From Candidatus Kapaibacterium sp. (GTDB taxonomy: Bacteria > Bacteroidota > Ignavibacteria > Kapaibacteriales > NICIL-2), in assembly GCA_026003475.1 (NCBI GenBank), contig BPHJ01000001.1:929189-993188 (forward strand): a DNA stretch of 64,000 nucleotides, read 5' to 3'. Under the pieces are notes generated by a model, which saw nothing but the letters and a program-made list of their open reading frames with translations, was not told the DNA's origin and made no database searches. Within the stretch, counting starts at the first letter, position 1. The number at the start of each line of letters is the position of its first letter. This document shows, piece after piece, positions 1-64,000 of this stretch. Position numbers and translations under genes: made by a program.

Positions 1-1
1 T

Positions 2-454
2 GAGCGCACTTTCGCCATTGCAACAATCGAGGACTACACGGGCACGGGAGAACTTATCCTCTGGAGCTCTACCTATGAGCAGTACTCGAACCTACTCGAA
101 GATGGTACTATCATCGTAGCTATGGGCAAGCTCGACCTTCGCGACGACAGCGCTCAACAACCACGGATTATCGTCGAGCAGCTTTTCAGTCTCGAACAGG
201 CATACGCACAAATCAAGACCATCCACATCCGAATTGACGTCAATACACCGGCCCCTAAGCTCGATCAGTTGGCAGCACTCTCGGACAAGACTGCAACAAC
301 AGTGGACATCGTTTTCACACTGCTCGTGAAATCCGAGCCGCGAAAACGGTTTTTGCTCCCCAAGTTCCGTCTTCGCCTAACACGCGAGACCATTCAACAT
401 CTCATTGACCTTTTTGGAGCTGAAAACATCCGTCTTTCGATAACCGAACTGTAG
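2..454 (+). CDS. dnaE: DNA polymerase III alpha subunit, C-terminal fragment
   Basis: The reading frame is open from base 2 of the window, so the 5' end lies outside; about 150 C-terminal residues are present. It begins ERTFAIATIEDYTGTGELIL, the usual OB-fold segment of bacterial DnaE (family pattern: the active strand-editing phrase 'A.A.LED.TG..E...F'). The following strands and the C-terminal tail (LTRETIQHLIDLFGAENIRL) match the tau/clamp-binding end of replicative polymerase alpha subunits. The catalytic PHP and palm domains are not in view. The next gene starts 19 bases downstream on the same strand. The call rests on family recall, not a search. Confidence 0.85.
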   Translation, partial: ERTFAIATIEDYTGTGELILWSSTYEQYSNLLEDGTIIVAMGKLDLRDDSAQQPRIIVEQLFSLEQAYAQIKTIHIRIDVNTPAPKLDQLAALSDKTATTVDIVFTLLVKSEPRKRFLLPKFRLRLTRETIQHLIDLFGAENIRLSITEL

Positions 455-473
455 AATTCTCCCTCAATTTTCG

Positions 474-950
474 ATGAAAGCCGACGATACTTCCATTGTC
501 GCTCACGCCGGACGATGGCAACCGCAAACGCCGAATTTTCGCGCCGTCATCGCTGCATGCCTGGAACGCCAGCACTTCATGAAGCACATCGGTTGCAGAC
601 TGACAGTAGTCGAACCTGGCTACGTCGAGGCAAGCATCGAAATCGGCAATGAGCATCTCCAGCATGATGGACTTGTGCATGGTGGTGTCATTGCAACCAT
701 CGCCGACGTCGTCGCTGGATTCGCGTCGTACACATTAGTTGCAGAAGATCAGTACACGGTCACCGTTGATCTGATGCTCAGCTACCTGGAGGCTGTCCGT
801 CCTGGTGTCATTCGCGCATGCGGCAGAGTCATTCGTCATGGCAGAACGATCAGCGTCGTTCGTACCGAAATCGTCGCTACACGTGATCAAGGCAACGATC
901 AACTTGTCGCCATTGCTCAAGCGACGTTTGCAATTCGCGTCCGATCGTAA
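474..950 (+). CDS. PaaI-family hotdog thioesterase
   Basis: A 158-residue protein of the usual size for a single hotdog domain. The segment HDGLVHGGVIATIADVVAGF carries the HGG turn and the following long helix typical of the PaaI/4-hydroxybenzoyl-CoA thioesterase family, which hydrolyse acyl-CoA thioesters in the cytosol as tetramers. A conserved strand (VTVDLMLSYLEAVRPG) follows, as in the family. The substrate cannot be told from sequence. It sits between dnaE and a histidine kinase on the same strand with gaps of 19 and 18 bases, so co-transcription is likely but no shared function is evident. Confidence 0.85.
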   Translation: MKADDTSIVAHAGRWQPQTPNFRAVIAACLERQHFMKHIGCRLTVVEPGYVEASIEIGNEHLQHDGLVHGGVIATIADVVAGFASYTLVAEDQYTVTVDLMLSYLEAVRPGVIRACGRVIRHGRTISVVRTEIVATRDQGNDQLVAIAQATFAIRVRS

Positions 951-968
951 CACTTTCGCCGAGGTTCG

Positions 969-2900
969 ATGCAATCCATTGAGACGATGCTTCCGACGTG
1001 GTTCGAGCGGGCACTCCTTGCGCCCGTGGAAACCTCGCGTGAGTGCAGTAGCACCAGCGAGCTGACATCGTATCTTGCTCGAGCTGATGCGTCGATCGAG
1101 CTCTACCGCTTGGATGAAGCGCGTCAGGTTGCTGCCTCCATCGCTGAACATCCCGACCGACATCAACCGGAGTTCCGCTGCTATGTTCTGTCCCTGTCAG
1201 CGCGGCTGTTGCTGTTTTCTGGTAAAGTTGCAGAGGGGTTTCGCCGTTACCAAGAGGCTCTCAACTGTGGCACTACTTCGGCAGCAACGATCCACCTCCA
1301 ATGGGCTCGAGCGCTCGAGATGTTCGGCAATTATCCCGATGCATTGCAGAGTTACTTAGCTGCTCTGCAACTTCTCACAGCCAAGGATCAAGTCGGAGTG
1401 GTTCACGTCCACTCTGGTGTTGCACGCATTCAGCAATTCCTCGGCGACTTTGAGAGCGCACATCAAACGCTGCAACACGTTCTTGAGCAATCTCTTGATC
1501 CTGCGCTCCGGAACATCGCTGAAACAACGCGCGCTGGGTTATTGGTCGCACAAGGTAATGCTCGCGATGCAATCGAGCTGCTCGATCGCATTCGATCCTC
1601 TGGCGCACCTACAAGCTACATGCTCCAGACAACAATCCAGGAGCTCCTTCTCCTGCGGTCGCATATCCAGCTTCATCGCTGGGATCTTGCTGGATCGCTG
1701 GCTGAAGCGCTTGGAACGAGAGCAGAAGAATTCGATCTCTCCTACTGCGCTGCGGAAGCGTGTTACCTGAGTGGTCGCATTTTTAGCGACTCAGCCTCGC
1801 CATACTATAGCCCACCGCTGGCAATCGAGCAGTTCAAACGAGCGCTCAAGCATACGGAGCGTTTCGCTTTCTGTCCTCTCCACAGCCAAATTCATTTTGA
1901 ATTGGCTACGCTCTACCGCTCAATCGGACACCACCGAAATGCATACCAGCATTTGGAGCGCTTTTCTGCATTTGCGACATCATCACTTTCGGTGGAGGCG
2001 CTTCACCGTAGCAAGCAAATCGAGATCCGACTTGCTACTGAAAGCTTGCGGCATGAGCTCCGCCACTGGCAGCAACGCCACGCTTCTACGGAAGCAGCAC
2101 TCGAGGATGCCCTACGTACCATTGAAACGTACAAGCAAAGGCTCGACGAGCAGATCGCCCATCTTGGAGTTGTTGCCCACGATTTGAAAAATCCGCTTGC
2201 GGCGATTTTGATGAGTACCTCGATTCTCGACCGCTACGGGGACCGGCTCTCCAAAGAGGACCGCACCAAACACCTGACAAACATCATTCAGACCACTGAA
2301 TGGATGAAGGGGCTCATCATAAGTCTTCTTGACTTTGCTGCGCTCTCGACAGGTCGTCTCAAGTTGACGATTGAGCCAATCCATTGCGCTCTTCTGATGG
2401 ATACGGTTATCGAAACATATCGTCTCCGGGCATTGGCAAAATCACTAACCATTCACAAGCTCTACGCCAGCGAGGAACTCTTTGTCCTTGCTGACAGCCA
2501 ACGCCTGCAAGAATGCCTCGATAATCTCCTCTCGAATGCCATCAAGTACTCCCCGTTGGGTCGGAACATTTACTGCTCAATTGAACAACGAAGCGAACGC
2601 GTTCGTTTATCGATCCGGGATGAAGGCCCAGGTCTGACAGCAGAAGAACAACAGCGCTTGTTCCGTGAATTCTCCCGCGCACGTTCACGCGATACAGGCA
2701 ACGAAGGTGGAACTGGACTGGGCTTGAGCATTGTTCGGCGATTTGTTGAGGCGATGAACGGAACTATCGATTGCGAAAGCACCCCTGGCCATGGTAGCAC
2801 ATTCTTTATCGAGCTACCTGTTGCTCCAACCTCCGTTACTCAGAGTAGCAATGGTGCGGTGTCCCGGACAGATGCGCCGCACCAGCTTCAAGTGCACTGA
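969..2900 (+). CDS. Soluble TPR sensor histidine kinase
   Basis: 643 residues. The first ~350 are helical with TPR-like repeats (for example around 85-135 and 285-335); a coiled coil (~355-400) leads into the HisKA domain, whose H-box AHDLKNP places the phospho-accepting His at 404. The HATPase domain has the N-box NLLSNAIKYSP (519-529), G1 DEGPG (551-555) and G2 GTGLGLSI (581-588), so the kinase looks complete. There is no signal peptide or membrane segment: the sensor is cytosolic, and TPRs probably bind a protein partner. No response regulator is encoded in the window, making this an orphan kinase. The ATG at 969 directly follows the thioesterase. Confidence 0.9.
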   Translation: MQSIETMLPTWFERALLAPVETSRECSSTSELTSYLARADASIELYRLDEARQVAASIAEHPDRHQPEFRCYVLSLSARLLLFSGKVAEGFRRYQEALNCGTTSAATIHLQWARALEMFGNYPDALQSYLAALQLLTAKDQVGVVHVHSGVARIQQFLGDFESAHQTLQHVLEQSLDPALRNIAETTRAGLLVAQGNARDAIELLDRIRSSGAPTSYMLQTTIQELLLLRSHIQLHRWDLAGSLAEALGTRAEEFDLSYCAAEACYLSGRIFSDSASPYYSPPLAIEQFKRALKHTERFAFCPLHSQIHFELATLYRSIGHHRNAYQHLERFSAFATSSLSVEALHRSKQIEIRLATESLRHELRHWQQRHASTEAALEDALRTIETYKQRLDEQIAHLGVVAHDLKNPLAAILMSTSILDRYGDRLSKEDRTKHLTNIIQTTEWMKGLIISLLDFAALSTGRLKLTIEPIHCALLMDTVIETYRLRALAKSLTIHKLYASEELFVLADSQRLQECLDNLLSNAIKYSPLGRNIYCSIEQRSERVRLSIRDEGPGLTAEEQQRLFREFSRARSRDTGNEGGTGLGLSIVRRFVEAMNGTIDCESTPGHGSTFFIELPVAPTSVTQSSNGAVSRTDAPHQLQVH

Positions 2901-2994
2901 TGCACCGCCGAGCCACTCACAGGCTCGATGAGAATCGTAGCCGTAATTTCGCATCGCCTCAATCGGTGCTTTACCACACTCCATAACTGAACAG

Positions 2995-3342
2995 ATGGCT
3001 ATCTACATCACTTCGGACTGCATCAACTGCGGTGCATGCGAGCCAGAATGCCCCAACACCGCAATCTATGAGCCCGGTTCAACCTGGACTCTTGGGGGAG
3101 TTGAATATTCCGACTCGACAAGCCCTGGCGGCTTCAAGCGCGATTTCTGGTCTGCCGAGTATTACTTCATCGTACCGGATAAATGCACCGAATGCGTTGG
3201 CTTCCACGACGAGCCACAATGCGCAGCCGTGTGTCCTGTTGATTGCTGCCTGCCGGATCCACTCAACCAAGAGACACCAGAACAACTTCAGGCAAAAGTT
3301 GCCTACCTTGATTCGATAGACCCCAATCGCCGCCGATTGTAG
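2995..3342 (+). CDS. 2[4Fe-4S] ferredoxin, Allochromatium/Chlorobium type
   Basis: 115 residues. Cluster I ligands are C9, C12, C15 and C19 (CINCGACEPECP). The second motif is C64, C67, C76, C80 followed by Pro: the 8-residue insertion between its second and third Cys is the hallmark of the Allochromatium vinosum-type 2[4Fe-4S] ferredoxins, also common in green sulfur bacteria. Such proteins are low-potential cytosolic electron carriers. The stop codon (3340-3342) is one base before the ATG of the amidohydrolase, so the two are translated from one mRNA. The redox partner is not evident; no oxidoreductase is adjacent. Confidence 0.92.
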   Translation: MAIYITSDCINCGACEPECPNTAIYEPGSTWTLGGVEYSDSTSPGGFKRDFWSAEYYFIVPDKCTECVGFHDEPQCAAVCPVDCCLPDPLNQETPEQLQAKVAYLDSIDPNRRRL

Positions 3343-3343
3343 A

Positions 3344-4873
3344 ATGCCGCTTGCCATCCAGGGCGAAATCACCATCGTTCGCGGAAAAATCGTCTCCGTC
3401 GAGCATCGGGCAGGTGGAGTAACACTGCACTTTGGAAATAACCGTGTAGAATTTCCCGATGCCTGGGCAACTCCAGGGCTGGTTGATGCACATGCACACG
3501 TTGTCGGACTGGGCATCGCGTTTGCCGAAGGATACCTGCAGAGCGCTTCTTCGCTCGAGGAGTGTCTTCGTCGCGTCGCTCAGTACTGCTACAAGCGTCG
3601 TGGCGAATGGATCATTGCGCGGGGATGGAATCATGAGCAGTGGCCGAATCCACGCCTGCCAACACGTGCCGACCTAGATGGAGTATTTCCAGACATTCCT
3701 GTTGCACTCACGCGAGTTGATGGACATGCACTCTGGGTGAACTCACGAGCACTCGAACGCGCCGGCATCACCGCATCCACACCTGATCCCAATGGTGGCG
3801 CTATTCTTCGTGACAAGCGAGGTGAACCGACGGGTATTCTTCTCGACGCAGCCATGGATGCGATTTACCAAGCTCTCCCACCGCGCACACCCACAGAAAT
3901 TGAGCAGGCTATCGTTTCCGCACTCACTGCCTGTAGTAGCGTTGGTCTGACGGAAATCCACGATATGGACGTGCTTCCCGAGGACTTGCCCATTTTCACT
4001 CGATTGGCGGAAGAGGGAAAGCTCCGCTGCCGAATTCTTTCCTGGGTGCGAGGCCAACACGAAGAATGGCATCGCGAGGGCATCCTCCCAACCACGGGTG
4101 AATTCCATCGCGTCGTTGGGATCAAACTCTTCGCCGATGGTGCTCTCGGAAGTAGAGGTGCCGCACTATCGCAGCCCTATGCCGATGCTCCCGAAACCTA
4201 CGGACTGGAACTCCTCTCGACCGAGCAAATTGTTCACCGTATTGAACGAGCCATCGGGGATGGCTTCAGCTCCATTGCCGTGCATGCCATCGGTGACCGA
4301 GCTGTTTCGAACGTTCTGGATGCCTTCGAACAGATTCGGGACCGATACCCCCACTCCAGCGATGTTCGCTTCCGGATCGAGCATAGCCAAGTTGTCCGCT
4401 CAGAGGATATACCTCGCTATGTGCGCACTGGCGCAATTGCATCCGTGCAACCCATCCACTGCACCAGTGATGCACCGATGGCAGAACGACGCCTTGGCGA
4501 ACGAATCCGAGATGCCTATCGCTGGCGTTCCTTCCTCGATGCAGGGGTTTTGCTCTGTGCTGGGTCTGATTTTCCGGTCGAATCCCATAACCCAATTCTG
4601 GGCATTGAAGCCTTTGTCCGCCGGCGACCAGCCGGTTATACGGATGCATGGAATCCAAGCGAGTGCATCGAAGCAGCCGAAGCACTCGAAGCCTATACCA
4701 TCAATGCTCACCGTGCAGCCGACCTTGCCTATCGGCGTGGCACGATCGCATCAGGAATGGATGCCGATATCTCGATCTTCGACCACAATATCGAAACCTG
4801 CCCACCAGAGGAACTCCCCACAATACGTACATTAGCGACTGTCGTCGGTGGAACGCTTTACGAGCACGCATGA
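3344..4873 (+). CDS. YtcJ-like metal-dependent amidohydrolase
   Basis: 509 residues, the usual length for the amidohydrolase-3 (YtcJ/ LAF-type) family. Metal-site motifs are present in order: the HxH pair H50/H52 (VDAHAHVVG), the downstream AVHAIGDRAV and IEHSQVV histidines, and the aspartate in CAGSDFPVESHNP. The family hydrolyses amide or formamide bonds; substrate unknown. There is no signal peptide, so it is cytosolic. It starts one base after the ferredoxin stop, and its TGA overlaps the next gene's ATG (ATGA at 4870-4873), implying translational coupling with the ATP-grasp-like protein. Confidence 0.88.
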   Translation: MPLAIQGEITIVRGKIVSVEHRAGGVTLHFGNNRVEFPDAWATPGLVDAHAHVVGLGIAFAEGYLQSASSLEECLRRVAQYCYKRRGEWIIARGWNHEQWPNPRLPTRADLDGVFPDIPVALTRVDGHALWVNSRALERAGITASTPDPNGGAILRDKRGEPTGILLDAAMDAIYQALPPRTPTEIEQAIVSALTACSSVGLTEIHDMDVLPEDLPIFTRLAEEGKLRCRILSWVRGQHEEWHREGILPTTGEFHRVVGIKLFADGALGSRGAALSQPYADAPETYGLELLSTEQIVHRIERAIGDGFSSIAVHAIGDRAVSNVLDAFEQIRDRYPHSSDVRFRIEHSQVVRSEDIPRYVRTGAIASVQPIHCTSDAPMAERRLGERIRDAYRWRSFLDAGVLLCAGSDFPVESHNPILGIEAFVRRRPAGYTDAWNPSECIEAAEALEAYTINAHRAADLAYRRGTIASGMDADISIFDHNIETCPPEELPTIRTLATVVGGTLYEHA

Positions 4874-6060
4874 ACCCAGAACGTCAGGAGTGGTTTTACC
4901 GTTGCCACTATTCGCCAGAACGATACGCAAGGTTGCGCAGCATTCTTGAGCAGTCGCTTGGCACACCAATCGAATTCCGGATCATGGAAGCACCGATGTT
5001 CTGCTCGAACGAACTCCGCACTGCGATTGCTGAGGCTGCACTTGCAGTGGTCAAACAGTGCACCGAACCGAAGTATCTCCACCATGCTTACACTTCCGCT
5101 ATCCCCGATCGCTATCGCATGCCCGATATTCCACCGCATCCGACCTGTGCAGTGGTGGATTTTGCACTCGCCTTGGACAATGGAACCATCGTACCACGGC
5201 TGATTGAGTTGCAGGGTTTTCCGTCGCTGTTTGCCTACCAATTATTTCTTGCAAATGCATATCATGAAGCGTACGAACTCCACGAAGAATTTTCGCCGTT
5301 TTTCGATCAAGAGTTGACAAAAGAGGGCTACCTCGATCTATTGAAACGCTGGCTCCTTGCCGACCACCACCCTGATAATACTGCACTGGTTGACTACAAG
5401 CCATTTGAGCAAAAAACCTACCCTGACTTTGCGGCAACCCAGCAATTGGTTGGAATGGCGCCGAGCGACATCTGTGCACTCCGCTGCGAAGGTAACATGC
5501 TCTTTCATCAGCGTGGTGGTGCATGGCAGCCGCTCCGACGAATCTATATGCGTGCCATTTGCGATGAACTCGAACAAGAAGGTGCCGTCGTTCCGTTTTC
5601 CTGGACTAATCCGCCACAGGTGGAGTGGGTTGTCCACCCCAATTGGTATTTTCTCATGAGCAAGTATTCCCTTCCCCACCTGCACCATCCCAGCGTTCCT
5701 CGAAGCATTCTCTGCGACAGCATCGAGCAGATCCCCGTCGGACGTTTCGTTCTCAAACCACTCTTCGCTTTTGCTGGCAAGGGAGTCAATATCAATCCGA
5801 CGGCTGCAGATTTGGAAGCAATTCCTCCCGCTGAGCGATCGCAGTGGATTTTGATGGAAAAGGTCGAATACGCTCCCGTCCTTCCAACACCCGAAGGGAA
5901 TAACTGCGTGGAGGTGCGATGCATGGTGATTTGGGAAGAAGGCCAACAACCTCGCCCGACGATGTCCCTTATCCGTACCGGACGTGGAGCACTGATGGGA
6001 TCTCGCTATCTGACCCAACCCTGGACCGGAGCCTCGATCTGTTTCTTCGAGCAGACGTGA
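4870..6060 (+). CDS. Possible circularly permuted ATP-grasp protein
   Basis: The start is the ATG overlapping the amidohydrolase stop; the frame stays open upstream but only as overlap. 396 residues with no clear family name. Seen: VDFAL (96-100) then IELQGFPS (112-119), which resembles the metal-binding 'E-x-N-x-P' end of ATP-grasp domains; later FVLKPLFAFAGKGV (293-306, Lys and Gly-rich loop as in the ATP-binding lid), WILMEKV (326-332) and EVRCMVIW (348-355). If these matches are right, the C-terminal metal motif precedes the nucleotide-binding part, as in circularly permuted ATP-grasp ligases such as glutathionylspermidine synthase. This is inference; the substrate is unknown. Confidence 0.5.
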   Translation: MNPERQEWFYRCHYSPERYARLRSILEQSLGTPIEFRIMEAPMFCSNELRTAIAEAALAVVKQCTEPKYLHHAYTSAIPDRYRMPDIPPHPTCAVVDFALALDNGTIVPRLIELQGFPSLFAYQLFLANAYHEAYELHEEFSPFFDQELTKEGYLDLLKRWLLADHHPDNTALVDYKPFEQKTYPDFAATQQLVGMAPSDICALRCEGNMLFHQRGGAWQPLRRIYMRAICDELEQEGAVVPFSWTNPPQVEWVVHPNWYFLMSKYSLPHLHHPSVPRSILCDSIEQIPVGRFVLKPLFAFAGKGVNINPTAADLEAIPPAERSQWILMEKVEYAPVLPTPEGNNCVEVRCMVIWEEGQQPRPTMSLIRTGRGALMGSRYLTQPWTGASICFFEQT

Positions 6061-6097
6061 AAAGCCACACAAGCAAGGCTATGCAGTTGTGCTATCC

Positions 6098-7993
6098 CTA
6101 CTCTAAGTAGGTGTAGCCATACAATCCCGAACGATACATGGCAAGAAATTCTTTTCCTTCGTGAAGGGTGATCATGTTTTCCTTGACCGCCTGCATGACC
6201 CATGTTTCGATGGTGCGGACAAGCCGTTTGGCAGAGAACTGCACATAATCGAGCACATCCTCGACCGTTTCGCCCTCAATAATTTGATCAATCCAATATC
6301 GCTCTTCATCGCAGACGATATGGACGGCATTGGTATCGCCGAAGAGATTGTGCAGGTCACCCAAAATTTCTTGGTATGCGCCGACCAGAAAGACACCGAT
6401 GTAGTACGGCTCTCCTTCGCGGAGATCGTGCACCGATAAATACGGCATCGTTTCTCGAATGCCGATGAAGCGATCAATGCGTCCGTCGCTATCGCAGGTG
6501 ATGTCGTGCAGGGTCGCACGGCGGAGCGGTTTTTCGTTGAGTCGCTGCAGGGGCATGATGGGAAACAATTGATCAATCGCCCATGCATCCGGCAGCGACT
6601 GGAAGAGCGAAAAGTTGCAGAAATACTTGTCGGCAAGAAGCTTCGGGAGCGATCGGAGTTCGTCGGGGATATGGCGGAAATCCTGTGCATAACGGTTGAC
6701 CGTTGTCGCGATACTCCAGAAGAGCCGCTCAATCTTTGCGCGGGATGGCAGATCGAGTAATCCTAATGCGAACAATTCGAGCGATTCTTCGCGCAACTGC
6801 AAGGCATCATGCCAAACTTCCAAGATCGTGCGCGGTGAAATGTTGTTGAGCAGTGTGTAAAGCTCGCGGACGATCTCGTGATCGTTGGTTTCGATTGTGT
6901 GCTGTGTTTCGTCCCAGAGCGGCGTAGTGGCAGTTTCGAGAACGTTGAACACCAGGATGGAGTGGTGTGCTGTCAGCGCACGGCCTGCTTCCGTGATGAC
7001 GTGCGGGTGTTGCAGTCCATGCCGATCGGCAGCATCGAGGAGCGTAGAGATTGCGTCGTTGGCATATTCTTGGATCGAGTAATTGATACTGCTGGCGATG
7101 GTTGTCCGCGATCCGTCGTAATCAACGCCCAACCCTCCGCCTATGTCCACGTACTCGATCGAACATCCCAACCGGTGGAGCTGAACGTAGAATTGCGCAA
7201 CTTCACGAAGTCCTGCTTTGATTTTACGAATGTTCGTGATCTGCGACCCCAAATGGAAATGAATCAACTTGAGCCAAGGGAGGATGCCCTCTTTCCGTGC
7301 AACCTCGACAGCTTCGAGCAGCTCGCTCGCGTTGAGCCCAAACTTGCTTTGGTCACCTCCGGAGTCTTCCCATTTTCCACTCCCGCTTGCGGACAACCGA
7401 ATACGGATACCAATGTTAGGTACAACATTGAGCCGCCGTGCAATTTGGATGATCAGCCGCAGCTCATTGAGCTTTTCGACGACCAAGAAAATTTTCTTCC
7501 CCATTTTGTGCGCAAGCAGAGCCAGCTCGATGAAATCTTCGTCCTTGTACCCGTTGCAGATGATGAGTGCTTCGGGATTGTCCATGATTGGAAGCACCGC
7601 GTGCAACTCTGGCTTTGAACCTGCTTCCAAGCCGATGTTGAATTTTTTGCCATAGCGGACGATCTCCTCGACGACAGGCCGTTGCTGATTGACTTTGATC
7701 GGATACACGTTGTAGTACTTGCCCCTGTAGCCGTATTCAGCCCGCGCACGTTCGAAGCATCCGCTGATTTTTTCGATTCGGTGATCGAGTATGTTCGGAA
7801 AGCGGAGCAGCACCGGCGGATTGATATCCTTGAGCGCTAATTCATCGAGCAATTCACGGATATCAATGGCAGGTCCGTTTTCCTTGCGCGGTTTGACAAC
7901 GACGTTGCCTTTCTCATTGATGGCAAAGTAGCCAATCCCCCAACCAGCAACGTTATAGAGCTCTGCAGAATCCTCAACACGCCACGTTCTCAA
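6098..7993 (-). CDS. speA: Biosynthetic arginine decarboxylase (PLP-dependent)
   Basis: Converts arginine to agmatine for polyamine synthesis. About 631 residues, matching the long SpeA type. The conserved entry RVEDSAELYNV, the PLP-lysine segment YPIKVNQQ, the glycine-rich VDIGGGLGVDYDG and the phosphate loop TEAGRALTAHHS are all present. No in-frame ATG exists near the 5' end. I chose the TTG at 7993 because a strong GGAGG lies 8 bases upstream of it; a second TTG at 8008 would add five residues. It follows the T9SS nuclease gene by under 20 bases, and converges on the ATP-grasp-like gene. Confidence 0.95.
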   Translation of the reverse strand: MRTWRVEDSAELYNVAGWGIGYFAINEKGNVVVKPRKENGPAIDIRELLDELALKDINPPVLLRFPNILDHRIEKISGCFERARAEYGYRGKYYNVYPIKVNQQRPVVEEIVRYGKKFNIGLEAGSKPELHAVLPIMDNPEALIICNGYKDEDFIELALLAHKMGKKIFLVVEKLNELRLIIQIARRLNVVPNIGIRIRLSASGSGKWEDSGGDQSKFGLNASELLEAVEVARKEGILPWLKLIHFHLGSQITNIRKIKAGLREVAQFYVQLHRLGCSIEYVDIGGGLGVDYDGSRTTIASSINYSIQEYANDAISTLLDAADRHGLQHPHVITEAGRALTAHHSILVFNVLETATTPLWDETQHTIETNDHEIVRELYTLLNNISPRTILEVWHDALQLREESLELFALGLLDLPSRAKIERLFWSIATTVNRYAQDFRHIPDELRSLPKLLADKYFCNFSLFQSLPDAWAIDQLFPIMPLQRLNEKPLRRATLHDITCDSDGRIDRFIGIRETMPYLSVHDLREGEPYYIGVFLVGAYQEILGDLHNLFGDTNAVHIVCDEERYWIDQIIEGETVEDVLDYVQFSAKRLVRTIETWVMQAVKENMITLHEGKEFLAMYRSGLYGYTYLE

Positions 7994-8012
7994 TCCTGCA
8001 ACCTCCAACCGA

Positions 8013-9791
8013 TTAGTGAATAACTACAAGAGGAATGATCGTGCTGGTAGTGCCGTGCTGAACGCGCACGAAGTACACACCGCTGGCAAGCCCGCTGCAC
8101 TCGATGGGGAGCAAGCGTACGCCAGGCTGCGCTACTTCATCAGCGATCAGCATTAGCCGCTGTGCTGCCGGATCGAGCAACTCAACGCGGAGTGGAGCAA
8201 CCTCGTGAGATTCAAGTTCGAGGAATGCCCGCTGATCTACTGGATTGGGACCAATACGCAGATGCTGAGACTCCTGCGTTGCAACCGATGCGATAACATC
8301 CGCCAGACGAATCCGTACCGTCACCGGCAGATGATCGCTGACCGTCGTCGTATAGCTCGATAAAAACGCGTTCGGTGCTTCCAGATACGTGCGGTGAACA
8401 GCTCCGAACAACTCATTGGAGACAATGATGTGATCGAGCATCCGTGCGTTGACCGACGAGCCAATGTAGGAACGCAGACCGAGTTCACTCATTGGTTTGG
8501 TGAGGATACGCCAATTAGCACTATCCTCAACGAACACAGCATACGGCGTCGGATTGGGAGTGACAACCGAGATAGTTACATCGTCGTTGAAGTCACCGAG
8601 AACGATCACCGCATCGTTGGTGTAGAAGGTGTTCAGGTAGTCGTGGAAGGTTTCAGCATCGGTCTTTCGTCGCTGCCAATCTTCTTGGGCGACGGTGGAA
8701 TCACCGGTCGCTTTTGCATGGATTGCAAAGAGCACAAGTTTTCGTTCGACCCCACCGATGGTAGCGCGGACAGTAAGCCGAAAGGGAAAGCGTCCGCTTG
8801 CCCATGCTTGCGACCCACCGTTGACCGCTAAGCCACTTTCGATGACGCTGACTACATCGCGATTGACCAGATAGGCCATCTTCTGCTGCTGATCAATCGG
8901 GGCAAGATAACCAGTGTATGCACCCTGAACGGTGCTGGCAAGGCTATCGAGAACATGCGCGGTGGTGACTTCTTGGAAAGCATAGATATCCGACCGCATC
9001 GAGTCGAGAGCCATGCGAATGCTGTTGAACTGACGCTGCTTGTTCGCAACACCGATCGTTGTATCGGTTGTGCCAAACCAGAGCAAATTCCACGTGGTCA
9101 CATCGAACGTGGCACTTTTGGGGACGGTGTCCTGCTCGATAGTTAAGCCAATGTCCGATGCGAAGCGTGGCAGAAGTTGATAGGTGCCACGGAACTGCGA
9201 GAGAACGCCGATGATGTCCACGCGCTGCGTCGGGATTGGCAAGCTGTTCCGAGCAATTTCGGTGTTTGCGTCAATGCGGACTTGGAGCTGGTCCCCCGCA
9301 CTACTGCGGATGTTGTAATTGCGATCACCTTGGAAGACACCTGTTTCGACAAACTCGACGTTCCGCACACGGACCAGCATACCCTCGAGTGCTTCGCCGA
9401 TGGAGGGAATGGATGCAGTGCGCGGGGTCGGCTCTGCTGTTGCTCCTGGGATAACCTGGAACACAACCGATCCTGTGATTTCAGCAAGGCCAGTGCCGGG
9501 TTGACCAGTTGTTTGTCCGAATTCTGTGAGTGTGCCAGCCAGTATTTCGACCGAATCCCCGACAGAGACACCCATCCGGAATGCACTATTGAAAACTGCA
9601 ATTCCTCCCGTGCCATCTTGAATGTAGCTGGTGTTCCGAAATTGGTCAGCGACAGTAACCCGACCGGCAATGCGTTCGCCGGTGCGAATGGAGTCGCCAA
9701 AAGGACGTTGCTTGAATTGTGCGATGGTGACGTACGTCTGTCCGCTCGCAACAAGACAAGAGGCACACAAAATCAGCACGATTGTTCTCAT
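8013..9791 (-). CDS. Secreted OB-fold / EEP-family nuclease or phosphatase with T9SS sorting domain
   Basis: 592 residues. A signal peptide (residues 1-17, MRTIVLILCASCLVASG) is followed by an OB-like, DUF5689/YhcR-like domain (~20-215, with IQDGTGGIAVF). Then comes an endonuclease/exonuclease/phosphatase domain with its hallmark residues: Asn in TTWNLLWF, Glu in AFQEV, LGDFNDD and SDHLPV. The last ~80 residues (IGPNPVDQ... SGVYFVRVQH) form a T9SS type A sorting domain, so export across the outer membrane is expected. It may degrade extracellular DNA or phosphoesters; the substrate is not determinable. It lies 21 bases after the DUF4397 lipoprotein. Confidence 0.87.
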   Translation of the reverse strand: MRTIVLILCASCLVASGQTYVTIAQFKQRPFGDSIRTGERIAGRVTVADQFRNTSYIQDGTGGIAVFNSAFRMGVSVGDSVEILAGTLTEFGQTTGQPGTGLAEITGSVVFQVIPGATAEPTPRTASIPSIGEALEGMLVRVRNVEFVETGVFQGDRNYNIRSSAGDQLQVRIDANTEIARNSLPIPTQRVDIIGVLSQFRGTYQLLPRFASDIGLTIEQDTVPKSATFDVTTWNLLWFGTTDTTIGVANKQRQFNSIRMALDSMRSDIYAFQEVTTAHVLDSLASTVQGAYTGYLAPIDQQQKMAYLVNRDVVSVIESGLAVNGGSQAWASGRFPFRLTVRATIGGVERKLVLFAIHAKATGDSTVAQEDWQRRKTDAETFHDYLNTFYTNDAVIVLGDFNDDVTISVVTPNPTPYAVFVEDSANWRILTKPMSELGLRSYIGSSVNARMLDHIIVSNELFGAVHRTYLEAPNAFLSSYTTTVSDHLPVTVRIRLADVIASVATQESQHLRIGPNPVDQRAFLELESHEVAPLRVELLDPAAQRLMLIADEVAQPGVRLLPIECSGLASGVYFVRVQHGTTSTIIPLVVIH

Positions 9792-9812
9792 GCATTCACC
9801 GAGGATAGTGGA

Positions 9813-10505
9813 CTATTGAACTTTCCATAGAAACCATCGCTGAGTCGTTGCCGACCCTGTGCGGATGTCGTACACAAAAAGGTAGTAGCACACACCACGT
9901 TCCAAAACTACGGTGGAATCAGCACTAATTGGTGTGTTGCGATCAGCATCGAGAACGCGGATGCGCATGGCACCAGTAGCTGCTGGTACAAATGGCATCA
10001 CTGTTTGGGCATCTACGATAGACTCACCGAGGGTTGAGTCATTGGCAATGACGGTAACAAACGTTTCTTCCGCAGCATTGATCACCTTGATTGCAGCATG
10101 ATCGGGAAATGGACTACGAGAAGTATCCACGATGGGACGGAGATAATCGGTGATCGTCGCGCCACGAACAACAATCGTGTACGACTGGCGGTCCGCCATG
10201 ACGTAGCGTTGCGATGCGATTCGAATCGGTGCAGCGAGCTCTTCCCCATAAGTTTCAACAAGCACATACGTCCCCGACGGAACCGCTATCGTGTTACTCA
10301 ATGCGCCATTTGCCAAGGACTCCAGCACTGTTGCACTATCAACCACCAAGCGAAGTGCCCCCGTTTTTGTCTGGGCATTGAACACTCGCACAAGTGCAGT
10401 GCCACCAGTGAAGGTAACCACACCGTCTTGGCAGGATGTCAGGAGCAAGGCACCAAGAATGACCGCGCTCAGAACGTTACGCGAAGTCCGAGTTGCATTC
10501 GCCAT
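9813..10505 (-). CDS. DUF4397-type lipoprotein
   Basis: 230 residues. The N-terminus has a basic start and a hydrophobic stretch ending in the lipobox LLTSC, so it should be lipidated at Cys25 or so. The body shows beta-rich repeats of the DUF4397 kind (TALVRVFNAQTKTGALRLVV; later AAIKVINAAEETFVTVIAND), a family found in Bacteroidota envelope proteins with no settled function. Its ATG lies 37 bases inside the 3' end of the Oar-like receptor gene, so the pair is translationally linked and may act together at the outer membrane. Confidence 0.75.
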   Translation of the reverse strand: MANATRTSRNVLSAVILGALLLTSCQDGVVTFTGGTALVRVFNAQTKTGALRLVVDSATVLESLANGALSNTIAVPSGTYVLVETYGEELAAPIRIASQRYVMADRQSYTIVVRGATITDYLRPIVDTSRSPFPDHAAIKVINAAEETFVTVIANDSTLGESIVDAQTVMPFVPAATGAMRIRVLDADRNTPISADSTVVLERGVCYYLFVYDIRTGSATTQRWFLWKVQ

Positions 10506-13500
10506 CGAGAAAAGAACGAATCAGTGTCGTAAATGCCTGGACGGCCGTTCGAATTCGTCGGAGATGAATACGATATACGGAGCCGTCCTTGTGAATCGAA
10601 TGGTGTTCCAGTGATTGGATCGTTGACAAGAGAGATAAGGCGATAGCTCTGGAAATTGACGTACTGCTGCAGTCCCCACGAGCTGTTGAGGAGGTTGAGG
10701 ATATTCTGAATGTCGAGCGTGAGCTCCAGCCGGGTGTTCCCAAACGATGGCAACTCTTGAACTAAGCGCACATCGAGCTGATGAATCCACGGCTCGCGCA
10801 TGCTATTGCGCGGAAGAACCTGGCCTTGGTACCGACGGAGTACATCATTGGCTGCGATAAAGTCCATCAACTGCTGCCATATTTGGTCAGCTGTACGAAG
10901 GTCAACTCCAGCCGGAGGAACAACAACGATGCGCGTATCCTTGTCCTCTGGGCGGGGAATGTACACCAAGTCGTTATATGTCAAGCCGTCTCCGTTGTAG
11001 TCGCCGATGTAGGTGAAGCTGTAAGGACGTCCCGAATTGGCAGTGTAGAATATACCCAGCGTCGTCGTGTACTTACCGAGAAGGCCGATGCGATAGAAGA
11101 GGTTGAGCGCCAGGCGATGCGGTACATCAAAGTTCGAGCGCCCAAGTGTTGCACGATTGGGATCGGTAGCGTCGGTATTCTGCCAATTGGATAATGCCGT
11201 GGCCGCTGTTGCATCGGCAAGATCGAAGGTGCCCGAATACACATACGAAATCATTCCGCTCAACCCGGGCACCAACGGGTTATTCTCCTGTAGCGAAAAC
11301 GATAGCATTCCACTATACTGATACCCAGCATTACGGCTGGCCAACAGTATTACCTGGGTAAATTCTGGTACAGCATTCGAATCGGTTCGTCCCGATGGAG
11401 ATCGCGCATACATCGGGCGTCCATCCAATGGCGAAAAAGGCATCGCCAATGATCGCCGAAGATTGATATTCCGAAACTCGACCGAATTGAGCAGTTGTCC
11501 GTACATTGCTTCCGCGGTCATTCGAAGCCATGGAGTTAGTTGCGCATCCAATCCAAGAGTGGTGCGCCATACTTGTGGGAAGCGGAAAGCAGGATCGGTG
11601 ACGTTGATCTGTGTAGTCGCGATCGGTTGACCAGGGAATGTTGGATCGCCTGGCTTGGGTGGATTGTACGGATCGAGTGTCACACGGAGGGGCACCGATG
11701 GTGAATCCAGCCGCATCAGGAGTGGCGCGTTTGCGTCGTTGTCCCGTCCGATACTGACGCGAAACAGATCCACGCCCGTATTGCTGTACTGATTGGAAAT
11801 CCAGACTGCAGGGACTCGACCGCTGAAGATACCAGTTCCGCCGCGCACTTGCAGTGTGCGGTCACCGCTGAGGTCGTAATTGAAGCCAATCCGTGGTGCC
11901 CAGAGCGGGACTGCATCGGGCAGGCGATCGGTCCGCAGCCCACTGGGAACTTCTTGATAGCGTGCTTTGAGCGAGTCCGGTAACGATGCATACATCCGGG
12001 CTAACGAATCAAACCGCGCGGCAAAGTGGGGATTTGCGTACGGCTTATCGAAATAAATCGGGAGATCAACGCGCATTCCTATGGTGAGCTTTAGCCGAGA
12101 TGAGAGCGTCCATTCGTCCATCGCATACACACCGCTTTGCATCATCCCCCACCGGGCCCGTGGTTGGGGATCGCCACCAGTGACAGCGGTGTTGGCATAG
12201 CTCACCTGATAAAAACTCGGCGTCCGATCTTGCAGCGCTTGCACATCGCGGAACGTGTAACTGCCGAAGTAGTCGGGAATGAACAAATTGTTGAAGCGAT
12301 AGAGTTCGTTGTGCGTGCCAATTGTAATGGTGTGTTCTCCGAGAAAAATCGAAAAATCATTCGTGATTGCAAGCTGCATTTGGTCGAGGGCATTCGCTTG
12401 GGAATTCCGCTCCGGTCCGAGCACAACTTGATCGGCACCGAGCATCACCTTGACTTGTGGAAACCGATCAGCACGGAGAACACGCTGATCATTGGTTTGC
12501 GTCCAGGCGATGCGGAATTCATTTGCCATGTTATCGCCCCAAATCGAATTCCATTGCAGCACGGTCGAATTGTTGATGCTTCGGAATTCATTCCACTGAC
12601 TCGAGAGCGAGAACACTTGCCGCGTGCGGAGCACATTGCGATCCTGAAATGCATTCGTGTAGTTGTGCCGGAGCTGGATTTTATGCCGGTCGGATAAATT
12701 CCAGTCTATGCGAGCAATGATGTTGAACGTGTTGTTCCTGGAAGTAAATAGATCCGCACTCCCAGCATCGTATCCATACACCTGACGCATAATGCGAACG
12801 ATCTCGTCGAGTTCGGCTCGACTATGGGGAAAATTGTTGAGTGCTGTCGGATTGTTGAGCGCAATTTCCAATGGCCGCTGGCGTAGGCGGCTTTCGGTTG
12901 TCACGTGAAAAAAGAGTGTATTGCGAATGATGGGCCCACCCAGCCGCGCACCGAATTGCGCATCGCTGAACTGTGCATAGGGCTGACGGAGAGCATCCGG
13001 GCTTGGTCCGACCAAATCCTGATTCCGACCGTATATGAAAGCCGAACCTTTGAATGTGTTGGTACCGCTGCGGGTGATTGCGTTGATGAGACCACCAGTA
13101 AAACCGCTCTGCCGCACATCGTAGGGCGAGATATTTACCTGAAGTTCTTCGAGAGCATCGAGCGAAAGAAGATTGGCGTTGGCTTGGCTACCCGCTGTGC
13201 CGGCTTGCCCCAAGCCGAAGATGTCGTTTGCAATGGCACCATCAATCTGGATGTTGTTGTAGCGCGAATTCGTACCGAGAATGCTGATCCCTTGCAAACC
13301 ATCATCCGCGCCAAATGCTGTTGTTTGTGTCGCGTAGGGGTTGACCCGAGCAATATCCGAAAGAGAACGATTGATTGCTGGCAGTGATGCAATCTCGTCT
13401 GCACTGGTACTCGTCCCACTACCGATTTTGGATGCTGAGAATGTGCGATCGCCTCTGCCGGTGACAACAATTTCCTGTTTCTGCATTTCGATGGGTGTTA

Positions 13501-13825
13501 GCTGGACATCCACCTGCGTTTGTTGCCCCAACTCGATGAATACCCCCGCAAGAGTATCCGGTTTGTAACCGACGTACGAAACCCGGATGCGATAAGGTCC
13601 CCCCACTCGCAATCCACGAAGAGAATAACGCCCATTTCGCTCGGTTGTGGTCCCGTAGCGGGAACCACTGGGAATATGCTCAGCAACGACGGTTGCACCG
13701 TAGAGCGCTTCCCCACTTCGCCGATCCGTAACAGTCCCGCCGACGGAACCAGAAGTGACGCCCTGTGCAGCGGCTCCGACTCCGCATACACAGGCAATGA
13801 CGAACACCAAAATGAATGGTCGCAC
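10469..13825 (-). CDS. Oar-like TonB-dependent outer-membrane receptor
   Basis: 1118 residues beginning at GTG 13825 with a signal peptide ending near VGAAAQG. Residues ~25-115 form a carboxypeptidase-regulatory-like domain (GTVTDRRSGEALYGATVV, RVSYVGYKPDTL), followed by a plug (~120-250) and a long 22-strand-type barrel with aromatic strand ends; the last residues are WRMQLGLRVTF, a typical outer-membrane C-terminus. This is the architecture of Myxococcus Oar and Bacteroidota receptors. The ligand is unknown. A TAACTTTG promoter element lies about 40 bases upstream, and the gene overlaps the DUF4397 lipoprotein. Confidence 0.92.
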   Translation of the reverse strand: MRPFILVFVIACVCGVGAAAQGVTSGSVGGTVTDRRSGEALYGATVVAEHIPSGSRYGTTTERNGRYSLRGLRVGGPYRIRVSYVGYKPDTLAGVFIELGQQTQVDVQLTPIEMQKQEIVVTGRGDRTFSASKIGSGTSTSADEIASLPAINRSLSDIARVNPYATQTTAFGADDGLQGISILGTNSRYNNIQIDGAIANDIFGLGQAGTAGSQANANLLSLDALEELQVNISPYDVRQSGFTGGLINAITRSGTNTFKGSAFIYGRNQDLVGPSPDALRQPYAQFSDAQFGARLGGPIIRNTLFFHVTTESRLRQRPLEIALNNPTALNNFPHSRAELDEIVRIMRQVYGYDAGSADLFTSRNNTFNIIARIDWNLSDRHKIQLRHNYTNAFQDRNVLRTRQVFSLSSQWNEFRSINNSTVLQWNSIWGDNMANEFRIAWTQTNDQRVLRADRFPQVKVMLGADQVVLGPERNSQANALDQMQLAITNDFSIFLGEHTITIGTHNELYRFNNLFIPDYFGSYTFRDVQALQDRTPSFYQVSYANTAVTGGDPQPRARWGMMQSGVYAMDEWTLSSRLKLTIGMRVDLPIYFDKPYANPHFAARFDSLARMYASLPDSLKARYQEVPSGLRTDRLPDAVPLWAPRIGFNYDLSGDRTLQVRGGTGIFSGRVPAVWISNQYSNTGVDLFRVSIGRDNDANAPLLMRLDSPSVPLRVTLDPYNPPKPGDPTFPGQPIATTQINVTDPAFRFPQVWRTTLGLDAQLTPWLRMTAEAMYGQLLNSVEFRNINLRRSLAMPFSPLDGRPMYARSPSGRTDSNAVPEFTQVILLASRNAGYQYSGMLSFSLQENNPLVPGLSGMISYVYSGTFDLADATAATALSNWQNTDATDPNRATLGRSNFDVPHRLALNLFYRIGLLGKYTTTLGIFYTANSGRPYSFTYIGDYNGDGLTYNDLVYIPRPEDKDTRIVVVPPAGVDLRTADQIWQQLMDFIAANDVLRRYQGQVLPRNSMREPWIHQLDVRLVQELPSFGNTRLELTLDIQNILNLLNSSWGLQQYVNFQSYRLISLVNDPITGTPFDSQGRLRISYSSPTNSNGRPGIYDTDSFFSRWRMQLGLRVTF

Positions 13826-14074
13826 TCTTGCTATCTGTCTTGCGTGGTAGTGTTTTCGCAGCGCAAAGTTATGGAGTCTGCTGCCATGTTGCGGAACATC
13901 TTTTGGTAAACTATGCCGCGAGTTTCAGGAATTGGATGCTTCCAATTGAGTGCCGAGTTCATAACTTGCAACCCGCACTCTACCCACAGCATTTTGGCAA
14001 TCGGTTGTTTGGGTTCTCCCCTGAACACCTGATGCCTCAGTGCATACCCAAATTTCACCTACTCATTTTTCAGT
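13826..14074. other. Divergent intergenic region between the Oar-like receptor and pyrG
   Basis: The longest gene-free stretch in the window (249 bases). It holds the receptor's -7 element near its left end and an inverted repeat, AATTGGA-TGCT-TCCAATT, at 13930-13947 (7-bp arms). I see no clear TAnnTTTG promoter for pyrG, no ORF with coding character and no RNA gene. The repeat could be an operator or a leader hairpin for pyrG; nothing further can be said from sequence. Confidence 0.6.
13864..13871 (-). promoter_or_regulatory. Bacteroidota-type -7 element for the Oar-like receptor
   Basis: Read on the minus strand this is TAACTTTG, a full match to TAnnTTTG, about 38 bases before the GTG start of the receptor. 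No TTTG/TTG was found at the expected 19-21 base distance upstream, so only the -7 half is supported. Confidence 0.35.
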
Positions 14075-15733
14075 ATGGCAACCAAGAAGCGAACGTCTCG
14101 GAGAACCAAATACATTTTTGTCGTTGGTGGTGTCCTCAGTTCGGTAGGCAAAGGTATCGCATGTGCATCACTGGGATTACTCTTGAAGTCCCGCGGGTAC
14201 CAGGTCACAATCCAAAAGTTCGACCCATACATCAACGTTGATCCGGGCACGATGAACCCACTCCAGCATGGGGAGGTGTACGTTACCGATGATGGAGCAG
14301 AAACGGATCTCGACTTAGGCCACTACGAACGATACTTGAACACCTCGATGACCCGCTTCAACAATGCAACCACGGGGCAGATTTATTACGAGGTCATTCA
14401 GCGGGAGCGTCGCGGACACTATCTGGGCAAGACCGTGCAGGTAATTCCGCACATCACCGACGAAATCAAACGCCGCATGACGTACTTCGACGGCGAATAT
14501 GACATCGTGATCATCGAAATCGGCGGCACAGTCGGAGACATCGAATCCCAACCCTACCTTGAAGCGGCACGACAACTGACACTCGAGCGCGGACGAAGTT
14601 CGTGCATGACCATACTGCTGGCATATGTTCCCTACATTCGATCCGCCGGTGAGCTCAAGACCAAGCCGACCCAGCATGCTGCCAAAGAGCTCATGGAATT
14701 TGGGATCATCCCAGAAATCATTCTCTGTCGCACCGAACATCGAATACCCAAAGAGGTGCGTTCAAAAATTGCACTTTTCTGCAACGTGGACGAAGAAGCC
14801 GTCATCGAACTACCCGACGTTGAAACAATCTACGAAGTGCCACTGGTGATGGCGCGGCGGAATCTCGATGCCATCGTGCTCCGGAAGCTACGCCTCAAGC
14901 CGAATGAACTCGAGCTCGATACATGGTCACGCTTTGTCCAACGCATCAAGAATCCACGCACAAGCATCGAAATCGCTCTGGTCGGCAAGTACGTCAGCTA
15001 TCACGATTCCTACAAGAGCATCATCGAAGCATTCGTCCATGCTGGTGCAATCAACAACTGCAAAGTCGAACTGCGCTGGATTAGCGCCGAGGAAGTCACC
15101 AAAGAAAACGTTGAAGAGCTCCTCCAGGGAGTCCGTGGTGTGCTTGTCGCACCAGGATTCGGAGCGCGTGGCATCGAAGGAAAGATTACAGCAATCGAGT
15201 ACGTTCGCACTCGGGGTATTCCGTTCTTTGGGATTTGCTTGGGGATGCAATGTGCCGTCATCGAATTTGCCCGAAATGTTTGCGGACTCAGTGATGCAAA
15301 CTCCTCAGAATTCAAGCGCACCCGACAGAACGTCATCCATCTCATGCCTGATCAAGAAAAGATCGAGGACAAAGGCGGAACAATGCGCTTAGGGGTCTAT
15401 CCCTGCCTGCTGCGGGAAGGTACAAAAGCCCACCGTGCCTACAATCAGGATTTAGTCTTCGAACGTCACCGGCACCGATATGAACTCAACAACAGCTTCC
15501 GCCCCATCCTCGAAGACCACGGCATGATTATGAGCGGTGTCTCCCCCGACAATCGCCTGGTCGAGATCATCGAGCTTGATGGCCATCCATGGTTTGTCGG
15601 TGTGCAATTTCATCCCGAACTCAAGTCGCGTGCCGTTATTGGACACCCACTGTTTATCCATTTTGTCCGCGCAGCACTTCGAATGAAACCTGATGAGGAT
15701 AGTAGCAATGAAGTGGATAATTCTGCTCTGTAG
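14075..15733 (+). CDS. pyrG: CTP synthase
   Basis: Makes CTP from UTP, ATP and glutamine. 552 residues, the normal length. The N-terminal synthetase domain starts with the P-loop region [19 protein letters not shown] and has the characteristic [20 protein letters not shown] (the UTP/Mg site). The C-terminal class I glutamine amidotransferase has the catalytic Cys in [13 protein letters not shown] and the His/Glu in VQFHPEL. The 3' end overlaps the FKBP gene by 26 bases. It leads a three-gene plus-strand unit. Confidence 0.98.
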
Positions 15734-16187
15734 TGGTGCAATGCTGATCGTGCAGGCTCTTGCACAAGAGCACGATTCAGTCATCCACTTTTTCTCGTTG
15801 CCGCTCGATACCAGCATTGCAGCACCTGCACCAGCAATGGAACAGCGCGATAGCAGCGGCTTGATTATCATTGATGTTGCTTATGGCAAAGGCGAGCTAT
15901 CTGCTCCCAACCGTCGCCACTACGTCCGCTTTATCCTTAGCCGTGCATCAATGGAAGAGTATGTGTACACTGAGTATGCTGGAACGAAAGTATTCGCGTT
16001 CATTCCGGATTCAACCAACGTTTTCCCTGGCTTCAAATACGCACTCAAGGGTATGCGCGTTGGTGGGCGGCGTCGCGCAATTATTCCTCCCGAACTTGCC
16101 TACGGTACACGCGGACGTCACTCTTACGGTATCGGACCCAACGAAACTCTCATACTGGATTTGGAACTACTCAAGCTTGACCCGTGA
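15708..16187 (+). CDS. Secreted FKBP-type peptidyl-prolyl isomerase
   Basis: About 159 residues from ATG 15708, chosen because GAGG lies about 10 bases upstream and the signal peptide ([19 protein letters not shown]) then starts cleanly; an earlier in-frame ATG at 15693 adds five residues. The rest carries the FKBP fold markers: [31 protein letters not shown] and the closing [10 protein letters not shown]. FKBPs catalyse cis-trans prolyl isomerisation; here in the periplasm or envelope. The gene overlaps pyrG at its start and shares GTGA with the following gene at its end. Confidence 0.82.
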
Positions 16188-17440
16188 TCACCAACCTTGC
16201 ACTCTTTGAGCATCCATCACACGTTGACCTGTTGTATCCCTTTTCTATCCTCCACCTGCCGTGGGAATTGCGCTTCGGTGCACTGACTATCATTGAGACA
16301 TGGCAGAAGCTCTGTGGTGCTACTGTTATCGGGTGCTTCGGTCGCGAAGAGAATCTTGCCTCCTTCTACGCGCGATTCCCTGAATACCGCGCGCAGCAAC
16401 TTGGAGTTGGGAATGTGCTGCTTGTCTCCAGCCGCTTGGTACCGACAAAGAGTGTGGTCAAGCAGCTTCGAGAGCATGTGGATCTTCACCGGGCAGTTGC
16501 ATTCACTGTCCACGGTGAGCTTGTGGCTGTTTCACTTCCGATCACGACGTGGGACCAGTTATCGCTCGAGCAATGGAGCGATGTTGAACAGCTCCACCAG
16601 CAGCACCAGTGGCAAACTGTCGAACTTCCGACGGCAAGGCTCCTTGGCTACTTGTGGGAAATGCTCGACGTTCAAGCATCTGCCATTGCAGAGCAGTTTG
16701 AATTCTTTACCGATGCAACAATTCACCAATCCGATTTTGCCAGTGCGCAGGTTGCTGCGCTCGATGCAGAGTCGATCGCTGTTGGCGAGCATTCTTCAAT
16801 TGCACCGTTTGTTGTGTTGGATGCAACGCGTGGTCCCATCATCATCGGCAACCACGTAACGATCATGCCCCATGTAACAATTATCGGTCCGTGTGCGATT
16901 GGCGACCACTCGACGATCAAAGCTGGCGCAAAGATTTATGCCAACACGAGCATTGGTAGATGGTGCAAGGTTGGTGGCGAACTCGATAGCTCGATCTTCC
17001 AAGATTATTCGAACAAACAGCATGATGGATTTGTCGGACACTCGATCATCGGTGAGTGGGTCAACCTCGGTGCTGATACCAACACGAGCAACCTCAAGAA
17101 TACCTACCGTCCCATTTCCATCGAATTGCCAAGCGGTCGCATCGTGACAGGTCGAACATTTCTGGGATTGCTCTGTGGGGATCACACAAAGGCAGGGATC
17201 AACACCATGTTCACCACAGGCACGGTTACTGGGGTTTGCGCGAATGTCTTTGGTGCAGGCTATACGCCGCCGGTGATTCCATCGTTTACCTGGGGCGGTA
17301 TCCAGGAGCACCGCCGCTGGAGCATTGAAGCAGCCGTGGACACCGCTCGCAGAGCCATGCTGCGACGTAATCGCACACTCTTACCGGAGGAAGAAGCACT
17401 TCTCCGTGCGGAATTCGAGCGTGTGGCACATACCCCGTGA
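16184..17440 (+). CDS. GlmU-like sugar nucleotidyltransferase/acyltransferase-like protein
   Basis: 418 residues starting at a GTG that overlaps the FKBP stop (GTGA, 16184-16187). The C-terminal half is a left-handed beta-helix of hexapeptide repeats (GEHSSIAPFVVLD, IIIGNHVTIMPHVTIIGP, IGDHSTIKAGAKIYANTSIG). The N-terminal half lacks the canonical GxGTRM nucleotide motif, which fits the alternative GlmU-like family known in Bacteroidota, thought to serve UDP-GlcNAc or related sugar metabolism. The activity is inferred from that family only. It converges on the TlpA-like gene with a four-base gap. Confidence 0.8.
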   Translation: MITNLALFEHPSHVDLLYPFSILHLPWELRFGALTIIETWQKLCGATVIGCFGREENLASFYARFPEYRAQQLGVGNVLLVSSRLVPTKSVVKQLREHVDLHRAVAFTVHGELVAVSLPITTWDQLSLEQWSDVEQLHQQHQWQTVELPTARLLGYLWEMLDVQASAIAEQFEFFTDATIHQSDFASAQVAALDAESIAVGEHSSIAPFVVLDATRGPIIIGNHVTIMPHVTIIGPCAIGDHSTIKAGAKIYANTSIGRWCKVGGELDSSIFQDYSNKQHDGFVGHSIIGEWVNLGADTNTSNLKNTYRPISIELPSGRIVTGRTFLGLLCGDHTKAGINTMFTTGTVTGVCANVFGAGYTPPVIPSFTWGGIQEHRRWSIEAAVDTARRAMLRRNRTLLPEEEALLRAEFERVAHTP

Positions 17441-17444
17441 GTCG

Positions 17445-19367
17445 CTATCGAGCTAAGAGCGCATCAATCCGATCACTGGATTCTTCCAGGAAGACATCTG
17501 CTCCAGGGAATCCCACCTCGCGAAATTGAACCACCCCATCGCGGTCAAGGTAGAATTTCGTCGGTATGCCAGTCACTCCAAACCCCGACACAATCTCATC
17601 GTGAAGATCGAGTACGACTGGGAAAGTGTAATCGGGGTTATTGGCAAGAAACTTTTTGACGTGCCCGCTCCGATCATCTACCCGTTCCCAACAGTTGACC
17701 AGCAGAATTTCGACATCAGGATTGTCACGGTATTTTTCGTAGAGCTTCTGCATATAGGGCATTGAAACACGGCATGGACCACACCACGTTGCCCAGAAAT
17801 CAAGCACGACGACTTTCCCTTTGAGTTCACTCAAGCGCCGTTGGTGTCCATCGAGTGAGGTGAGGACAGCATCCCCAAGCTGGAATGTTGTCCCATCATT
17901 CCGACGCATCTGCAGGGTGAGCACAGGTTGATTGAGCATTTCTTGACGCAATCGCCGCAGCTTTGCAGCGCGTGCTTGAAGGCGGAGCTTTTCATACTCG
18001 GCTTTTATCTGTGCTGTGTCATTCGACGATTGGAGAAAGCGCGCCACTGTTTGGTTGAGTGCACGTCCGGTGACAATTGCTTGCCGGGCAACTTTGATAG
18101 CTTCCTCCTTACGACCAGCAGCCATCAGCGCTTCACTGAGGTGCTCGAGCATATCGCCGCTTGCAAAGGGACCAAGGATGCCGATACACGTCTTGAACGC
18201 TTCTATTGCATCATTGCTTTTCCCCATTCGGTAGAGAACATACCCCCACGTGTCGTGGCAGATACCGCGAAGTTCTCGGCGCTGCCAGCGATATTCGCAC
18301 GGTGCGATGTAGCGTGGTTTCTGGTCGAGCCGATCAAACTCAAGCGCACGGGTTGCCCACTCGATGTACTGCTGCGCAAGTTTGAGAAGGGAATCCTGTC
18401 GGACCAAGGTCACTGCAAGCATGTTCAGCAGGGCTGGCGGTGGCGAGGTAGTCACACCCGGTGGAACTGGATATGAGTTGACAGTTTGAATCGCGGCATC
18501 ACCATTTCCCTGCTGGAGATAGTAACCAACCAGGTCCATGTACATTTTCGTAGCCAGCGGGGAACTCGGAAAACGTTCAGCAAATCGGCGAATACGATCA
18601 CGGAATTCTTCCGGGGTGCGCGCGGCTGCACAGAAATTCCGCTCAACTTCTTCGGCAAGTTCGCTCTTTGGGTATTGTTCAGCATACCGTTTCTCAAGCT
18701 GTTCAGCATCGGCATCCCTCCCCAGAAGACGCAGCGCTCGGCTCCGACTCCGAACGTGCATTTCATTGGTTGAGTCCCATGGTAGCTCGATCAAGCGTTG
18801 GAGAGTTTGCTCCAACTCCGTTTGGTCAATTTCCTTTCGATCAAAACGAACGCCGACGTATGTGAACTTCGTCGGCAGATGGTCTGGGTCGGTCTCAAGG
18901 GAGCGCTGCAGCAAATGGTAGGCCCGATCGAGGTCTGCGCGACGCGTGATCTGCTGCAGTCCGCTATTGCCGAGGTAGGAAACCGCCTGTCGGAAATACG
19001 CACCTGCGACCGGTTCCCCATCCTGATAGATGATTGCATCCCACATTGCACTGCGCGCATCATCATACTCTCGACCGCTCACGACTCGAAAAAGGAGGAA
19101 CACCGCATCCGACGGAATCGCTCGAAGTTGGCCGCGATAGGTTTTTCCACTTCGAACCAGTGGGACATCCAGTGCTGTTGGATAGAATCGCCGATCATCA
19201 AAGGCATAAATGCAGACCCAAATTGAATCGGGTTCGCTGAAGTAGTCAGGATCAGCCACGTAGGTGAAGCTCAGCGATCCACCGCGTTGTGGTTTGGAGG
19301 GTTCGAAACGGAGCTCGCCTGCGGTAAGCAGCGTTGCAGCCAGGAAAATTATCCAGAGTGTCATCAT
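17445..19367 (-). CDS. TPR-containing TlpA-like thioredoxin protein
   Basis: 640 residues. A signal sequence (MMTLWIIFLAATLLTAG) precedes a beta-sandwich-like region (~20-130), TPR-like helical repeats (~130-470) and a C-terminal thioredoxin-fold domain (~496-640) with FWATWCGPCRVSMPYM, the CxxC active site of TlpA/ResA-like envelope disulfide reductases, plus the cis-Pro loop VTGIPTKFYLD. It likely reduces or monitors thiols outside the cytoplasm. Its ATG overlaps the rnc stop by four bases, so it is the last gene of the fatty-acid operon. Confidence 0.85.
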   Translation of the reverse strand: MMTLWIIFLAATLLTAGELRFEPSKPQRGGSLSFTYVADPDYFSEPDSIWVCIYAFDDRRFYPTALDVPLVRSGKTYRGQLRAIPSDAVFLLFRVVSGREYDDARSAMWDAIIYQDGEPVAGAYFRQAVSYLGNSGLQQITRRADLDRAYHLLQRSLETDPDHLPTKFTYVGVRFDRKEIDQTELEQTLQRLIELPWDSTNEMHVRSRSRALRLLGRDADAEQLEKRYAEQYPKSELAEEVERNFCAAARTPEEFRDRIRRFAERFPSSPLATKMYMDLVGYYLQQGNGDAAIQTVNSYPVPPGVTTSPPPALLNMLAVTLVRQDSLLKLAQQYIEWATRALEFDRLDQKPRYIAPCEYRWQRRELRGICHDTWGYVLYRMGKSNDAIEAFKTCIGILGPFASGDMLEHLSEALMAAGRKEEAIKVARQAIVTGRALNQTVARFLQSSNDTAQIKAEYEKLRLQARAAKLRRLRQEMLNQPVLTLQMRRNDGTTFQLGDAVLTSLDGHQRRLSELKGKVVVLDFWATWCGPCRVSMPYMQKLYEKYRDNPDVEILLVNCWERVDDRSGHVKKFLANNPDYTFPVVLDLHDEIVSGFGVTGIPTKFYLDRDGVVQFREVGFPGADVFLEESSDRIDALLAR

Positions 19368-20224
19368 CGGAGGTATTCCTCAGGATCAGTAGTCGGGGTG
19401 GAACGACTGGTCAAATATTCAAGCGCTTGGCGTGCGGCATTTTGTTCAGCTTCTTTTTTGCTCCGTCCAGTGCCGATGCCAGCGCTGGCACTACCGACGT
19501 AAACTGCGACGGTGAATTGCTTTTCATGATCGGGTCCGCTCTCTTCGATCACGCGATATTGAGGTGCGCTGTAGCCGCGAGCCTGGACGTGTTCGAGCAG
19601 CAGACTTTTGAAATTGGTGTCGTGCATAACACGTTCCTCAAGCATGAGAGGAAGCAAGCGCTCCTCGATGAACGTTCGGGCTTGTTCGAAACCGCGGTCC
19701 AAATACACAGCAGCGATCAATGCTTCGACAGCGTCGGCAAGGACCGACTCATTTCCCTTTGCAAGCACGGCAGCCGCACTATAACTCATGAGCATGAACT
19801 CATCCAGATGCAGCTTGCGGGCACAAATCGCCAGGGAGCGCTTGTTGACAAGCCATGAGCGCATCTTGGTCAGTTCTCCCTCGGCAACATCTTCGTGGTG
19901 ATGGAACAGATATTCGGCAATCACCATACCCAAAATGGCATCACCTAAAAACTCGAGGCGTTCGTTCGATTGTACCGTTGGATCATTTTTGACTTGGAGA
20001 TAGGAGCGGTGCGTGAGTGCTTCTTCGTAGAGTGCCGCTTGATTGATACTCACTCCAAGCACTTCTTCCAATGCTGCACGGCGCTCCCCGACAATATGTT
20101 CGACAGGTCGTCTCGACTTTCGCCGTAGAGTCTCCATGCGTCGGACGGTGAACCGTACCAGCCCACCATAGAGGCGACGCATAATATCAGCAACAGGAAT
20201 CTCTCGTTTTCGGAAGCTACGCAT
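19364..20224 (-). CDS. rnc: Ribonuclease III
   Basis: Cleaves double-stranded RNA in rRNA and mRNA processing. 286 residues from ATG 20224 (MRSFRKREIPV), chosen because it lies four bases after the fabF stop; the open frame extends upstream into fabF. The signature NERLEFLGDAIL, the downstream catalytic segment LADAVEALIAAVYLD and a C-terminal dsRNA-binding domain (HVQARGYSAPQY, GIGTGRSKKEAEQNAARQAL) are present. An N-terminal extension of ~45 basic residues makes it longer than E. coli RNase III. Confidence 0.96.
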   Translation of the reverse strand: MRSFRKREIPVADIMRRLYGGLVRFTVRRMETLRRKSRRPVEHIVGERRAALEEVLGVSINQAALYEEALTHRSYLQVKNDPTVQSNERLEFLGDAILGMVIAEYLFHHHEDVAEGELTKMRSWLVNKRSLAICARKLHLDEFMLMSYSAAAVLAKGNESVLADAVEALIAAVYLDRGFEQARTFIEERLLPLMLEERVMHDTNFKSLLLEHVQARGYSAPQYRVIEESGPDHEKQFTVAVYVGSASAGIGTGRSKKEAEQNAARQALEYLTSRSTPTTDPEEYLR

Positions 20225-20228
20225 AGTG

Positions 20229-21476
20229 CTACTGCTCGTATCGCCGAAAGCACAGGGTGACGTTATGACCACCGAATCCGAACGAATTGGTCAGTGCCGC
20301 ATCGAGTGTACGAGGCTCGGGGACATTGGGAACATAGTTGAGGTCACACTCTGGATCGGGTACGGTGTAGTTGATCGTTGGTGGACAGATTTGGTGGTAC
20401 AGTGCCAACACAGTGACAATAGCTTCCACCGCACCAGCTGCACCGAGGAGATGACCGGTCATGGATTTGGTCGAACTGACGGCAAGTCGATAGGCATGGT
20501 CACCGAATACCGTCTTGATTGCTTCGGTTTCGTTTTTATCGTTGTAGGGCGTCGAGGTGCCATGGGCGTTGATGTAGCCGATTTCCTCCGGTGCAAGGTG
20601 CGCATCTTCCAGACACAGTCGCATCGAACGCACTGCACCTTCACCACCTGGCGGAGGCGCAGTGATGTGATATGCATCGTCGGTTAATCCAAAACCGACG
20701 AGTTCGGCATAAATTCGTGCGTTCCGTCGGAGTGCATGGTCGAGTGTTTCCAGAACTAATGCGCCACCGCCTTCGCCCATGACAAAACCATCGCGTTCAG
20801 CATCGAAGGGACGACTGGCTTTCTCGGGTTCATCGTTCCGCGTCGAGAGAGCTTTCATTGCGTTGAAGCCTCCAATTCCCATCGGACAGATCACCGCTTC
20901 GCTACCGCCAACAATCATCACGTCAACACAACCACGCTCAAGCAACATAGCGCCATCAGCGATTGCGTGCGCGCTGGTAGCACAAGCACTCACGGTTCCA
21001 TAGTTCGGACCGCGAAACTTCCAGCGAATGGCAATATAACCGGCTGCAATGTCCGATATCAGCATGGGAATGAAAAATGGAGAAATGCGGTCGGGTTTGC
21101 CTCCATGCTGGTAGAGCAACTCCTGCTGACGATGATACGTCCACATTCCACCGATACCGCTACCGAAGACAACGCCGACTCGATCGCCATCGAGGTTCCC
21201 ATTCAGCAGGGCAGCATCCTCGAGCGCCATCGCGACCGAGGATAGGGCATATTGCGTGAACAGGTCCATGCGCTGCACTTCCTTCCGCGTCAAATGAAGC
21301 AGCGGATCATACCCCTTGACCTCACACGCGAAGCGGGTTTCGTAGTCACTTGCATCGAACTTGGTGATTGGGCCAGCACCGCTTTTCCCAGCGAGCATGT
21401 TTTCCCACATCTCCGCAACAGAATTACCGACAGGCGTTACTGCTCCCATGCCGGTAACGACGATACGGCGACGCAC
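20229..21476 (-). CDS. fabF: 3-oxoacyl-[ACP] synthase II
   Basis: Elongating condensing enzyme of type II fatty-acid synthesis. 415 residues, start GTG 21476 supported by a strong GGAGGTGA five bases upstream. The nucleophile is C165 (VSACATSAH); the two active-site His lie in NAHGTSTPYNDKNE and KSMTGHLLGAAG. It follows acpP, as in many fab operons. Confidence 0.98.
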   Translation of the reverse strand: MRRRIVVTGMGAVTPVGNSVAEMWENMLAGKSGAGPITKFDASDYETRFACEVKGYDPLLHLTRKEVQRMDLFTQYALSSVAMALEDAALLNGNLDGDRVGVVFGSGIGGMWTYHRQQELLYQHGGKPDRISPFFIPMLISDIAAGYIAIRWKFRGPNYGTVSACATSAHAIADGAMLLERGCVDVMIVGGSEAVICPMGIGGFNAMKALSTRNDEPEKASRPFDAERDGFVMGEGGGALVLETLDHALRRNARIYAELVGFGLTDDAYHITAPPPGGEGAVRSMRLCLEDAHLAPEEIGYINAHGTSTPYNDKNETEAIKTVFGDHAYRLAVSSTKSMTGHLLGAAGAVEAIVTVLALYHQICPPTINYTVPDPECDLNYVPNVPEPRTLDAALTNSFGFGGHNVTLCFRRYEQ

Positions 21477-21564
21477 AACTCACCTCCACCGAAGAGGAAC
21501 AACACGAATGCCGGTGCACCGTGCCCCTTGGCAGATGCACCGGCACATCCGATCACCGATAACG

Positions 21565-21810
21565 CTACGCTTCCGCACCGGTTTTCGATTCCAGGTAGCT
21601 AATTGCATCCCCGACGGTCTGGATTTTTTCAGCGTCGCTATCTTCGATGGTAATGTTGAAGGCGCGCTCGAATTCCATGATCAACTCGACGGTATCGAGC
21701 GAATCAGCGCCAAGATCTTTGGTGAACGACGCCGATGGAGTCACTTGGCTTTCTTCGACACCAAGCTTGTTGACGATGATTTCCTTGACCTTTTCAGCAA
21801 CTGCTGACAT
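21565..21810 (-). CDS. acpP: Acyl carrier protein
   Basis: 81 residues, acidic, with the phosphopantetheine-bearing serine S37 in [12 protein letters not shown]. The start [11 protein letters not shown] at 21810 is the family-like one; upstream in-frame sequence (to 21960) lies in the fabG-acpP gap and fabG itself and is not coding here. It lies between fabG and fabF, the canonical position. Confidence 0.98.
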
Positions 21811-21862
21811 AGGACAGACCTCAAAAAATGTGAAACAAAACGAACGGATATTCGACCTGTTG

Positions 21863-22612
21863 CTACGGCAGCATAACCATACCACCGTCAACAGCGAATG
21901 TTTGCCCGGTAATATACCGTGCCTGTTCGGACAGCAAAAATGCAACAACGGCAGCCACATCGTCGCCGGTCCCGGGCCGTCCGAGCGGAATCGAGCGAAG
22001 AAGTGCTTGCTGTTGTTCTTCGGTTAGCTTGCCAGTCATCTCAGTTTCGATGTACCCAGGTGCGATACAGTTGACCAGTATGTTGCGTGAGGCAAGTTCA
22101 CGTGCAACCGACTTTGTAAAAGCGATCACTCCTGCTTTCGATGCGGCATAGTTCGCCTGGCCTGCATTCCCCGTGATGCCAACGACGGAGCTGATGTTGA
22201 TGATCCGCCCGTTGCGCTGTGAGAGCATGGGACGGAGTACTGCTTTGGTCATCGCAAAGACACTCCCAAGGTTGGTTGCGATCACGTCGTTCCAATCCTG
22301 CTCACTCATCCGCAACAGGAGCGTATCCTTTGTAATGCCAGCATTGTTGACCAACCCATCAATACGGGAAGATTGTGCCAAAACCGCATCAACCAATCGC
22401 TGACATGCACTGCTATCACGCACGTCGAGCTGGTGGAATGTTACCGATGCCCCCTGCTGGCGCAGTTCATCGGCAATTGCTTCAGCGCGCTGCCCAGAGG
22501 AGTGGTACGTCGCATGGACAACAGCTCCATCCCGTGCTAAGCGACGAACAATTGCTTCGCCGATTCCTCGCGAACCACCAGTAACAATGATGACACTTCC
22601 TGCAAGACTCAT
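21863..22612 (-). CDS. fabG: 3-oxoacyl-[ACP] reductase
   Basis: NADPH-dependent keto reduction in fatty-acid elongation. 249 residues with the SDR cofactor motif [19 protein letters not shown] and the catalytic YAASKAG. Its ATG overlaps the fabD stop (ATGA, 22609-22612), giving translational coupling. Confidence 0.97.
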
Positions 22613-23553
22613 TGGGCTTGAAAGAGATGGTTGAGACGCTGTACATCCTCGTAGGTATCAACCCCGCTCACTTCGACTTCGCTGCCGAGCGTCCGGCGCA
22701 CTAAACCCTGCAGGACGTTCTTCGGACCAATCTCGATGAACCGCCGAATACCATCGTCGTACATCGAGCGTAGGATGGTCGTCCAGCGAACAGGCGCGGT
22801 GAGCTGCTCGATGAGCAGTTGGCGAATTTCGTTAACCGACGTTGTCGCACGACCGGAAGCATTCATGTACACAGGACAACGAGGTTCGGTCATCGAGATT
22901 CGGCTAATTGCTTCCGCAAGCTCCTGACGCGTTGATTCCATCAACGGAGAATGGAATGCTCCACTGACTGGTAGCTCGGTCACCATGCGTGCACCTGCTT
23001 GCTTGAAGTGCGGTAGCAACGCGCGAACCGCATCACGCTCACCACTAATTACCACTTGACCAGGCGAGTTATAGTTTGCCGCAACAACGATACCTTCTGC
23101 TTGACGGCAAATGGTTTCGACATCTGCATCATCGAGCCCAATAATTGCTGCCATCGTGCCCGGTTGCGCCAGTCCAGCTGCATACATCAGCTCTCCGCGC
23201 AAGGAAACCAGTCGTAACGTGTCATCGAAGGAGCAAACACCTGCTGCATAGAGTGCCGAATATTCGCCGAGCGAGTGTCCAGCGACAGCATCACAATGCA
23301 CCGGGGCAAGCGCTGCAAGGATCGCTGCTTCATGCACGAAGAGTGCTGGCTGGGTGTAGCGCGTTTGACGGAGAACTTCTTCCGGACCCGAAAAGCAGAT
23401 ATCGCTGAGGCTGTACCCAAGAATGGCGTCGGCACGCTCAAATATCTGCCGAGCAGACTCACTCGACTGAACCAGAGACGATCCCATGCCGACGTATTGG
23501 GATCCTTGTCCGCTGAACAGAAGTGCAGTTGGAGAGGTTGATAATTGTGCCAT
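22609..23553 (-). CDS. fabD: Malonyl-CoA:ACP transacylase
   Basis: Loads malonate onto ACP. 314 residues; FSGQGSQYVGMG forms the oxyanion-loop region and S94 in AGHSLGEYSAL is the nucleophile; the His lies in VSGAFHSPLM. Coupled to fabG by a four-base overlap and 17 bases after fabH. Confidence 0.97.
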   Translation of the reverse strand: MAQLSTSPTALLFSGQGSQYVGMGSSLVQSSESARQIFERADAILGYSLSDICFSGPEEVLRQTRYTQPALFVHEAAILAALAPVHCDAVAGHSLGEYSALYAAGVCSFDDTLRLVSLRGELMYAAGLAQPGTMAAIIGLDDADVETICRQAEGIVVAANYNSPGQVVISGERDAVRALLPHFKQAGARMVTELPVSGAFHSPLMESTRQELAEAISRISMTEPRCPVYMNASGRATTSVNEIRQLLIEQLTAPVRWTTILRSMYDDGIRRFIEIGPKNVLQGLVRRTLGSEVEVSGVDTYEDVQRLNHLFQAQ

Positions 23554-23570
23554 AACGGTTTCGACTTGAG

Positions 23571-24566
23571 TTATGCTGAATGATCAAGCGACCATCGAAG
23601 CCAGAGACTACCCCAAGTGTACCCTGCACCAAAGCTGGCGAGGATGACATTATCGCCTGGCTTGAGTTTGTTCTGTTGGTGCAGCTCCGAAAGGCAAATC
23701 GGGATTGTCGCTGCTGTTGTGTTACCGTAGCGGTCTATGTTGACCATGACTTTGTCCTTGCTCAGCCCCATTCGCCGAGCTGTGGCATCAATGATGCGCA
23801 AGTTCGCCTGGTGAGGGACTAACCACGCGATGTCCTCTGGCGCAAGGTTATTCTGCTCCATAATTTCCGCGGAGACTTCTGCCATGCCGACCACAGCCGC
23901 TTTGAAAACAGTCTGTCCATCTTGGAAAACGTAGTGCTCTTTGTTCGCAACGGTATCATGGGAAGGTGGACGCAGGCTGCCACCAGCGGGCATGTAGAGA
24001 TACTTGCCGCCTTCGCCATCCATACGAATGATTGCATCCTGAATACCGAGGGATTCATCTGGACTGGGCTCGACGAGAACCACCCCTGCCCCATCCCCAA
24101 AGAGGACACATGTCGCACGGTCGGAAAAATTGATAATCGAACTCATCTTATCTGCTCCGCAGAGCAGGACGTTCTTGGCACCGCCCGATTCGACAAGCTT
24201 GGAAGCAACCCATAAACCATAGACAAAGCCAGAGCACGCGGCATTCAAATCGAATCCCCATGCGTTGACTGCACCGAGTTTTCGCTGAACGTTTGCAGCA
24301 GTCGAGGGGAAAAATTGATCAGGTGTGACGGTGCACACGATGATACACTCGATATCGGCTGGCGTCAAACCACGCTGTGCGAGCACCTGCGTCGCTGCGG
24401 GGACAATCATGTCGGAAGTACCCCCTTCGCGGAGGAATCGCCGTTCAACGATACCTGTTCGCTCCCGAATCCACTCGTCGTTGGTATCGAGAAAGCTGGC
24501 GAACCAGTTGTTATCGAATACATCGGGGGGCACGTAATGTGCCACCGCTGTAATATGTGCTCTCAT
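23571..24566 (-). CDS. fabH: 3-oxoacyl-[ACP] synthase III
   Basis: Starts fatty-acid chains from acyl-CoA and malonyl-ACP. 331 residues with the catalytic Cys C111 (NAACSGFVYG), His in PHQANLRII and Asn in GNTTAATIP. ATG 24566 overlaps the plsX stop by four bases. Confidence 0.97.
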   Translation of the reverse strand: MRAHITAVAHYVPPDVFDNNWFASFLDTNDEWIRERTGIVERRFLREGGTSDMIVPAATQVLAQRGLTPADIECIIVCTVTPDQFFPSTAANVQRKLGAVNAWGFDLNAACSGFVYGLWVASKLVESGGAKNVLLCGADKMSSIINFSDRATCVLFGDGAGVVLVEPSPDESLGIQDAIIRMDGEGGKYLYMPAGGSLRPPSHDTVANKEHYVFQDGQTVFKAAVVGMAEVSAEIMEQNNLAPEDIAWLVPHQANLRIIDATARRMGLSKDKVMVNIDRYGNTTAATIPICLSELHQQNKLKPGDNVILASFGAGYTWGSLWLRWSLDHSA

Positions 24567-25600
24567 GCAGTCGTCGGCGATAGTGCTGACTGAGGTGTTG
24601 TCAATGCCTGTTCGATTCGCTCGTTGATCCGGAGTCGGTGCATCTCCCAGGCACGAATGATCATGTTCTTGATCGCCAACGGCGATGATTTCCCATGACC
24701 GATGATGACAATGCCGCGCACACCAAGCAATGGAACGCCACCATACTTTTGGTAATCGAAATCGGCAAGGGCACGCCGCAGGAATGGTGCCAACAGCCCG
24801 ACCATCACCTTTTTCAGCAAACTCTTCTGGCTATATGCTCGGAGCACAGCTTTGAGCATCGGCATGATGCTTTCGGCAAATTTGAGAACAACGTTACCGA
24901 CGAATCCATCGCAAACAATCACATCGGCGATACCACGGAAAATATCGCGTCCCTCAACGTTGCCGATGAAGTTGAGCGAACTTTTGCGATAGAGTTCATG
25001 CGCGTGTCGGACGGTCTCGGTACCTTTTGTTTCCTCTTCGCCAATATTGAGAAGCCCAATGCGCGGCTTAGGAATGCCACCGGCAAGCTCAGCATAGATG
25101 CTTCCCATCACACCGAACTCATAGAGAAACTGCGGCTTGACTTCTGCATTTGCACCGACATCGAGCACCAAGCATGGTCGCCCCGATACTGTCGGGAAAA
25201 ACGCCCCAATTGTTGGACGGCTGACACCGTGGATTCGCCCCAGCAGGAGGGTTGCCGAAGACAGAACTGCGCCTGTGTTGCCAGCCGAGATGAAAGCATC
25301 GGCACGTCCGCTACGAACGCGTTCAAGCCCTCGAACCAAGGATGACTGCGGCTTTGCCCGAACGACGGTTGCTGGATCATCCTCCATCAAGACGATGTCC
25401 TCGGCATGCTCAACTTCGAGAAACGAGGATACATCCTTTGCAGCAGCAACCAATGGTTCCAATGTGGCGGCGTCACCAACAAGGGTGATTGTGTGTTCAA
25501 CGCCATGCAGCCGAAATGTGCGGGATGCCTCAATTGCTCCGGCAACTTCATTGGAAGGCGCAAAGTCGCCCCCCATTGCATCAAGTACTATGCGGAACAT
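24563..25600 (-). CDS. plsX: Phosphate acyltransferase
   Basis: Makes acyl-phosphate from acyl-ACP for phospholipid synthesis. About 345 residues, with the N-terminal MFRIVLDAMGGDFAP typical of PlsX and EAEV-like central segments (VEHAEDIVLMEDDPA, GNVVLKF). The start is ambiguous: ATG 25600 gives the family-like N-terminus, but a GTG at 25609 is also in frame, and the GGGAGGG directly before the ATG is too close to serve it well. Sits between rpmF and fabH, as is widespread. Confidence 0.95.
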   Translation of the reverse strand: MFRIVLDAMGGDFAPSNEVAGAIEASRTFRLHGVEHTITLVGDAATLEPLVAAAKDVSSFLEVEHAEDIVLMEDDPATVVRAKPQSSLVRGLERVRSGRADAFISAGNTGAVLSSATLLLGRIHGVSRPTIGAFFPTVSGRPCLVLDVGANAEVKPQFLYEFGVMGSIYAELAGGIPKPRIGLLNIGEEETKGTETVRHAHELYRKSSLNFIGNVEGRDIFRGIADVIVCDGFVGNVVLKFAESIMPMLKAVLRAYSQKSLLKKVMVGLLAPFLRRALADFDYQKYGGVPLLGVRGIVIIGHGKSSPLAIKNMIIRAWEMHRLRINERIEQALTTPQSALSPTTA

Positions 25601-25639
25601 CCCTCCCACCGATCGTCGGGTTTGTGGTGAGGTTCACCG

Positions 25640-25816
25640 TTAGGCTACTTGGAGAATCCGGCGTCCGTTGTAGTAACCGCACTCGGTACAGACAGCGTGC
25701 GATAACTTAGCCGACCCACAGTTTGGGCATACCGAACTTGCCTTGGGAACAGCTTTGTAGTGGGTTCGCCGCTTGTCACGGCGTGATTTCGAGTGGCGTC
25801 GCTTCGGATTTGGCAT
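25640..25816 (-). CDS. rpmF: 50S ribosomal protein L32
   Basis: A 58-residue protein found by translating the gap between plsX and the YceD gene. It begins MPNPKRRHSKSRRDKRRTH, exactly the L32 style, and carries two zinc-ribbon pairs, CPNC and CTEC. L32 sits in the large ribosomal subunit. The yceD-rpmF-plsX order is conserved across bacteria and ties ribosome and membrane synthesis. Confidence 0.97.
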   Translation of the reverse strand: MPNPKRRHSKSRRDKRRTHYKAVPKASSVCPNCGSAKLSHAVCTECGYYNGRRILQVA

Positions 25817-25861
25817 TGTCCTTTGTCACAATGATGAACATGATGAAAATCAAATCGAGCG

Positions 25862-26395
25862 TTAGCGGAGTTGATTGAGCACCGCCCATGGACCATCACC
25901 ACGGTGGCTGTCGTCGTCCTCGACTCGAGCAGCATTGCCCAATACTGTTTTTGCGTACTCAGCAAATGTCATTGCTCGATATTGTGGTGCTACTCGCTTG
26001 ATCGGCAAGCGAATCGAGAGCTCCTGCGCAATATCGCTGGTGATATCCACGAACGTATCATCGTCGCGGAGCAGGCGCAACGAGTAAGGATCATCTTCAA
26101 TGCGCTGGGCTTGATCGGGGCGACGAAGGAAAAGCTCTGTGTCTTGCATAAACGAAAGCGAGAATTCCGCTTCGATCATTTCCTCAAATGACTCGAGCGA
26201 GTAGTCACACGTCAACTGCGCTGTGCAGCGTGCCGTCAGCGATACCAACAGCTTTTTGCCGACTTTACTCAGCGAGCCTTCGATGTGTACCTGCCCGATG
26301 AATTCGGGGAAAATACCCTCGACTTCAGTAGCAGGAACATCCATCGCAACGGGATGTTCGCCATTTGAAAGACCATTGATCGGGATGCGTACCAT
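25862..26395 (-). CDS. YceD/DUF177 family protein
   Basis: 177 residues. The segment VSLTARCTAQLTCDYSLESF matches the conserved core of DUF177 (family pattern: C.R.L...), and the location directly before rpmF is the classic one. E. coli YceD and plant DUF177 proteins have been linked to 23S rRNA accumulation. Only one of the two usual Cys pairs is obvious. A TATATTTG promoter element lies about 50 bases upstream; this gene leads the fatty-acid operon. Confidence 0.85.
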   Translation of the reverse strand: MVRIPINGLSNGEHPVAMDVPATEVEGIFPEFIGQVHIEGSLSKVGKKLLVSLTARCTAQLTCDYSLESFEEMIEAEFSLSFMQDTELFLRRPDQAQRIEDDPYSLRLLRDDDTFVDITSDIAQELSIRLPIKRVAPQYRAMTFAEYAKTVLGNAARVEDDDSHRGDGPWAVLNQLR

Positions 26396-26441
26396 CGCTC
26401 ATCGCAGCAGGATACACATGAGCAGCTCAAAAAAAGCGCTG

Positions 26442-26449
26442 CAAATATA
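26442..26449 (-). promoter_or_regulatory. -7 element (TATATTTG) upstream of the yceD-rpmF-fab operon
   Basis: On the minus strand the sequence is TATATTTG, matching TAnnTTTG, about 47 bases before the yceD ATG. The nearest upstream TTG is only 14 bases away, less than usual, so the -33 half is weak. The 26396-26566 gap otherwise shows nothing. Confidence 0.45.
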
Positions 26450-26566
26450 CGGCTCTTCGCGCTCAACGAGTGCATCATGGAACGTTTCGAAACTACCCTT
26501 GAGTGGCAGTAAAACTTGTTCCTACCTTCCACGCAGAATGGATGCAGCCACGGCTGTGTGGACTCG

Positions 26567-28273
26567 TCATTGTGAGCTGCATTCAAGCTGCTTGAGGTTT
26601 TTCTTAGCGACCTCCAGAGCTGGATTCAACCGCAGTGCTTCGCGATAGTACTTGCATGCATTGTCGCGGTCACCGCTGCCTTGATAACCAACTGCCAAGT
26701 AGAGTGCAGCTTCGGCTCGCTCTGAATCAGTTTTCAACCAGTGGAGGGCAACGTCCTTGAGCTGTTCGAAACGGCGATCTTCGAGCAGGAGCTGGCAGTA
26801 GAGCGAATACAGCGTCATACGTTCATCGGAGGTTGTCGCATGCTGAAGCCCAACCTTGAGCACTGCAATGGCATCGTCGATCGGTGCACCGCTCGATTTG
26901 AGCGAGGCAGCAAGCAACCGATAAGCAAATACAATTGTCGAGTCACGGGCAATGGACTGTTGCAATGCGACGGCGGCTTCGGCTGGACGGTTAGCCGAAA
27001 AATGCGCTGCCCCCAAGAGCGCATACACCTTGGCAGCAAGTGAATCCGGACAATTCCGTAGGTAGCGTTCGTAGAGCACGACGGCATCGTCATACTGACG
27101 GCGTGTGCGGTAGAATTCCGCAAGACGGAACATAGTCAGGCAGCGCAAGGAGTCGCGATCAACCACTTGACGAAGCTCGGTGATTGCGCTTGCTGTATCG
27201 CCAGAAAGAATCAGCGCATATCCATACCGTTCGCGATCGCTGAGATCGTCGAATTGATTAGCGCTCTCGGCGTCGAGCATCCGAAATTGCTCGGCTGCAT
27301 CTGCGAACCTCCGTTGGGAGAAGTAGCACCGTGCCAATAGTAGCCGGGCTTTCGAGCGAACCGAATCAATGGTTTCCATGGAAAAGCGCAGATGACTTTC
27401 TGCTTCTTCGCACCGATCCAATTTTGCCAGCGATTGCGCCAAGTACCACCGTGCAATGGTTGCATTGGGTGCATCAGGCCGCAGTTGGATGTATTTGCCG
27501 AGTGCTACCGAGGCCTCGCCGAAGCGACTGGCGTAGAAGAAAATTTTACCTTGCTCAAAGTATGCACGTGCATAAGTCGAATCCCGTTTGATGATCGCGG
27601 CCCACTCCTGGAGCGAGCGCGAGTAGTACTCATTGGCAAGAGCATTGTCCACCACCTCCGCATTGGCAAGTCGGAAGTACACGAGTGCCAGTTTTTCGCG
27701 TGCGGCAAGATTATCGGGGTCGAGTTTGAGTGCCTGTTCGTAGTTGTCTTTTGCAAGCAGGTACACACGTTGCGAAAAGTACAAATCCCCGAGAGCCAGG
27801 AAACCATCAGGAATGGATTTATCCATTTCTCGTGCTTTGGTGATTTCCAGTTCGGCAGCCCGAATCGAATCAGCAGCCAGAAGGGCTTGACCATAGGCAA
27901 GCCGCAGGTATACATCCTTCGGCTTCGATCGAAGAGCACGCTGGAGGATTTCTAATGCCTGCTTGTGGTCTCCCGCTTCACTGAGTGCACGTCCGTACCG
28001 TCGAACAGCAGTTGTGTTATCGCGGTCCTCTTGGTAAGCTCGGCGGAAGTACTCCAGGGCGCGCTGTGGCTGTTCCAACTGGGTGTAAATGTCGCCAGCA
28101 AGAAGAAGTGCCTCAACATTCGAGGGTTCTGCTCGCAAATAGGATTCGACCGCTGCAGCAGCCTCGGTATAGCGTTTGTCGTTGAACAGTTGGCGGGCTT
28201 GATCGAGCTGGTCTGCATACACAAGATAACACACCACCACGAGCAGCCCAATGGTCCGGAGAATGCTATGCAT
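26567..28273 (-). CDS. Exported tetratricopeptide-repeat protein
   Basis: 568 residues: a signal peptide (MHSILRTIGLLVVVCYLVYA) then TPRs over nearly the whole length, for example 20-150 (ALLLAGDIYTQLEQPQRALE) and 500-560 (AALYLAVGYQGSGDRDNACK). TPR scaffolds bind proteins; here probably in the periplasm. It is the last gene of the TonB/ExbBD/PstS-like cluster, 12 bases after the PstS-like gene. In Bacteroidota such genes often accompany TonB-PstS clusters, so a structural role in that system is plausible but unproven. Confidence 0.85.
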   Translation of the reverse strand: MHSILRTIGLLVVVCYLVYADQLDQARQLFNDKRYTEAAAAVESYLRAEPSNVEALLLAGDIYTQLEQPQRALEYFRRAYQEDRDNTTAVRRYGRALSEAGDHKQALEILQRALRSKPKDVYLRLAYGQALLAADSIRAAELEITKAREMDKSIPDGFLALGDLYFSQRVYLLAKDNYEQALKLDPDNLAAREKLALVYFRLANAEVVDNALANEYYSRSLQEWAAIIKRDSTYARAYFEQGKIFFYASRFGEASVALGKYIQLRPDAPNATIARWYLAQSLAKLDRCEEAESHLRFSMETIDSVRSKARLLLARCYFSQRRFADAAEQFRMLDAESANQFDDLSDRERYGYALILSGDTASAITELRQVVDRDSLRCLTMFRLAEFYRTRRQYDDAVVLYERYLRNCPDSLAAKVYALLGAAHFSANRPAEAAVALQQSIARDSTIVFAYRLLAASLKSSGAPIDDAIAVLKVGLQHATTSDERMTLYSLYCQLLLEDRRFEQLKDVALHWLKTDSERAEAALYLAVGYQGSGDRDNACKYYREALRLNPALEVAKKNLKQLECSSQ

Positions 28274-28285
28274 CGAGCTTTTCTG

Positions 28286-29179
28286 TTACTCTTGTTCAAC
28301 AAGTTGGAGCTTCGCATAGGCAGGAACAATTCCCGCCTGGAGCATCGCGCGTTGCGATTGAGGTTCTTGGGCGATGCTGGCAATAACGCCATAGGCAAAA
28401 TTTCGTGCTGGCTCGAGCAAATACCCATAAATCGGCACTCGGAAGGGATACCGTTCCTTGACGATCGTTGCCGCATGGGGTGCTACTGCGATGCGGTCAC
28501 CGGTAGCAGTATCCCGGATCACAATCCGAAGGGTGCGCAAGGACGCTCTATCTTTGACACGGAGGAATTGCGAGAGCAAAAGGACACCAACATCAGCACG
28601 ACGGTGTTCTAACTGTGCGATCACGCTATCACCGGTCCCAACATATTCAGCGCTGAGGCCAAGTTTCCCGCCCGCCATAGTTGTCAGGTGGGCCGTGATC
28701 GAGGATACCGCAGCGGGGATTGCCCAACGGTAGGTACTCAACCAGCTCCTCTCCCCAGCAAGCGTGCGGCGGAGGACCGATTCATCTGCCGTGTCACGCG
28801 GTACTCGATCCGAAATCGCAAATACCACTGCATCGGTTGCAATAAGGAAACGCTTGTGCGGTTCAATTGCGTACTGGCGAAGAAGCGAATCCTCGATGGG
28901 CAGATAATCCCGAGCAACGATCGCAGCGCGTACGCTATCTCCGAGTAGCTGCCGCATTGCATCAAATGCCGTCGTCGTGTCGAGTCGAACTGAGGCGCCA
29001 TCATGCTTTGCGACGAACGCAGCGATTTGTGGAGCAATGAGCGCAGCCACCTCATTATCACATGCAATGGTAGCAGCACCCCGGAAAAGGGTTTCCCCCT
29101 GGTTCTGCTGGTTGTCGCATCCGAGCATCATCACAAGAAGCCCGAGCGCGATGCTACCGATTACGGTCGTGGGTTTCAC
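28286..29179 (-). CDS. PstS-like substrate-binding lipoprotein
   Basis: About 297 residues from GTG 29179, the only start giving a proper lipoprotein signal (VIGSIALGLLVMMLGC, lipobox MLGC); the frame is open further upstream but overlaps the preceding gene. The body resembles the periplasmic phosphate-binding (PstS-like) fold: VRLDTTTAFDAMRQLL, IATDAVVFAISD, RVPIYGYLLE and a YAKLQLVEQE end. No Pst permease or ATPase is near; instead it follows TonB. The ligand is unknown, and phosphate is only a guess from the family. Confidence 0.75.
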   Translation of the reverse strand: MKPTTVIGSIALGLLVMMLGCDNQQNQGETLFRGAATIACDNEVAALIAPQIAAFVAKHDGASVRLDTTTAFDAMRQLLGDSVRAAIVARDYLPIEDSLLRQYAIEPHKRFLIATDAVVFAISDRVPRDTADESVLRRTLAGERSWLSTYRWAIPAAVSSITAHLTTMAGGKLGLSAEYVGTGDSVIAQLEHRRADVGVLLLSQFLRVKDRASLRTLRIVIRDTATGDRIAVAPHAATIVKERYPFRVPIYGYLLEPARNFAYGVIASIAQEPQSQRAMLQAGIVPAYAKLQLVEQE

Positions 29180-29378
29180 CGTTGTTACGACGGTAACGAA
29201 ACAACATCCAGAGCCGTATTCCCCCGAACACGATCGCCAGAACGCCGAGCAGGCGAATCGTCTCGCTTGGTCCAACTGCAAGTAGTGCAATGCCGACGGC
29301 AATGATCACCCCGCGAATGATTGCGGTAGCAATAAGAAGAGGGGTCCATCCAGCCGAACGATTGGGCACAGTATTCAA
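29154..29378 (-). CDS. Small two-helix membrane protein
   Basis: 74 residues with two hydrophobic segments (PLLIATAIIRGVIIAVGIAL and LLGVLAIVFGGIRLWMLF) and a basic tail; no family recognised. Its start is TTG 29378 or GTG 29369, and the 3' end overlaps the PstS-like gene by 26 bases. Retained as real because it fills the gap between tonB and that gene, is in the operon, and has clean membrane segments; a competing frame here has no such character. Confidence 0.5.
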   Translation of the reverse strand: MNTVPNRSAGWTPLLIATAIIRGVIIAVGIALLAVGPSETIRLLGVLAIVFGGIRLWMLFRYRRNNGETHDRNR

Positions 29379-29399
29379 GGGCGTGCATACACAAGGAAG

Positions 29400-30182
29400 C
29401 TACTTGATCTTGAAGATGATCGGGATAGTCACCCACACGTCAATGGGGTTGCCGTTCTGAATCGCCGGGGTAAATGTGGTTGCCAAGACTGCTTTGAGGG
29501 CAGCATCGTTGAGCATTTCGCTTGGGGAATCAGCAACGAACGCGCGCTTTGGCTTACCATCTTTGCCAACGAGTACCTTGACGACCACCTTCCCTTCGAT
29601 GCCAGCGCGACGGGCGATTTCCGGATACTGAACGCGGCGCTGGAGGTCGGCATAGTCGAACGCTGGTTCTTTCTCGACAAAAACGAATTCATCGGGGTCG
29701 GGCTCTTCCTCTTTCTGGACGCGGGCGTTGGGATCAATGAGGGTCCCCTCCCCGATGCCGAATCCCCCCATGTCTATGCCTTCCCCCCCCTTTGATGTTG
29801 CGCGTGCGACCTCTTCAATGTTAGCGAAATCTTTTGCATCAGGAGAAAGTAGCGTTTCCGGTACGGGCACAGGATTGCCAGCGACGGTCGGGGGGCCGCC
29901 TGCAATTGCGACATTCGTTGGCGGTGGCGGTGGTGCAACGTCGGCTTGATTCGCAGGTGGTGGCGGAAGATCGGAAAGTTTGATCCGGACGACCGGAATT
30001 CTCGGCTTGAGGGCTAATGCTCGCTGGTGGAGGTAGTTGTACACAAAGAATCCGAGGAACAGCAGCAGAAGGAGCAACAGTGCAATCCCAAAAGCGCGAT
30101 ACGTGTACCGACGTATCCACTCTTTGAGTTCAAAAGCGCCATAGGTGCGCTGTGGAATGGCTGTAAAAGCTACGGTGTCCAT
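29400..30182 (-). CDS. TonB-like energy transducer
   Basis: 260 residues. One transmembrane helix (~30-50), a proline-rich periplasmic stretch (LSDLPPPPANQADVAPPPPP and around), then the TonB C-terminal domain (YPEIARRAGIEGKVVVKVLV, TTFTPAIQNGNPIDVWV). It should carry proton-motive energy from ExbB/ExbD to outer-membrane receptors, perhaps including the Oar-like receptor in this window. It follows the second exbD by two bases. Confidence 0.92.
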   Translation of the reverse strand: MDTVAFTAIPQRTYGAFELKEWIRRYTYRAFGIALLLLLLLFLGFFVYNYLHQRALALKPRIPVVRIKLSDLPPPPANQADVAPPPPPTNVAIAGGPPTVAGNPVPVPETLLSPDAKDFANIEEVARATSKGGEGIDMGGFGIGEGTLIDPNARVQKEEEPDPDEFVFVEKEPAFDYADLQRRVQYPEIARRAGIEGKVVVKVLVGKDGKPKRAFVADSPSEMLNDAALKAVLATTFTPAIQNGNPIDVWVTIPIIFKIK

Positions 30183-30184
30183 GG

Positions 30185-30736
30185 TCAGAGCCCTTTGAGT
30201 TTTTCGACTTCTTCTGGGCTTATCTTGACGAAGGCAAACTTTCGTTCGCGTTTGATACCTTCGGCCTGCAGTTGGCGGATAATCTCTGCTTCGGCCTGGT
30301 TGAGAATATCGAGCACCTGGACAATCGCGCCGTACGGTGCATCCGGCGATGGCTTGAAGGCAGTGATGAGTTTATTCTTGCGCAGCAAGTTCAGTTCAAC
30401 CACCTTCGCCCGAAGTTGACCGAATGCGATTGGCTGCGGTTCATCGGTGCCCATGCTGAAAAAGAGCTTACCGTCTCCACGTACATAGAGCGTGAAAAGG
30501 TTCGCCTGGTTGACTTCGACGTTTTCCTCGACTTCCTTAGGAACACTGATTTCCATGACCTGCGGTGTAACCATCGTCGTGGTGTACATGAAAAAGGTCA
30601 GCAGCAGAAACACGATGTCTACCATCGGGGTCATGTCAATGCGGAATCCAAGGCGCTTTTTCTTTTTGCGCTTGCTGTGCTGCTTACCTCGTCGCTGCCG
30701 CTCGGGGACTTCTAAGCCTCCACCGCCACCTGCCAT
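30185..30736 (-). CDS. ExbD-type proton channel component, second copy
   Basis: 183 residues. A very basic N-terminus (KRKKKKRLGFRIDMTPMVD) precedes the single helix with the essential aspartate D40 (MVDIVFLLLTFFMYTT). The periplasmic domain follows. It differs from the first copy in length and tail. Two ExbD proteins with one ExbB and one TonB suggest a hetero-ExbD complex or two partner systems. It follows the first exbD by 28 bases. Confidence 0.92.
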   Translation of the reverse strand: MAGGGGGLEVPERQRRGKQHSKRKKKKRLGFRIDMTPMVDIVFLLLTFFMYTTTMVTPQVMEISVPKEVEENVEVNQANLFTLYVRGDGKLFFSMGTDEPQPIAFGQLRAKVVELNLLRKNKLITAFKPSPDAPYGAIVQVLDILNQAEAEIIRQLQAEGIKRERKFAFVKISPEEVEKLKGL

Positions 30737-30764
30737 GGATGATCACTGTGGTTGTTGGACATGG

Positions 30765-31268
30765 TTACTGACGCTTTTCTGTGACGAAGTTGAATGCGGT
30801 TGCGTTGTTCTTCCGAAGGACGTCTATGGCATCCTCGATCCACTTGTAGCGGATTCGTCGGTCGCCATCAATGGCAAAGCGTGTCCGCGGACCGGTGATC
30901 CGTGTTTGCATGATGAGCTGATCGAGAAGATCAAGCCCAACTTTCACCTGTGGTTTCCGTTGCTCTGTGGTGAAGTTGAGGTTTTCGTACACCTGACGCC
31001 GCTGCAGTTCATTGACGATGGTGTAGTAGTAGCTGGTATCACCAGTGAGCGTATCAATCCCGACTTTGATGATTGCAATGTCTTTGTCAGGTAGCTTGGA
31101 TGTATCCGCCGAGGCGTAGGGTCGCTTGATCACAAATTTTTGCTCAGCTTCGGCCTCGGTCTTGAACTTTGCTGTGAACATGAAAAACGTCAGCAACAAG
31201 AAGGTGACGTCCACCATCGGAGTCATGTCGATCACGAAGCCAAGCCGTTTTTTCTTAATCTTCGGCAT
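30765..31268 (-). CDS. ExbD-type proton channel component, first copy
   Basis: 167 residues, basic start (MPKIKKKRLGF), membrane helix with D20 in MVDVTFLLLTFFMFTAKF and a periplasmic domain. In E. coli the matching Asp (D25) is needed for proton flow. It lies 18 bases after exbB. Confidence 0.92.
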   Translation of the reverse strand: MPKIKKKRLGFVIDMTPMVDVTFLLLTFFMFTAKFKTEAEAEQKFVIKRPYASADTSKLPDKDIAIIKVGIDTLTGDTSYYYTIVNELQRRQVYENLNFTTEQRKPQVKVGLDLLDQLIMQTRITGPRTRFAIDGDRRIRYKWIEDAIDVLRKNNATAFNFVTEKRQ

Positions 31269-31286
31269 GTAGCACGTGCTGGGAAA

Positions 31287-32069
31287 TTATGCGACCTCTT
31301 TGACGCGAACGGTGAGCAGTTCCATCATCGAGAGGATAGCTTCGTCAATCATGTACACGAAGTTGTCCACCCGTGTGGTGAAGAAATTGAACGAAACAAT
31401 CGAGATAATTGCGGCTGCAAGCCCACCAGCGGTGTTGTAGAGCGCCTCAGAAATCCCGATCGAGAGCTGCTGGGCAGAAACAGTTCCTCCGGATTCCCCA
31501 AGTGCGCGGAATGCCCGGATCATCCCGACGGTGGTACCCAGCAGACCAATCATCGTCGAAATGGATGCAAGGGTTGAGAGAATGACCAGGTTCTTTTCCA
31601 GCAAGGGAATTTCCAGGTTCGTTGCTTCGTCAATGGCACGTTGAACTTCACTGAGTTTCTTTTCGGAATCGTACTCGGCATCGTTTTCGACTTGCTTGAA
31701 TCGCTCCAATCCAGCGCGGAGGATATTTGCCACCGAGCCACGCTGTGCATCGCATTCAGCAATCGCTTCGTCAATTTTCCCTTCACCGATGAGCTCGATA
31801 CACCGCCGAATGAAGAGAGCAACATCGCCCGTACCGCGTGCTTTGTTGATCGAAAGCCACCGCTCGATCGAGAAGGTGACCGCAAGCAGCAAACAGGCAA
31901 GCAATAATCCTACCAGCGGACCGCCCGTGTAGATCATCCCGAGCGTGTTGACTGGTTGGGTAATATCGCCACCCTTGAAGTTGCCGGGAGCACCGAGCAC
32001 GAAAAAGTACACGCTGTAAGCGACGATCAACGCCAGCGTGATGACCACTGCATTGAACAAATTCTTCAT
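31287..32069 (-). CDS. ExbB/TolQ/MotA-family proton channel protein
   Basis: 260 residues with membrane segments near 5-27, 47-70, 160-185 and 205-232, and a cytoplasmic domain between the second and third. The polar residues GTT VGMIRAF in the third segment and a Thr-rich region fit the ExbB family. It makes the pentameric channel through which ExbD acts. It lies six bases after the STAS gene, in one operon. Confidence 0.92.
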   Translation of the reverse strand: MKNLFNAVVITLALIVAYSVYFFVLGAPGNFKGGDITQPVNTLGMIYTGGPLVGLLLACLLLAVTFSIERWLSINKARGTGDVALFIRRCIELIGEGKIDEAIAECDAQRGSVANILRAGLERFKQVENDAEYDSEKKLSEVQRAIDEATNLEIPLLEKNLVILSTLASISTMIGLLGTTVGMIRAFRALGESGGTVSAQQLSIGISEALYNTAGGLAAAIISIVSFNFFTTRVDNFVYMIDEAILSMMELLTVRVKEVA

Positions 32070-32075
32070 AGCACG

Positions 32076-32441
32076 TCAGATGGTAGTTGATGATGAAAGT
32101 GAATCGAGTGACGTTTGAAGGTCGCGGTAAATTTCGAACACCATCGAAAGCTTGGTGATTACGAAAATGTTCTCCAGGGATTTGCTCAAACCGCAGAGCA
32201 CGATCCTCCCACCGCGCTTAGCGATGCTCGAATGCGCTGCGATGAGAACGCCCAGTGCAGTTGAGTTTAGGTAGGTAACGTCTGCCATGTCCACAACAAT
32301 CGCCGTTGCATTCGTTTGCGCTGCTTCGGAGAGCACTGTACGCAATTCATCAGTCTCCTTTCCACCGATAAACTGCCCGCGCAGGGACACGATTTCAATC
32401 GTTCCGTGCTGGCGTCGTTGGATGTTTGTTGATGGAAGCAT
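32076..32441 (-). CDS. STAS-domain (SpoIIAA-like) protein
   Basis: About 121 residues, a single STAS domain of the anti-sigma-factor antagonist type. The ATG at 32441 was chosen over an earlier TTG (32447). The phospho-acceptor site is VTYLNSTALGVLIAAHSSI: S60 occupies the usual serine position, though Asp of the classic D-S-S-G is replaced by Asn. Its closeness to ExbB (six-base gap) suggests it controls or senses the TonB system, but no matching Ser/Thr kinase or phosphatase is in the window. A good promoter lies directly upstream. Confidence 0.85.
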   Translation of the reverse strand: MLPSTNIQRRQHGTIEIVSLRGQFIGGKETDELRTVLSEAAQTNATAIVVDMADVTYLNSTALGVLIAAHSSIAKRGGRIVLCGLSKSLENIFVITKLSMVFEIYRDLQTSLDSLSSSTTI

Positions 32442-32469
32442 TGGCAAAAAATAGTGTTGAAATCGGCGT

Positions 32470-32501
32470 CAAAACTACGGCACAAAGGCCGCTTTTCGCA
32501 A
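32470..32501 (-). promoter_or_regulatory. Bacteroidota-type promoter of the STAS-ExbB-TonB operon
   Basis: On the minus strand TTG (32499-32501), a 21-base spacer, then TAGTTTTG (32470-32477), matching TTG-N19/21-TAnnTTTG. The TA of the -7 element forms the last bases of the prmC stop codon, so the operon is initiated at the end of prmC. Transcription would start near 32463, about 20 bases before the STAS ATG. Confidence 0.6.
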
Positions 32502-33371
32502 GCGAAAAGTTGGTAACACACTGGCCAGTTGACTGTTACACCCGACGACGAAGCGCTCGACGTTGTAATCGTCACGACAGATGGCCACGCTCCTTGTACC
32601 AAAGAGTGCAGCGACGCTTCGGGACTGTCCATCGCTGCACTCCAGCGCGAATATACCACCGTCTGTGAGCAGCGAAGGAAAAATCTCGGCATACCGCCGG
32701 AAGAAACGCAACCCATCACTTCCATCGGTAAGAGCATTGGGTGGTTCGTGGTACAACTCTGGCTCAAGTTGAGTGTATTCCGTCTGCGAAAGGTAGGGTG
32801 GATTGGAGACGATAAGGTCGAAGCGCTCGCTGGGGAGTTGCTCCAGAATATCACCACAGATGAAATCCACATTTCGGACGCCATTGCTCTCTGCATTCTC
32901 GCGAGCAAGAGCAACTGCATCGCTGGAGACATCCCATCCAGTCACCCGGCTCGATGGAAACGCTCGCCCAAGGGCAATCGCAATACATCCTGATCCTGTG
33001 CCGATATCGAGAACTCGTGCGGGAATGATTGCAACCTCTCGCAGCAATTCGACGATCAATGCAACGAGCTGTTCGGTTTCTGGTCGCGGTATCAGAACGT
33101 GCGGCGTTACACGAAGCGAAAGACTATAGAACTCGACCGTTCCGAGCAAATACTGCAGCGGAAAACGTTGCCCAACCCGCCGCTCGAGCAACTCCGAAAG
33201 CAATTCCTCTTGCACCCTCGTCAGCAAGTGCTCAGGGTGTGCATACAGCGTGGCCAGTGAACACCCAACGACATGGCACACCAGCAACCGCGCTTCGTGC
33301 CGTGCTTCGGCAATCGCGTGCTGCATGAGCACTTGCTCAGTTCGACGCAGCGCCGACCGATACGTGAGCAT
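32475..33371 (-). CDS. prmC: Peptide chain release factor N5-glutamine methyltransferase
   Basis: Methylates the GGQ glutamine of release factors. About 298 residues from ATG 33371 ([15 protein letters not shown]), which gives the family-like N-terminal helices; it overlaps carB by ~35 bases. The SAM motif [17 protein letters not shown] and the NPPY motif (VSNPPYLSQ) are intact. Its stop codon lies inside the STAS operon promoter. Confidence 0.96.
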
Positions 33372-36300
33372 TGGTTGTGTTCGGGAAAATATCCTGGAGT
33401 GCTCGAACATCAAACTGATTGCTTCGGAGTGTGTGGATCGCCTGCAGTGAAGCTTCTGCAGCGGCCAATGTGGTAAAGAATGGAATCTTGTACTGCATTG
33501 CCGTCATTCCCATGATGAACTCATCATGCCGCGCACGCTCACCTAAGGGGGTGTTGATGAGAATGTGCACCTCGCCATTTTTGATGTGGTCAATGATGCT
33601 GGGGCGTCCTTCGTAGTGTTTGAGCACGGTCTCTGCTGGAACGCCATGGTCGCACAAGAACATCGCCGTTCCGCTGGTAGCAATGATGCGGAAACCAAGC
33701 TCGATGTAGCCACGTGCTATCGCAATTGCACGGTCGTTTTTATCCTCCGGACGGAGCGACAGAAAGACTGCCCCACTGGTTGGAACGCGGCTTCCGGTTG
33801 CTTGGTGTGCTTTCAGCAATGCTGCGCCAAAGGTGGTATCAATCCCCATCACTTCACCCGTTGAACGCATTTCCGGTCCGGGGAATACGTTGACTCGCTG
33901 AAATTTCGTGAACGGGAATACCGGTTCTTTGATTGCCACTCCCCAAGGTCGCAAAACCTGCGTTCCCCATCCAAGCTCGCGGAGTGTTTTGCCAAGCATG
34001 ACACCGGTTGCAATCTCGAGGACCGGCACACCAACCGCTTTTGCAATGAATGGCACAGTGCGGGAGGCTCGGGGATTTGCTTCGATAACGTAGATCGTGT
34101 CACCTTGCAAGGCGTATTGCACGTTGAGCAGGCCGCGAACCCCTAATGCCATCGCCAGTTGCTCGGTGTAGCTGATGATGCGCTGCTCTTGCTCCGGACT
34201 TAAGTTGTATGGTGGCACAACACAGGAGGAATCCCCGGAATGAATGCCCGCCTCTTCGATGTGTTGCATAATGCCACAGACGAGCACATCATGACCATCA
34301 GCAATGCAGTCAACGTCGAATTCGTATGCATGCTCGAGGAAGTGGTCAACCAAGACGGGATGATCTGGTGAATACTCGAACGCTTCGCGCGCGAATCGGC
34401 GAACCATCTCCTCCCGGTAGCAAATCTGCATTGCCCGTCCACCAAGCACGTACGAAGGACGGACCAGGACTGGATACCCAATTCTTTCCGCGATTGCGAC
34501 TGCCTCGTCCTCATTGCGCGCGGTTCCGAACGCAGGACAGGGGATATTGAGCGTGTCGAGCAGGTCTGCGAATCGTTTCCGATCCTCGGCCAGGTCAATT
34601 CCCTCCCACGGCGTCCCCAACAACTTCACACCTGCTGCAGCCAGAGCACCAGCGAGTTTGAGCGGTGTCTGCCCTCCCAAGGTGACAATAACACCTTCGG
34701 GCTGCTCGTGCTCGATGATGTTCATTACATCTTCGAATGTGAGCGGCTCGAAGTAGAGTTTGTCGGCGGTGTCGTAATCGGTCGAGACAGTTTCGGGGTT
34801 ACAATTGACCATGATCGCTTCCCATCCAAGCTTGTGTGCAGCCCAAACAGCCCGAACACAGCAGTAATCAAACTCGATTCCCTGCCCGATGCGATTTGGC
34901 CCACTTCCCAGGATTATCACCTTCCGACGCGAAGAGCGCACCGATTCATTCTCTTCGCCATAGGTCGAGTAATGGTACGGCGTCTCAGACTCGAACTCTG
35001 CTGCACAGGTGTCAATCGTCTTGTAGGTTGGGATGATTCCCCACTGTTGGCGCAGCAGACGGATCTGCTCCTGGCTTGTATTGCTCATGACCGCAAGCTG
35101 ATGGTCAGAAAATCCCAGTTGCTTGATGCGACGGAGCTGGGCTGGTGTTGTGCGCTCGGCGAGGATGGTACTGGTAGATGACCTGGTCGCCTCGGTCCAT
35201 GCGAATCCTGCTTCGACAATCTGCTTGCATTGATCAACGAACCACGGATCATAACCGGTGAGCTGGTGAATTTCTTCGATGCTCATCCCTGCTCGCAAGG
35301 CGTCACAGAGATCAAAGAGCGAATTCGATGTTCGTTGGGCAAGTCTGCTGCGGAGAACTTGAAGCTGGCTTTCAGAGAGATTCAACCGCTCGCACGTATC
35401 TGGACGATCGAAACCAAAGCCATAGCGGCGCTTCTCCAGCGAACGAATGGCTTTCTGAAGGGCTTCCTTGAAGGTGCGTCCGATTGCCATCGCTTCGCCT
35501 ACCGACTTCATCTGAACGCCGAGACGGTCTTCTGCCTCACGGAATTTTTCGAAATCCCAACGAGGAATTTTGACAACCACATAATCGAGTGCTGGCTCAA
35601 AGGATGATGGTGTGCGGCGCGTGATGTCGTTTTGAATTTCATCGAGCGTGTAGCCAACAGCGAGCTTAGCGGCAATCTTTGCAATCGGGAACCCTGTTGC
35701 CTTCGATGCTAAGGCTGAACTTCGGGAGACGCGCGGGTTCATCTCGATAACAACCATGCGTCCGTTCTTTGGATTGACCGCAAATTGAATGTTCGATCCG
35801 CCGGTATCAACCCCAACAGCGCGAATGATCTTGATCGCTGCATCCCGCATACGCTGGTACTCACGGTCGGAGAGTGTCTGCGCTGGCGCAACCGTGATCG
35901 AATCACCAGTGTGTACTCCCATCGGGTCGAAGTTCTCGATCGAACAGATAATCACCACATTATCGGCACGATCCCGCATGACTTCCAACTCGTATTCCTT
36001 CCACCCAAGAACCGACTCTTCCACCAACACACGATGAATCGGTGATGCGAGGAGTCCGTTACGCAAGACATCGGCATACTCCTCCATGTTGTAGGCAATG
36101 CCGCCGCCAGTCCCACCGAGCGTAAACGACGGACGGATGATAGCGGGAAAGCCGATCTGCTCAATCACCACGAGTCCTTCCTCGACGCTGGTAACGAATG
36201 CACCCCGTGGCATTTCCAGTCCACAACTTTCGACGACCCCGAGGAACTCCTTCCGATCCTCTGCTAAACGAATAGCACGGAGATTCGAACCGATGAGCTC

Positions 36301-36639
36301 GACACCATAGCGGTCGAGTACACCTGCGGTGGCAAGCTCGACCGCAAGGTTGAGTCCGGTCTGTCCTCCCATCGTTGGCAACAGAGCATCTGGACGTTCT
36401 TTGGCGATGATGCGTTCGAGGATATCGGCTGTGAGTGGTTCGATGTAGGTTGCATCGGCGATTTCCGGATCGGTCATGATCGTCGCTGGGTTGGAGTTCA
36501 CCAGGACAACGCGGAATCCTTCCTGACGGAGTGCTTTGCAGGCTTGGGTGCCGCTGTAATCGAATTCACAGGCTTGACCGATCACAATCGGACCAGAGCC
36601 AATGATCATAACCGTCGAAATATCCGTCCGCTTCGGCAT
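33337..36639 (-). CDS. carB: Carbamoyl-phosphate synthase large subunit
   Basis: Makes carbamoyl phosphate for pyrimidines and arginine. 1100 residues from ATG 36639, chosen because it begins the family motif [17 protein letters not shown] and overlaps the pyrB stop (TGATG); upstream frame is only pyrB read in another frame. Both ATP-grasp halves are present (first near [16 protein letters not shown], second near [18 protein letters not shown]), plus the C-terminal regulatory domain. carA is not in the window. Confidence 0.98.
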
Positions 36640-37574
36640 CAGGTAACAACTGAAGAAGGTTGAACAACAGGAATACCAAGTGCTTCGACAAGCACTGCCA
36701 CACGCACAAAGACACCATTGGTCACTTGCCGGCGAATCAAGCTCCGTGCATGATCCACGACGGCAGCGTCGAGCTCTACACCAGCATTGACCGGACCGGG
36801 ATGGAGCACGTAGCATGAGTTTTCTTCGACGTCCGCGATCCGAACCGCCCAACGTTGGCGATAATCGGCAAGCGAGGGCACAAGTCCACTCTGCATTCGT
36901 TCACGTTGAAGACGGAGCACAACCACGGCATCGGCCCACTTCAGCGCCGCACGGGCATCAGAGAGTTCAACCATATCCAAAGGAAGATGACCAGACCGAA
37001 GAAGTGGTGGTGCACACACACCAATCTCCGCACCGAGCATGCGAAAGAGGGTATAACCAGAGCGGAAGACTCGACTATGGAGGACATCGCCGATGAAGGC
37101 TATTCGGCGCTTCTCGAGCGTGCCGAACGTATCGAGCAACGTCATCGCATCCAGCAATGCTTGCGTTGGGTGCTGGTGCATGCCATCACCGGCGTTGATG
37201 ATAATCGCACGCGTAGCGATTGCTGCAGCGCGCTCAGCAGCATCACTTGCACTATGGCGAAGGACGATTGCTTCGGCACCAAGTGCTTCGATAGTTGCGA
37301 TCGTGTCCTCGAAACTTTCTCCTTTCTCGATGCTACTGCCAGATGTGGTGAATCCGACCGTTCGAGCGCCAAGCATTGCAGCAGCAACTTCGAACGACAT
37401 GCGCGTGCGGGTGCTGGGCTCAAAGAATGCCAGTGCAACCGTTCCAGGCGGCTGGGATGGCACAGCATCGCGGTTGCGGAAGCGGCGCGCCCATTCGATG
37501 ATAGCAGTGCAGCGCTCGATGCCAGCTTGCTCGATAGTGATCAGGTGACCAGGCATGGTGATAATCGTATCCAT
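36639..37574 (-). CDS. pyrB: Aspartate carbamoyltransferase
   Basis: First committed step of pyrimidine synthesis. 311 residues with [23 protein letters not shown] and [11 protein letters not shown]. The usual HPGP-x-N-R-G phrase reads [11 protein letters not shown], with Ala for Arg. ATG 37574 directly follows the hup terminator; an in-frame ATG at 37556 is an alternative. No pyrI is present. It overlaps carB by one base, so both are made from one transcript. Confidence 0.96.
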
Positions 37575-37604
37575 TCAAAAAAAAGCCGCTCACGGGAGCG
37601 GCTT
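37575..37604 (-). terminator. Intrinsic terminator of hup, abutting pyrB
   Basis: On the minus strand: stem AAGCCGCT / AGCGGCTT around loop CCCGTG (about 37583-37604), then eight T's (37575-37582) ending one base before the pyrB ATG at 37574. It lies ~11 bases after the hup stop. Its position means pyrB must be transcribed by read-through or from within hup. Confidence 0.85.
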
Positions 37605-37614
37605 GGGGTATCGG

Positions 37615-37914
37615 CTACTTTTTTGCCTTTGGCACTTTGCCGGTGTTGACCACTTCGGCTAGTGCCTTGCCGGGTTTGAAGCGAGCAACCTTCCGCGCAG
37701 GAATCTTGATCGTCGCTCCTGTTCGCGGATTCTTGCCCTTGCGTGCTGCCCGTTTGCTGACAGCAAAGGTGCCGAAGCCAACGAGCGAGACACTGTTCCC
37801 CTTCGCAAGCGATGACTGAATCGCATGCAAGGTTGCGTTGAGGGCTTGTTCGGCTTGCGCCTTCGAAAGCCCGGCGGTCTTGGCAATAGCCTCGACCAGT
37901 TCGCCTTTGTTCAT
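37615..37914 (-). CDS. hup: HU/IHF-family DNA-binding protein
   Basis: Nucleoid protein that bends DNA; 99 residues from ATG 37914, with GGGGG upstream. MNKGELVEAIAKTAGLSK and VGFGTFAVSKRAARKGKNP, followed by RTGATIKIPA and the arm tip, are the family hallmark. It has its own promoter and terminator. Named hup by family; whether it acts as HU homodimer is assumed. Confidence 0.95.
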   Translation of the reverse strand: MNKGELVEAIAKTAGLSKAQAEQALNATLHAIQSSLAKGNSVSLVGFGTFAVSKRAARKGKNPRTGATIKIPARKVARFKPGKALAEVVNTGKVPKAKK

Positions 37915-37959
37915 GCGTAAACCCCCGCAGATGGTGAAACATTGAGAAAAATTGCACCG

Positions 37960-37991
37960 CAAACATACAGCGCAAACCCACTACTTTGCAA
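37960..37991 (-). promoter_or_regulatory. Bacteroidota-type promoter of hup
   Basis: On the minus strand TTG (37989-37991), 21 bases, TATGTTTG (37960-37967): a full TTG-N21-TAnnTTTG match. An A/T-rich run just upstream (~37991-38005) may help as an UP-like element. The start codon is ~46 bases downstream. Confidence 0.65.
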
Positions 37992-38037
37992 GAAAAAAAT
38001 TTTTCCCAACGCGTGTTCTGATGCGCCTTCCAGCGAT

Positions 38038-38520
38038 TCATCCTCCCCGCTCAACGCTCAGGATTCGGTACTGAACCTTTCCGCTCGGCGTTTGCATTTC
38101 GATGGTTTCACCGGTGAGTCTGCCCAAGAGTGCTTTACCCAAGGGCGAGGTGACCGACAGCAGATTTTTCTCAATATCGGCTTCTTCTGCGCTGACAAGG
38201 GTAAAAGTCATTTCAGTGTTCGTGCGCTCGTTGAGCAGTCGGACGCTACAAAAGATGTACACCCGATCATCAGCGGGAAGCTCCGATGGATCGATCACCT
38301 TCGCATTGGCAACAATGCGCTCCAGCTTGGCGATGCGGATTTCGAGTAACTCTTGCTCGTGAAGCGCTGCATCGTAATCAGCGTTTTCAGAAAGATCGCC
38401 ATGCGAACGTGCATCAGCGATTTTCCGTGCGACATCCGCTCGGGCGTGGGTTTTGAGCTGATGCAATTCCTCCTGTAGCTGACGCATCCGCTCACGCGAG
38501 ATGTAAACAGTATCGGACAT
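38038..38520 (-). CDS. greA: Transcription elongation factor GreA
   Basis: Rescues backtracked RNA polymerase. 160 residues: an N-terminal coiled-coil with the acidic tip HGDLSENADYDAA, and a C-terminal FKBP-like domain (TSPLGKALLGRLTGETIEM). It lies between ribBA and hup; the gap to hup (123 bases) holds the hup promoter. Confidence 0.97.
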   Translation of the reverse strand: MSDTVYISRERMRQLQEELHQLKTHARADVARKIADARSHGDLSENADYDAALHEQELLEIRIAKLERIVANAKVIDPSELPADDRVYIFCSVRLLNERTNTEMTFTLVSAEEADIEKNLLSVTSPLGKALLGRLTGETIEMQTPSGKVQYRILSVERGG

Positions 38521-38561
38521 GGTACTTGACTTGAACCTACGTTCAACACTTACTATCGGGG

Positions 38562-38598
38562 CAACAAAGAAAGCCGCTGCTCATGCGCGGAGCGGCTT
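38562..38598 (-). terminator. Probable terminator after ribBA
   Basis: On the minus strand a stem AAGCCGCT (38591-38598) / AGCGGCTT (38571-38578) around a 12-base loop, followed by TTCTTTG. The T tract is imperfect. Its arms are the same as those of the hup terminator. It lies between ribBA and greA. Confidence 0.5.
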
Positions 38599-38631
38599 GT
38601 GTCGGTAGCACCAACGGCAAAGATAATTGCC

Positions 38632-39840
38632 CTATATCCCGTCGAGCAGATGCCCCATCTTGACTTTCTTCGTCTCGAGGTAGCGGCGGTTGACGTCGTT
38701 GGGCTCAATCACAATGGGGACACGCTCGACGATTTCCAATCCGAAACTTGCCAGTCCAACCCGTTTAGTTGGGTTATTGGTTAGCAGGCGCATCTTGCGT
38801 ACACCAAGGTCATAGAGGATTTGCGCTCCGATTCCATACTCACGAGCATCGGGTTTGAAGCCAAGATGGAGATTCGCTTCAACTGTATCGAGGCCGTGTT
38901 CTTGCTGAAGCATGTATGCTTGAATCTTGGCAACAAGCCCGATCCCCCGTCCTTCCTGCCGCATGTAGAGCAGAACACCTTTCCCCTCGCGCTCGATCGC
39001 TTGGAGAGCTGCATGGAGCTGCATTCCACAATCGCAGTGGAGTGAACCGAAGACATCCCCGGTCATGCATTCACTGTGGACACGGACCAAAACTGGCTCG
39101 TCGGAATTGATGGTGCCTTTGACCAGTGCGATGTGTTCTTTGCCATCGTGTTTGTTGACGTAAACCGAAAAATCAAACTCGCCGTACTCGGTTTTCAAGA
39201 TTGCATGGGCACGACGCTCAACCAGGCGCTCTCGGTGGAGTCGGTAGGCAATCAGGTCTTTGATAGTAACGATAACCATCCGATGGCGCCGGGCAAACTC
39301 GATCAATTGTTCGCCACGCAGCATTTCGCCATCATCGCCGATGATTTCGCAAATCACCCCGACAGGTTCCAGCCCAGCCATTTTGCACAAATCCACGATC
39401 GCTTCGGTATGACCGGCACGGCGCAGCACACCTTCATCGCGGGCGATAAGTGGAAACACGTGCCCTGGCCGAGCAAAGTCGCTCGGCTGCGAACGGTGGT
39501 CGGCAAGCGCACGAATTGTCGCGCTCCGGTCAGCCGCAGAGATGCCCGTTGTTGTGCCGTGGATGTAGTCAACCGACACGGTAAATCCCGTCCCATGCAG
39601 CGCAGTATTGGATGTAACCATCGGTTCTAAACCAAGCGCATCAGCTCGCGATTTGAGCATTGGGACGCAGATCAACCCCCGAGCACTGTTTGCCATGAAG
39701 CGCACATGCTCTGGCAAGCAGAATTGCGCTGCACAGGCGACGTCACCTTCGTTTTCGCGGTCTTCATCATCGGCGACAACGATCATCTGCCCTGTGCGCA
39801 ACGCATCAATGGCAGCTTCGATGCTATCGAATGCGCTCAT
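38632..39840 (-). CDS. ribBA: Bifunctional DHBP synthase / GTP cyclohydrolase II
   Basis: Two entry steps of riboflavin synthesis in one chain of 402 residues. The RibB half shows DDEDRENEGDVACAAQF and RAGHTEAIVDLCKMAG; the RibA half the zinc-binding HSECMTGDVFGSLHCDCG and the catalytic RQEGRGIGL. Only six bases separate it from yajC, so no FMN riboswitch is present upstream. A terminator-like hairpin follows. Confidence 0.98.
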   Translation of the reverse strand: MSAFDSIEAAIDALRTGQMIVVADDEDRENEGDVACAAQFCLPEHVRFMANSARGLICVPMLKSRADALGLEPMVTSNTALHGTGFTVSVDYIHGTTTGISAADRSATIRALADHRSQPSDFARPGHVFPLIARDEGVLRRAGHTEAIVDLCKMAGLEPVGVICEIIGDDGEMLRGEQLIEFARRHRMVIVTIKDLIAYRLHRERLVERRAHAILKTEYGEFDFSVYVNKHDGKEHIALVKGTINSDEPVLVRVHSECMTGDVFGSLHCDCGMQLHAALQAIEREGKGVLLYMRQEGRGIGLVAKIQAYMLQQEHGLDTVEANLHLGFKPDAREYGIGAQILYDLGVRKMRLLTNNPTKRVGLASFGLEIVERVPIVIEPNDVNRRYLETKKVKMGHLLDGI

Positions 39841-39846
39841 TGCGGC

Positions 39847-40197
39847 TTAGTCTGAGGATGATTTTTTCTCGACTGTTGCAATTGCAACCTTTTCGAATCG
39901 AACACGGACGTTATCAGCGACTTGAACGACAACGGTCTTGTCATCAATATCGGTGACCGTTCCATGGATACCGGCGCTCGTGATAACACGGTCGCCACGC
40001 TTGAGTTCATCGAGCATCTTTTTCATTTCCCGTTGCCGCTTTTGTTGCGGACGGATGATGAAAAAGTAGAACACCACGATGATCAGGCCAAACATGACCA
40101 GCGTCGAGATCAGTTGTCCCGATGGATCGGGTGCTCCGGCTGCTTGGGCATAGAGCGCTGGCGCAACGACCAACGCCAAAGCTATCGCAAATCGCAT
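39847..40197 (-). CDS. yajC: Preprotein translocase subunit YajC
   Basis: 116 residues: one membrane helix (LISTLVMFGLIIVVFYFFII) and the family-typical RPQQKRQREMKKMLDELKRG with a short C-terminal tail. YajC accompanies SecDF at the translocon; secD and secF are not in the window. It follows tgt by 24 bases, the usual tgt-yajC order. Confidence 0.93.
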   Translation of the reverse strand: MRFAIALALVVAPALYAQAAGAPDPSGQLISTLVMFGLIIVVFYFFIIRPQQKRQREMKKMLDELKRGDRVITSAGIHGTVTDIDDKTVVVQVADNVRVRFEKVAIATVEKKSSSD

Positions 40198-40221
40198 GCG
40201 AGGTCTGTACAGAAAGTGGGA

Positions 40222-41388
40222 CTATTCGAGAATCGAGCGCTCACCCTGTTGGTCGGGGTAAAATTGCTCGAGAAATTGCTGCGACCATTGACGGAAGGTG
40301 CCGTCGAGTATTTTCTCGCGCGCTGTCCGAACAAGCCAACGGTAGAAAGCAAGGTTCTGCCAAGTGGCGATCATCAAACCGAGAATTTCACCGCTGACAA
40401 ATAAATGCCGAAGATACCCGAGCGAATACGGCTCAACTCCCAATTCTTCCCACGCAGGGTCAATTGGTTCGTCGCTGCACTTGAATCGTTGATTCCGAAT
40501 ATTGAACCGTCCACGGGTGGTAAAGAGTGTGCCGTTCCGCGCATTGCGGGTTGGCATGACACAATCGAACATATCCACACCGAGTGCAATTGCACGCAGG
40601 ATATTTTGAGGTGTACCCACCCCCATCAGATAGCGTGGCTGGTCGCTGGGCAGCAAGTCCGTTGAGCGGTTGGTCAGTTCATACATCAGCTCCACCGGTT
40701 CCCCTACCGCTAAGCCACCAATGGCGTAACCATCGAATGGAATACTGCAGAGCTCCTCGATGCATGTTCGGCGAAGATCGGCAAAGGCACCACCCTGCAC
40801 GATGCCAAACAATTGCTGCCGATAGCCATAGAGAAACGGCTGTGAACAGTGCGCTTCCCAGCAGCGCCGTTCCCACGTCAGACTTCGTACAAGAGCACGT
40901 TCGGCTTCCTGCCGTGATGCGGGATAACCAATGCATTCATCGAACGCCATCATGATGTCTGAACCGATCGAGCGTTGCTGGGCAACGACGCTTTCGGGTG
41001 TGAAAATGTGTCGCGATCCGTCAATGTGGGAGCGGAATTCAACTCCATCATCGAAGACCCGCCGGAGTGAGCCGAGCGAATACACCTGAAAGCCCCCGCT
41101 ATCGGTCAAGATCGCTCCGTCCCAGCGCATCATTCGATGGAGTCCGCCGAAACGTTCCAGCACCTGTTGTCCTGGTCGCAGATACAGGTGGTACGTGTTC
41201 GCAAGAAGGAGCGAATATGAGAGTGTTCGAAGAGTCCGATGGTCGAGCGCCTTGATGGCTCCCTGTGTAGCAACGGGCATGAAAACTGGTGTTTCGACGA
41301 TGCCATGCGCTGTCCGGAGAAGACCAGCTCTGGCTTTCGTTTGCGCATCTGTTGCAACAAGCTCGAACGACTTTTCACGAGTTCGCAT
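40222..41388 (-). CDS. tgt: tRNA-guanine transglycosylase lacking the zinc site
   Basis: Replaces guanine-34 of four tRNAs with preQ1, the queuosine precursor. 388 residues with the active-site D96 (TDSGGFQVYSLGS), the nucleophile D275 (VDMFDCVMPTRN) and GGLAVGE all present. The zinc-ligand segment normally DPECDCYTC reads DPAWEELGV here (W313, E315, V318 in place of three Cys) and the later His is Q344 in ATWQNL. The rest aligns well with the family (YLRHLFVSGEILGL), so this is not a frameshift. Whether the enzyme folds and works without zinc is unknown. Followed by yajC; preceded by a VanZ-like gene (14-base overlap). Confidence 0.93.
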   Translation of the reverse strand: MRTREKSFELVATDAQTKARAGLLRTAHGIVETPVFMPVATQGAIKALDHRTLRTLSYSLLLANTYHLYLRPGQQVLERFGGLHRMMRWDGAILTDSGGFQVYSLGSLRRVFDDGVEFRSHIDGSRHIFTPESVVAQQRSIGSDIMMAFDECIGYPASRQEAERALVRSLTWERRCWEAHCSQPFLYGYRQQLFGIVQGGAFADLRRTCIEELCSIPFDGYAIGGLAVGEPVELMYELTNRSTDLLPSDQPRYLMGVGTPQNILRAIALGVDMFDCVMPTRNARNGTLFTTRGRFNIRNQRFKCSDEPIDPAWEELGVEPYSLGYLRHLFVSGEILGLMIATWQNLAFYRWLVRTAREKILDGTFRQWSQQFLEQFYPDQQGERSILE

Positions 41389-41743
41389 ACGGTTTCCTCA
41401 CCGCAGCTATGGTAACTGCAAGACCGATACCGAGTGCATCTGCACACCAATCAAGCACGTCAGCGCTTCGACCAGGAACGAAGGCTTGGTGGAGCTCATC
41501 AGTAGCAGCAAAGACAAGACCAATAACCACTGCCCACCAGAACCGTCTCGGGTCTGTGATGGGCATTGTTCGCATCGCGAGTATCAACGTCGAACCATAC
41601 AGCATGTACCCGAAGAAGTGGTACACTTTATCGGCAAACGAGAATGGTTGCGGCACCATTGCTGGTTGACTTGATGTGACTACGATTCCCACGCTAAAGA
41701 GCACGGCAGGTAGCCGGTACATCCATCGCCGATATGAGCTCAT
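41375..41743 (-). CDS. VanZ-like membrane protein
   Basis: 122 residues with about three or four membrane segments and the family phrase DKVYHFFGYMLYGSTL plus ATDELHQAFVPGR (Asp/Glu-His cluster). VanZ-like proteins are of uncertain function; some give teicoplanin resistance. It overlaps tgt by 14 bases and nnr by four. Confidence 0.85.
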   Translation of the reverse strand: MSSYRRWMYRLPAVLFSVGIVVTSSQPAMVPQPFSFADKVYHFFGYMLYGSTLILAMRTMPITDPRRFWWAVVIGLVFAATDELHQAFVPGRSADVLDWCADALGIGLAVTIAAVRKPYANS

Positions 41744-43248
41744 TGCATGTTCGACAGTATTCGACCAGTCGCTACGCCGAGTGCATCAATCACATGCGAT
41801 GCACGAGTAGAAAGTTCGCCATGCCGAGCGGCAGCAATTGCTCCTGCAGTGGAATGGAGCACCACACCCATCCACGCTGCGTCAAGCTGCGGATATCCTT
41901 GTGCCCAGAGCGCGGCAATAATTCCGCTGAGGACATCGCCAGTGCCTCCGCTCGCCAATGCAGGGTTGTATTGCGTCATCCAATAGGTTTGCCGCCCATC
42001 GCTAATCTGGACGGGGAAATCTTTGAGCACGATCGTCGCTCCCGCCCGCTGCGAGAGTGCAATGGCCTGCTTCCATGCTGAGTGCGCAAGTTGATCGGAT
42101 GGTAATCCAAGCAACCGTGCGAATTCTCCGCGATGAGGAGTAAGAGTCACCCCAGGAAGCGGAGTGGTTGGATCAACCGCGCGTAAGGCATCAGCATCGA
42201 GAACCATCGCACGCGATCCCACAAATTCCCGAAGCAACTCATCGATGAGGGCGGTCGTTTCCGGTGCTGCACCCAGCCCCGGACCAAGCACAACGACGCT
42301 CGCGCGTAGCAAACGTTCGGCAATTTGGGGTAATGCATCCCGATCAAGCGTTGGACGATGGTAGCGATGTGGCATTACCTCAGGGAACAGCGCACTGTGT
42401 ACGCAGGGTGTAAACAATTCCACCAGCCCTGCTCCCGCTGCAACGGCGGCATTAGCACAGAGCGCTGCTGCACCCGGCATCGCTTCCGAACCTGCAACTA
42501 CAAGCACACGACCGTAATCAAATTTTGTGCTTCGCTTCTTCCGAGGGCGATAGACGCGATGGAAATCATCGTCACCGATCAACCATGCCATCGTCTGGCT
42601 TGCCACAACAGTTGAGGGAATCCCCAGTTGTGCCACCTCGATATCCCCGACGACTTCCGGCGCATCGGCAAGGAACAAACCTGTTTTGAGCGCACCCATC
42701 GTGATGGTACAATCTGCCCGAAAGCATGGGTCGAAAGCCTGTCCGGTGTCCGCATCCAGTCCCGAAGGAAGATCGAGTGCAATTTTTGCCGCCGATGATT
42801 CATTCGCCATGCGAATCAAGGATGCCATCGGCTCACGAGGAGCACCACTGGCACCGACTCCGAGCAGAGCATCAACAATCACGTCGGCATGATGGAGATA
42901 CTGCTCCGCATCGGCATCGTGTCCCCATTCAGCCATCGGGATACCAAGCAACTGACACACAAGGGCATTGGTTGCCGTCTCGCTCGACATTCGCTGGCGA
43001 TTACCACAGACAACCAGCTGTGGGCGACACTCACTCATGAGGTGGCGCGCAAGTGCGAATCCATCCCCACCATTGTTACCACTGCCACAGAGGATTGTAA
43101 TGTGGTATGCATCAGGATAGCGCTGGCGGATAATTGCTGCAGCAGATCGGGCTGCATTTTCCATAAGCACAAGCGATGGCAGACCGTAGCGCTCCATTGC
43201 AGCACGGTCGGCAGCACGCATCTGCTCTGCGGTCAGAATTGGTTGCAT
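41740..43248 (-). CDS. nnr: Bifunctional NAD(P)H-hydrate repair enzyme
   Basis: Repairs hydrated NAD(P)H. 502 residues: N-terminal epimerase (MQPILTAEQMRAADRAAMER, CGSGNNGGDGFALARHL) and C-terminal ADP-dependent dehydratase (LTPHRGEFARLLG, ASGGTGDVLSGIIAALW). ATG 43248 was chosen over GTG 43254, which touches the previous stop. It ends in a four-base overlap with the VanZ-like gene. Confidence 0.96.
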   Translation of the reverse strand: MQPILTAEQMRAADRAAMERYGLPSLVLMENAARSAAAIIRQRYPDAYHITILCGSGNNGGDGFALARHLMSECRPQLVVCGNRQRMSSETATNALVCQLLGIPMAEWGHDADAEQYLHHADVIVDALLGVGASGAPREPMASLIRMANESSAAKIALDLPSGLDADTGQAFDPCFRADCTITMGALKTGLFLADAPEVVGDIEVAQLGIPSTVVASQTMAWLIGDDDFHRVYRPRKKRSTKFDYGRVLVVAGSEAMPGAAALCANAAVAAGAGLVELFTPCVHSALFPEVMPHRYHRPTLDRDALPQIAERLLRASVVVLGPGLGAAPETTALIDELLREFVGSRAMVLDADALRAVDPTTPLPGVTLTPHRGEFARLLGLPSDQLAHSAWKQAIALSQRAGATIVLKDFPVQISDGRQTYWMTQYNPALASGGTGDVLSGIIAALWAQGYPQLDAAWMGVVLHSTAGAIAAARHGELSTRASHVIDALGVATGRILSNMQ

Positions 43249-43253
43249 CGCCA

Positions 43254-43958
43254 CTACACATGGAATTGTTCTGTGAGGATATGCGATGGTGGAATCCCAC
43301 GTTCCTTGAGTGCGGCGCGCACATCATCGAGCATTGCCTTCCGCCCACAGAGGTAGAAGTAGCTCTGTTCATCGAAGCTCAGCGCCGAGAGATGATCCGT
43401 TACGCGCCCGCGCAAACCCTGCCAGTCCGCTTCCGGTTGCGATAGTGTGATGGCATAGCTGAAATTGGTATAGTTCCTCGACAAGTGCTGCAGCCAATCC
43501 TGCCAGAATAGGTTGGACTGGTGTCGCAGCCCCCAGAGTAAGGCGACCGATTGTCCGGAAATCCTGGTCAACGAATCAGCAATGGGCTTGAGCGATGCAA
43601 TACCGGAGCCCGTTCCGATGAGAATGTGCCGCGTGCTGTGCTCCACTTGCGGAACTAAGCGACCAAAGGGTAGGATTACTTCCATAGTTATACCGAGGGG
43701 TGAGCTATCCAGGAACGTTGATGCTAACCCGCCTGGTAAGCGTTCGACCAGAAGCTCGACATGGCTCGTGGGCTCCTCCGTGGGAGCATTGGTGATGCTG
43801 TAGCTACGACGCTGCCCGTCAAGGACAATGTTGAGATACTGCCCAGGCAGATATCGAACAGGTTCGCCGAGTGTAAGCTCAACCTCGAAGTACCGACCAC
43901 CAGAATCGGCATCGCGTCGCGCGGTAATGGTGGCGAGAGTATGGATGGGTTTTTGCAT
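43254..43958 (-). CDS. Ferredoxin-NADP+ reductase-like flavoprotein
   Basis: 234 residues: FAD-binding beta-barrel with RRSYSITNAP (the R-x-Y-S motif) and an NAD(P) domain with IGTGSGIASLKPI and YLCGRKAMLDDV. No [2Fe-2S] domain is attached. Such proteins move electrons between NAD(P)H and ferredoxin or flavodoxin; a link to the Fd at 2995-3342 is only possible. It sits between a DedA gene and nnr. Confidence 0.88.
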   Translation of the reverse strand: MQKPIHTLATITARRDADSGGRYFEVELTLGEPVRYLPGQYLNIVLDGQRRSYSITNAPTEEPTSHVELLVERLPGGLASTFLDSSPLGITMEVILPFGRLVPQVEHSTRHILIGTGSGIASLKPIADSLTRISGQSVALLWGLRHQSNLFWQDWLQHLSRNYTNFSYAITLSQPEADWQGLRGRVTDHLSALSFDEQSYFYLCGRKAMLDDVRAALKERGIPPSHILTEQFHV

Positions 43959-43968
43959 TCTTGCGTTG

Positions 43969-44631
43969 CTACGATGAAACTCGGGAATTGATTGCTGCCC
44001 GGCGTTGGCGAATCAGTTCGACCAGCGCTGGCAGCATCGAAACGACGATAATCGCTGCAATGACCAGTGTAAAATTGCGCTTGACAATAGGAACATTTCC
44101 GAACGCAAAGCCCAGCAGCGTAAAGCTTACCACCCAGGCAATCGCACCGATAATGTTGAACAGAGCAAATCGCCGGTACGTCATCTGCCCCAATCCGGCA
44201 ATGAAGGGAGCAAAAGTGCGAACAATAGGGACAAATCGCGCAAGCACGATCGTCTTCCCGCCATGTCGCTCGTAGAATGCATGCGTCTTGTCCATGTGCT
44301 CTTTGCGAATCCACCGCTGCCACCGCGGATGGGTAAGGATGAAATGGCCGAAGCGACCGCCGATAGCATAGTTGACGGCATCTCCGGCGACTGCTGCGAC
44401 AATGAGCAGGCCAATGACCACTTCCAACTGGAGTACACCGAGAGCACAGAGCGATCCAACCGCGAAAAGCAGAGAATCACCGGGCAGAAAGGGAGTGATC
44501 ACAAAACCAGTTTCGGCAAACACAACCAGAAAGAGCAGCAAATACGTCCAATCGCCACCCCACGATACGAGGTCGGCAATGTGACGGTCCAGATGCACAA
44601 GTATATCGAACGCTGCTGAGAGAAATTCCAT
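43969..44631 (-). CDS. DedA-family membrane protein
   Basis: 220 residues with about five membrane segments and the family motifs FITPFLPGDSLLFAVGSL and ARFVPIVRTFAPFIAGLGQM (Glu/Arg of the transport site). DedA proteins flip or move lipid carriers such as undecaprenyl phosphate. The gap to murQ (47 bases) holds a small hairpin without a T tract. Confidence 0.93.
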   Translation of the reverse strand: MEFLSAAFDILVHLDRHIADLVSWGGDWTYLLLFLVVFAETGFVITPFLPGDSLLFAVGSLCALGVLQLEVVIGLLIVAAVAGDAVNYAIGGRFGHFILTHPRWQRWIRKEHMDKTHAFYERHGGKTIVLARFVPIVRTFAPFIAGLGQMTYRRFALFNIIGAIAWVVSFTLLGFAFGNVPIVKRNFTLVIAAIIVVSMLPALVELIRQRRAAINSRVSS

Positions 44632-44678
44632 GGGTATCGAGCCTGAGACGATGTATCGGCATGCAACGACGATTGTCG

Positions 44679-45611
44679 TTAGGATGGATTATGCAACTGC
44701 ACAGCTCGCCGAACACTGCCGTGGGCGGCCGTGAGTAATGCACGCGCTTGCTCCTGATTGCATCCTGCCAGTATCATGACCAGAGCGACCTTGACGTTTC
44801 CGTCTGCATCCTCGAGTGCAGTCGTTGCAGCTTGATAGTTACAGCCGGTAATGCGCATGACAATGCCTTTGGCACGCTCGCGAAGCTTGGCGCTCAACGG
44901 CTGGACATCAACCATGATGTTGCCATATGTCTTACCGATGCGGACCATTGCTGCTGTTGAGAGCATATTGAGCACGAGCTTTTGTGCAGTCCCCGATTTG
45001 AGTCTTGTCGAACCAGCAAGAATTTCTGGGCCTACGTTCGGTGCGATGATGCAGTCGGCATTCCTGGTGAACCGCTCTACTTGGGCGCGCTCGTTTGTGG
45101 TCACCAGAACAGTGAATGCACCACAGCGCTTGGCTTCTGCTAATGCACCAAGCACAAAGGGTGTCCGCCCGGATGCACTTATTCCGCAAACGACATCGGC
45201 GTCGGTTACCTGTGCAGCGTTGATGGCCTCGGCGCCGGCATGTTCATCATCTTCGGCACCCTCTTGGGCAGCAAAAACAGCTTGATTCCCTCCTGCAATG
45301 ATGGCTCGCACAAGTGTTGGCGAAACTCCGAACGTCGGTGGGCACTCGGCAGCATCAAGCACACCCAGTCGGCCGCTGGTGCCAGCGCCGACATAGATCA
45401 AGCGCCCGCCGCGTTGAAATGCATTAGCGATGGCTTCAACCGCCCGCGCAATGTGGGGAATTTCCTCGCGCACCGCACGCGCGACTTTTTGATCCTCGTC
45501 GTTCATCAGTCGCAGAAAATCCTCGACCGACAATTCGTCCATTGCCACCGATGCTGGATTGAGTTGTTCGGTACGAAGCTGCGATATTTGCTCGTAGAGC
45601 GCGCGGCTCAT
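44679..45611 (-). CDS. murQ: N-acetylmuramic acid 6-phosphate etherase
   Basis: Recycles cell-wall MurNAc-6-P to GlcNAc-6-P. 310 residues with the SIS-domain GAGTSGRLGVLDAAECPPTF and a C-terminal UBA-like helix (EQARALLTAAHGSVRRAV). No anmK or other recycling gene is adjacent. Coupled to mgtE by a four-base overlap. Confidence 0.95.
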   Translation of the reverse strand: MSRALYEQISQLRTEQLNPASVAMDELSVEDFLRLMNDEDQKVARAVREEIPHIARAVEAIANAFQRGGRLIYVGAGTSGRLGVLDAAECPPTFGVSPTLVRAIIAGGNQAVFAAQEGAEDDEHAGAEAINAAQVTDADVVCGISASGRTPFVLGALAEAKRCGAFTVLVTTNERAQVERFTRNADCIIAPNVGPEILAGSTRLKSGTAQKLVLNMLSTAAMVRIGKTYGNIMVDVQPLSAKLRERAKGIVMRITGCNYQAATTALEDADGNVKVALVMILAGCNQEQARALLTAAHGSVRRAVQLHNPS

Positions 45612-46987
45612 AAGAGTCGTCCCCCCAAGATGAGCATTGCCGTAACAAAGTAGATAATGATGCCACTAACATCGACAAGTGTTGCGATAAACGGTGCTGA
45701 CGACGTCGCTGGATCGAACCCAAGACGGTAGAGTAGCAGTGGGAGCATCGCTCCGATCGTGGTACCCCAGAGCACAATACCAATCAACCCCACCCCAACA
45801 GTCAGTGCGATCAAAAGGTGATGGTCGCCATAGACTGGACCAAACAGGAGCGTCCAAAGCTCTATGCGCAGGAATCCGAGCGACCCCAGGATACTGCCGA
45901 GCGTCAATCCCGAGACAAGTTCCCTGCGGAGAACTAGCCACCAATCGCGAAAGGAAATTTCTTGCAGGGCAAGCGCGCGTGTTATCAACGTTGCTGCTTG
46001 TGAACCGGAGTTACCACCAGACGAAATCACCAGAGGCAAGAAGAGAACAAGGACCACTGCTTTTTCGATCTGCTTTTCGAAGACCGATAGCGCTGTCGTT
46101 GTCAGCATTTCACTAAGCATGAGAGCGGTTAGCCAGCCGGCTCTCTTTCGGATGAGCACGCTCACCGGTGTTGCGCGGTAACTGATGTCGAGCGCTTCCA
46201 TCCCACCGAGTTTTTGAATATCCTCCGTAGCTTCTTTTTCTGCAACGTCGAGAACGTCGTCGAAAGTCACAATGCCAACCAGAACCCCGTTCGAATCAAC
46301 GACTGGCAGGACAGACAAATCGAATTTTTCCATCACACGCACTGCGGTTTCCTGGTCGTCGAAAGCGGAAAGGCGTGGCGTCTCCTCCATCAGTTCTGCG
46401 ATGGTTGTCGTTGGGTCGGCTAAGATGAGCGCTCGCAATCGGACGACACCGAGCAAGCGTTGCCGTTTATCGCAGACGTAGAGTCGGTTGAGCGTCTCGC
46501 GATCTTGTCCGTGTTGGCGGATGTACTCGAGCGCTGTTGCAACGGTCCAGCCTGGTTCGAGCGCCAAGAAGTCTGGCGTCATCAAACGGCCGACGCTTTC
46601 TTCTGGATAGCCGAGCAGCCACCGGGCTTCGCGGAGATCGTCCGGCTCCAGGAGTGCAAGCAAGCGCGATGTTACATCCCCGGGCAGTTCCGAGAGCAGT
46701 GCAGTACGGTCGTCGGGAGAAAGTGCCGCCAGCAACTCGCGCGATTCGCTGTCGGTGAGTTCGTGCAGCAAATTGATCTGTTGATCGGGTTCGAGGTATG
46801 CAAAGACTTCGTGCGCTAAGTCCTGCGGCAATGCGCGGTAGAGGAGCACGCGTTCGGCTTTGGGAACGCTCAGCATCAAATCAGCAATTTCTGCTGGGGA
46901 CCACGTCGAAAGCACATCACGCAACAGCGACCACTCGCGCTGCTCGATTAACTCGTGGATTTCGGGGAGGAGCAGTTCCTTGAGCAT
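45608..46987 (-). CDS. mgtE: MgtE-family magnesium transporter
   Basis: About 459 residues. An N-terminal superhelical domain (acidic repeats LEPDQQINLLHELTDSE), tandem CBS domains (~135-260, VDSNGVLVGIVTFDDVLDVA) and five C-terminal membrane helices with the pore segment SSGGNSGSQAATLITRAL. Imports Mg2+; the CBS domains gate on cellular Mg2+. The ATG at 46987 was chosen because a -7 element covers the alternative TTG at 47023. Confidence 0.96.
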   Translation of the reverse strand: MLKELLLPEIHELIEQREWSLLRDVLSTWSPAEIADLMLSVPKAERVLLYRALPQDLAHEVFAYLEPDQQINLLHELTDSESRELLAALSPDDRTALLSELPGDVTSRLLALLEPDDLREARWLLGYPEESVGRLMTPDFLALEPGWTVATALEYIRQHGQDRETLNRLYVCDKRQRLLGVVRLRALILADPTTTIAELMEETPRLSAFDDQETAVRVMEKFDLSVLPVVDSNGVLVGIVTFDDVLDVAEKEATEDIQKLGGMEALDISYRATPVSVLIRKRAGWLTALMLSEMLTTTALSVFEKQIEKAVVLVLFLPLVISSGGNSGSQAATLITRALALQEISFRDWWLVLRRELVSGLTLGSILGSLGFLRIELWTLLFGPVYGDHHLLIALTVGVGLIGIVLWGTTIGAMLPLLLYRLGFDPATSSAPFIATLVDVSGIIIYFVTAMLILGGRLL

Positions 46988-47110
46988 GATGGACTGACTT
47001 GGTCGCGATGGGAATGCATGCAAAAATAGCCCCTATTGCCGGCTATGATTTTGATAATCGCCGCTCGTTGCAGTATTTTTGCGCTCCGAATTTCAACACC
47101 ACAGTTGGTT
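46988..47110. promoter_or_regulatory. Divergent mgtE/rpsT promoter region
   Basis: Plus strand: TTTG (47050-47053), 20 bases, TATTTTTG (47074-47081), a full Bacteroidota-type promoter for rpsT, with its ATG at 47111. Minus strand: TATTTTTG (47021-47028), a -7 element for mgtE, with no clear -33 half. An inverted repeat ATAGCC-N9-GGCTAT (47026-47046) lies between them. Confidence 0.6.
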
Positions 47111-47389
47111 ATGGCGCATCACAAATCAGCGCTCAAGCGAATTCGTCAATCGCGCAAGCGGAATCAGTACAACCGCCAGTGGAAATGGCAGCTCAAGCAA
47201 GCCATCAAAGCGGTTCGGCGGGCGACAACACTCGAAGAAGCCGAATCGCTCCTCCGCACTGCTGCCAAGATCATTGACCGCAGTGCAGCACGTGGCATCA
47301 TCCACCGCAACACTGCGGCAAACCGTAAATCGGCACTGGCGCGTTATATCAACCATCATTTTGCCCGCAGATCGGCTACTACCCAGTGA
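47111..47389 (+). CDS. rpsT: 30S ribosomal protein S20
   Basis: 92 residues, basic and helical, starting MAHHKSALKRIRQSRKR with RNTAANRKSALARYINHH near the end, as in S20. The frame is open upstream but the good promoter and ATG at 47111 fix the start. Followed by tRNA-Arg on the same strand. Confidence 0.96.
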   Translation: MAHHKSALKRIRQSRKRNQYNRQWKWQLKQAIKAVRRATTLEEAESLLRTAAKIIDRSAARGIIHRNTAANRKSALARYINHHFARRSATTQ

Positions 47390-47407
47390 CGACGCGGACA
47401 TTGGATT

Positions 47408-47481
47408 GCACCCGTAGCTCAATTGGATAGAGCATCTGACTACGGATCAGAAGGTTTGGGGTTCGAATCCCTACGGGTGCG
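47408..47481 (+). tRNA. tRNA-Arg (anticodon ACG)
   Basis: A full cloverleaf: acceptor GCACCCG/CGGGTGC, D-arm GCTC...GAGC, anticodon arm TCTGA-CTACGGA-TCAGA with anticodon ACG (Arg CGN), a short variable loop and a T arm with TTCGAAT. The CCA end is not encoded. ACG is normally deaminated at A34 to inosine by TadA. It lies 19 bases after rpsT and just before a strong terminator. Confidence 0.97.
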
Positions 47482-47488
47482 CACGGAG

Positions 47489-47518
47489 CCCTTCTCCATG
47501 GTGGGAGAAGGGTTTTTT
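47489..47518 (+). terminator. Rho-independent terminator of rpsT-tRNA-Arg
   Basis: Nine-base stem CCCTTCTCC / GGAGAAGGG with a six-base loop (ATGGTG) and six T's at 47513-47518. The tail overlaps the stop of the next, opposite gene by two bases. Confidence 0.9.
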
Positions 47519-48476
47519 ATTGGGAGACCATCAACAGCTGAAGCTTCCGCCGAGCAAGGATAGCAGCATCGCTGCGAGGGTAGCGCTCCAGAATTGTACG
47601 GAGGAGTTGCCGAGCACGTTCACCATTGCCTTGATTGCTCTCGATCTCGGCAAGCAAGTACATGGCGTCTGCATGGAGCGCTGACTTGCTTTTTTCCAGT
47701 AGTGTGAGAGCCATTTCTGCATCAGCATGGGCTGCTTGGTAGTCCTGCTGAAAGAATGCCGCAAGTCCCCGCCAGTAGTGATACTCTCCCTTTTTCGGAG
47801 ATGGTTGTGCCAGCACCGTTGTCAAGAGCTCACGCGCACGTTGGTACTGCTTATTCCGAATTGCTACGAGCGCAGTATCGAAGGCTCCGCTTTCGGCCGT
47901 GGCCACTTTGCCATTTATTCGTGATCGAACTTCATCAGGGCTGCGTTGTTGCCAGATTGAGCGTGGGGACGCTACGTTTGGCCTGCGCGGTGTCTGCTGC
48001 CGTCGAACCTTTGATGGTTTGCTCGGTGGCGGTGTGTCCACATCGGCATCGGGCAGAATCACCCCTGCCCGCCGATGTTGCTTGCCAGGTGGCAAGGTCC
48101 CAGAAGTATCCAGATGGCTGGGCTCACTGTCCTTGGCACCACGAACAATCTCGGATGCAGGCTGTCCCTGACCGGATTGCGTGCGCTGCTCGACAAGCTG
48201 ACGCAGCGTTTCCAGTTGATGGCTTATGGTATCAAGGCGAGCTTCAATGACCGATTGACGACGGGCAATCTCGTCCATGTAGACGCGCAACGGCTGGAGA
48301 CGTGGAAGGTTCGTTGTTGTGTCAACTGGCCCAACAGACGGCTGCTCCGGAACAAGTGGACGAAGCGTATTGGCATGCGAAGACTGTTTCGCATGCGGAG
48401 ATAATGACCGGCAGCCACCTATCGATATGGATAGGATAGCAACGACCGTGCTGAGTTTCCAGCTACATGCGTGCAC
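47517..48476 (-). CDS. TPR lipoprotein, YbgF/CpoB-like
   Basis: 319 residues from GTG 48476. A lipobox (SISIGGC) gives lipidation near Cys22. A short coiled coil (~65-95, YMDEIARRQSVIEARLDTIS) and a low-complexity linker lead to a C-terminal TPR region (~205-310; ALVAIRNKQYQRARELLTTV). This layout resembles CpoB/YbgF of the Tol-Pal system, though no tol or pal gene is nearby. Confidence 0.7.
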   Translation of the reverse strand: MHACSWKLSTVVAILSISIGGCRSLSPHAKQSSHANTLRPLVPEQPSVGPVDTTTNLPRLQPLRVYMDEIARRQSVIEARLDTISHQLETLRQLVEQRTQSGQGQPASEIVRGAKDSEPSHLDTSGTLPPGKQHRRAGVILPDADVDTPPPSKPSKVRRQQTPRRPNVASPRSIWQQRSPDEVRSRINGKVATAESGAFDTALVAIRNKQYQRARELLTTVLAQPSPKKGEYHYWRGLAAFFQQDYQAAHADAEMALTLLEKSKSALHADAMYLLAEIESNQGNGERARQLLRTILERYPRSDAAILARRKLQLLMVSQ

Positions 48477-48506
48477 TGAACCTCCTCCAGTGGAGGCTGG
48501 ATATTG

Positions 48507-48800
48507 CTACAACTCGATCTCGTGCAACGTGACATACCGCACATCCCGTGCCATCCGATTGACGCGGTTTATGTACTCGTTGTAGTCTTCGCGCTCGAGC
48601 AGGCGATCTTCGCTACCATCGAAATCTTCCTGCGACGGGTAGATCGTCAGCTCGGTGTACTCGTGATTTTTTCCCTCGAACACGTAGTATTCAATGCCTT
48701 CTTCGGCATAGATTGCTTTGAGCCTTCGGACTAATTCCCGATACTCGGGTAAGCGCTCGGGGTCAATCACATACGTCATCGAAAAAAGAACTTTCGCCAT
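48507..48800 (-). CDS. Small protein of unknown function
   Basis: 97 residues, acidic (MAKVLFSMTYVIDPERLPEY, later YTELTIYPSQEDFDG). A beta-alpha-beta pattern suggests a dimeric alpha/beta-barrel (ferredoxin-like) fold, but I do not recognise a family. A 16-bp palindrome lies right at its start codon. It is flanked by pdhB and the TPR lipoprotein on the same strand. Confidence 0.7.
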   Translation of the reverse strand: MAKVLFSMTYVIDPERLPEYRELVRRLKAIYAEEGIEYYVFEGKNHEYTELTIYPSQEDFDGSEDRLLEREDYNEYINRVNRMARDVRYVTLHEIEL

Positions 48801-48815
48801 TTTCGATATCGAAAA
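48800..48815. promoter_or_regulatory. 16-bp perfect palindrome at the start of a small gene
   Basis: TTTTCGATATCGAAAA reads the same on both strands and overlaps the first base of the ATG of the 97-residue gene (48507-48800). A near-consensus -7 element (TATTTTCG, 48830-48837 minus strand) lies upstream. It could be a repressor site or a hairpin masking the start. No binding protein is known. Confidence 0.4.
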
Positions 48816-48845
48816 AACAGTGTAACAGACGCGAAAATACGCAGC

Positions 48846-49820
48846 TTAGAATTCGAGAACCTCCTGCAGCGCACGCATGATCGTTTCGGTGTTCGGCAAG
48901 ACCGCGCGCTCTAAGGTCGGTGCAAATGGCGTTGGAGCATCAAAGGCTGCAACTCGCACGATGGGAGCATCCAGCCACTGGAAGCACCGATGCGCGATGC
49001 GTGCAGCAACTTCTCCACCAAAGCCACCGGTCAATACCGCCTCGTGCGCAACGACAACTCGACCAGTCTTGCGTACGGACGCAATTACTGTCTCCTCATC
49101 AAACGGAACGAGGGTGCGAAGGTCAACGACCTCAACCGATACACCGCTATTCTGCATGCGCTCAGCAGCTTCGAGCGCCATGTGAACTGCTGAACCATAG
49201 GCAACCACCGTTGCATCGGTACCAGGTCGGACAACTGCCGCTATACCGAGCGGAACAGTGTAATCGCCATCGGGCACGTCTTGTTTGATCTTGCGATAGA
49301 GCCCCTTGTGTTCAAAAAAGAGCACAGGGTTATTATCACGGATGGCAGCGATGAGCAGACCCTTTGCGTCCGCTGGAAATGCTGGACAGACAACCTTCAG
49401 TCCTGTTGCATGAACGAACCAGTTCTCCGGATCGCGTGAATGGAACGGATTTGCTCCGACACCACCGCCACTGGGTCCACGAATGACAATCGGCACTCCT
49501 ATTCCCCACCGATATGCTGTAGTGCCAGCAAGATTGACGACCTGGTTGAACCCACACGTGATAAAGTCCATGAACTGCATTTCCGCAACCGGGCGCATTC
49601 CATTGAGCGCAGCTCCAATCGCTGCACCGATAATTGCAGCCTCCGATATTGGGGCATCAAGGACACGGTGTGGGCCAAATTCATCAATGAAGCCCTTGGT
49701 AACCTTGAACGCACCGCCATAGACCCCGATGTCTTCGCCGATCAGGAAGACACGTTCATCTCTGCGCATTTCGAAACGGAGAGCATCGCTAATCGCCTCC
49801 AGATAGGTCATCAGCGGCAT
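48846..49820 (-). CDS. pdhB: Pyruvate dehydrogenase E1 beta subunit
   Basis: 324 residues of the transketolase-like E1 beta type: MPLMTYLEAISDALRFEMRR, GEDIGVYGGAFKVTKG and RGPSGGGVGANPFHSRDPE. It pairs with E1 alpha to decarboxylate pyruvate with TPP. No E1 alpha, E2 or E3 gene is in the window; the gene stands alone between a small gene and the NuiA-like gene. Confidence 0.9.
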   Translation of the reverse strand: MPLMTYLEAISDALRFEMRRDERVFLIGEDIGVYGGAFKVTKGFIDEFGPHRVLDAPISEAAIIGAAIGAALNGMRPVAEMQFMDFITCGFNQVVNLAGTTAYRWGIGVPIVIRGPSGGGVGANPFHSRDPENWFVHATGLKVVCPAFPADAKGLLIAAIRDNNPVLFFEHKGLYRKIKQDVPDGDYTVPLGIAAVVRPGTDATVVAYGSAVHMALEAAERMQNSGVSVEVVDLRTLVPFDEETVIASVRKTGRVVVAHEAVLTGGFGGEVAARIAHRCFQWLDAPIVRVAAFDAPTPFAPTLERAVLPNTETIMRALQEVLEF

Positions 49821-49840
49821 AGCATTCGACCGGTAGTGGA

Positions 49841-50272
49841 TTAGGTTTCGACGATGATTGTTTTGAACCCAACATAATTACCATCGCGAGCGCGTCCCCA
49901 GAGGAAAACGTCAACGCGATGTTCCCCGACCCAGTAGTGTTTATGGCCACTGGTGTGGGTAAAAAACAGATCTCGAAGGGTGTGGAAGCGTTCGGCAGCA
50001 GCTCGTTCGTCCTCCTGGTGCCATTCGTAGATGTCGGTAACACCTTCGAAGAATTCCTGCGGCGGTACTTCGACCGATGGCAGTGATGAAGGGATACCGA
50101 AGTAGTCAAGGAGTGCGTCGAGCGTCAGTGCTCCGCGCTCGGTTGTATCCCAGAGGAATACACTGATTGGAGCATCCGTTTCGCTGGGATAAAGTAAGGA
50201 ACTTGCAAGCTCGTCGAGCGTGCGATAGAGTTGCTCGGAACGGAGCGGTGGACCCTCTGCTGGTAGTGCCAT
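49841..50272 (-). CDS. NuiA-like nuclease inhibitor protein
   Basis: 143 residues matching the nuclease A inhibitor family pattern: LASSLLYPSETDAPISVFLW near the start and VGEHRVDVFLWGRARDGN plus GFKTIIVET at the end (in Anabaena NuiA: VGEIEIDVYIVGKTAEGN...VVET). NuiA binds and blocks the DNA/RNA nuclease NucA. No NucA-like nuclease is nearby; the closest nuclease is the exported EEP protein 40 kb away. It lies four bases after rpoD, so it is probably cotranscribed with it. It may serve another role. Confidence 0.8.
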   Translation of the reverse strand: MALPAEGPPLRSEQLYRTLDELASSLLYPSETDAPISVFLWDTTERGALTLDALLDYFGIPSSLPSVEVPPQEFFEGVTDIYEWHQEDERAAAERFHTLRDLFFTHTSGHKHYWVGEHRVDVFLWGRARDGNYVGFKTIIVET

Positions 50273-50275
50273 GGG

Positions 50276-51139
50276 TTAGCCTAAGTACGCGCGCAGTTCC
50301 TTCGAGCGTGATGCGTGTCGCAACCTGCGAATGGCTTTCTCTTTGATTTGCCGGACGCGTTCGCGCGTGAGTCCCAGTTTTTCACCAATTTCTTCGAGCG
50401 TGAGCTGGGGGCACCCATCCACACCGAAGTAGTACCGGATCACGGCCGCATCCCGCTCTGGCAGCGTTGTCAAGGCTTGGTGAATTTCGTAGCAGAGCGA
50501 TTCGTGAATCAGCTCGGCATCGGGCGGTGGCTGGGATTCATTGGGGAGCACATCGAGCAAGCGGCTTTCTTCCCCGTGAACGAAAGGTGCATCAATGGAG
50601 AGGTGCCGGCCCGATATGCGCATCGTTTCGGCGATCTCGCTAATATTCATGCCCAGCTCTTCTGCCATCTCCGCGGCTGTCGGTTCGCGTTCGAACTGTT
50701 GTTCCAGCTCGCTGAACTTTTTACTGATTTTGTTGAGCGTCCCAACGCGGTTGAGAGGAAGTCGGACAATGCGCGATTGTTCGGCTAAGGCTTGGAGAAT
50801 GCTTTGACGAATCCACCAAACAGCATAGGAAATGAATTTGAACCCTCTGGTTTCATCGAAGCGCTTGGCTGCCTTGATAAGGCCCAAATTTCCTTCGTTG
50901 ATGAGATCCCCGAGCGAGAGGCCCTGGTTTTGGTATTGCTTGGCGACCGAGACCACAAATCGCAGGTTTGCTTTGACAAGCTTTTCGAGCGCGGCCTCAC
51001 CCTCCGGTCCGCCCTGCCGAATCTTCCGAGCCAGCTCGATTTCCTCTTCTGGTGAAAGAAGCTCAATCCGCCCAATCTCCTGGAGGTATTTATCCAGCGA
51101 CTGGCTCTCGCGGTTGGTATATTGTTTCGTTATGCGCAT
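50276..51139 (-). CDS. rpoD: Primary sigma factor, short Bacteroidota type
   Basis: 287 residues: regions 1.2 to 4.2 without 1.1. Starts [20 protein letters not shown]; region 2 is [19 protein letters not shown], with [13 protein letters not shown]; region 4 ends [20 protein letters not shown]. This is the Bacteroidota housekeeping sigma form, which prefers -33 TTTG / -7 TAnnTTTG promoters, as seen in this window. Followed by the NuiA-like gene. Confidence 0.95.
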
Positions 51140-51208
51140 GCACTAACCAGCAGTAGTGGAACAACATTTGACGCGAACGCAGGCAGTTTGACGGATAACG
51201 CGTTATTT

Positions 51209-51427
51209 CTATTGCGACGAATTTACACTGCGTTCCGGTGGCACGCTCACGGAACGGTGATGCAGGGTCGCCATGATTGCGCGGCGCTGCACAGGGGTAA
51301 GAAACATCCATTGCGCGATCTCGTGCCGCGTTCTCTTGCAGCCGATACACAGCCGTGTGATTGGATCGAGTCTGCAAATTTTCCGACAAGGTGATTCGAT
51401 GGGAGCAGCGTTATCGTTCTGCGCCAT
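51209..51427 (-). CDS. DUF1289 family protein
   Basis: 72 residues with the family signature SPCRKICRLDP, LCIGCKRTRHEIAQW and TPVQRRAIM; the three or four Cys may bind metal. Function unknown. It overlaps the ctp gene by 17 bases and lies 69 bases upstream of rpoD. Confidence 0.8.
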   Translation of the reverse strand: MAQNDNAAPIESPCRKICRLDPITRLCIGCKRTRHEIAQWMFLTPVQRRAIMATLHHRSVSVPPERSVNSSQ

Positions 51428-53054
51428 GATCAGTCAGGAAGTATCGTTGGTAGGATGCAGTGCGAAGCAGTGATACAGCCATGTTGATTGCTGCATCGTT
51501 CTGTTCCTGGAGTGCTGTTAGCTGGAGGTCACTGCAGAAGCGACTGCGTATTTCCTGCTCCAGGACACGCGCGAGTTGTTTGGATGACTCCAGCGTACCA
51601 CGAATTCGCTCCTGCTTGAGTGTCTGCACCAGCCGATCAGCTTGCTGAACTGCCTTGCTTCCCCATCCCTCGTGCTGCACTTGATGTGCCAATGCTTGCG
51701 CGCGACTGAGCACTCCTGAGGGCTCTGGACGAGATTGCTCCAGGTGACGAAGGAATGCCGCCATCAGACGTTCAGCATCCATCGTGGTGGGTGGCATGGC
51801 CATTCGACTTGTGTAGGCAGACGCGAAACTCCAGATGACGTTTCGTCCCACGACAGCAGTTACACTATCATGATCAACGAAAGCCAACACAGTATCGGGG
51901 ACGATTCCCGTGCCACTTTGAATAGGCCGACGTAACCGCAATGTTCGATAGGTGCGAACGTGCTCACTATCGAGTCCACGGTGAATCCAGCAATTCGGGC
52001 AGAAACCTTCGATTTGTTGAATCGAGCGTCCCGATGGGGTGTAGTATCGTGCTGTGGTCAATTTGAGTGCAGCATTGTACGGAAGCGATACAACGGTTTG
52101 TACCAGACCCTTCCCCAGCGTTGTATCGCCAACGATCACAGCACGGTCGTTATCCTGGAGTGCACCAGCCAAGATTTCACTGGCGCTTGCACTGCGGGCG
52201 TTGACCAAAACAACGATGGGAACTGTTGTATCCACGTACGGGAGAGAACGTGCTCGGTAGGCTCGGACTGATGTGCCGTTTCGGTTTTTCGTTACCACTA
52301 TCGTATCACCCGCTTTGAGGAACATTTCGGCAATCGAAACGGCTGCATCGAGCAATCCCCCAGGATTGTCGCGGAGGTCAATAACCAAACCACGCAGTGG
52401 TTGGACTTGGCGGAGTGAATCAATTGCAAGGCGAAATTCCTCCGGTGCACGGCGCGAAAATCGTTCCAAGCGTACTACGCCAATGCCACCATCAAGCAGT
52501 GCCGCATAGGTGACGTTGCGAACAATGAGTTCTTCTCGTTGGAGTGAAACGCGCAGTGTATCATCCCCACGTCGGAGCCAGAGTTCAACAGTGGTTCCAG
52601 CTGGTCCGCGGAGGTATGTTCGAGCATCTTCTGGTCCAAGGGTTCCCGTCGAGACCGAATCAATTTTGAGCACGACATCGCCGATTCGGACCCCCGATCG
52701 GTGAGCAGAACTGCCATCACTGACACCGATAACAGTCAAGACGCTATCGACCGTACCCAGCCGAATACCAACACCGATGTATCGCCCGCGAAGCAAAAAA
52801 TCCAGGTCAGGCGTTTGTTCTTCCCGGTAGAACTCCGTGTACGGATCGAGCTTGGCAAGCATGTGCTCAATAGCTTCATCAACAAGCTCTTCGGGCTGGA
52901 TTTCCTGGATGTATTGTTCATGGATTTCCCGTACGATAGTGCCAAACAGCTCCGTCGCACGGCTGAGCCGCACGTAGGGAGCTTCTTGGACTCCAATCCA
53001 TCCAACTGTTGCGAGCGCTCCAACCGCTACCGCTGTGACAACACTGCGCTTCAT
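51411..53054 (-). CDS. ctpA: S41 family carboxyl-terminal processing protease
   Basis: About 547 residues from ATG 53054 (GTG 53063 is an alternative). A signal/anchor sequence leads to a PDZ domain (GIRLGTVDSVLTVIGV) and an S41 peptidase domain with the catalytic Ser in NARSASASEILAGALQDN and Lys in GDTTLGKGLVQTV. Cuts protein C-termini in the periplasm. It lies 15 bases after glyS. Confidence 0.93.
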   Translation of the reverse strand: MKRSVVTAVAVGALATVGWIGVQEAPYVRLSRATELFGTIVREIHEQYIQEIQPEELVDEAIEHMLAKLDPYTEFYREEQTPDLDFLLRGRYIGVGIRLGTVDSVLTVIGVSDGSSAHRSGVRIGDVVLKIDSVSTGTLGPEDARTYLRGPAGTTVELWLRRGDDTLRVSLQREELIVRNVTYAALLDGGIGVVRLERFSRRAPEEFRLAIDSLRQVQPLRGLVIDLRDNPGGLLDAAVSIAEMFLKAGDTIVVTKNRNGTSVRAYRARSLPYVDTTVPIVVLVNARSASASEILAGALQDNDRAVIVGDTTLGKGLVQTVVSLPYNAALKLTTARYYTPSGRSIQQIEGFCPNCWIHRGLDSEHVRTYRTLRLRRPIQSGTGIVPDTVLAFVDHDSVTAVVGRNVIWSFASAYTSRMAMPPTTMDAERLMAAFLRHLEQSRPEPSGVLSRAQALAHQVQHEGWGSKAVQQADRLVQTLKQERIRGTLESSKQLARVLEQEIRSRFCSDLQLTALQEQNDAAINMAVSLLRTASYQRYFLTDHGAER

Positions 53055-53069
53055 GGTTAACACGTATGG

Positions 53070-54494
53070 CTATGACGACAATACTTCGGAAAAATACTCA
53101 ATCAAGCGATCTGCGGGAAGCCGCTGTTGAAGCATCGAATCGCGATCGCGCACCGTGACGGTTCCATCCTGGAGCGTCTGACCGTCAATGGTCACACAGT
53201 ATGGCGTACCGATTTCATCTTGCCGGCGGTACCGACGACCAATGGCGCCGCTATCGTCATACTGCGTTTTCCACCGTCGCTGCAGATCGCGGTAAATTGC
53301 TTCGGCACGTTCGGGCATACCTTCCTTGTTGACAAGTGGAAGAACGGCAATCTTGACCGGTGCAAGCAATGGATGGAAACGCAATACAGTACGCACTTCG
53401 GTTTTGCCGTCGGCTGTTGGCGCTTCTTCCTCGGCATACGCACCACAGAGGAATGCCATCAGTGAACGAGTGGCACCAACGGAGGTCTCGATAACGTACG
53501 GGATGAACTTTTCACCGGTAAAGGGATCGGTGTACTCGAACCGTTTGCCGCTGTATTCTTGATGGCGGCGCAAGTCGTAATCTGTTCGAGAATGAATGCC
53601 TTCGATCTCACCCCAACCGAATGGAAACTTGAACTCAATATCAACGGCAGCAGTCGCGTAGTGCGCAAGTTTGTCGTGTGGTTTCAGCCGTAGCATTTCC
53701 TCCCGCATGCCGAGCGACAGAAACCACTGGAAACGCTGCTCCCGCCAGTAGTCGAAATACTCGCTCTCCGTACCCGGTCGGATAAAGTACTGCATTTCCA
53801 TTTGCTCGAACTCGCGCGTGCGATAGAGGAAATACTTGGTGTTGATCTCGTTGCGGAATGCTTTGCCGATCTGTGCAATGCCGAAGGGTAACTTTCGCCG
53901 TGATGAATCCAGTACATTCTTGAAGTTGACAAATATTCCCTGTGCAGTTTCCGGACGCAAGTACACGATGTTGCTTGAGTCTTCAACAGGTCCGACATAG
54001 GTTTTGAACATGAGATTGAAGTAGCGAACCGGTGTCCAGTCACGCGTGCCACTGACCGGATCGGGGATTTGCGCCTCGATGATGATGGCATAGTAATCAT
54101 CGGCGGTTTGGGCGGTGCGGAGCCGCTGGTCAAGCAGGTCGGCTTGCTCGTGCTTCCCTTTGGCACGCAGCCGTTCGATGAATTCTTCGATGAGAGTATC
54201 AGCACGGTAACGCGCTTTGCTGGTGCGGTTATCAATCATCGGATCGGCAAATTGTTCGACGTGTCCACTGGCTTCCCAGGTCCGTGGATGCATCAAGATT
54301 GCCGCATCGAGTCCCTCGATATCATCGCGGAGCGTCATGGCCCGCCACCACTGCTCCTTGATGTTCCGCAATAGCTCGACACCGAGCGGACCAAAATCCC
54401 AACAGCCGTTGAGTCCGCCATAGACTTCCGATGATTGGAACACAAAGCCACGGCGCTTTGCCAAGGAAATAATCGTCTCCAACGTTAGGCTCAT
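53070..54494 (-). CDS. glyS: Glycyl-tRNA synthetase
   Basis: 474 residues, class II homodimer type. Motif 2 region FRNEINTKYFLYRTREFEQM, motif 3 GATRSLMAFLCGA and a C-terminal anticodon-binding domain. Charges tRNA-Gly. It follows the ABC permease gene by 24 bases. Confidence 0.97.
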   Translation of the reverse strand: MSLTLETIISLAKRRGFVFQSSEVYGGLNGCWDFGPLGVELLRNIKEQWWRAMTLRDDIEGLDAAILMHPRTWEASGHVEQFADPMIDNRTSKARYRADTLIEEFIERLRAKGKHEQADLLDQRLRTAQTADDYYAIIIEAQIPDPVSGTRDWTPVRYFNLMFKTYVGPVEDSSNIVYLRPETAQGIFVNFKNVLDSSRRKLPFGIAQIGKAFRNEINTKYFLYRTREFEQMEMQYFIRPGTESEYFDYWREQRFQWFLSLGMREEMLRLKPHDKLAHYATAAVDIEFKFPFGWGEIEGIHSRTDYDLRRHQEYSGKRFEYTDPFTGEKFIPYVIETSVGATRSLMAFLCGAYAEEEAPTADGKTEVRTVLRFHPLLAPVKIAVLPLVNKEGMPERAEAIYRDLQRRWKTQYDDSGAIGRRYRRQDEIGTPYCVTIDGQTLQDGTVTVRDRDSMLQQRLPADRLIEYFSEVLSS

Positions 54495-54518
54495 GCGAGA
54501 GGACAGAAAGTTGTGATA

Positions 54519-55340
54519 CTAACCTTTCAATGCTCCTGCAGTCAGTGCAGTGATGATTGTTCGCTGGAAGAGCACAAACACAATCAGAATTGGTAGCGCT
54601 GCAATGCTCGCACCAGCCATCAAGTGTCCCCAGTCAATGGACTGTTTCCCCAAGTAGAACGCCAGCGCAACCGGAAGCGTTCGATGCGTTTCATCGTTAG
54701 TCAGCAAAAATGGGAACAAGAATGAATTCCAATTTGCCAGAAACGTATAGACCCCCAGGACAACCAGCGCTGGACGCGCAAGGGGAGCAACAACGCGTGT
54801 CAACACCGCCATTTCACCGGCACCATCGAGCCGAGCAGCATCTTCCAGTTCTGCCGGCAATGACTGCAGGTACTGATGCAGAAAAAAAATCCCAAACGGT
54901 GTAACCATCCAGGGTACAATGAGGGCAGCATAAGTGTTGATCCAACCAATCGCAACCATCATGCGGTAGAGCGGAATCAACAACAAGTGCGACGGAAGCG
55001 CCAGCATCCCAACAATGGTAGCCCAGAGGAGAGCTTTACCACGAAGCTGCTTCCGCGCCAAGCTATATGCGACTAAAAAGCAAAACACAAGATTCCCAAC
55101 CGTTACCGCAGCAGCAACAAGCAGTGAATTGGCAAAGTACAGCCCGAAGCGATCGCTGGTGAGAGCATCCCAATAGTTTTGGAGCGTCCATGGTGCGGCC
55201 ACAAGTGCAAGCAAATTCCGATACCGTTCGGGAGTATCATGGAGAGAGACCATCACCATCCACACCATCGGGAACACCATCACTACGGCTCCACTGAGTA
55301 GCAACGCCGATTGCACTGCTCGGATGAGTTTAGTGTTCAT
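54519..55340 (-). CDS. Carbohydrate ABC transporter permease
   Basis: 273 residues with about six membrane segments and the EAA loop ELEDAARLDGAGEMAVLTRV. It is MalG/UgpE-like: one of two permeases of a CUT1 sugar importer. No partner permease, binding protein or ATPase is in the window. It overlaps nadD by 11 bases. Confidence 0.9.
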   Translation of the reverse strand: MNTKLIRAVQSALLLSGAVVMVFPMVWMVMVSLHDTPERYRNLLALVAAPWTLQNYWDALTSDRFGLYFANSLLVAAAVTVGNLVFCFLVAYSLARKQLRGKALLWATIVGMLALPSHLLLIPLYRMMVAIGWINTYAALIVPWMVTPFGIFFLHQYLQSLPAELEDAARLDGAGEMAVLTRVVAPLARPALVVLGVYTFLANWNSFLFPFLLTNDETHRTLPVALAFYLGKQSIDWGHLMAGASIAALPILIVFVLFQRTIITALTAGALKG

Positions 55341-55938
55341 GCGCAGCTCCGTAGAGATGGTGGCGACGGATGTAGCGATAGACGTGGTCGTGGACCATGT
55401 AGCGAATAGAACGACCTTCGGCGCAATAGCGGCGGATCATGCTGGACGAAATGGCAATGGTTGGCATGCGCAGTCGCAGGATGCGAGCGCCTGCCAGCTC
55501 TAACTGATGCTGGGCCGCGTCGAAGTCAATCTCTGCGCGTGGTGCCACAAGCAGGATTGCACGCTCGAGAATATCCTGCCAACGGTGCCAGCGTGTAAAC
55601 TGAACAAGCTGATCGGCGCCAATAACAAGGTGCAGCCGATCCTGGGGACGCCGTGCAAGAATGCTCTCGATCGTTGTGATGGTATAGGAAATATCCTTCC
55701 GTTTGATTTCCAGATCGAGCGCACGTACCCGTGGATTTGTTCGAGCGACAATACGCGTCATCATCCATCGCTGGTACGGTGTGGCATGCCCATACTCAGT
55801 GCGCAAGGGTGTTTGGTATGCTGGAACGAGGTAACACTGGTGCAAGTCTGCTTGCTCAATACACTGCTCGGCAAGAATACAGTGCCCAATGTGAATGGGA
55901 TCGAACATGCCACCGAGAATGCCGATGCGCAAACCCAT
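55330..55938 (-). CDS. nadD: Nicotinate-nucleotide adenylyltransferase
   Basis: Joins NaMN and ATP in NAD synthesis. 202 residues with GILGGMFDPIHIGHCILAEQ and the later IGADQLVQFTRW and SSSMIRRY (substrate motif ISST-like). Overlaps the ABC permease gene; nuoF ends 17 bases upstream. Confidence 0.96.
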   Translation of the reverse strand: MGLRIGILGGMFDPIHIGHCILAEQCIEQADLHQCYLVPAYQTPLRTEYGHATPYQRWMMTRIVARTNPRVRALDLEIKRKDISYTITTIESILARRPQDRLHLVIGADQLVQFTRWHRWQDILERAILLVAPRAEIDFDAAQHQLELAGARILRLRMPTIAISSSMIRRYCAEGRSIRYMVHDHVYRYIRRHHLYGAAHEH

Positions 55939-55955
55939 GAATTTCAGAACAGGGG

Positions 55956-57281
55956 TTAGCTTGGTAGCAGTGACGATCGCGTTGCACGTCGTCCGTGGAC
56001 CACGTTGAGTGGGATAAACGAGCGCCGTGGTTTGACGCGAGCAGCGAACTCATCCCAGAACTTGCGAAGGAATCCCTGCACAGGCCATGCAGCAGCATCT
56101 CCGAGTGCACAGATTGTATTGCCCTCGATTTGATTTGCGACACTGAGCAACAGGTCCAACTCTTCGGTTGTTGCATCGCCGGCAACGATACGCTGGAGGA
56201 TTTTTTCCATCCAACCGCATCCTTCGCGGCATGGTGTGCACTGACCGCAGGATTCATGATGATAGAAGTGAACAATCCGCAGCAGCACCCGCGGAATATC
56301 GGTGTCTTCATCCATGACGATAACCCCTGCAGTTCCGATGTAGGTACCCCGCCGCTTCAAATCTTCGTTGTTCATCATCACACCTTCGATCTCATCGCCA
56401 CGCAACGGCGGCATGGACGATCCACCGGGAATGATTGCCTTGACCTTCTTCCCACCAGGAATGCCACCACCGATGGTGTAAAGGAGATCTGCCAAGAGGA
56501 CATCCGTTGGCAACTCATAGACTCCAGGCTTGTTGATGTGTCCACTCAAGCCATAGAGCAGCGTTCCAGGGTGTCCGGCTGCACCGATCGCAGCATAGCG
56601 CTCTGCACCAAGACTGATGATTGCTGGTACCGTCGCGATTGTCTCGACGTTGTTGATCGTTGTTGGCATGCCCCAGAGCCCCTTCTGCGCAGGGAACGGT
56701 GGCTTGAAGCGTGGATAGCCGCGGTCGCCTTCGAGCGAACTCATCAACGCTGTTTCTTCACCGCAGATGTAGGCGCCGGCACCTTTGTGAACAACAATAT
56801 CGAGCCAGTATTCACCGCCGAATGTAGAGGTCATTGCCTTCCCGACGTAACCGCGCTCATAGGCTTCCTTGAGAGCGTTCTCCACCAAGCGAACCCACTT
56901 GTGGTATTCGCCACGAATGTAGATGAAAGCTTTCGTGATCCCCATAGCATAGCCGGCAATCAATATGCCTTCGATGAGCTGGTGAGGGTTGTATTCAAAA
57001 ATCTGTCGGTCCTTGAACGAGCCAGGTTCGGATTCGTCCCCGTTGACCGCAAGGTATTTTGGTTTGTCAGAGCCTTTGGGCATAAAACTCCATTTCAAAC
57101 CCGTTGGGAAACAGGCTCCTCCCCGTCCACGCAAGCCGGATTTTTTCACCTCGTCAATAACCTGCTCTGGGGACATGGTCAAGGCTTTACGGTAGGCCTC
57201 ATACCCACCGTGTGCACAGTACACATCGAGCCGATGAAGCTCAGGGATCTGTGGAAGCACAAGGTGTGGAACAGTGTACAT
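55956..57281 (-). CDS. nuoF: NADH-quinone oxidoreductase subunit F
   Basis: About 441 residues from ATG 57281; a TTG at 57308 is excluded because a -7 element overlaps it. FMN and NADH-binding segments GRGGACFPTGLKWSFMP and ESEPGSFKDRQIFEYNP; [4Fe-4S] Cys in ESCGQCTPCREGC and GNTICALGDAAAW. It stands alone; nuoE and nuoG are not in the window. A long opposite-strand frame is spurious. Confidence 0.95.
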   Translation of the reverse strand: MYTVPHLVLPQIPELHRLDVYCAHGGYEAYRKALTMSPEQVIDEVKKSGLRGRGGACFPTGLKWSFMPKGSDKPKYLAVNGDESEPGSFKDRQIFEYNPHQLIEGILIAGYAMGITKAFIYIRGEYHKWVRLVENALKEAYERGYVGKAMTSTFGGEYWLDIVVHKGAGAYICGEETALMSSLEGDRGYPRFKPPFPAQKGLWGMPTTINNVETIATVPAIISLGAERYAAIGAAGHPGTLLYGLSGHINKPGVYELPTDVLLADLLYTIGGGIPGGKKVKAIIPGGSSMPPLRGDEIEGVMMNNEDLKRRGTYIGTAGVIVMDEDTDIPRVLLRIVHFYHHESCGQCTPCREGCGWMEKILQRIVAGDATTEELDLLLSVANQIEGNTICALGDAAAWPVQGFLRKFWDEFAARVKPRRSFIPLNVVHGRRATRSSLLPS

Positions 57282-57305
57282 CGGTCCTGCAATGTTTGTG
57301 GTGTG

Positions 57306-57313
57306 CAAAAATA
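57306..57313 (-). promoter_or_regulatory. -7 element (TATTTTTG) of nuoF
   Basis: On the minus strand TATTTTTG, matching TAnnTTTG, 24 bases before the nuoF ATG (57281). No TTG at the expected distance. It covers the alternative TTG start. Confidence 0.4.
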
Positions 57314-57341
57314 CACGGCATTCATGCTCCGCTATTGATGG

Positions 57342-57914
57342 CTACCGGCTCAGCAGAAGCTCTCGTTCCGACGGCGAGAGTACTTTCCACTGCCCACTCT
57401 CAAGCTGGAGCGCTTCGAGTGTCAACCCTCCAATCGCAACACGAATGAGCCGCAACACAGGATGACCAATTGCTGCAAGCATGCGACGCACTTGACGGTT
57501 CTTCCCTTCGGTCAGTGTTATTTCAAGCCATGCATCGGGAACAGTTTTGCGGTAGCGTACCGGTGGGTGCCGTGGCGGAACGGGTGGAGCCTCCTGCAGC
57601 AATCGTGCCTGACATGGCTTGGTGCGGTAGTCCCCAAGCCGAACACCACGTTTGAGGGTTGCCAAGCTCTCGGCGCTGGGAATCCGTTCGACAAGCGCCC
57701 AATACGTTCGCGGATGTTCGTGTGCAGGGGTCAAGAGCTTGCCAACAAGGGAAGCTTCATCGCTAAGGATGAGCAACCCCTCACTGTCAAGATCGAGACG
57801 TCCGATCGGGTACACCCGCGGTGGAAAACCGAACTCTGCCAGTGTTCGATGATATGCTTGCTCTGCCGTGAATTGACTGAGCACGCCGTAGGGTTTGTTG
57901 AAGGCAATAACCAT
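57342..57914 (-). CDS. RluE-type 23S rRNA pseudouridine synthase
   Basis: 190 residues with NKPYGVLSQFT at the start, the catalytic Asp in GRLDLDSEGLLIL and EGKNRQVRRMLAAIGHPVL; RluE-like proteins modify U2457 of 23S rRNA. It lacks an S4 domain. Nine bases after the OmpA gene, on the same strand as nuoF. Confidence 0.88.
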   Translation of the reverse strand: MVIAFNKPYGVLSQFTAEQAYHRTLAEFGFPPRVYPIGRLDLDSEGLLILSDEASLVGKLLTPAHEHPRTYWALVERIPSAESLATLKRGVRLGDYRTKPCQARLLQEAPPVPPRHPPVRYRKTVPDAWLEITLTEGKNRQVRRMLAAIGHPVLRLIRVAIGGLTLEALQLESGQWKVLSPSERELLLSR

Positions 57915-57923
57915 GCGCCGTCA

Positions 57924-60116
57924 TCATCGAGGCTTCTCCAAATACGCCCGCGATGGACGTGGATGCTCCACCTCGATTTTGACCGTTCGTGCGTGGAAGC
58001 GGCCTTCGGGACGATCGTTGTCGTAATTGATCGTGTCGGGGCCTATCCCTTCAACTTTTGCCGCCGGATACTGTAGCAATTTTGCGACGGCTTGAGCGCG
58101 CCGCCTCGACAGTTCTTGGTTGTAGCGGAGCGAACCTGTCCGATCGGTCGAACCAATGACCGAGACAATGGAGCCTGGCTCGATGCGCTTGCGAACGTAG
58201 TCAATGACGGAACGGCTGCTGCGCGAGGGTTCGGCCTTCCCTGCATCAAAGAGCATGAGGATGTACCGATCAACTTCCGTCACCTGCTGACGCGCACGGA
58301 GCTGGTCAAGGGTCTCGACGACGAGAGGAATTTCATGCGTCAACGATTGCCAGCCTTTCCCTTCCTGCTCAACGGCAATATGGAGCGCAAGTGGATGATC
58401 GCTGGAGCGAACGAGTCTGCGCATGAGTTCATTGTTGAGCTCCACATCCAGCTGTTGGGGTAGTTGATTCTCGCCGCTGCCTTTGTAGAGAATGCGTTCG
58501 GCTTGGCTGACGGTTACTTTCCAACGGAGGATAGGTGTTGGACTCTCCACGCGGGTGGCTAAACGAAGATGCGTGACAGCACTCTCGAGTGCAGTATCGC
58601 GAATCATGACTGGTTGGAGCAGCTCTTCATCGGCTGAGTAGAACTCAACACGCTGATTCTCGGCTGCTCCATCGTCATGCCGCTCGTTGGATGGTTTTGC
58701 AGATACACCACCAGGCATGCGTACCAGTCGAGATGGTTCAATTCCCCACGATTCTTGGAAGTAGCGCGCAACGACCTCGGCACGGTCGGTGGCAAGTTGT
58801 CTCCAGTTGGGTAGCTGCTGCTGCTCACGGCGCGAAACACACCCCTTGATCTTGAGAGTGCTGGTTGGGTTGTTCTTGAGTCCCATTCCAATGATGTTGA
58901 GAACGGAATAGTACGTGTTCATCTGTTCCAAACTGACCACAGGCACATAGTTCTCGGCGTCGCTGCGAGTGAGCTGGCGATACCTCGTGTCGAGTGTACT
59001 TGAGCCAAAATCGAAGAAAATGTACGGCAGGAGCGGATGAAAATCTGTCCAGACGATTTCCCGACAGCGGAGCGTGTCGAGCAGGACAACCGACGAATCT
59101 GCTAATCGTTCGAACACCTGCAGCACAATTGTCGCCCGCTCAATTTCTCTTTGCTTAGGAATGAACCGCTGATAGCGTTCCAAACGGTGAATGTATTCGT
59201 AGCGGACCTCGTCAGTTTCGTTGACCACTGTTCGAAAGTCACATGAGAGGAGGTAGGTCGTGTCGCGCTCTATGTCGGGTATGGCTTTGATGATGGTGTC
59301 ACGCTCGATGAGTGTATCGCGCACGGTGGGTTTGGTAGTAGGGATGGTCACTTTGACAGAAACGCCCGCACGAATCCACCACGAACGCCATTGCTCGGTG
59401 CTTGTATGTGTCGCCAATGGAAGGTTCACCATCACTTCCGGTACGATGGCAAAGCGCTTTTCCACCTGAACATTGTAGGATAGTCCAGCAATACCAGCGA
59501 GCTCATACGGTCGGGCCAGCGGAATATCATCTTCGATGCTGCGGCGTACAGCGCTCCCGTTGGTGAATACCGCGTTCGCACCGGGAATGCTCACCTGTTC
59601 GAGCTGGCGAAAGGTTGCGGTGTACACCCAGGCGATACGTGCACCAGCATGAATCCGAATGTTATCGTGGAACGGCGGCGTGTATTCGATCATGCCATCA
59701 GCACCGAATGAAGCAAATGACGCGTTGATCGTATGAACAATCGCACCATTGGTTGGTATGCCACTGACGATGAATCGCTGTGGTTCCGTGGCACGAAGCT
59801 GCACCGACTGCAATGCGAATCCGACGCGGAGTCCCAAATGAATGGAAGCGGTTGTTTGATTTGCAGCGATCAAGGACGAAAGCGGCGAATTCACCAACGC
59901 ACCGAAGGTGATTCCATCGCCCCATGCATTCCCAAATGGGACGGGTGGCTTTGCATAATCACCAAGCTGCGCAAATCCCCCGCTCCGATGCCAAGTGAGC
60001 GCACCATGCGCATAAATCCCAAATTGGATGGGATTGGTCGTATCAATGACAATTTGCGCGCTGAGCGGCAATGCTATCAACACCATCGAGCCCCAAACGT
60101 GCGACCATCCCTTCAT
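57924..60116 (-). CDS. Large OmpA-family protein with two OmpA-like domains
   Basis: 730 residues. A signal peptide (to ~20) precedes a beta-barrel-like region (~25-255), a coiled/linker stretch and two OmpA-like domains: ~362-494 (FFDFGSSTLDTRYRQL; LATDRAEVVARYFQ) and ~613-717 (STDRTGSLRYNQELSRRRAQ). The second keeps the peptidoglycan-binding N..LS..RA pattern, the first only partly. The two could anchor the outer membrane to peptidoglycan at two points. It overlaps the following T9SS gene by four bases. Confidence 0.82.
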   Translation of the reverse strand: MKGWSHVWGSMVLIALPLSAQIVIDTTNPIQFGIYAHGALTWHRSGGFAQLGDYAKPPVPFGNAWGDGITFGALVNSPLSSLIAANQTTASIHLGLRVGFALQSVQLRATEPQRFIVSGIPTNGAIVHTINASFASFGADGMIEYTPPFHDNIRIHAGARIAWVYTATFRQLEQVSIPGANAVFTNGSAVRRSIEDDIPLARPYELAGIAGLSYNVQVEKRFAIVPEVMVNLPLATHTSTEQWRSWWIRAGVSVKVTIPTTKPTVRDTLIERDTIIKAIPDIERDTTYLLSCDFRTVVNETDEVRYEYIHRLERYQRFIPKQREIERATIVLQVFERLADSSVVLLDTLRCREIVWTDFHPLLPYIFFDFGSSTLDTRYRQLTRSDAENYVPVVSLEQMNTYYSVLNIIGMGLKNNPTSTLKIKGCVSRREQQQLPNWRQLATDRAEVVARYFQESWGIEPSRLVRMPGGVSAKPSNERHDDGAAENQRVEFYSADEELLQPVMIRDTALESAVTHLRLATRVESPTPILRWKVTVSQAERILYKGSGENQLPQQLDVELNNELMRRLVRSSDHPLALHIAVEQEGKGWQSLTHEIPLVVETLDQLRARQQVTEVDRYILMLFDAGKAEPSRSSRSVIDYVRKRIEPGSIVSVIGSTDRTGSLRYNQELSRRRAQAVAKLLQYPAAKVEGIGPDTINYDNDRPEGRFHARTVKIEVEHPRPSRAYLEKPR

Positions 60117-62161
60117 TGCAACACCACCATCGTTACAACTGAACGGCTACCGTACACCATGCGGAGGAAATACACTCCGCTGGGCAGGGTTCCGCGATAG
60201 AATGGTATTTGCCCGCTGGCACGCTGCCCTGCCGTCGGTATCATCATCGAAACTCTGTTGCCCATAGCATCATAGAGCTCGAACACAACTAGCACGTCCC
60301 CCGAAACGGGTGTAAACACAACCACTGCATCCGCCTCGAGCGGATTGGGAACGACACGCGGGTTCAGGCCGACTGCGTTGGGGCTGACAAGACGTACTCC
60401 CCACTGATCCTGCCAGATGTCGTTGAAGACAATCGTTCCACCCTCTTGTTCAGCAGAAGAAATGATTGCATTTCCACTTTGATCGTACCAGATGACCGAG
60501 TCCACCTCGATGCGGAACGATGGTAGTTCACCCAGCGCTGCAATCAACAGGAGATCGCCAATGGTATCGCCCGGTCGAAATCCAGCCGGCGACGATCGCG
60601 CTTCTATCCACTCGATATGGTAGCCATCTTGAACGCTCGGTTGTAGCGCTCCCTCCAGTGGTGTTGCAACAGTTGCATTCCAGCGCAGTCGCATCCGGAC
60701 TCGTGCGGGAAGGTCCATCTGGAGAAGTGGTGGTGGCAAGACCAGTTCTGCAAGCTCGATTGGAATTGCAATTGTATCCCGTGTGCTGACGGTATCATTG
60801 GCTATCCGGAATCGCGCGTGAAGGTAGCGATAGTGCACGGGGAGGAATTCTCCGCAAGTCGCGTATGCCCTACCATCACCATACCCAATTGTCCATGGTA
60901 TCAGCATACCCGCCGTTGCAACAAGCTCGTGCACGTCGTCGCCAGTTCGACGAGAACTGACTTGCCAGTTACTTCCCGGAATTGGTTCCCATGGAGCGCT
61001 CCAGGGTGCACCATCAAGTCGAAGTATGCTCCGAGCAACACTATCAGCAATGACGGTGAGGTATTGCTCGGAGTAAAGCCGAAACACCCCACTTCGGATT
61101 TGAGGTGAAAGGACCGCAGCCGCTGGCACAGCCGCACTCGGTGGTGGAACAAGCGCCAAGCAGTGTGACGCAACACTCCCTTCTCGTCCACGACGCAATG
61201 CCAGCACCGAAATCGGCTTGGAGGAAGAGACCCATTCGGTTTGCATCACCGGAATCCGGACCACCTGTCCAGCATCGAGCCGATAGACACTTCCATCCCC
61301 GACTCGAACGACTGTCGAATCAGCGATTGCCGCAACAAGTGCATAATCGGGATCAATGGACGCAGCCCCCGCTGGTTGTGGATACCGCAGGACGAATGCA
61401 GTGGTGTCCCACCATTCTGCTGCCAATTGCTGTTCGAACAAATGTTGACCATTGATACGCCCCCCGACCACGACTGCGACCGGCCGTGATGCCTGCACAA
61501 GGATACCATGCGCCACAATTGAATCATGTGCGCTTGTTTCGATCAAGCACTGCTCCCCTGCTTCGAGGAAGAGACGGTGTTGCGCTCGTGCAGCGATCGA
61601 AACGCCATTGACCCGAAGCGGTGCATCGGGCGCAGTGATCATGACATCACTTGCTGCATCGGCAATGATCGTCGCTCGTATGGGTTGATCCTGCACCGCG
61701 CTATCGAGTACTGCTCCTTGTGGGAGATTTACTGGCACAACATATGTTCTGCCCCACCATGAACTCGGAAAGACCGCTGTTGCCTCCCCATCGGTGCTGT
61801 CGCTGACAAATGCAAGGACCTGGATTGGTGCTTCTGACTGAATGTGCAGCACTCCACAGGGCGAGCGTCCGTACGGTTGCTCCAGAAGCGATCGCGCAAT
61901 CCCGATACGCACACCCCGCTGCGGATCGGAAAGTGAGACACGTTCCAACTCCTGATGCCCATCACTGCAAGTTGTAAACGAAATCGTACACGTTGTCGAT
62001 CGGGAGGGGACAAGGTACACCCAGAGCGAATCGCTCTGAACGTCGGAGACGATACTTCCAAAGGACACGAAGAATTCCGTCCCCCAATGCGAGCTCACCT
62101 GCGCATGCATCGGCACGAATGCTAAGACAACAAGCACCAATACACAGTGCAGCAATCTCAT
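60113..62161 (-). CDS. T9SS-exported surface protein, IgGFc-binding-like
   Basis: About 682 residues from ATG 62161 (ATG 62188 is an alternative). Signal peptide (MRLLHCVLVLVVLAFVPMHA). The first ~400 residues begin SSHWGTEFFVSFG, which resembles the IgGFc-binding-type N-terminal domain of surface proteins. The C-terminal ~75 residues (RVVPNPLEADAVVVF and SGVYFLRMVYG) are a T9SS sorting domain. Function: probably an adhesin or coat protein. Coupled to the OmpA gene. Confidence 0.75.
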   Translation of the reverse strand: MRLLHCVLVLVVLAFVPMHAQVSSHWGTEFFVSFGSIVSDVQSDSLWVYLVPSRSTTCTISFTTCSDGHQELERVSLSDPQRGVRIGIARSLLEQPYGRSPCGVLHIQSEAPIQVLAFVSDSTDGEATAVFPSSWWGRTYVVPVNLPQGAVLDSAVQDQPIRATIIADAASDVMITAPDAPLRVNGVSIAARAQHRLFLEAGEQCLIETSAHDSIVAHGILVQASRPVAVVVGGRINGQHLFEQQLAAEWWDTTAFVLRYPQPAGAASIDPDYALVAAIADSTVVRVGDGSVYRLDAGQVVRIPVMQTEWVSSSKPISVLALRRGREGSVASHCLALVPPPSAAVPAAAVLSPQIRSGVFRLYSEQYLTVIADSVARSILRLDGAPWSAPWEPIPGSNWQVSSRRTGDDVHELVATAGMLIPWTIGYGDGRAYATCGEFLPVHYRYLHARFRIANDTVSTRDTIAIPIELAELVLPPPLLQMDLPARVRMRLRWNATVATPLEGALQPSVQDGYHIEWIEARSSPAGFRPGDTIGDLLLIAALGELPSFRIEVDSVIWYDQSGNAIISSAEQEGGTIVFNDIWQDQWGVRLVSPNAVGLNPRVVPNPLEADAVVVFTPVSGDVLVVFELYDAMGNRVSMMIPTAGQRASGQIPFYRGTLPSGVYFLRMVYGSRSVVTMVVLQ

Positions 62162-62242
62162 GGTGTTCGTAGAACGGTGAGCATACATACCAGCAACAGC
62201 GCAGCGATAGTGCTGCCACTGAACGCGAAACGTTTGTGGTAG

Positions 62243-63367
62243 TTATCGGCTCGTACGGGAAGCTTCTGTAATCTGCTGGCAGAGAGCAAGCATTTGCTCA
62301 GCGGATGTGTCCCAGGAGAACTGCCGTGCCCACTCAATGGCTCCGCTGGAGAGTTTCTCTCGGAGCGCTGGATCCCCGATCACAAGGGCAATTGCCTTGC
62401 TGAGTGCTTCGATGTCACCAAAGCGGTAGAGTAAACCAGAGACGCCATCTGCAACAGCATCCCGCAACCCTGGGACATCGGCTGCAATTACCGCTGTCCC
62501 ACAGGCATTGGCTTCAATGGTTGTGATTCCCCAACCCTCTTTCATGGAGGTATTGACCACACACCAACTCCGGCTTAGGTATGCAATTTTCTCTTCCTCG
62601 GAGACGCGACCAGTCCAGTGTACACGTGAAGCTATTCCCAGCTCTGTCGCTTGCCGTTGGAGCGATGGAATATAGTCTCCATCACCGACGAAGAAAATTT
62701 CTGCCGTTGGGAATTGATCTGCGATTCGCGCGAATGCCTCCAACAGGTGATCGGGGCATTTGTAGCGCTTGATGCGACCAAAGTAGGTAATCATCGGATG
62801 GAGCGACTTCGAACCCACCGCCATCGGAAACGTGCGGTGGTCAATACCGTTGTGGATGACATGGAGTTGTTCTGGCCGGAATCCTCGCGCGATGAATTCG
62901 CGTCGAGTGCTCTCTGACACAACTGCAACGTGCTGCCGTCGGTAGATGCAAGGAACAAGTTGCTCTGCAAGGTAGACGTATCCGCCGCGGAGCAGATCGA
63001 CTTCGCGAAAGATAGACCGACCGAAAAAGTGATGCGCAATGCACAGAAGCGGTTCTCGGACATAGAGGGGTGTCCAGAATGGAATCTTGTTGAGGTCATC
63101 AACGACGATATCCGGTTCAAAGCGTCGCCGGAGTTGACGGTACGTGCTCGGCACGACAAAGTTGAACAGTGCCCGCGACCCTCGGCGAACGACGTAGATT
63201 CCATCATCGAGCAACTGTTCAGCCTGAGCACCCGGATATGCACATGCAAGCAAAACGACGCGGTGTCCCCTCCGCGCGATGCGGGAGAAAATTTCGTGGA
63301 GATGCGTTTCTGCCCCGCCAGCAAACGGATTGGACTTGTCCTGCCAATTGATGACAAGGATTGTCAT
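62243..63367 (-). CDS. Glycosyltransferase family 4 protein
   Basis: 374 residues with two Rossmann domains; the second has FGRIKRYKCPDHLLEAFA, VGDGDYIPSLQRQA and the acidic EGWGITTIEANACGT. GT4 enzymes build surface sugars from nucleotide-sugars. The donor cannot be told. It lies 25 bases after secG. Confidence 0.9.
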   Translation of the reverse strand: MTILVINWQDKSNPFAGGAETHLHEIFSRIARRGHRVVLLACAYPGAQAEQLLDDGIYVVRRGSRALFNFVVPSTYRQLRRRFEPDIVVDDLNKIPFWTPLYVREPLLCIAHHFFGRSIFREVDLLRGGYVYLAEQLVPCIYRRQHVAVVSESTRREFIARGFRPEQLHVIHNGIDHRTFPMAVGSKSLHPMITYFGRIKRYKCPDHLLEAFARIADQFPTAEIFFVGDGDYIPSLQRQATELGIASRVHWTGRVSEEEKIAYLSRSWCVVNTSMKEGWGITTIEANACGTAVIAADVPGLRDAVADGVSGLLYRFGDIEALSKAIALVIGDPALREKLSSGAIEWARQFSWDTSAEQMLALCQQITEASRTSR

Positions 63368-63392
63368 GGTCCCGGCTGGCGGCGGCGATACG

Positions 63393-63701
63393 TTATTTCT
63401 GGGTTGGAGTGGCTGGCGCTTCGGTTGGTGCCTGGGCTCCTTCGATTTGCGGGCGAATTTCGCTGCTGGATGGCAAGAAAAATTTGTTGACAGCGTAGGA
63501 AAGGACTAAAAGCACTGCCGCCAGTACGATGGTTGTCTTGATGATGAAATCCGCTGCTCGACGCATGCCCATCATCGAACCAAACTGCCCGCCCAGTGCA
63601 CCCAGCCCTGTCGCTGCATCACCTTTACCCGGCTGAATCAAAACAACCGCAATCAGCAGGATGCTCACCAGGAGCGCCACGATCATCAACAGTGTGTACA
63701 T
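63393..63701 (-). CDS. secG: Preprotein translocase subunit SecG
   Basis: 102 residues from ATG 63701; two membrane helices ([20 protein letters not shown] and [15 protein letters not shown]) with the conserved [19 protein letters not shown] between, and a Pro-rich tail. Part of the SecYEG channel. Its promoter region has a -7 TAAATTTG. Confidence 0.93.
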
Positions 63702-63769
63702 CGAATTCTCGAAATGTTGAATGCGTTGCAAATTTACGCTACATTTACTTGTCACTTCGTTTGTGCGGT
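63702..63769. promoter_or_regulatory. Divergent secG/uvrC promoter region
   Basis: Minus strand: TAAATTTG (63729-63736), a full TAnnTTTG, about 28 bases before the secG ATG. Plus strand: TTG (63718-63720), 20 bases, TACATTTA (63741-63748), one mismatch, as a candidate for uvrC. Only the first is well supported. Confidence 0.4.
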
Positions 63770-64000
63770 ATGCATATGGCTCGCATCGAACCTTCATCTA
63801 CTGTAGCCGAGAAGGCTGCTGTGCTTCCGCAGCAGCCAGGAGTGTACCTGTTCAAAAATGCCGATGGGACGATTCTCTACGTCGGCAAGGCAAAAAATCT
63901 CCGTCAGCGAGTCCGGCAATATCTCGACCGTTCCAGACATCACGACGCAAAAACAGTCGCAATGCTCCGCCGTGCAACCGACCTTGATTGCATCGTCACG
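63770..64000 (+). CDS. uvrC: UvrABC system protein C, N-terminal fragment
   Basis: 77 codons before the window ends. The GIY-YIG nuclease start is clear: [20 protein letters not shown] followed by [14 protein letters not shown]. Cuts the damaged strand in nucleotide excision repair. Two in-frame ATGs (63770, 63776) are possible. The rest of the gene is outside. Confidence 0.95.

Follow-up and report, generated by a model that had tools for sequence, protein, structure and literature searches.

Introduction

The closest described system to the protein studied here is the zinc-type bacterial tRNA-guanine transglycosylase (Tgt) of Zymomonas mobilis (PDB entries 1pud and 1ozm) and Escherichia coli, in which the three cysteines of a CxCxxC motif and a histidine (together CCCH) are the zinc ligands. 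Chong et al. reportedly carried out mutagenesis of these ligands in the E. coli enzyme in 1995. In the available excerpts of the literature, E. coli Tgt is described as needing zinc for activity (PMC9508795) and possession of the zinc site is treated as characteristic of both bacterial and eukaryotic Tgt (PMC6165067, PMC3660597), and our search of open-licence PMC papers found no report of a zinc-less Tgt. The Tgt encoded in our window, which is the whole stretch of 64,000 nucleotides that was analysed, resembles the zinc-type enzymes in its family score, is predicted to fold like them (1.5-1.7 Å) and shares their catalytic Asp pair, their preQ1 pocket, the residues of the dimer helix and the length of the subdomain, but has neither the CxCxxC motif nor the ligand His.

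Loss of a structural zinc has been described for other components of translation. The nearest precedent in logic is GluRS, where, according to the excerpts of PMC4381286, many bacteria naturally lack the structural zinc of a subdomain that positions the tRNA, and a zinc-free domain swapped into the E. coli enzyme gave function equal to wild type; GluRS is a different enzyme and has been studied at the bench, whereas the window Tgt is known from its sequence and a model. Zinc-ribbon ribosomal proteins (S14, L31, L36 and others) also occur in forms that have lost the Cys ligands and kept their function, termed C- (PMC3087516, PMC9976891, in part). Several bacteria carry these as Zur-regulated C+/C- pairs, whereas the window Tgt is a single gene, so that the replacement of its zinc site is permanent. 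The eukaryotic non-catalytic subunit QTRT2 is likewise a diverged Tgt subunit and, as far as the excerpts of PMC3660597 and PMC6165067 describe it, is the mirror image of the present case: it has kept zinc and lost catalysis, whereas in the window Tgt the zinc site is gone and the catalytic residues remain.

Results and Discussion

Identity of the tgt gene

The coordinates of the original prediction, which named no strand, proved exact: the tgt reading frame runs on the minus strand from an ATG at 41388 to a stop codon ending at 40222, with no internal stops, and has the following neighbours.

40222..41388, minus strand: tgt, tRNA guanosine(34) transglycosylase, 388 aa, zinc ligands absent (TIGR00430, PF01702)
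41375..41743, minus strand: VanZ-family protein, upstream of tgt and overlapping its start by 14 bases (NF037970, 65.7 bits)
39847..40197, minus strand: yajC, downstream neighbour of tgt (TIGR00739, 107.6 bits against a cut-off of 44.2)

The protein scores 450.5 bits against the NCBIfam equivalog TIGR00430 (cut-off 306.75) and is covered by the Pfam TGT family PF01702 over residues 18-377, with 470.3 bits. Assignment as an archaeosine Tgt (TgtA, TIGR00432) was rejected at 130 bits against a cut-off of 350. Judged by its sequence, it is an authentic bacterial Tgt that lacks the zinc-site feature of zinc-containing Tgts. The genome (G000; 2.16 Mb in a single contig) yielded one Tgt copy, and a second, zinc-type Tgt, which we had considered, was rejected as none was found in that contig. 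The sole tRNA gene in the window is a tRNA-Arg(acg) at 47408-47482.

Residues at the former zinc site

From residue 187 to 377 the protein aligns with Z. mobilis Tgt (1ozm) without a gap, and the zinc subdomain is therefore gap-free. The three Cys of the Z. mobilis SECHCAVC motif and the His of TEHN align to W313, E315, V318 and Q344, so that the CxCxxC and His structural zinc site is absent, as had been predicted from the window alone.

40339..40467, minus strand: former zinc-binding subdomain, residues 308-350, equal in length to that of Z. mobilis Tgt
40450..40452, minus strand: W313, position of the first Cys ligand; TGG in 6/6 genus members including the window
40444..40446, minus strand: E315, position of the second Cys ligand; E in 5/6 genus members, A in one
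40435..40437, minus strand: V318, position of the third Cys ligand; V in 6/6 genus members, with GTT, GTC and GTG codons
40357..40359, minus strand: Q344, position of the His ligand; Q in 6/6 genus members, with CAG and CAA codons

The five congeners (72-81% identical) all share W313, V318 and Q344, and four of them E315. Across the six genus Tgts the mean protein identity is 78% and, over the whole gene, 53% of the identical residues use different codons; the codon-level constraint on W313, V318 and Q344 shows that the replaced positions are maintained and not drifting.

Catalytic residues, substrate pocket and queuosine genes

Conservation of the two catalytic Asp residues and of the GGLAVGE motif, as originally noted, was confirmed.

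41101..41103, minus strand: D96, catalytic Asp (Z. mobilis D102), invariant in a 62-row alignment
40564..40566, minus strand: D275, nucleophile Asp (Z. mobilis D280), invariant in the 62-row alignment
40699..40719, minus strand: GGLAVGE, residues 224-230, including V228 (Z. mobilis V233) and E230 (Z. mobilis E235)

The window Tgt retains D96, D150, C152, Q198, V228, E230, D275, R281 and R284, and 185 of 186 aligned rows carry all nine of these residues of the active site, pocket and tRNA loop, the one miss being L002, which is cut at an internal stop. Among them are the catalytic Asp pair, residues of the preQ1 pocket and the Arg that contact the anticodon loop. In the preQ1 pocket, C152 and V228 align with Z. 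mobilis C158 and V233, which are tied to preQ1 versus queuine specificity in the excerpts of PMC3660597.

The queuosine genes, which the original prediction had proposed as a check, are present in the genome: QueC (182.1 bits, cut-off 150.3), QueF (103.1 bits, cut-off 27.3), QueA (311.4 bits, cut-off 267.45; at 657058-658095) and QueG (339.5 bits, cut-off 200); a search of the genome for QueH, the alternative to QueG, found none. Given these four proteins and the preQ1-type pocket, queuosine is most likely the product of the pathway served by this Tgt, and the ordinary preQ1-to-queuosine route is the simplest reading. A second, more diverged QueA-like gene lies at G000:C1:535884-537074 (L191) as a 451-aa open frame, its pieces summing to 288.8 bits against the queA cut-off of 267.45.

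Predicted structure and a probable zinc-free subdomain

An AlphaFold model of the window Tgt was built from a 62-sequence alignment, with a mean pLDDT of 91.7 and a pTM of 0.91; in the former zinc subdomain the block means of pLDDT are 86 (residues 311-320), 97 (321-330), 96 (331-340) and 96 (341-350). The model has the TIM-barrel Tgt fold and superposes on Z. mobilis Tgt (1ozm) with an rmsd of 1.5 Å (Foldseek TM 0.92 by query length), on human QTRT1 with 1.7 Å (Z 53.5) and on Thermotoga maritima Tgt with 1.2 Å (Z 52.5). Its structural superposition Z is 53.3, and the overlap with zinc-type Tgt covers about 370 residues at 1.5-1.7 Å, an agreement to be read with the caution that AlphaFold may reproduce the family fold without testing its stability. 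The model thus speaks against the earlier suggestion that the protein folds differently. Y325, H328 and E334 align with Z. mobilis Y330, H333 and E339, which we take to be hot spots of the dimer interface; all three are found in 32/32 CCCH rows, and among the 154 rows without CCCH (the cut L002 included) they are kept in 152, 153 and 153, respectively.

Taken together, the sequence and the model make it very probable that this is a zinc-free, preQ1-inserting Tgt in which packing of side chains holds the loop once bound to the metal, and the earlier view of an enzymatically complete but zinc-free protein holds as far as sequence and structure model reach. Such an enzyme would act in the usual synthesis of queuosine, inserting preQ1 in place of G34 in tRNAs with a GUN anticodon, but would have no structural zinc. 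The metal would formerly have pinned the loop to the long C-terminal helix, a role that packing of the W313, L316 and V318 side chains may now fill, and a hydrogen-bonding helix residue (Q344 here, His in most Bacteroidota) may also hold the loop; packed in this way, the subdomain could still serve the homodimer and tRNA binding. D318 is paired with H344 in 71/71 rows and never with Q344, which stands beside other residues in its 37 rows. An Asp-His replacement pair at 318/344 was nevertheless rejected, since the association loses significance once the tree is taken into account (0-1 of 8 independent pairs).

Three other explanations of the sequence were weighed against this zinc-free Tgt. Neither an error in sequencing or assembly nor decay of the gene has any appreciable probability: CxCxxC and His in close relatives had been named beforehand as the sign of an error, and the congeners refute both possibilities, all five lacking the site and carrying the replacing residues described above with silent codon changes, while the reading frame is intact, the loss is clade-wide and we found no point in support of error or decay. 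It is very unlikely that the protein still holds a metal, whether by other residues of its own or with the help of a partner protein; the subdomain does offer other polar residues and C304 is close by in the window Tgt, but position 304 is H, F, F, F and Y in the five congeners, so that there is no conserved alternative Cys there, and site-less relatives have no common Cys/His set in the stretch besides the ligand His itself. No evidence was found for the earlier proposal of metal supplied by another protein. We consider it still more improbable that the substrate has changed to another base, another RNA or DNA. The lost element is described as part of the tRNA-binding scaffold in the excerpts of PMC6165067, which would fit such a change, but C152, V228, the catalytic set and R281/R284 are retained, queC, queF, queA and queG are in the genome and one Tgt was found there; the retained pocket and the other queuosine genes thus argue against the new substrate that had been put forward.

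Distribution in the Bacteroidota

In order to count the loss across the phylum, as had also been proposed, 186 Tgts were aligned: the window's own, 80 from a named genome collection, six from the window's family and 99 drawn from across the phylum. The named-collection rows are the best 80 of 590 matching stretches, which biases the sample to the query's kin. The phylum draw comprised 198 genomes, 195 of them with a Tgt, and 100 of the 195 were read (30 delivered loci, two already in the set, and 70 chosen, mostly one per genus); its rows come from among the matches listed, the weakest (e.g. G073 and G185) lying outside the sample. L002 (internal stop), L189 (same gene as L114) and L079 (from a desulfuromonad) were set aside, leaving 183 rows of Bacteroidota in the wide GTDB sense, with Ignavibacteria and Balneolia.

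CCCH was found in 30 of these 183 Tgts and the site is absent in 153; three ligand Cys are present in 30, one in 24, none in 129 and two in no row. The case had been treated as singular, but absence of the site is the usual state in most Bacteroidota groups read. Site-less rows include Flavobacterium, Tenacibaculum, Hymenobacter, Algoriphagus, Pedobacter, Chitinophaga and Prevotellaceae, and the site is also missing in Parabacteroides distasonis, Bacteroides finegoldii and a Prevotella, which lie outside the 183. CCCH occurs in 3/78 named rows (Melioribacter, a Melioribacteraceae and one Ignavibacteriales), and another Ignavibacteriales, L055, has C-T-S-H at the ligand positions. In the window's order 0/21 rows read carry CCCH; for the other orders of its class the figure is 25/28 genomes read (33 drawn), and for other classes of the phylum 2/56 unnamed rows. 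In the Tgts of two Bacteroidetes MAGs (L050 and L052) four former zinc-loop residues are deleted outright. PDB entry 10fb, which matched a Bacteroidota Tgt best, has ECDCYTC and IHN intact, and among the PDB matches aligned at residue level (3 of 55 and 4 of 43) no solved zinc-free bacterial Tgt was seen.

Number of losses

Trees were computed without the zinc-site columns for 185 rows and for 87 rows with an outgroup. The best trees require five changes (185 rows) and six (87 rows, the Shinella row counted), whereas well-supported branches force one and two, respectively. Several losses within the Bacteroidota are favoured, without proof, because regain of four ligands would be unlikely and the window's class mostly keeps the site. 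A single ancient loss in the phylum, with later regain in some clades, is in our view unlikely. It agrees with the AU test on the smaller tree, where a single clade of all 44 site-less Bacteroidota rows was not rejected (p 0.19), and with the one change forced on the larger tree, but it would have to accommodate the changes on the best trees, the contrast between the window's order and the other orders of its class and the regain itself.

Tgt outside the phylum

Among 39 readable Tgts from outside the Bacteroidota, 37 have CCCH and the two exceptions are Rhizobiaceae, with S-C-A-N (Shinella) and S-C-T-S (Sinorhizobium) at the ligand positions. The Rhizobiaceae loss is separate from that in the Bacteroidota. 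A plasmid collection, which includes some whole chromosomes, was sampled by hand among the matches listed (40 of 69 records). CCCH was read in the Tgts of Acetoanaerobium, Fusobacterium, Paenibacillus, Collinsella, Comamonas, Arthrobacter, E. coli and Paracoccus. In the phylum of L079, 29 genomes were drawn and 28 had a match; 30 Tgt loci were read, one of them too short, and the 29/29 of adequate length have CCCH, L079's own gene among them, with five further matches (four partial) outside the count. The desulfuromonad MAG G204 has two zinc-type Tgts, L079/L197 and L198, 52% and 44% identical to the window's, the former of which may be a transfer from the Bacteroidota side or lie on a contaminant contig. 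Enterobacterial plasmids (H32-H35, H37-H40) carry diverged Tgt-like genes annotated beside 16S rRNA methyltransferase genes.

Since the same loss occurs in most Bacteroidota examined and in two rhizobia, the structural zinc of Tgt looks dispensable, and since most Bacteroidota Tgts read are without the site, the element appears dispensable for keeping a conserved Tgt. We rate the loss as surprising to specialists in its breadth and modest in its mechanism. Site-less Tgts are natural controls for the role of the metal in folding, the dimer and tRNA binding, and they are relevant to the assumed zinc dependence of Tgt and to dimer-interface inhibitors designed from Z. mobilis alone.

Zinc-free ribosomal proteins

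Both the sole L36 and the sole L31 found in the window's genome lack the Cys residues that bind zinc, and CxxC pairs are missing from the S14 encoded in its ribosomal operon. Where a site-less Tgt and L36 or L31 were both read, the ribosomal protein is zinc-free in 6/6 genomes (the window's, Shinella, Sinorhizobium, Parabacteroides, Bacteroides and Prevotella), and in genomes with a CCCH Tgt L36 is of the zinc type in 5/6 (E. coli, for which one of two L36 places in the record was counted, Comamonas, Collinsella, Acetoanaerobium and Paenibacillus). Paracoccus departs from this, having a CCCH Tgt but a zinc-free L31. In a 2009 survey (PMC3087516, Table 2) the Bacteroidetes and Alphaproteobacteria are entered with only zinc-free (C-) L36, L31 and S14, the Chlorobi with zinc-type L36 and L31, and the Fusobacteria with C- L31. 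Strict coupling of Tgt to zinc-free ribosomal proteins was rejected, as it is countered by Paracoccus and by Fusobacterium, which has a CCCH Tgt and, in that table, a C- L31.

The apparent link between the loss of zinc from Tgt and from ribosomal proteins draws on two or three independent lineages and faces two counter-examples, and is a lead rather than a test. The zinc of Tgt may have been shed along with that of some ribosomal proteins, and, with less support than the packed loop, its loss could be one instance of structural zinc disappearing more widely from the translation machinery in lineages in which L31 or L36 are zinc-free as well. The fuller proposal, that Bacteroidota and Rhizobiaceae independently stripped Tgt of zinc as a step in a concerted trend towards zinc-free translation that also fixed C- L31, L36 and S14, is tentative and we hold it to be rather doubtful; if true, the Tgt step of queuosine addition in these bacteria, in contrast to E. 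coli, would be independent of zinc. The widespread absence of the site from Bacteroidota Tgts also makes a connection between zinc supply and tRNA modification open to testing. The alpha operon at L242:11814-14458, its genes named by eye, reads L36, S13, S11, rpoA and L17, with no S4 between S11 and rpoA.
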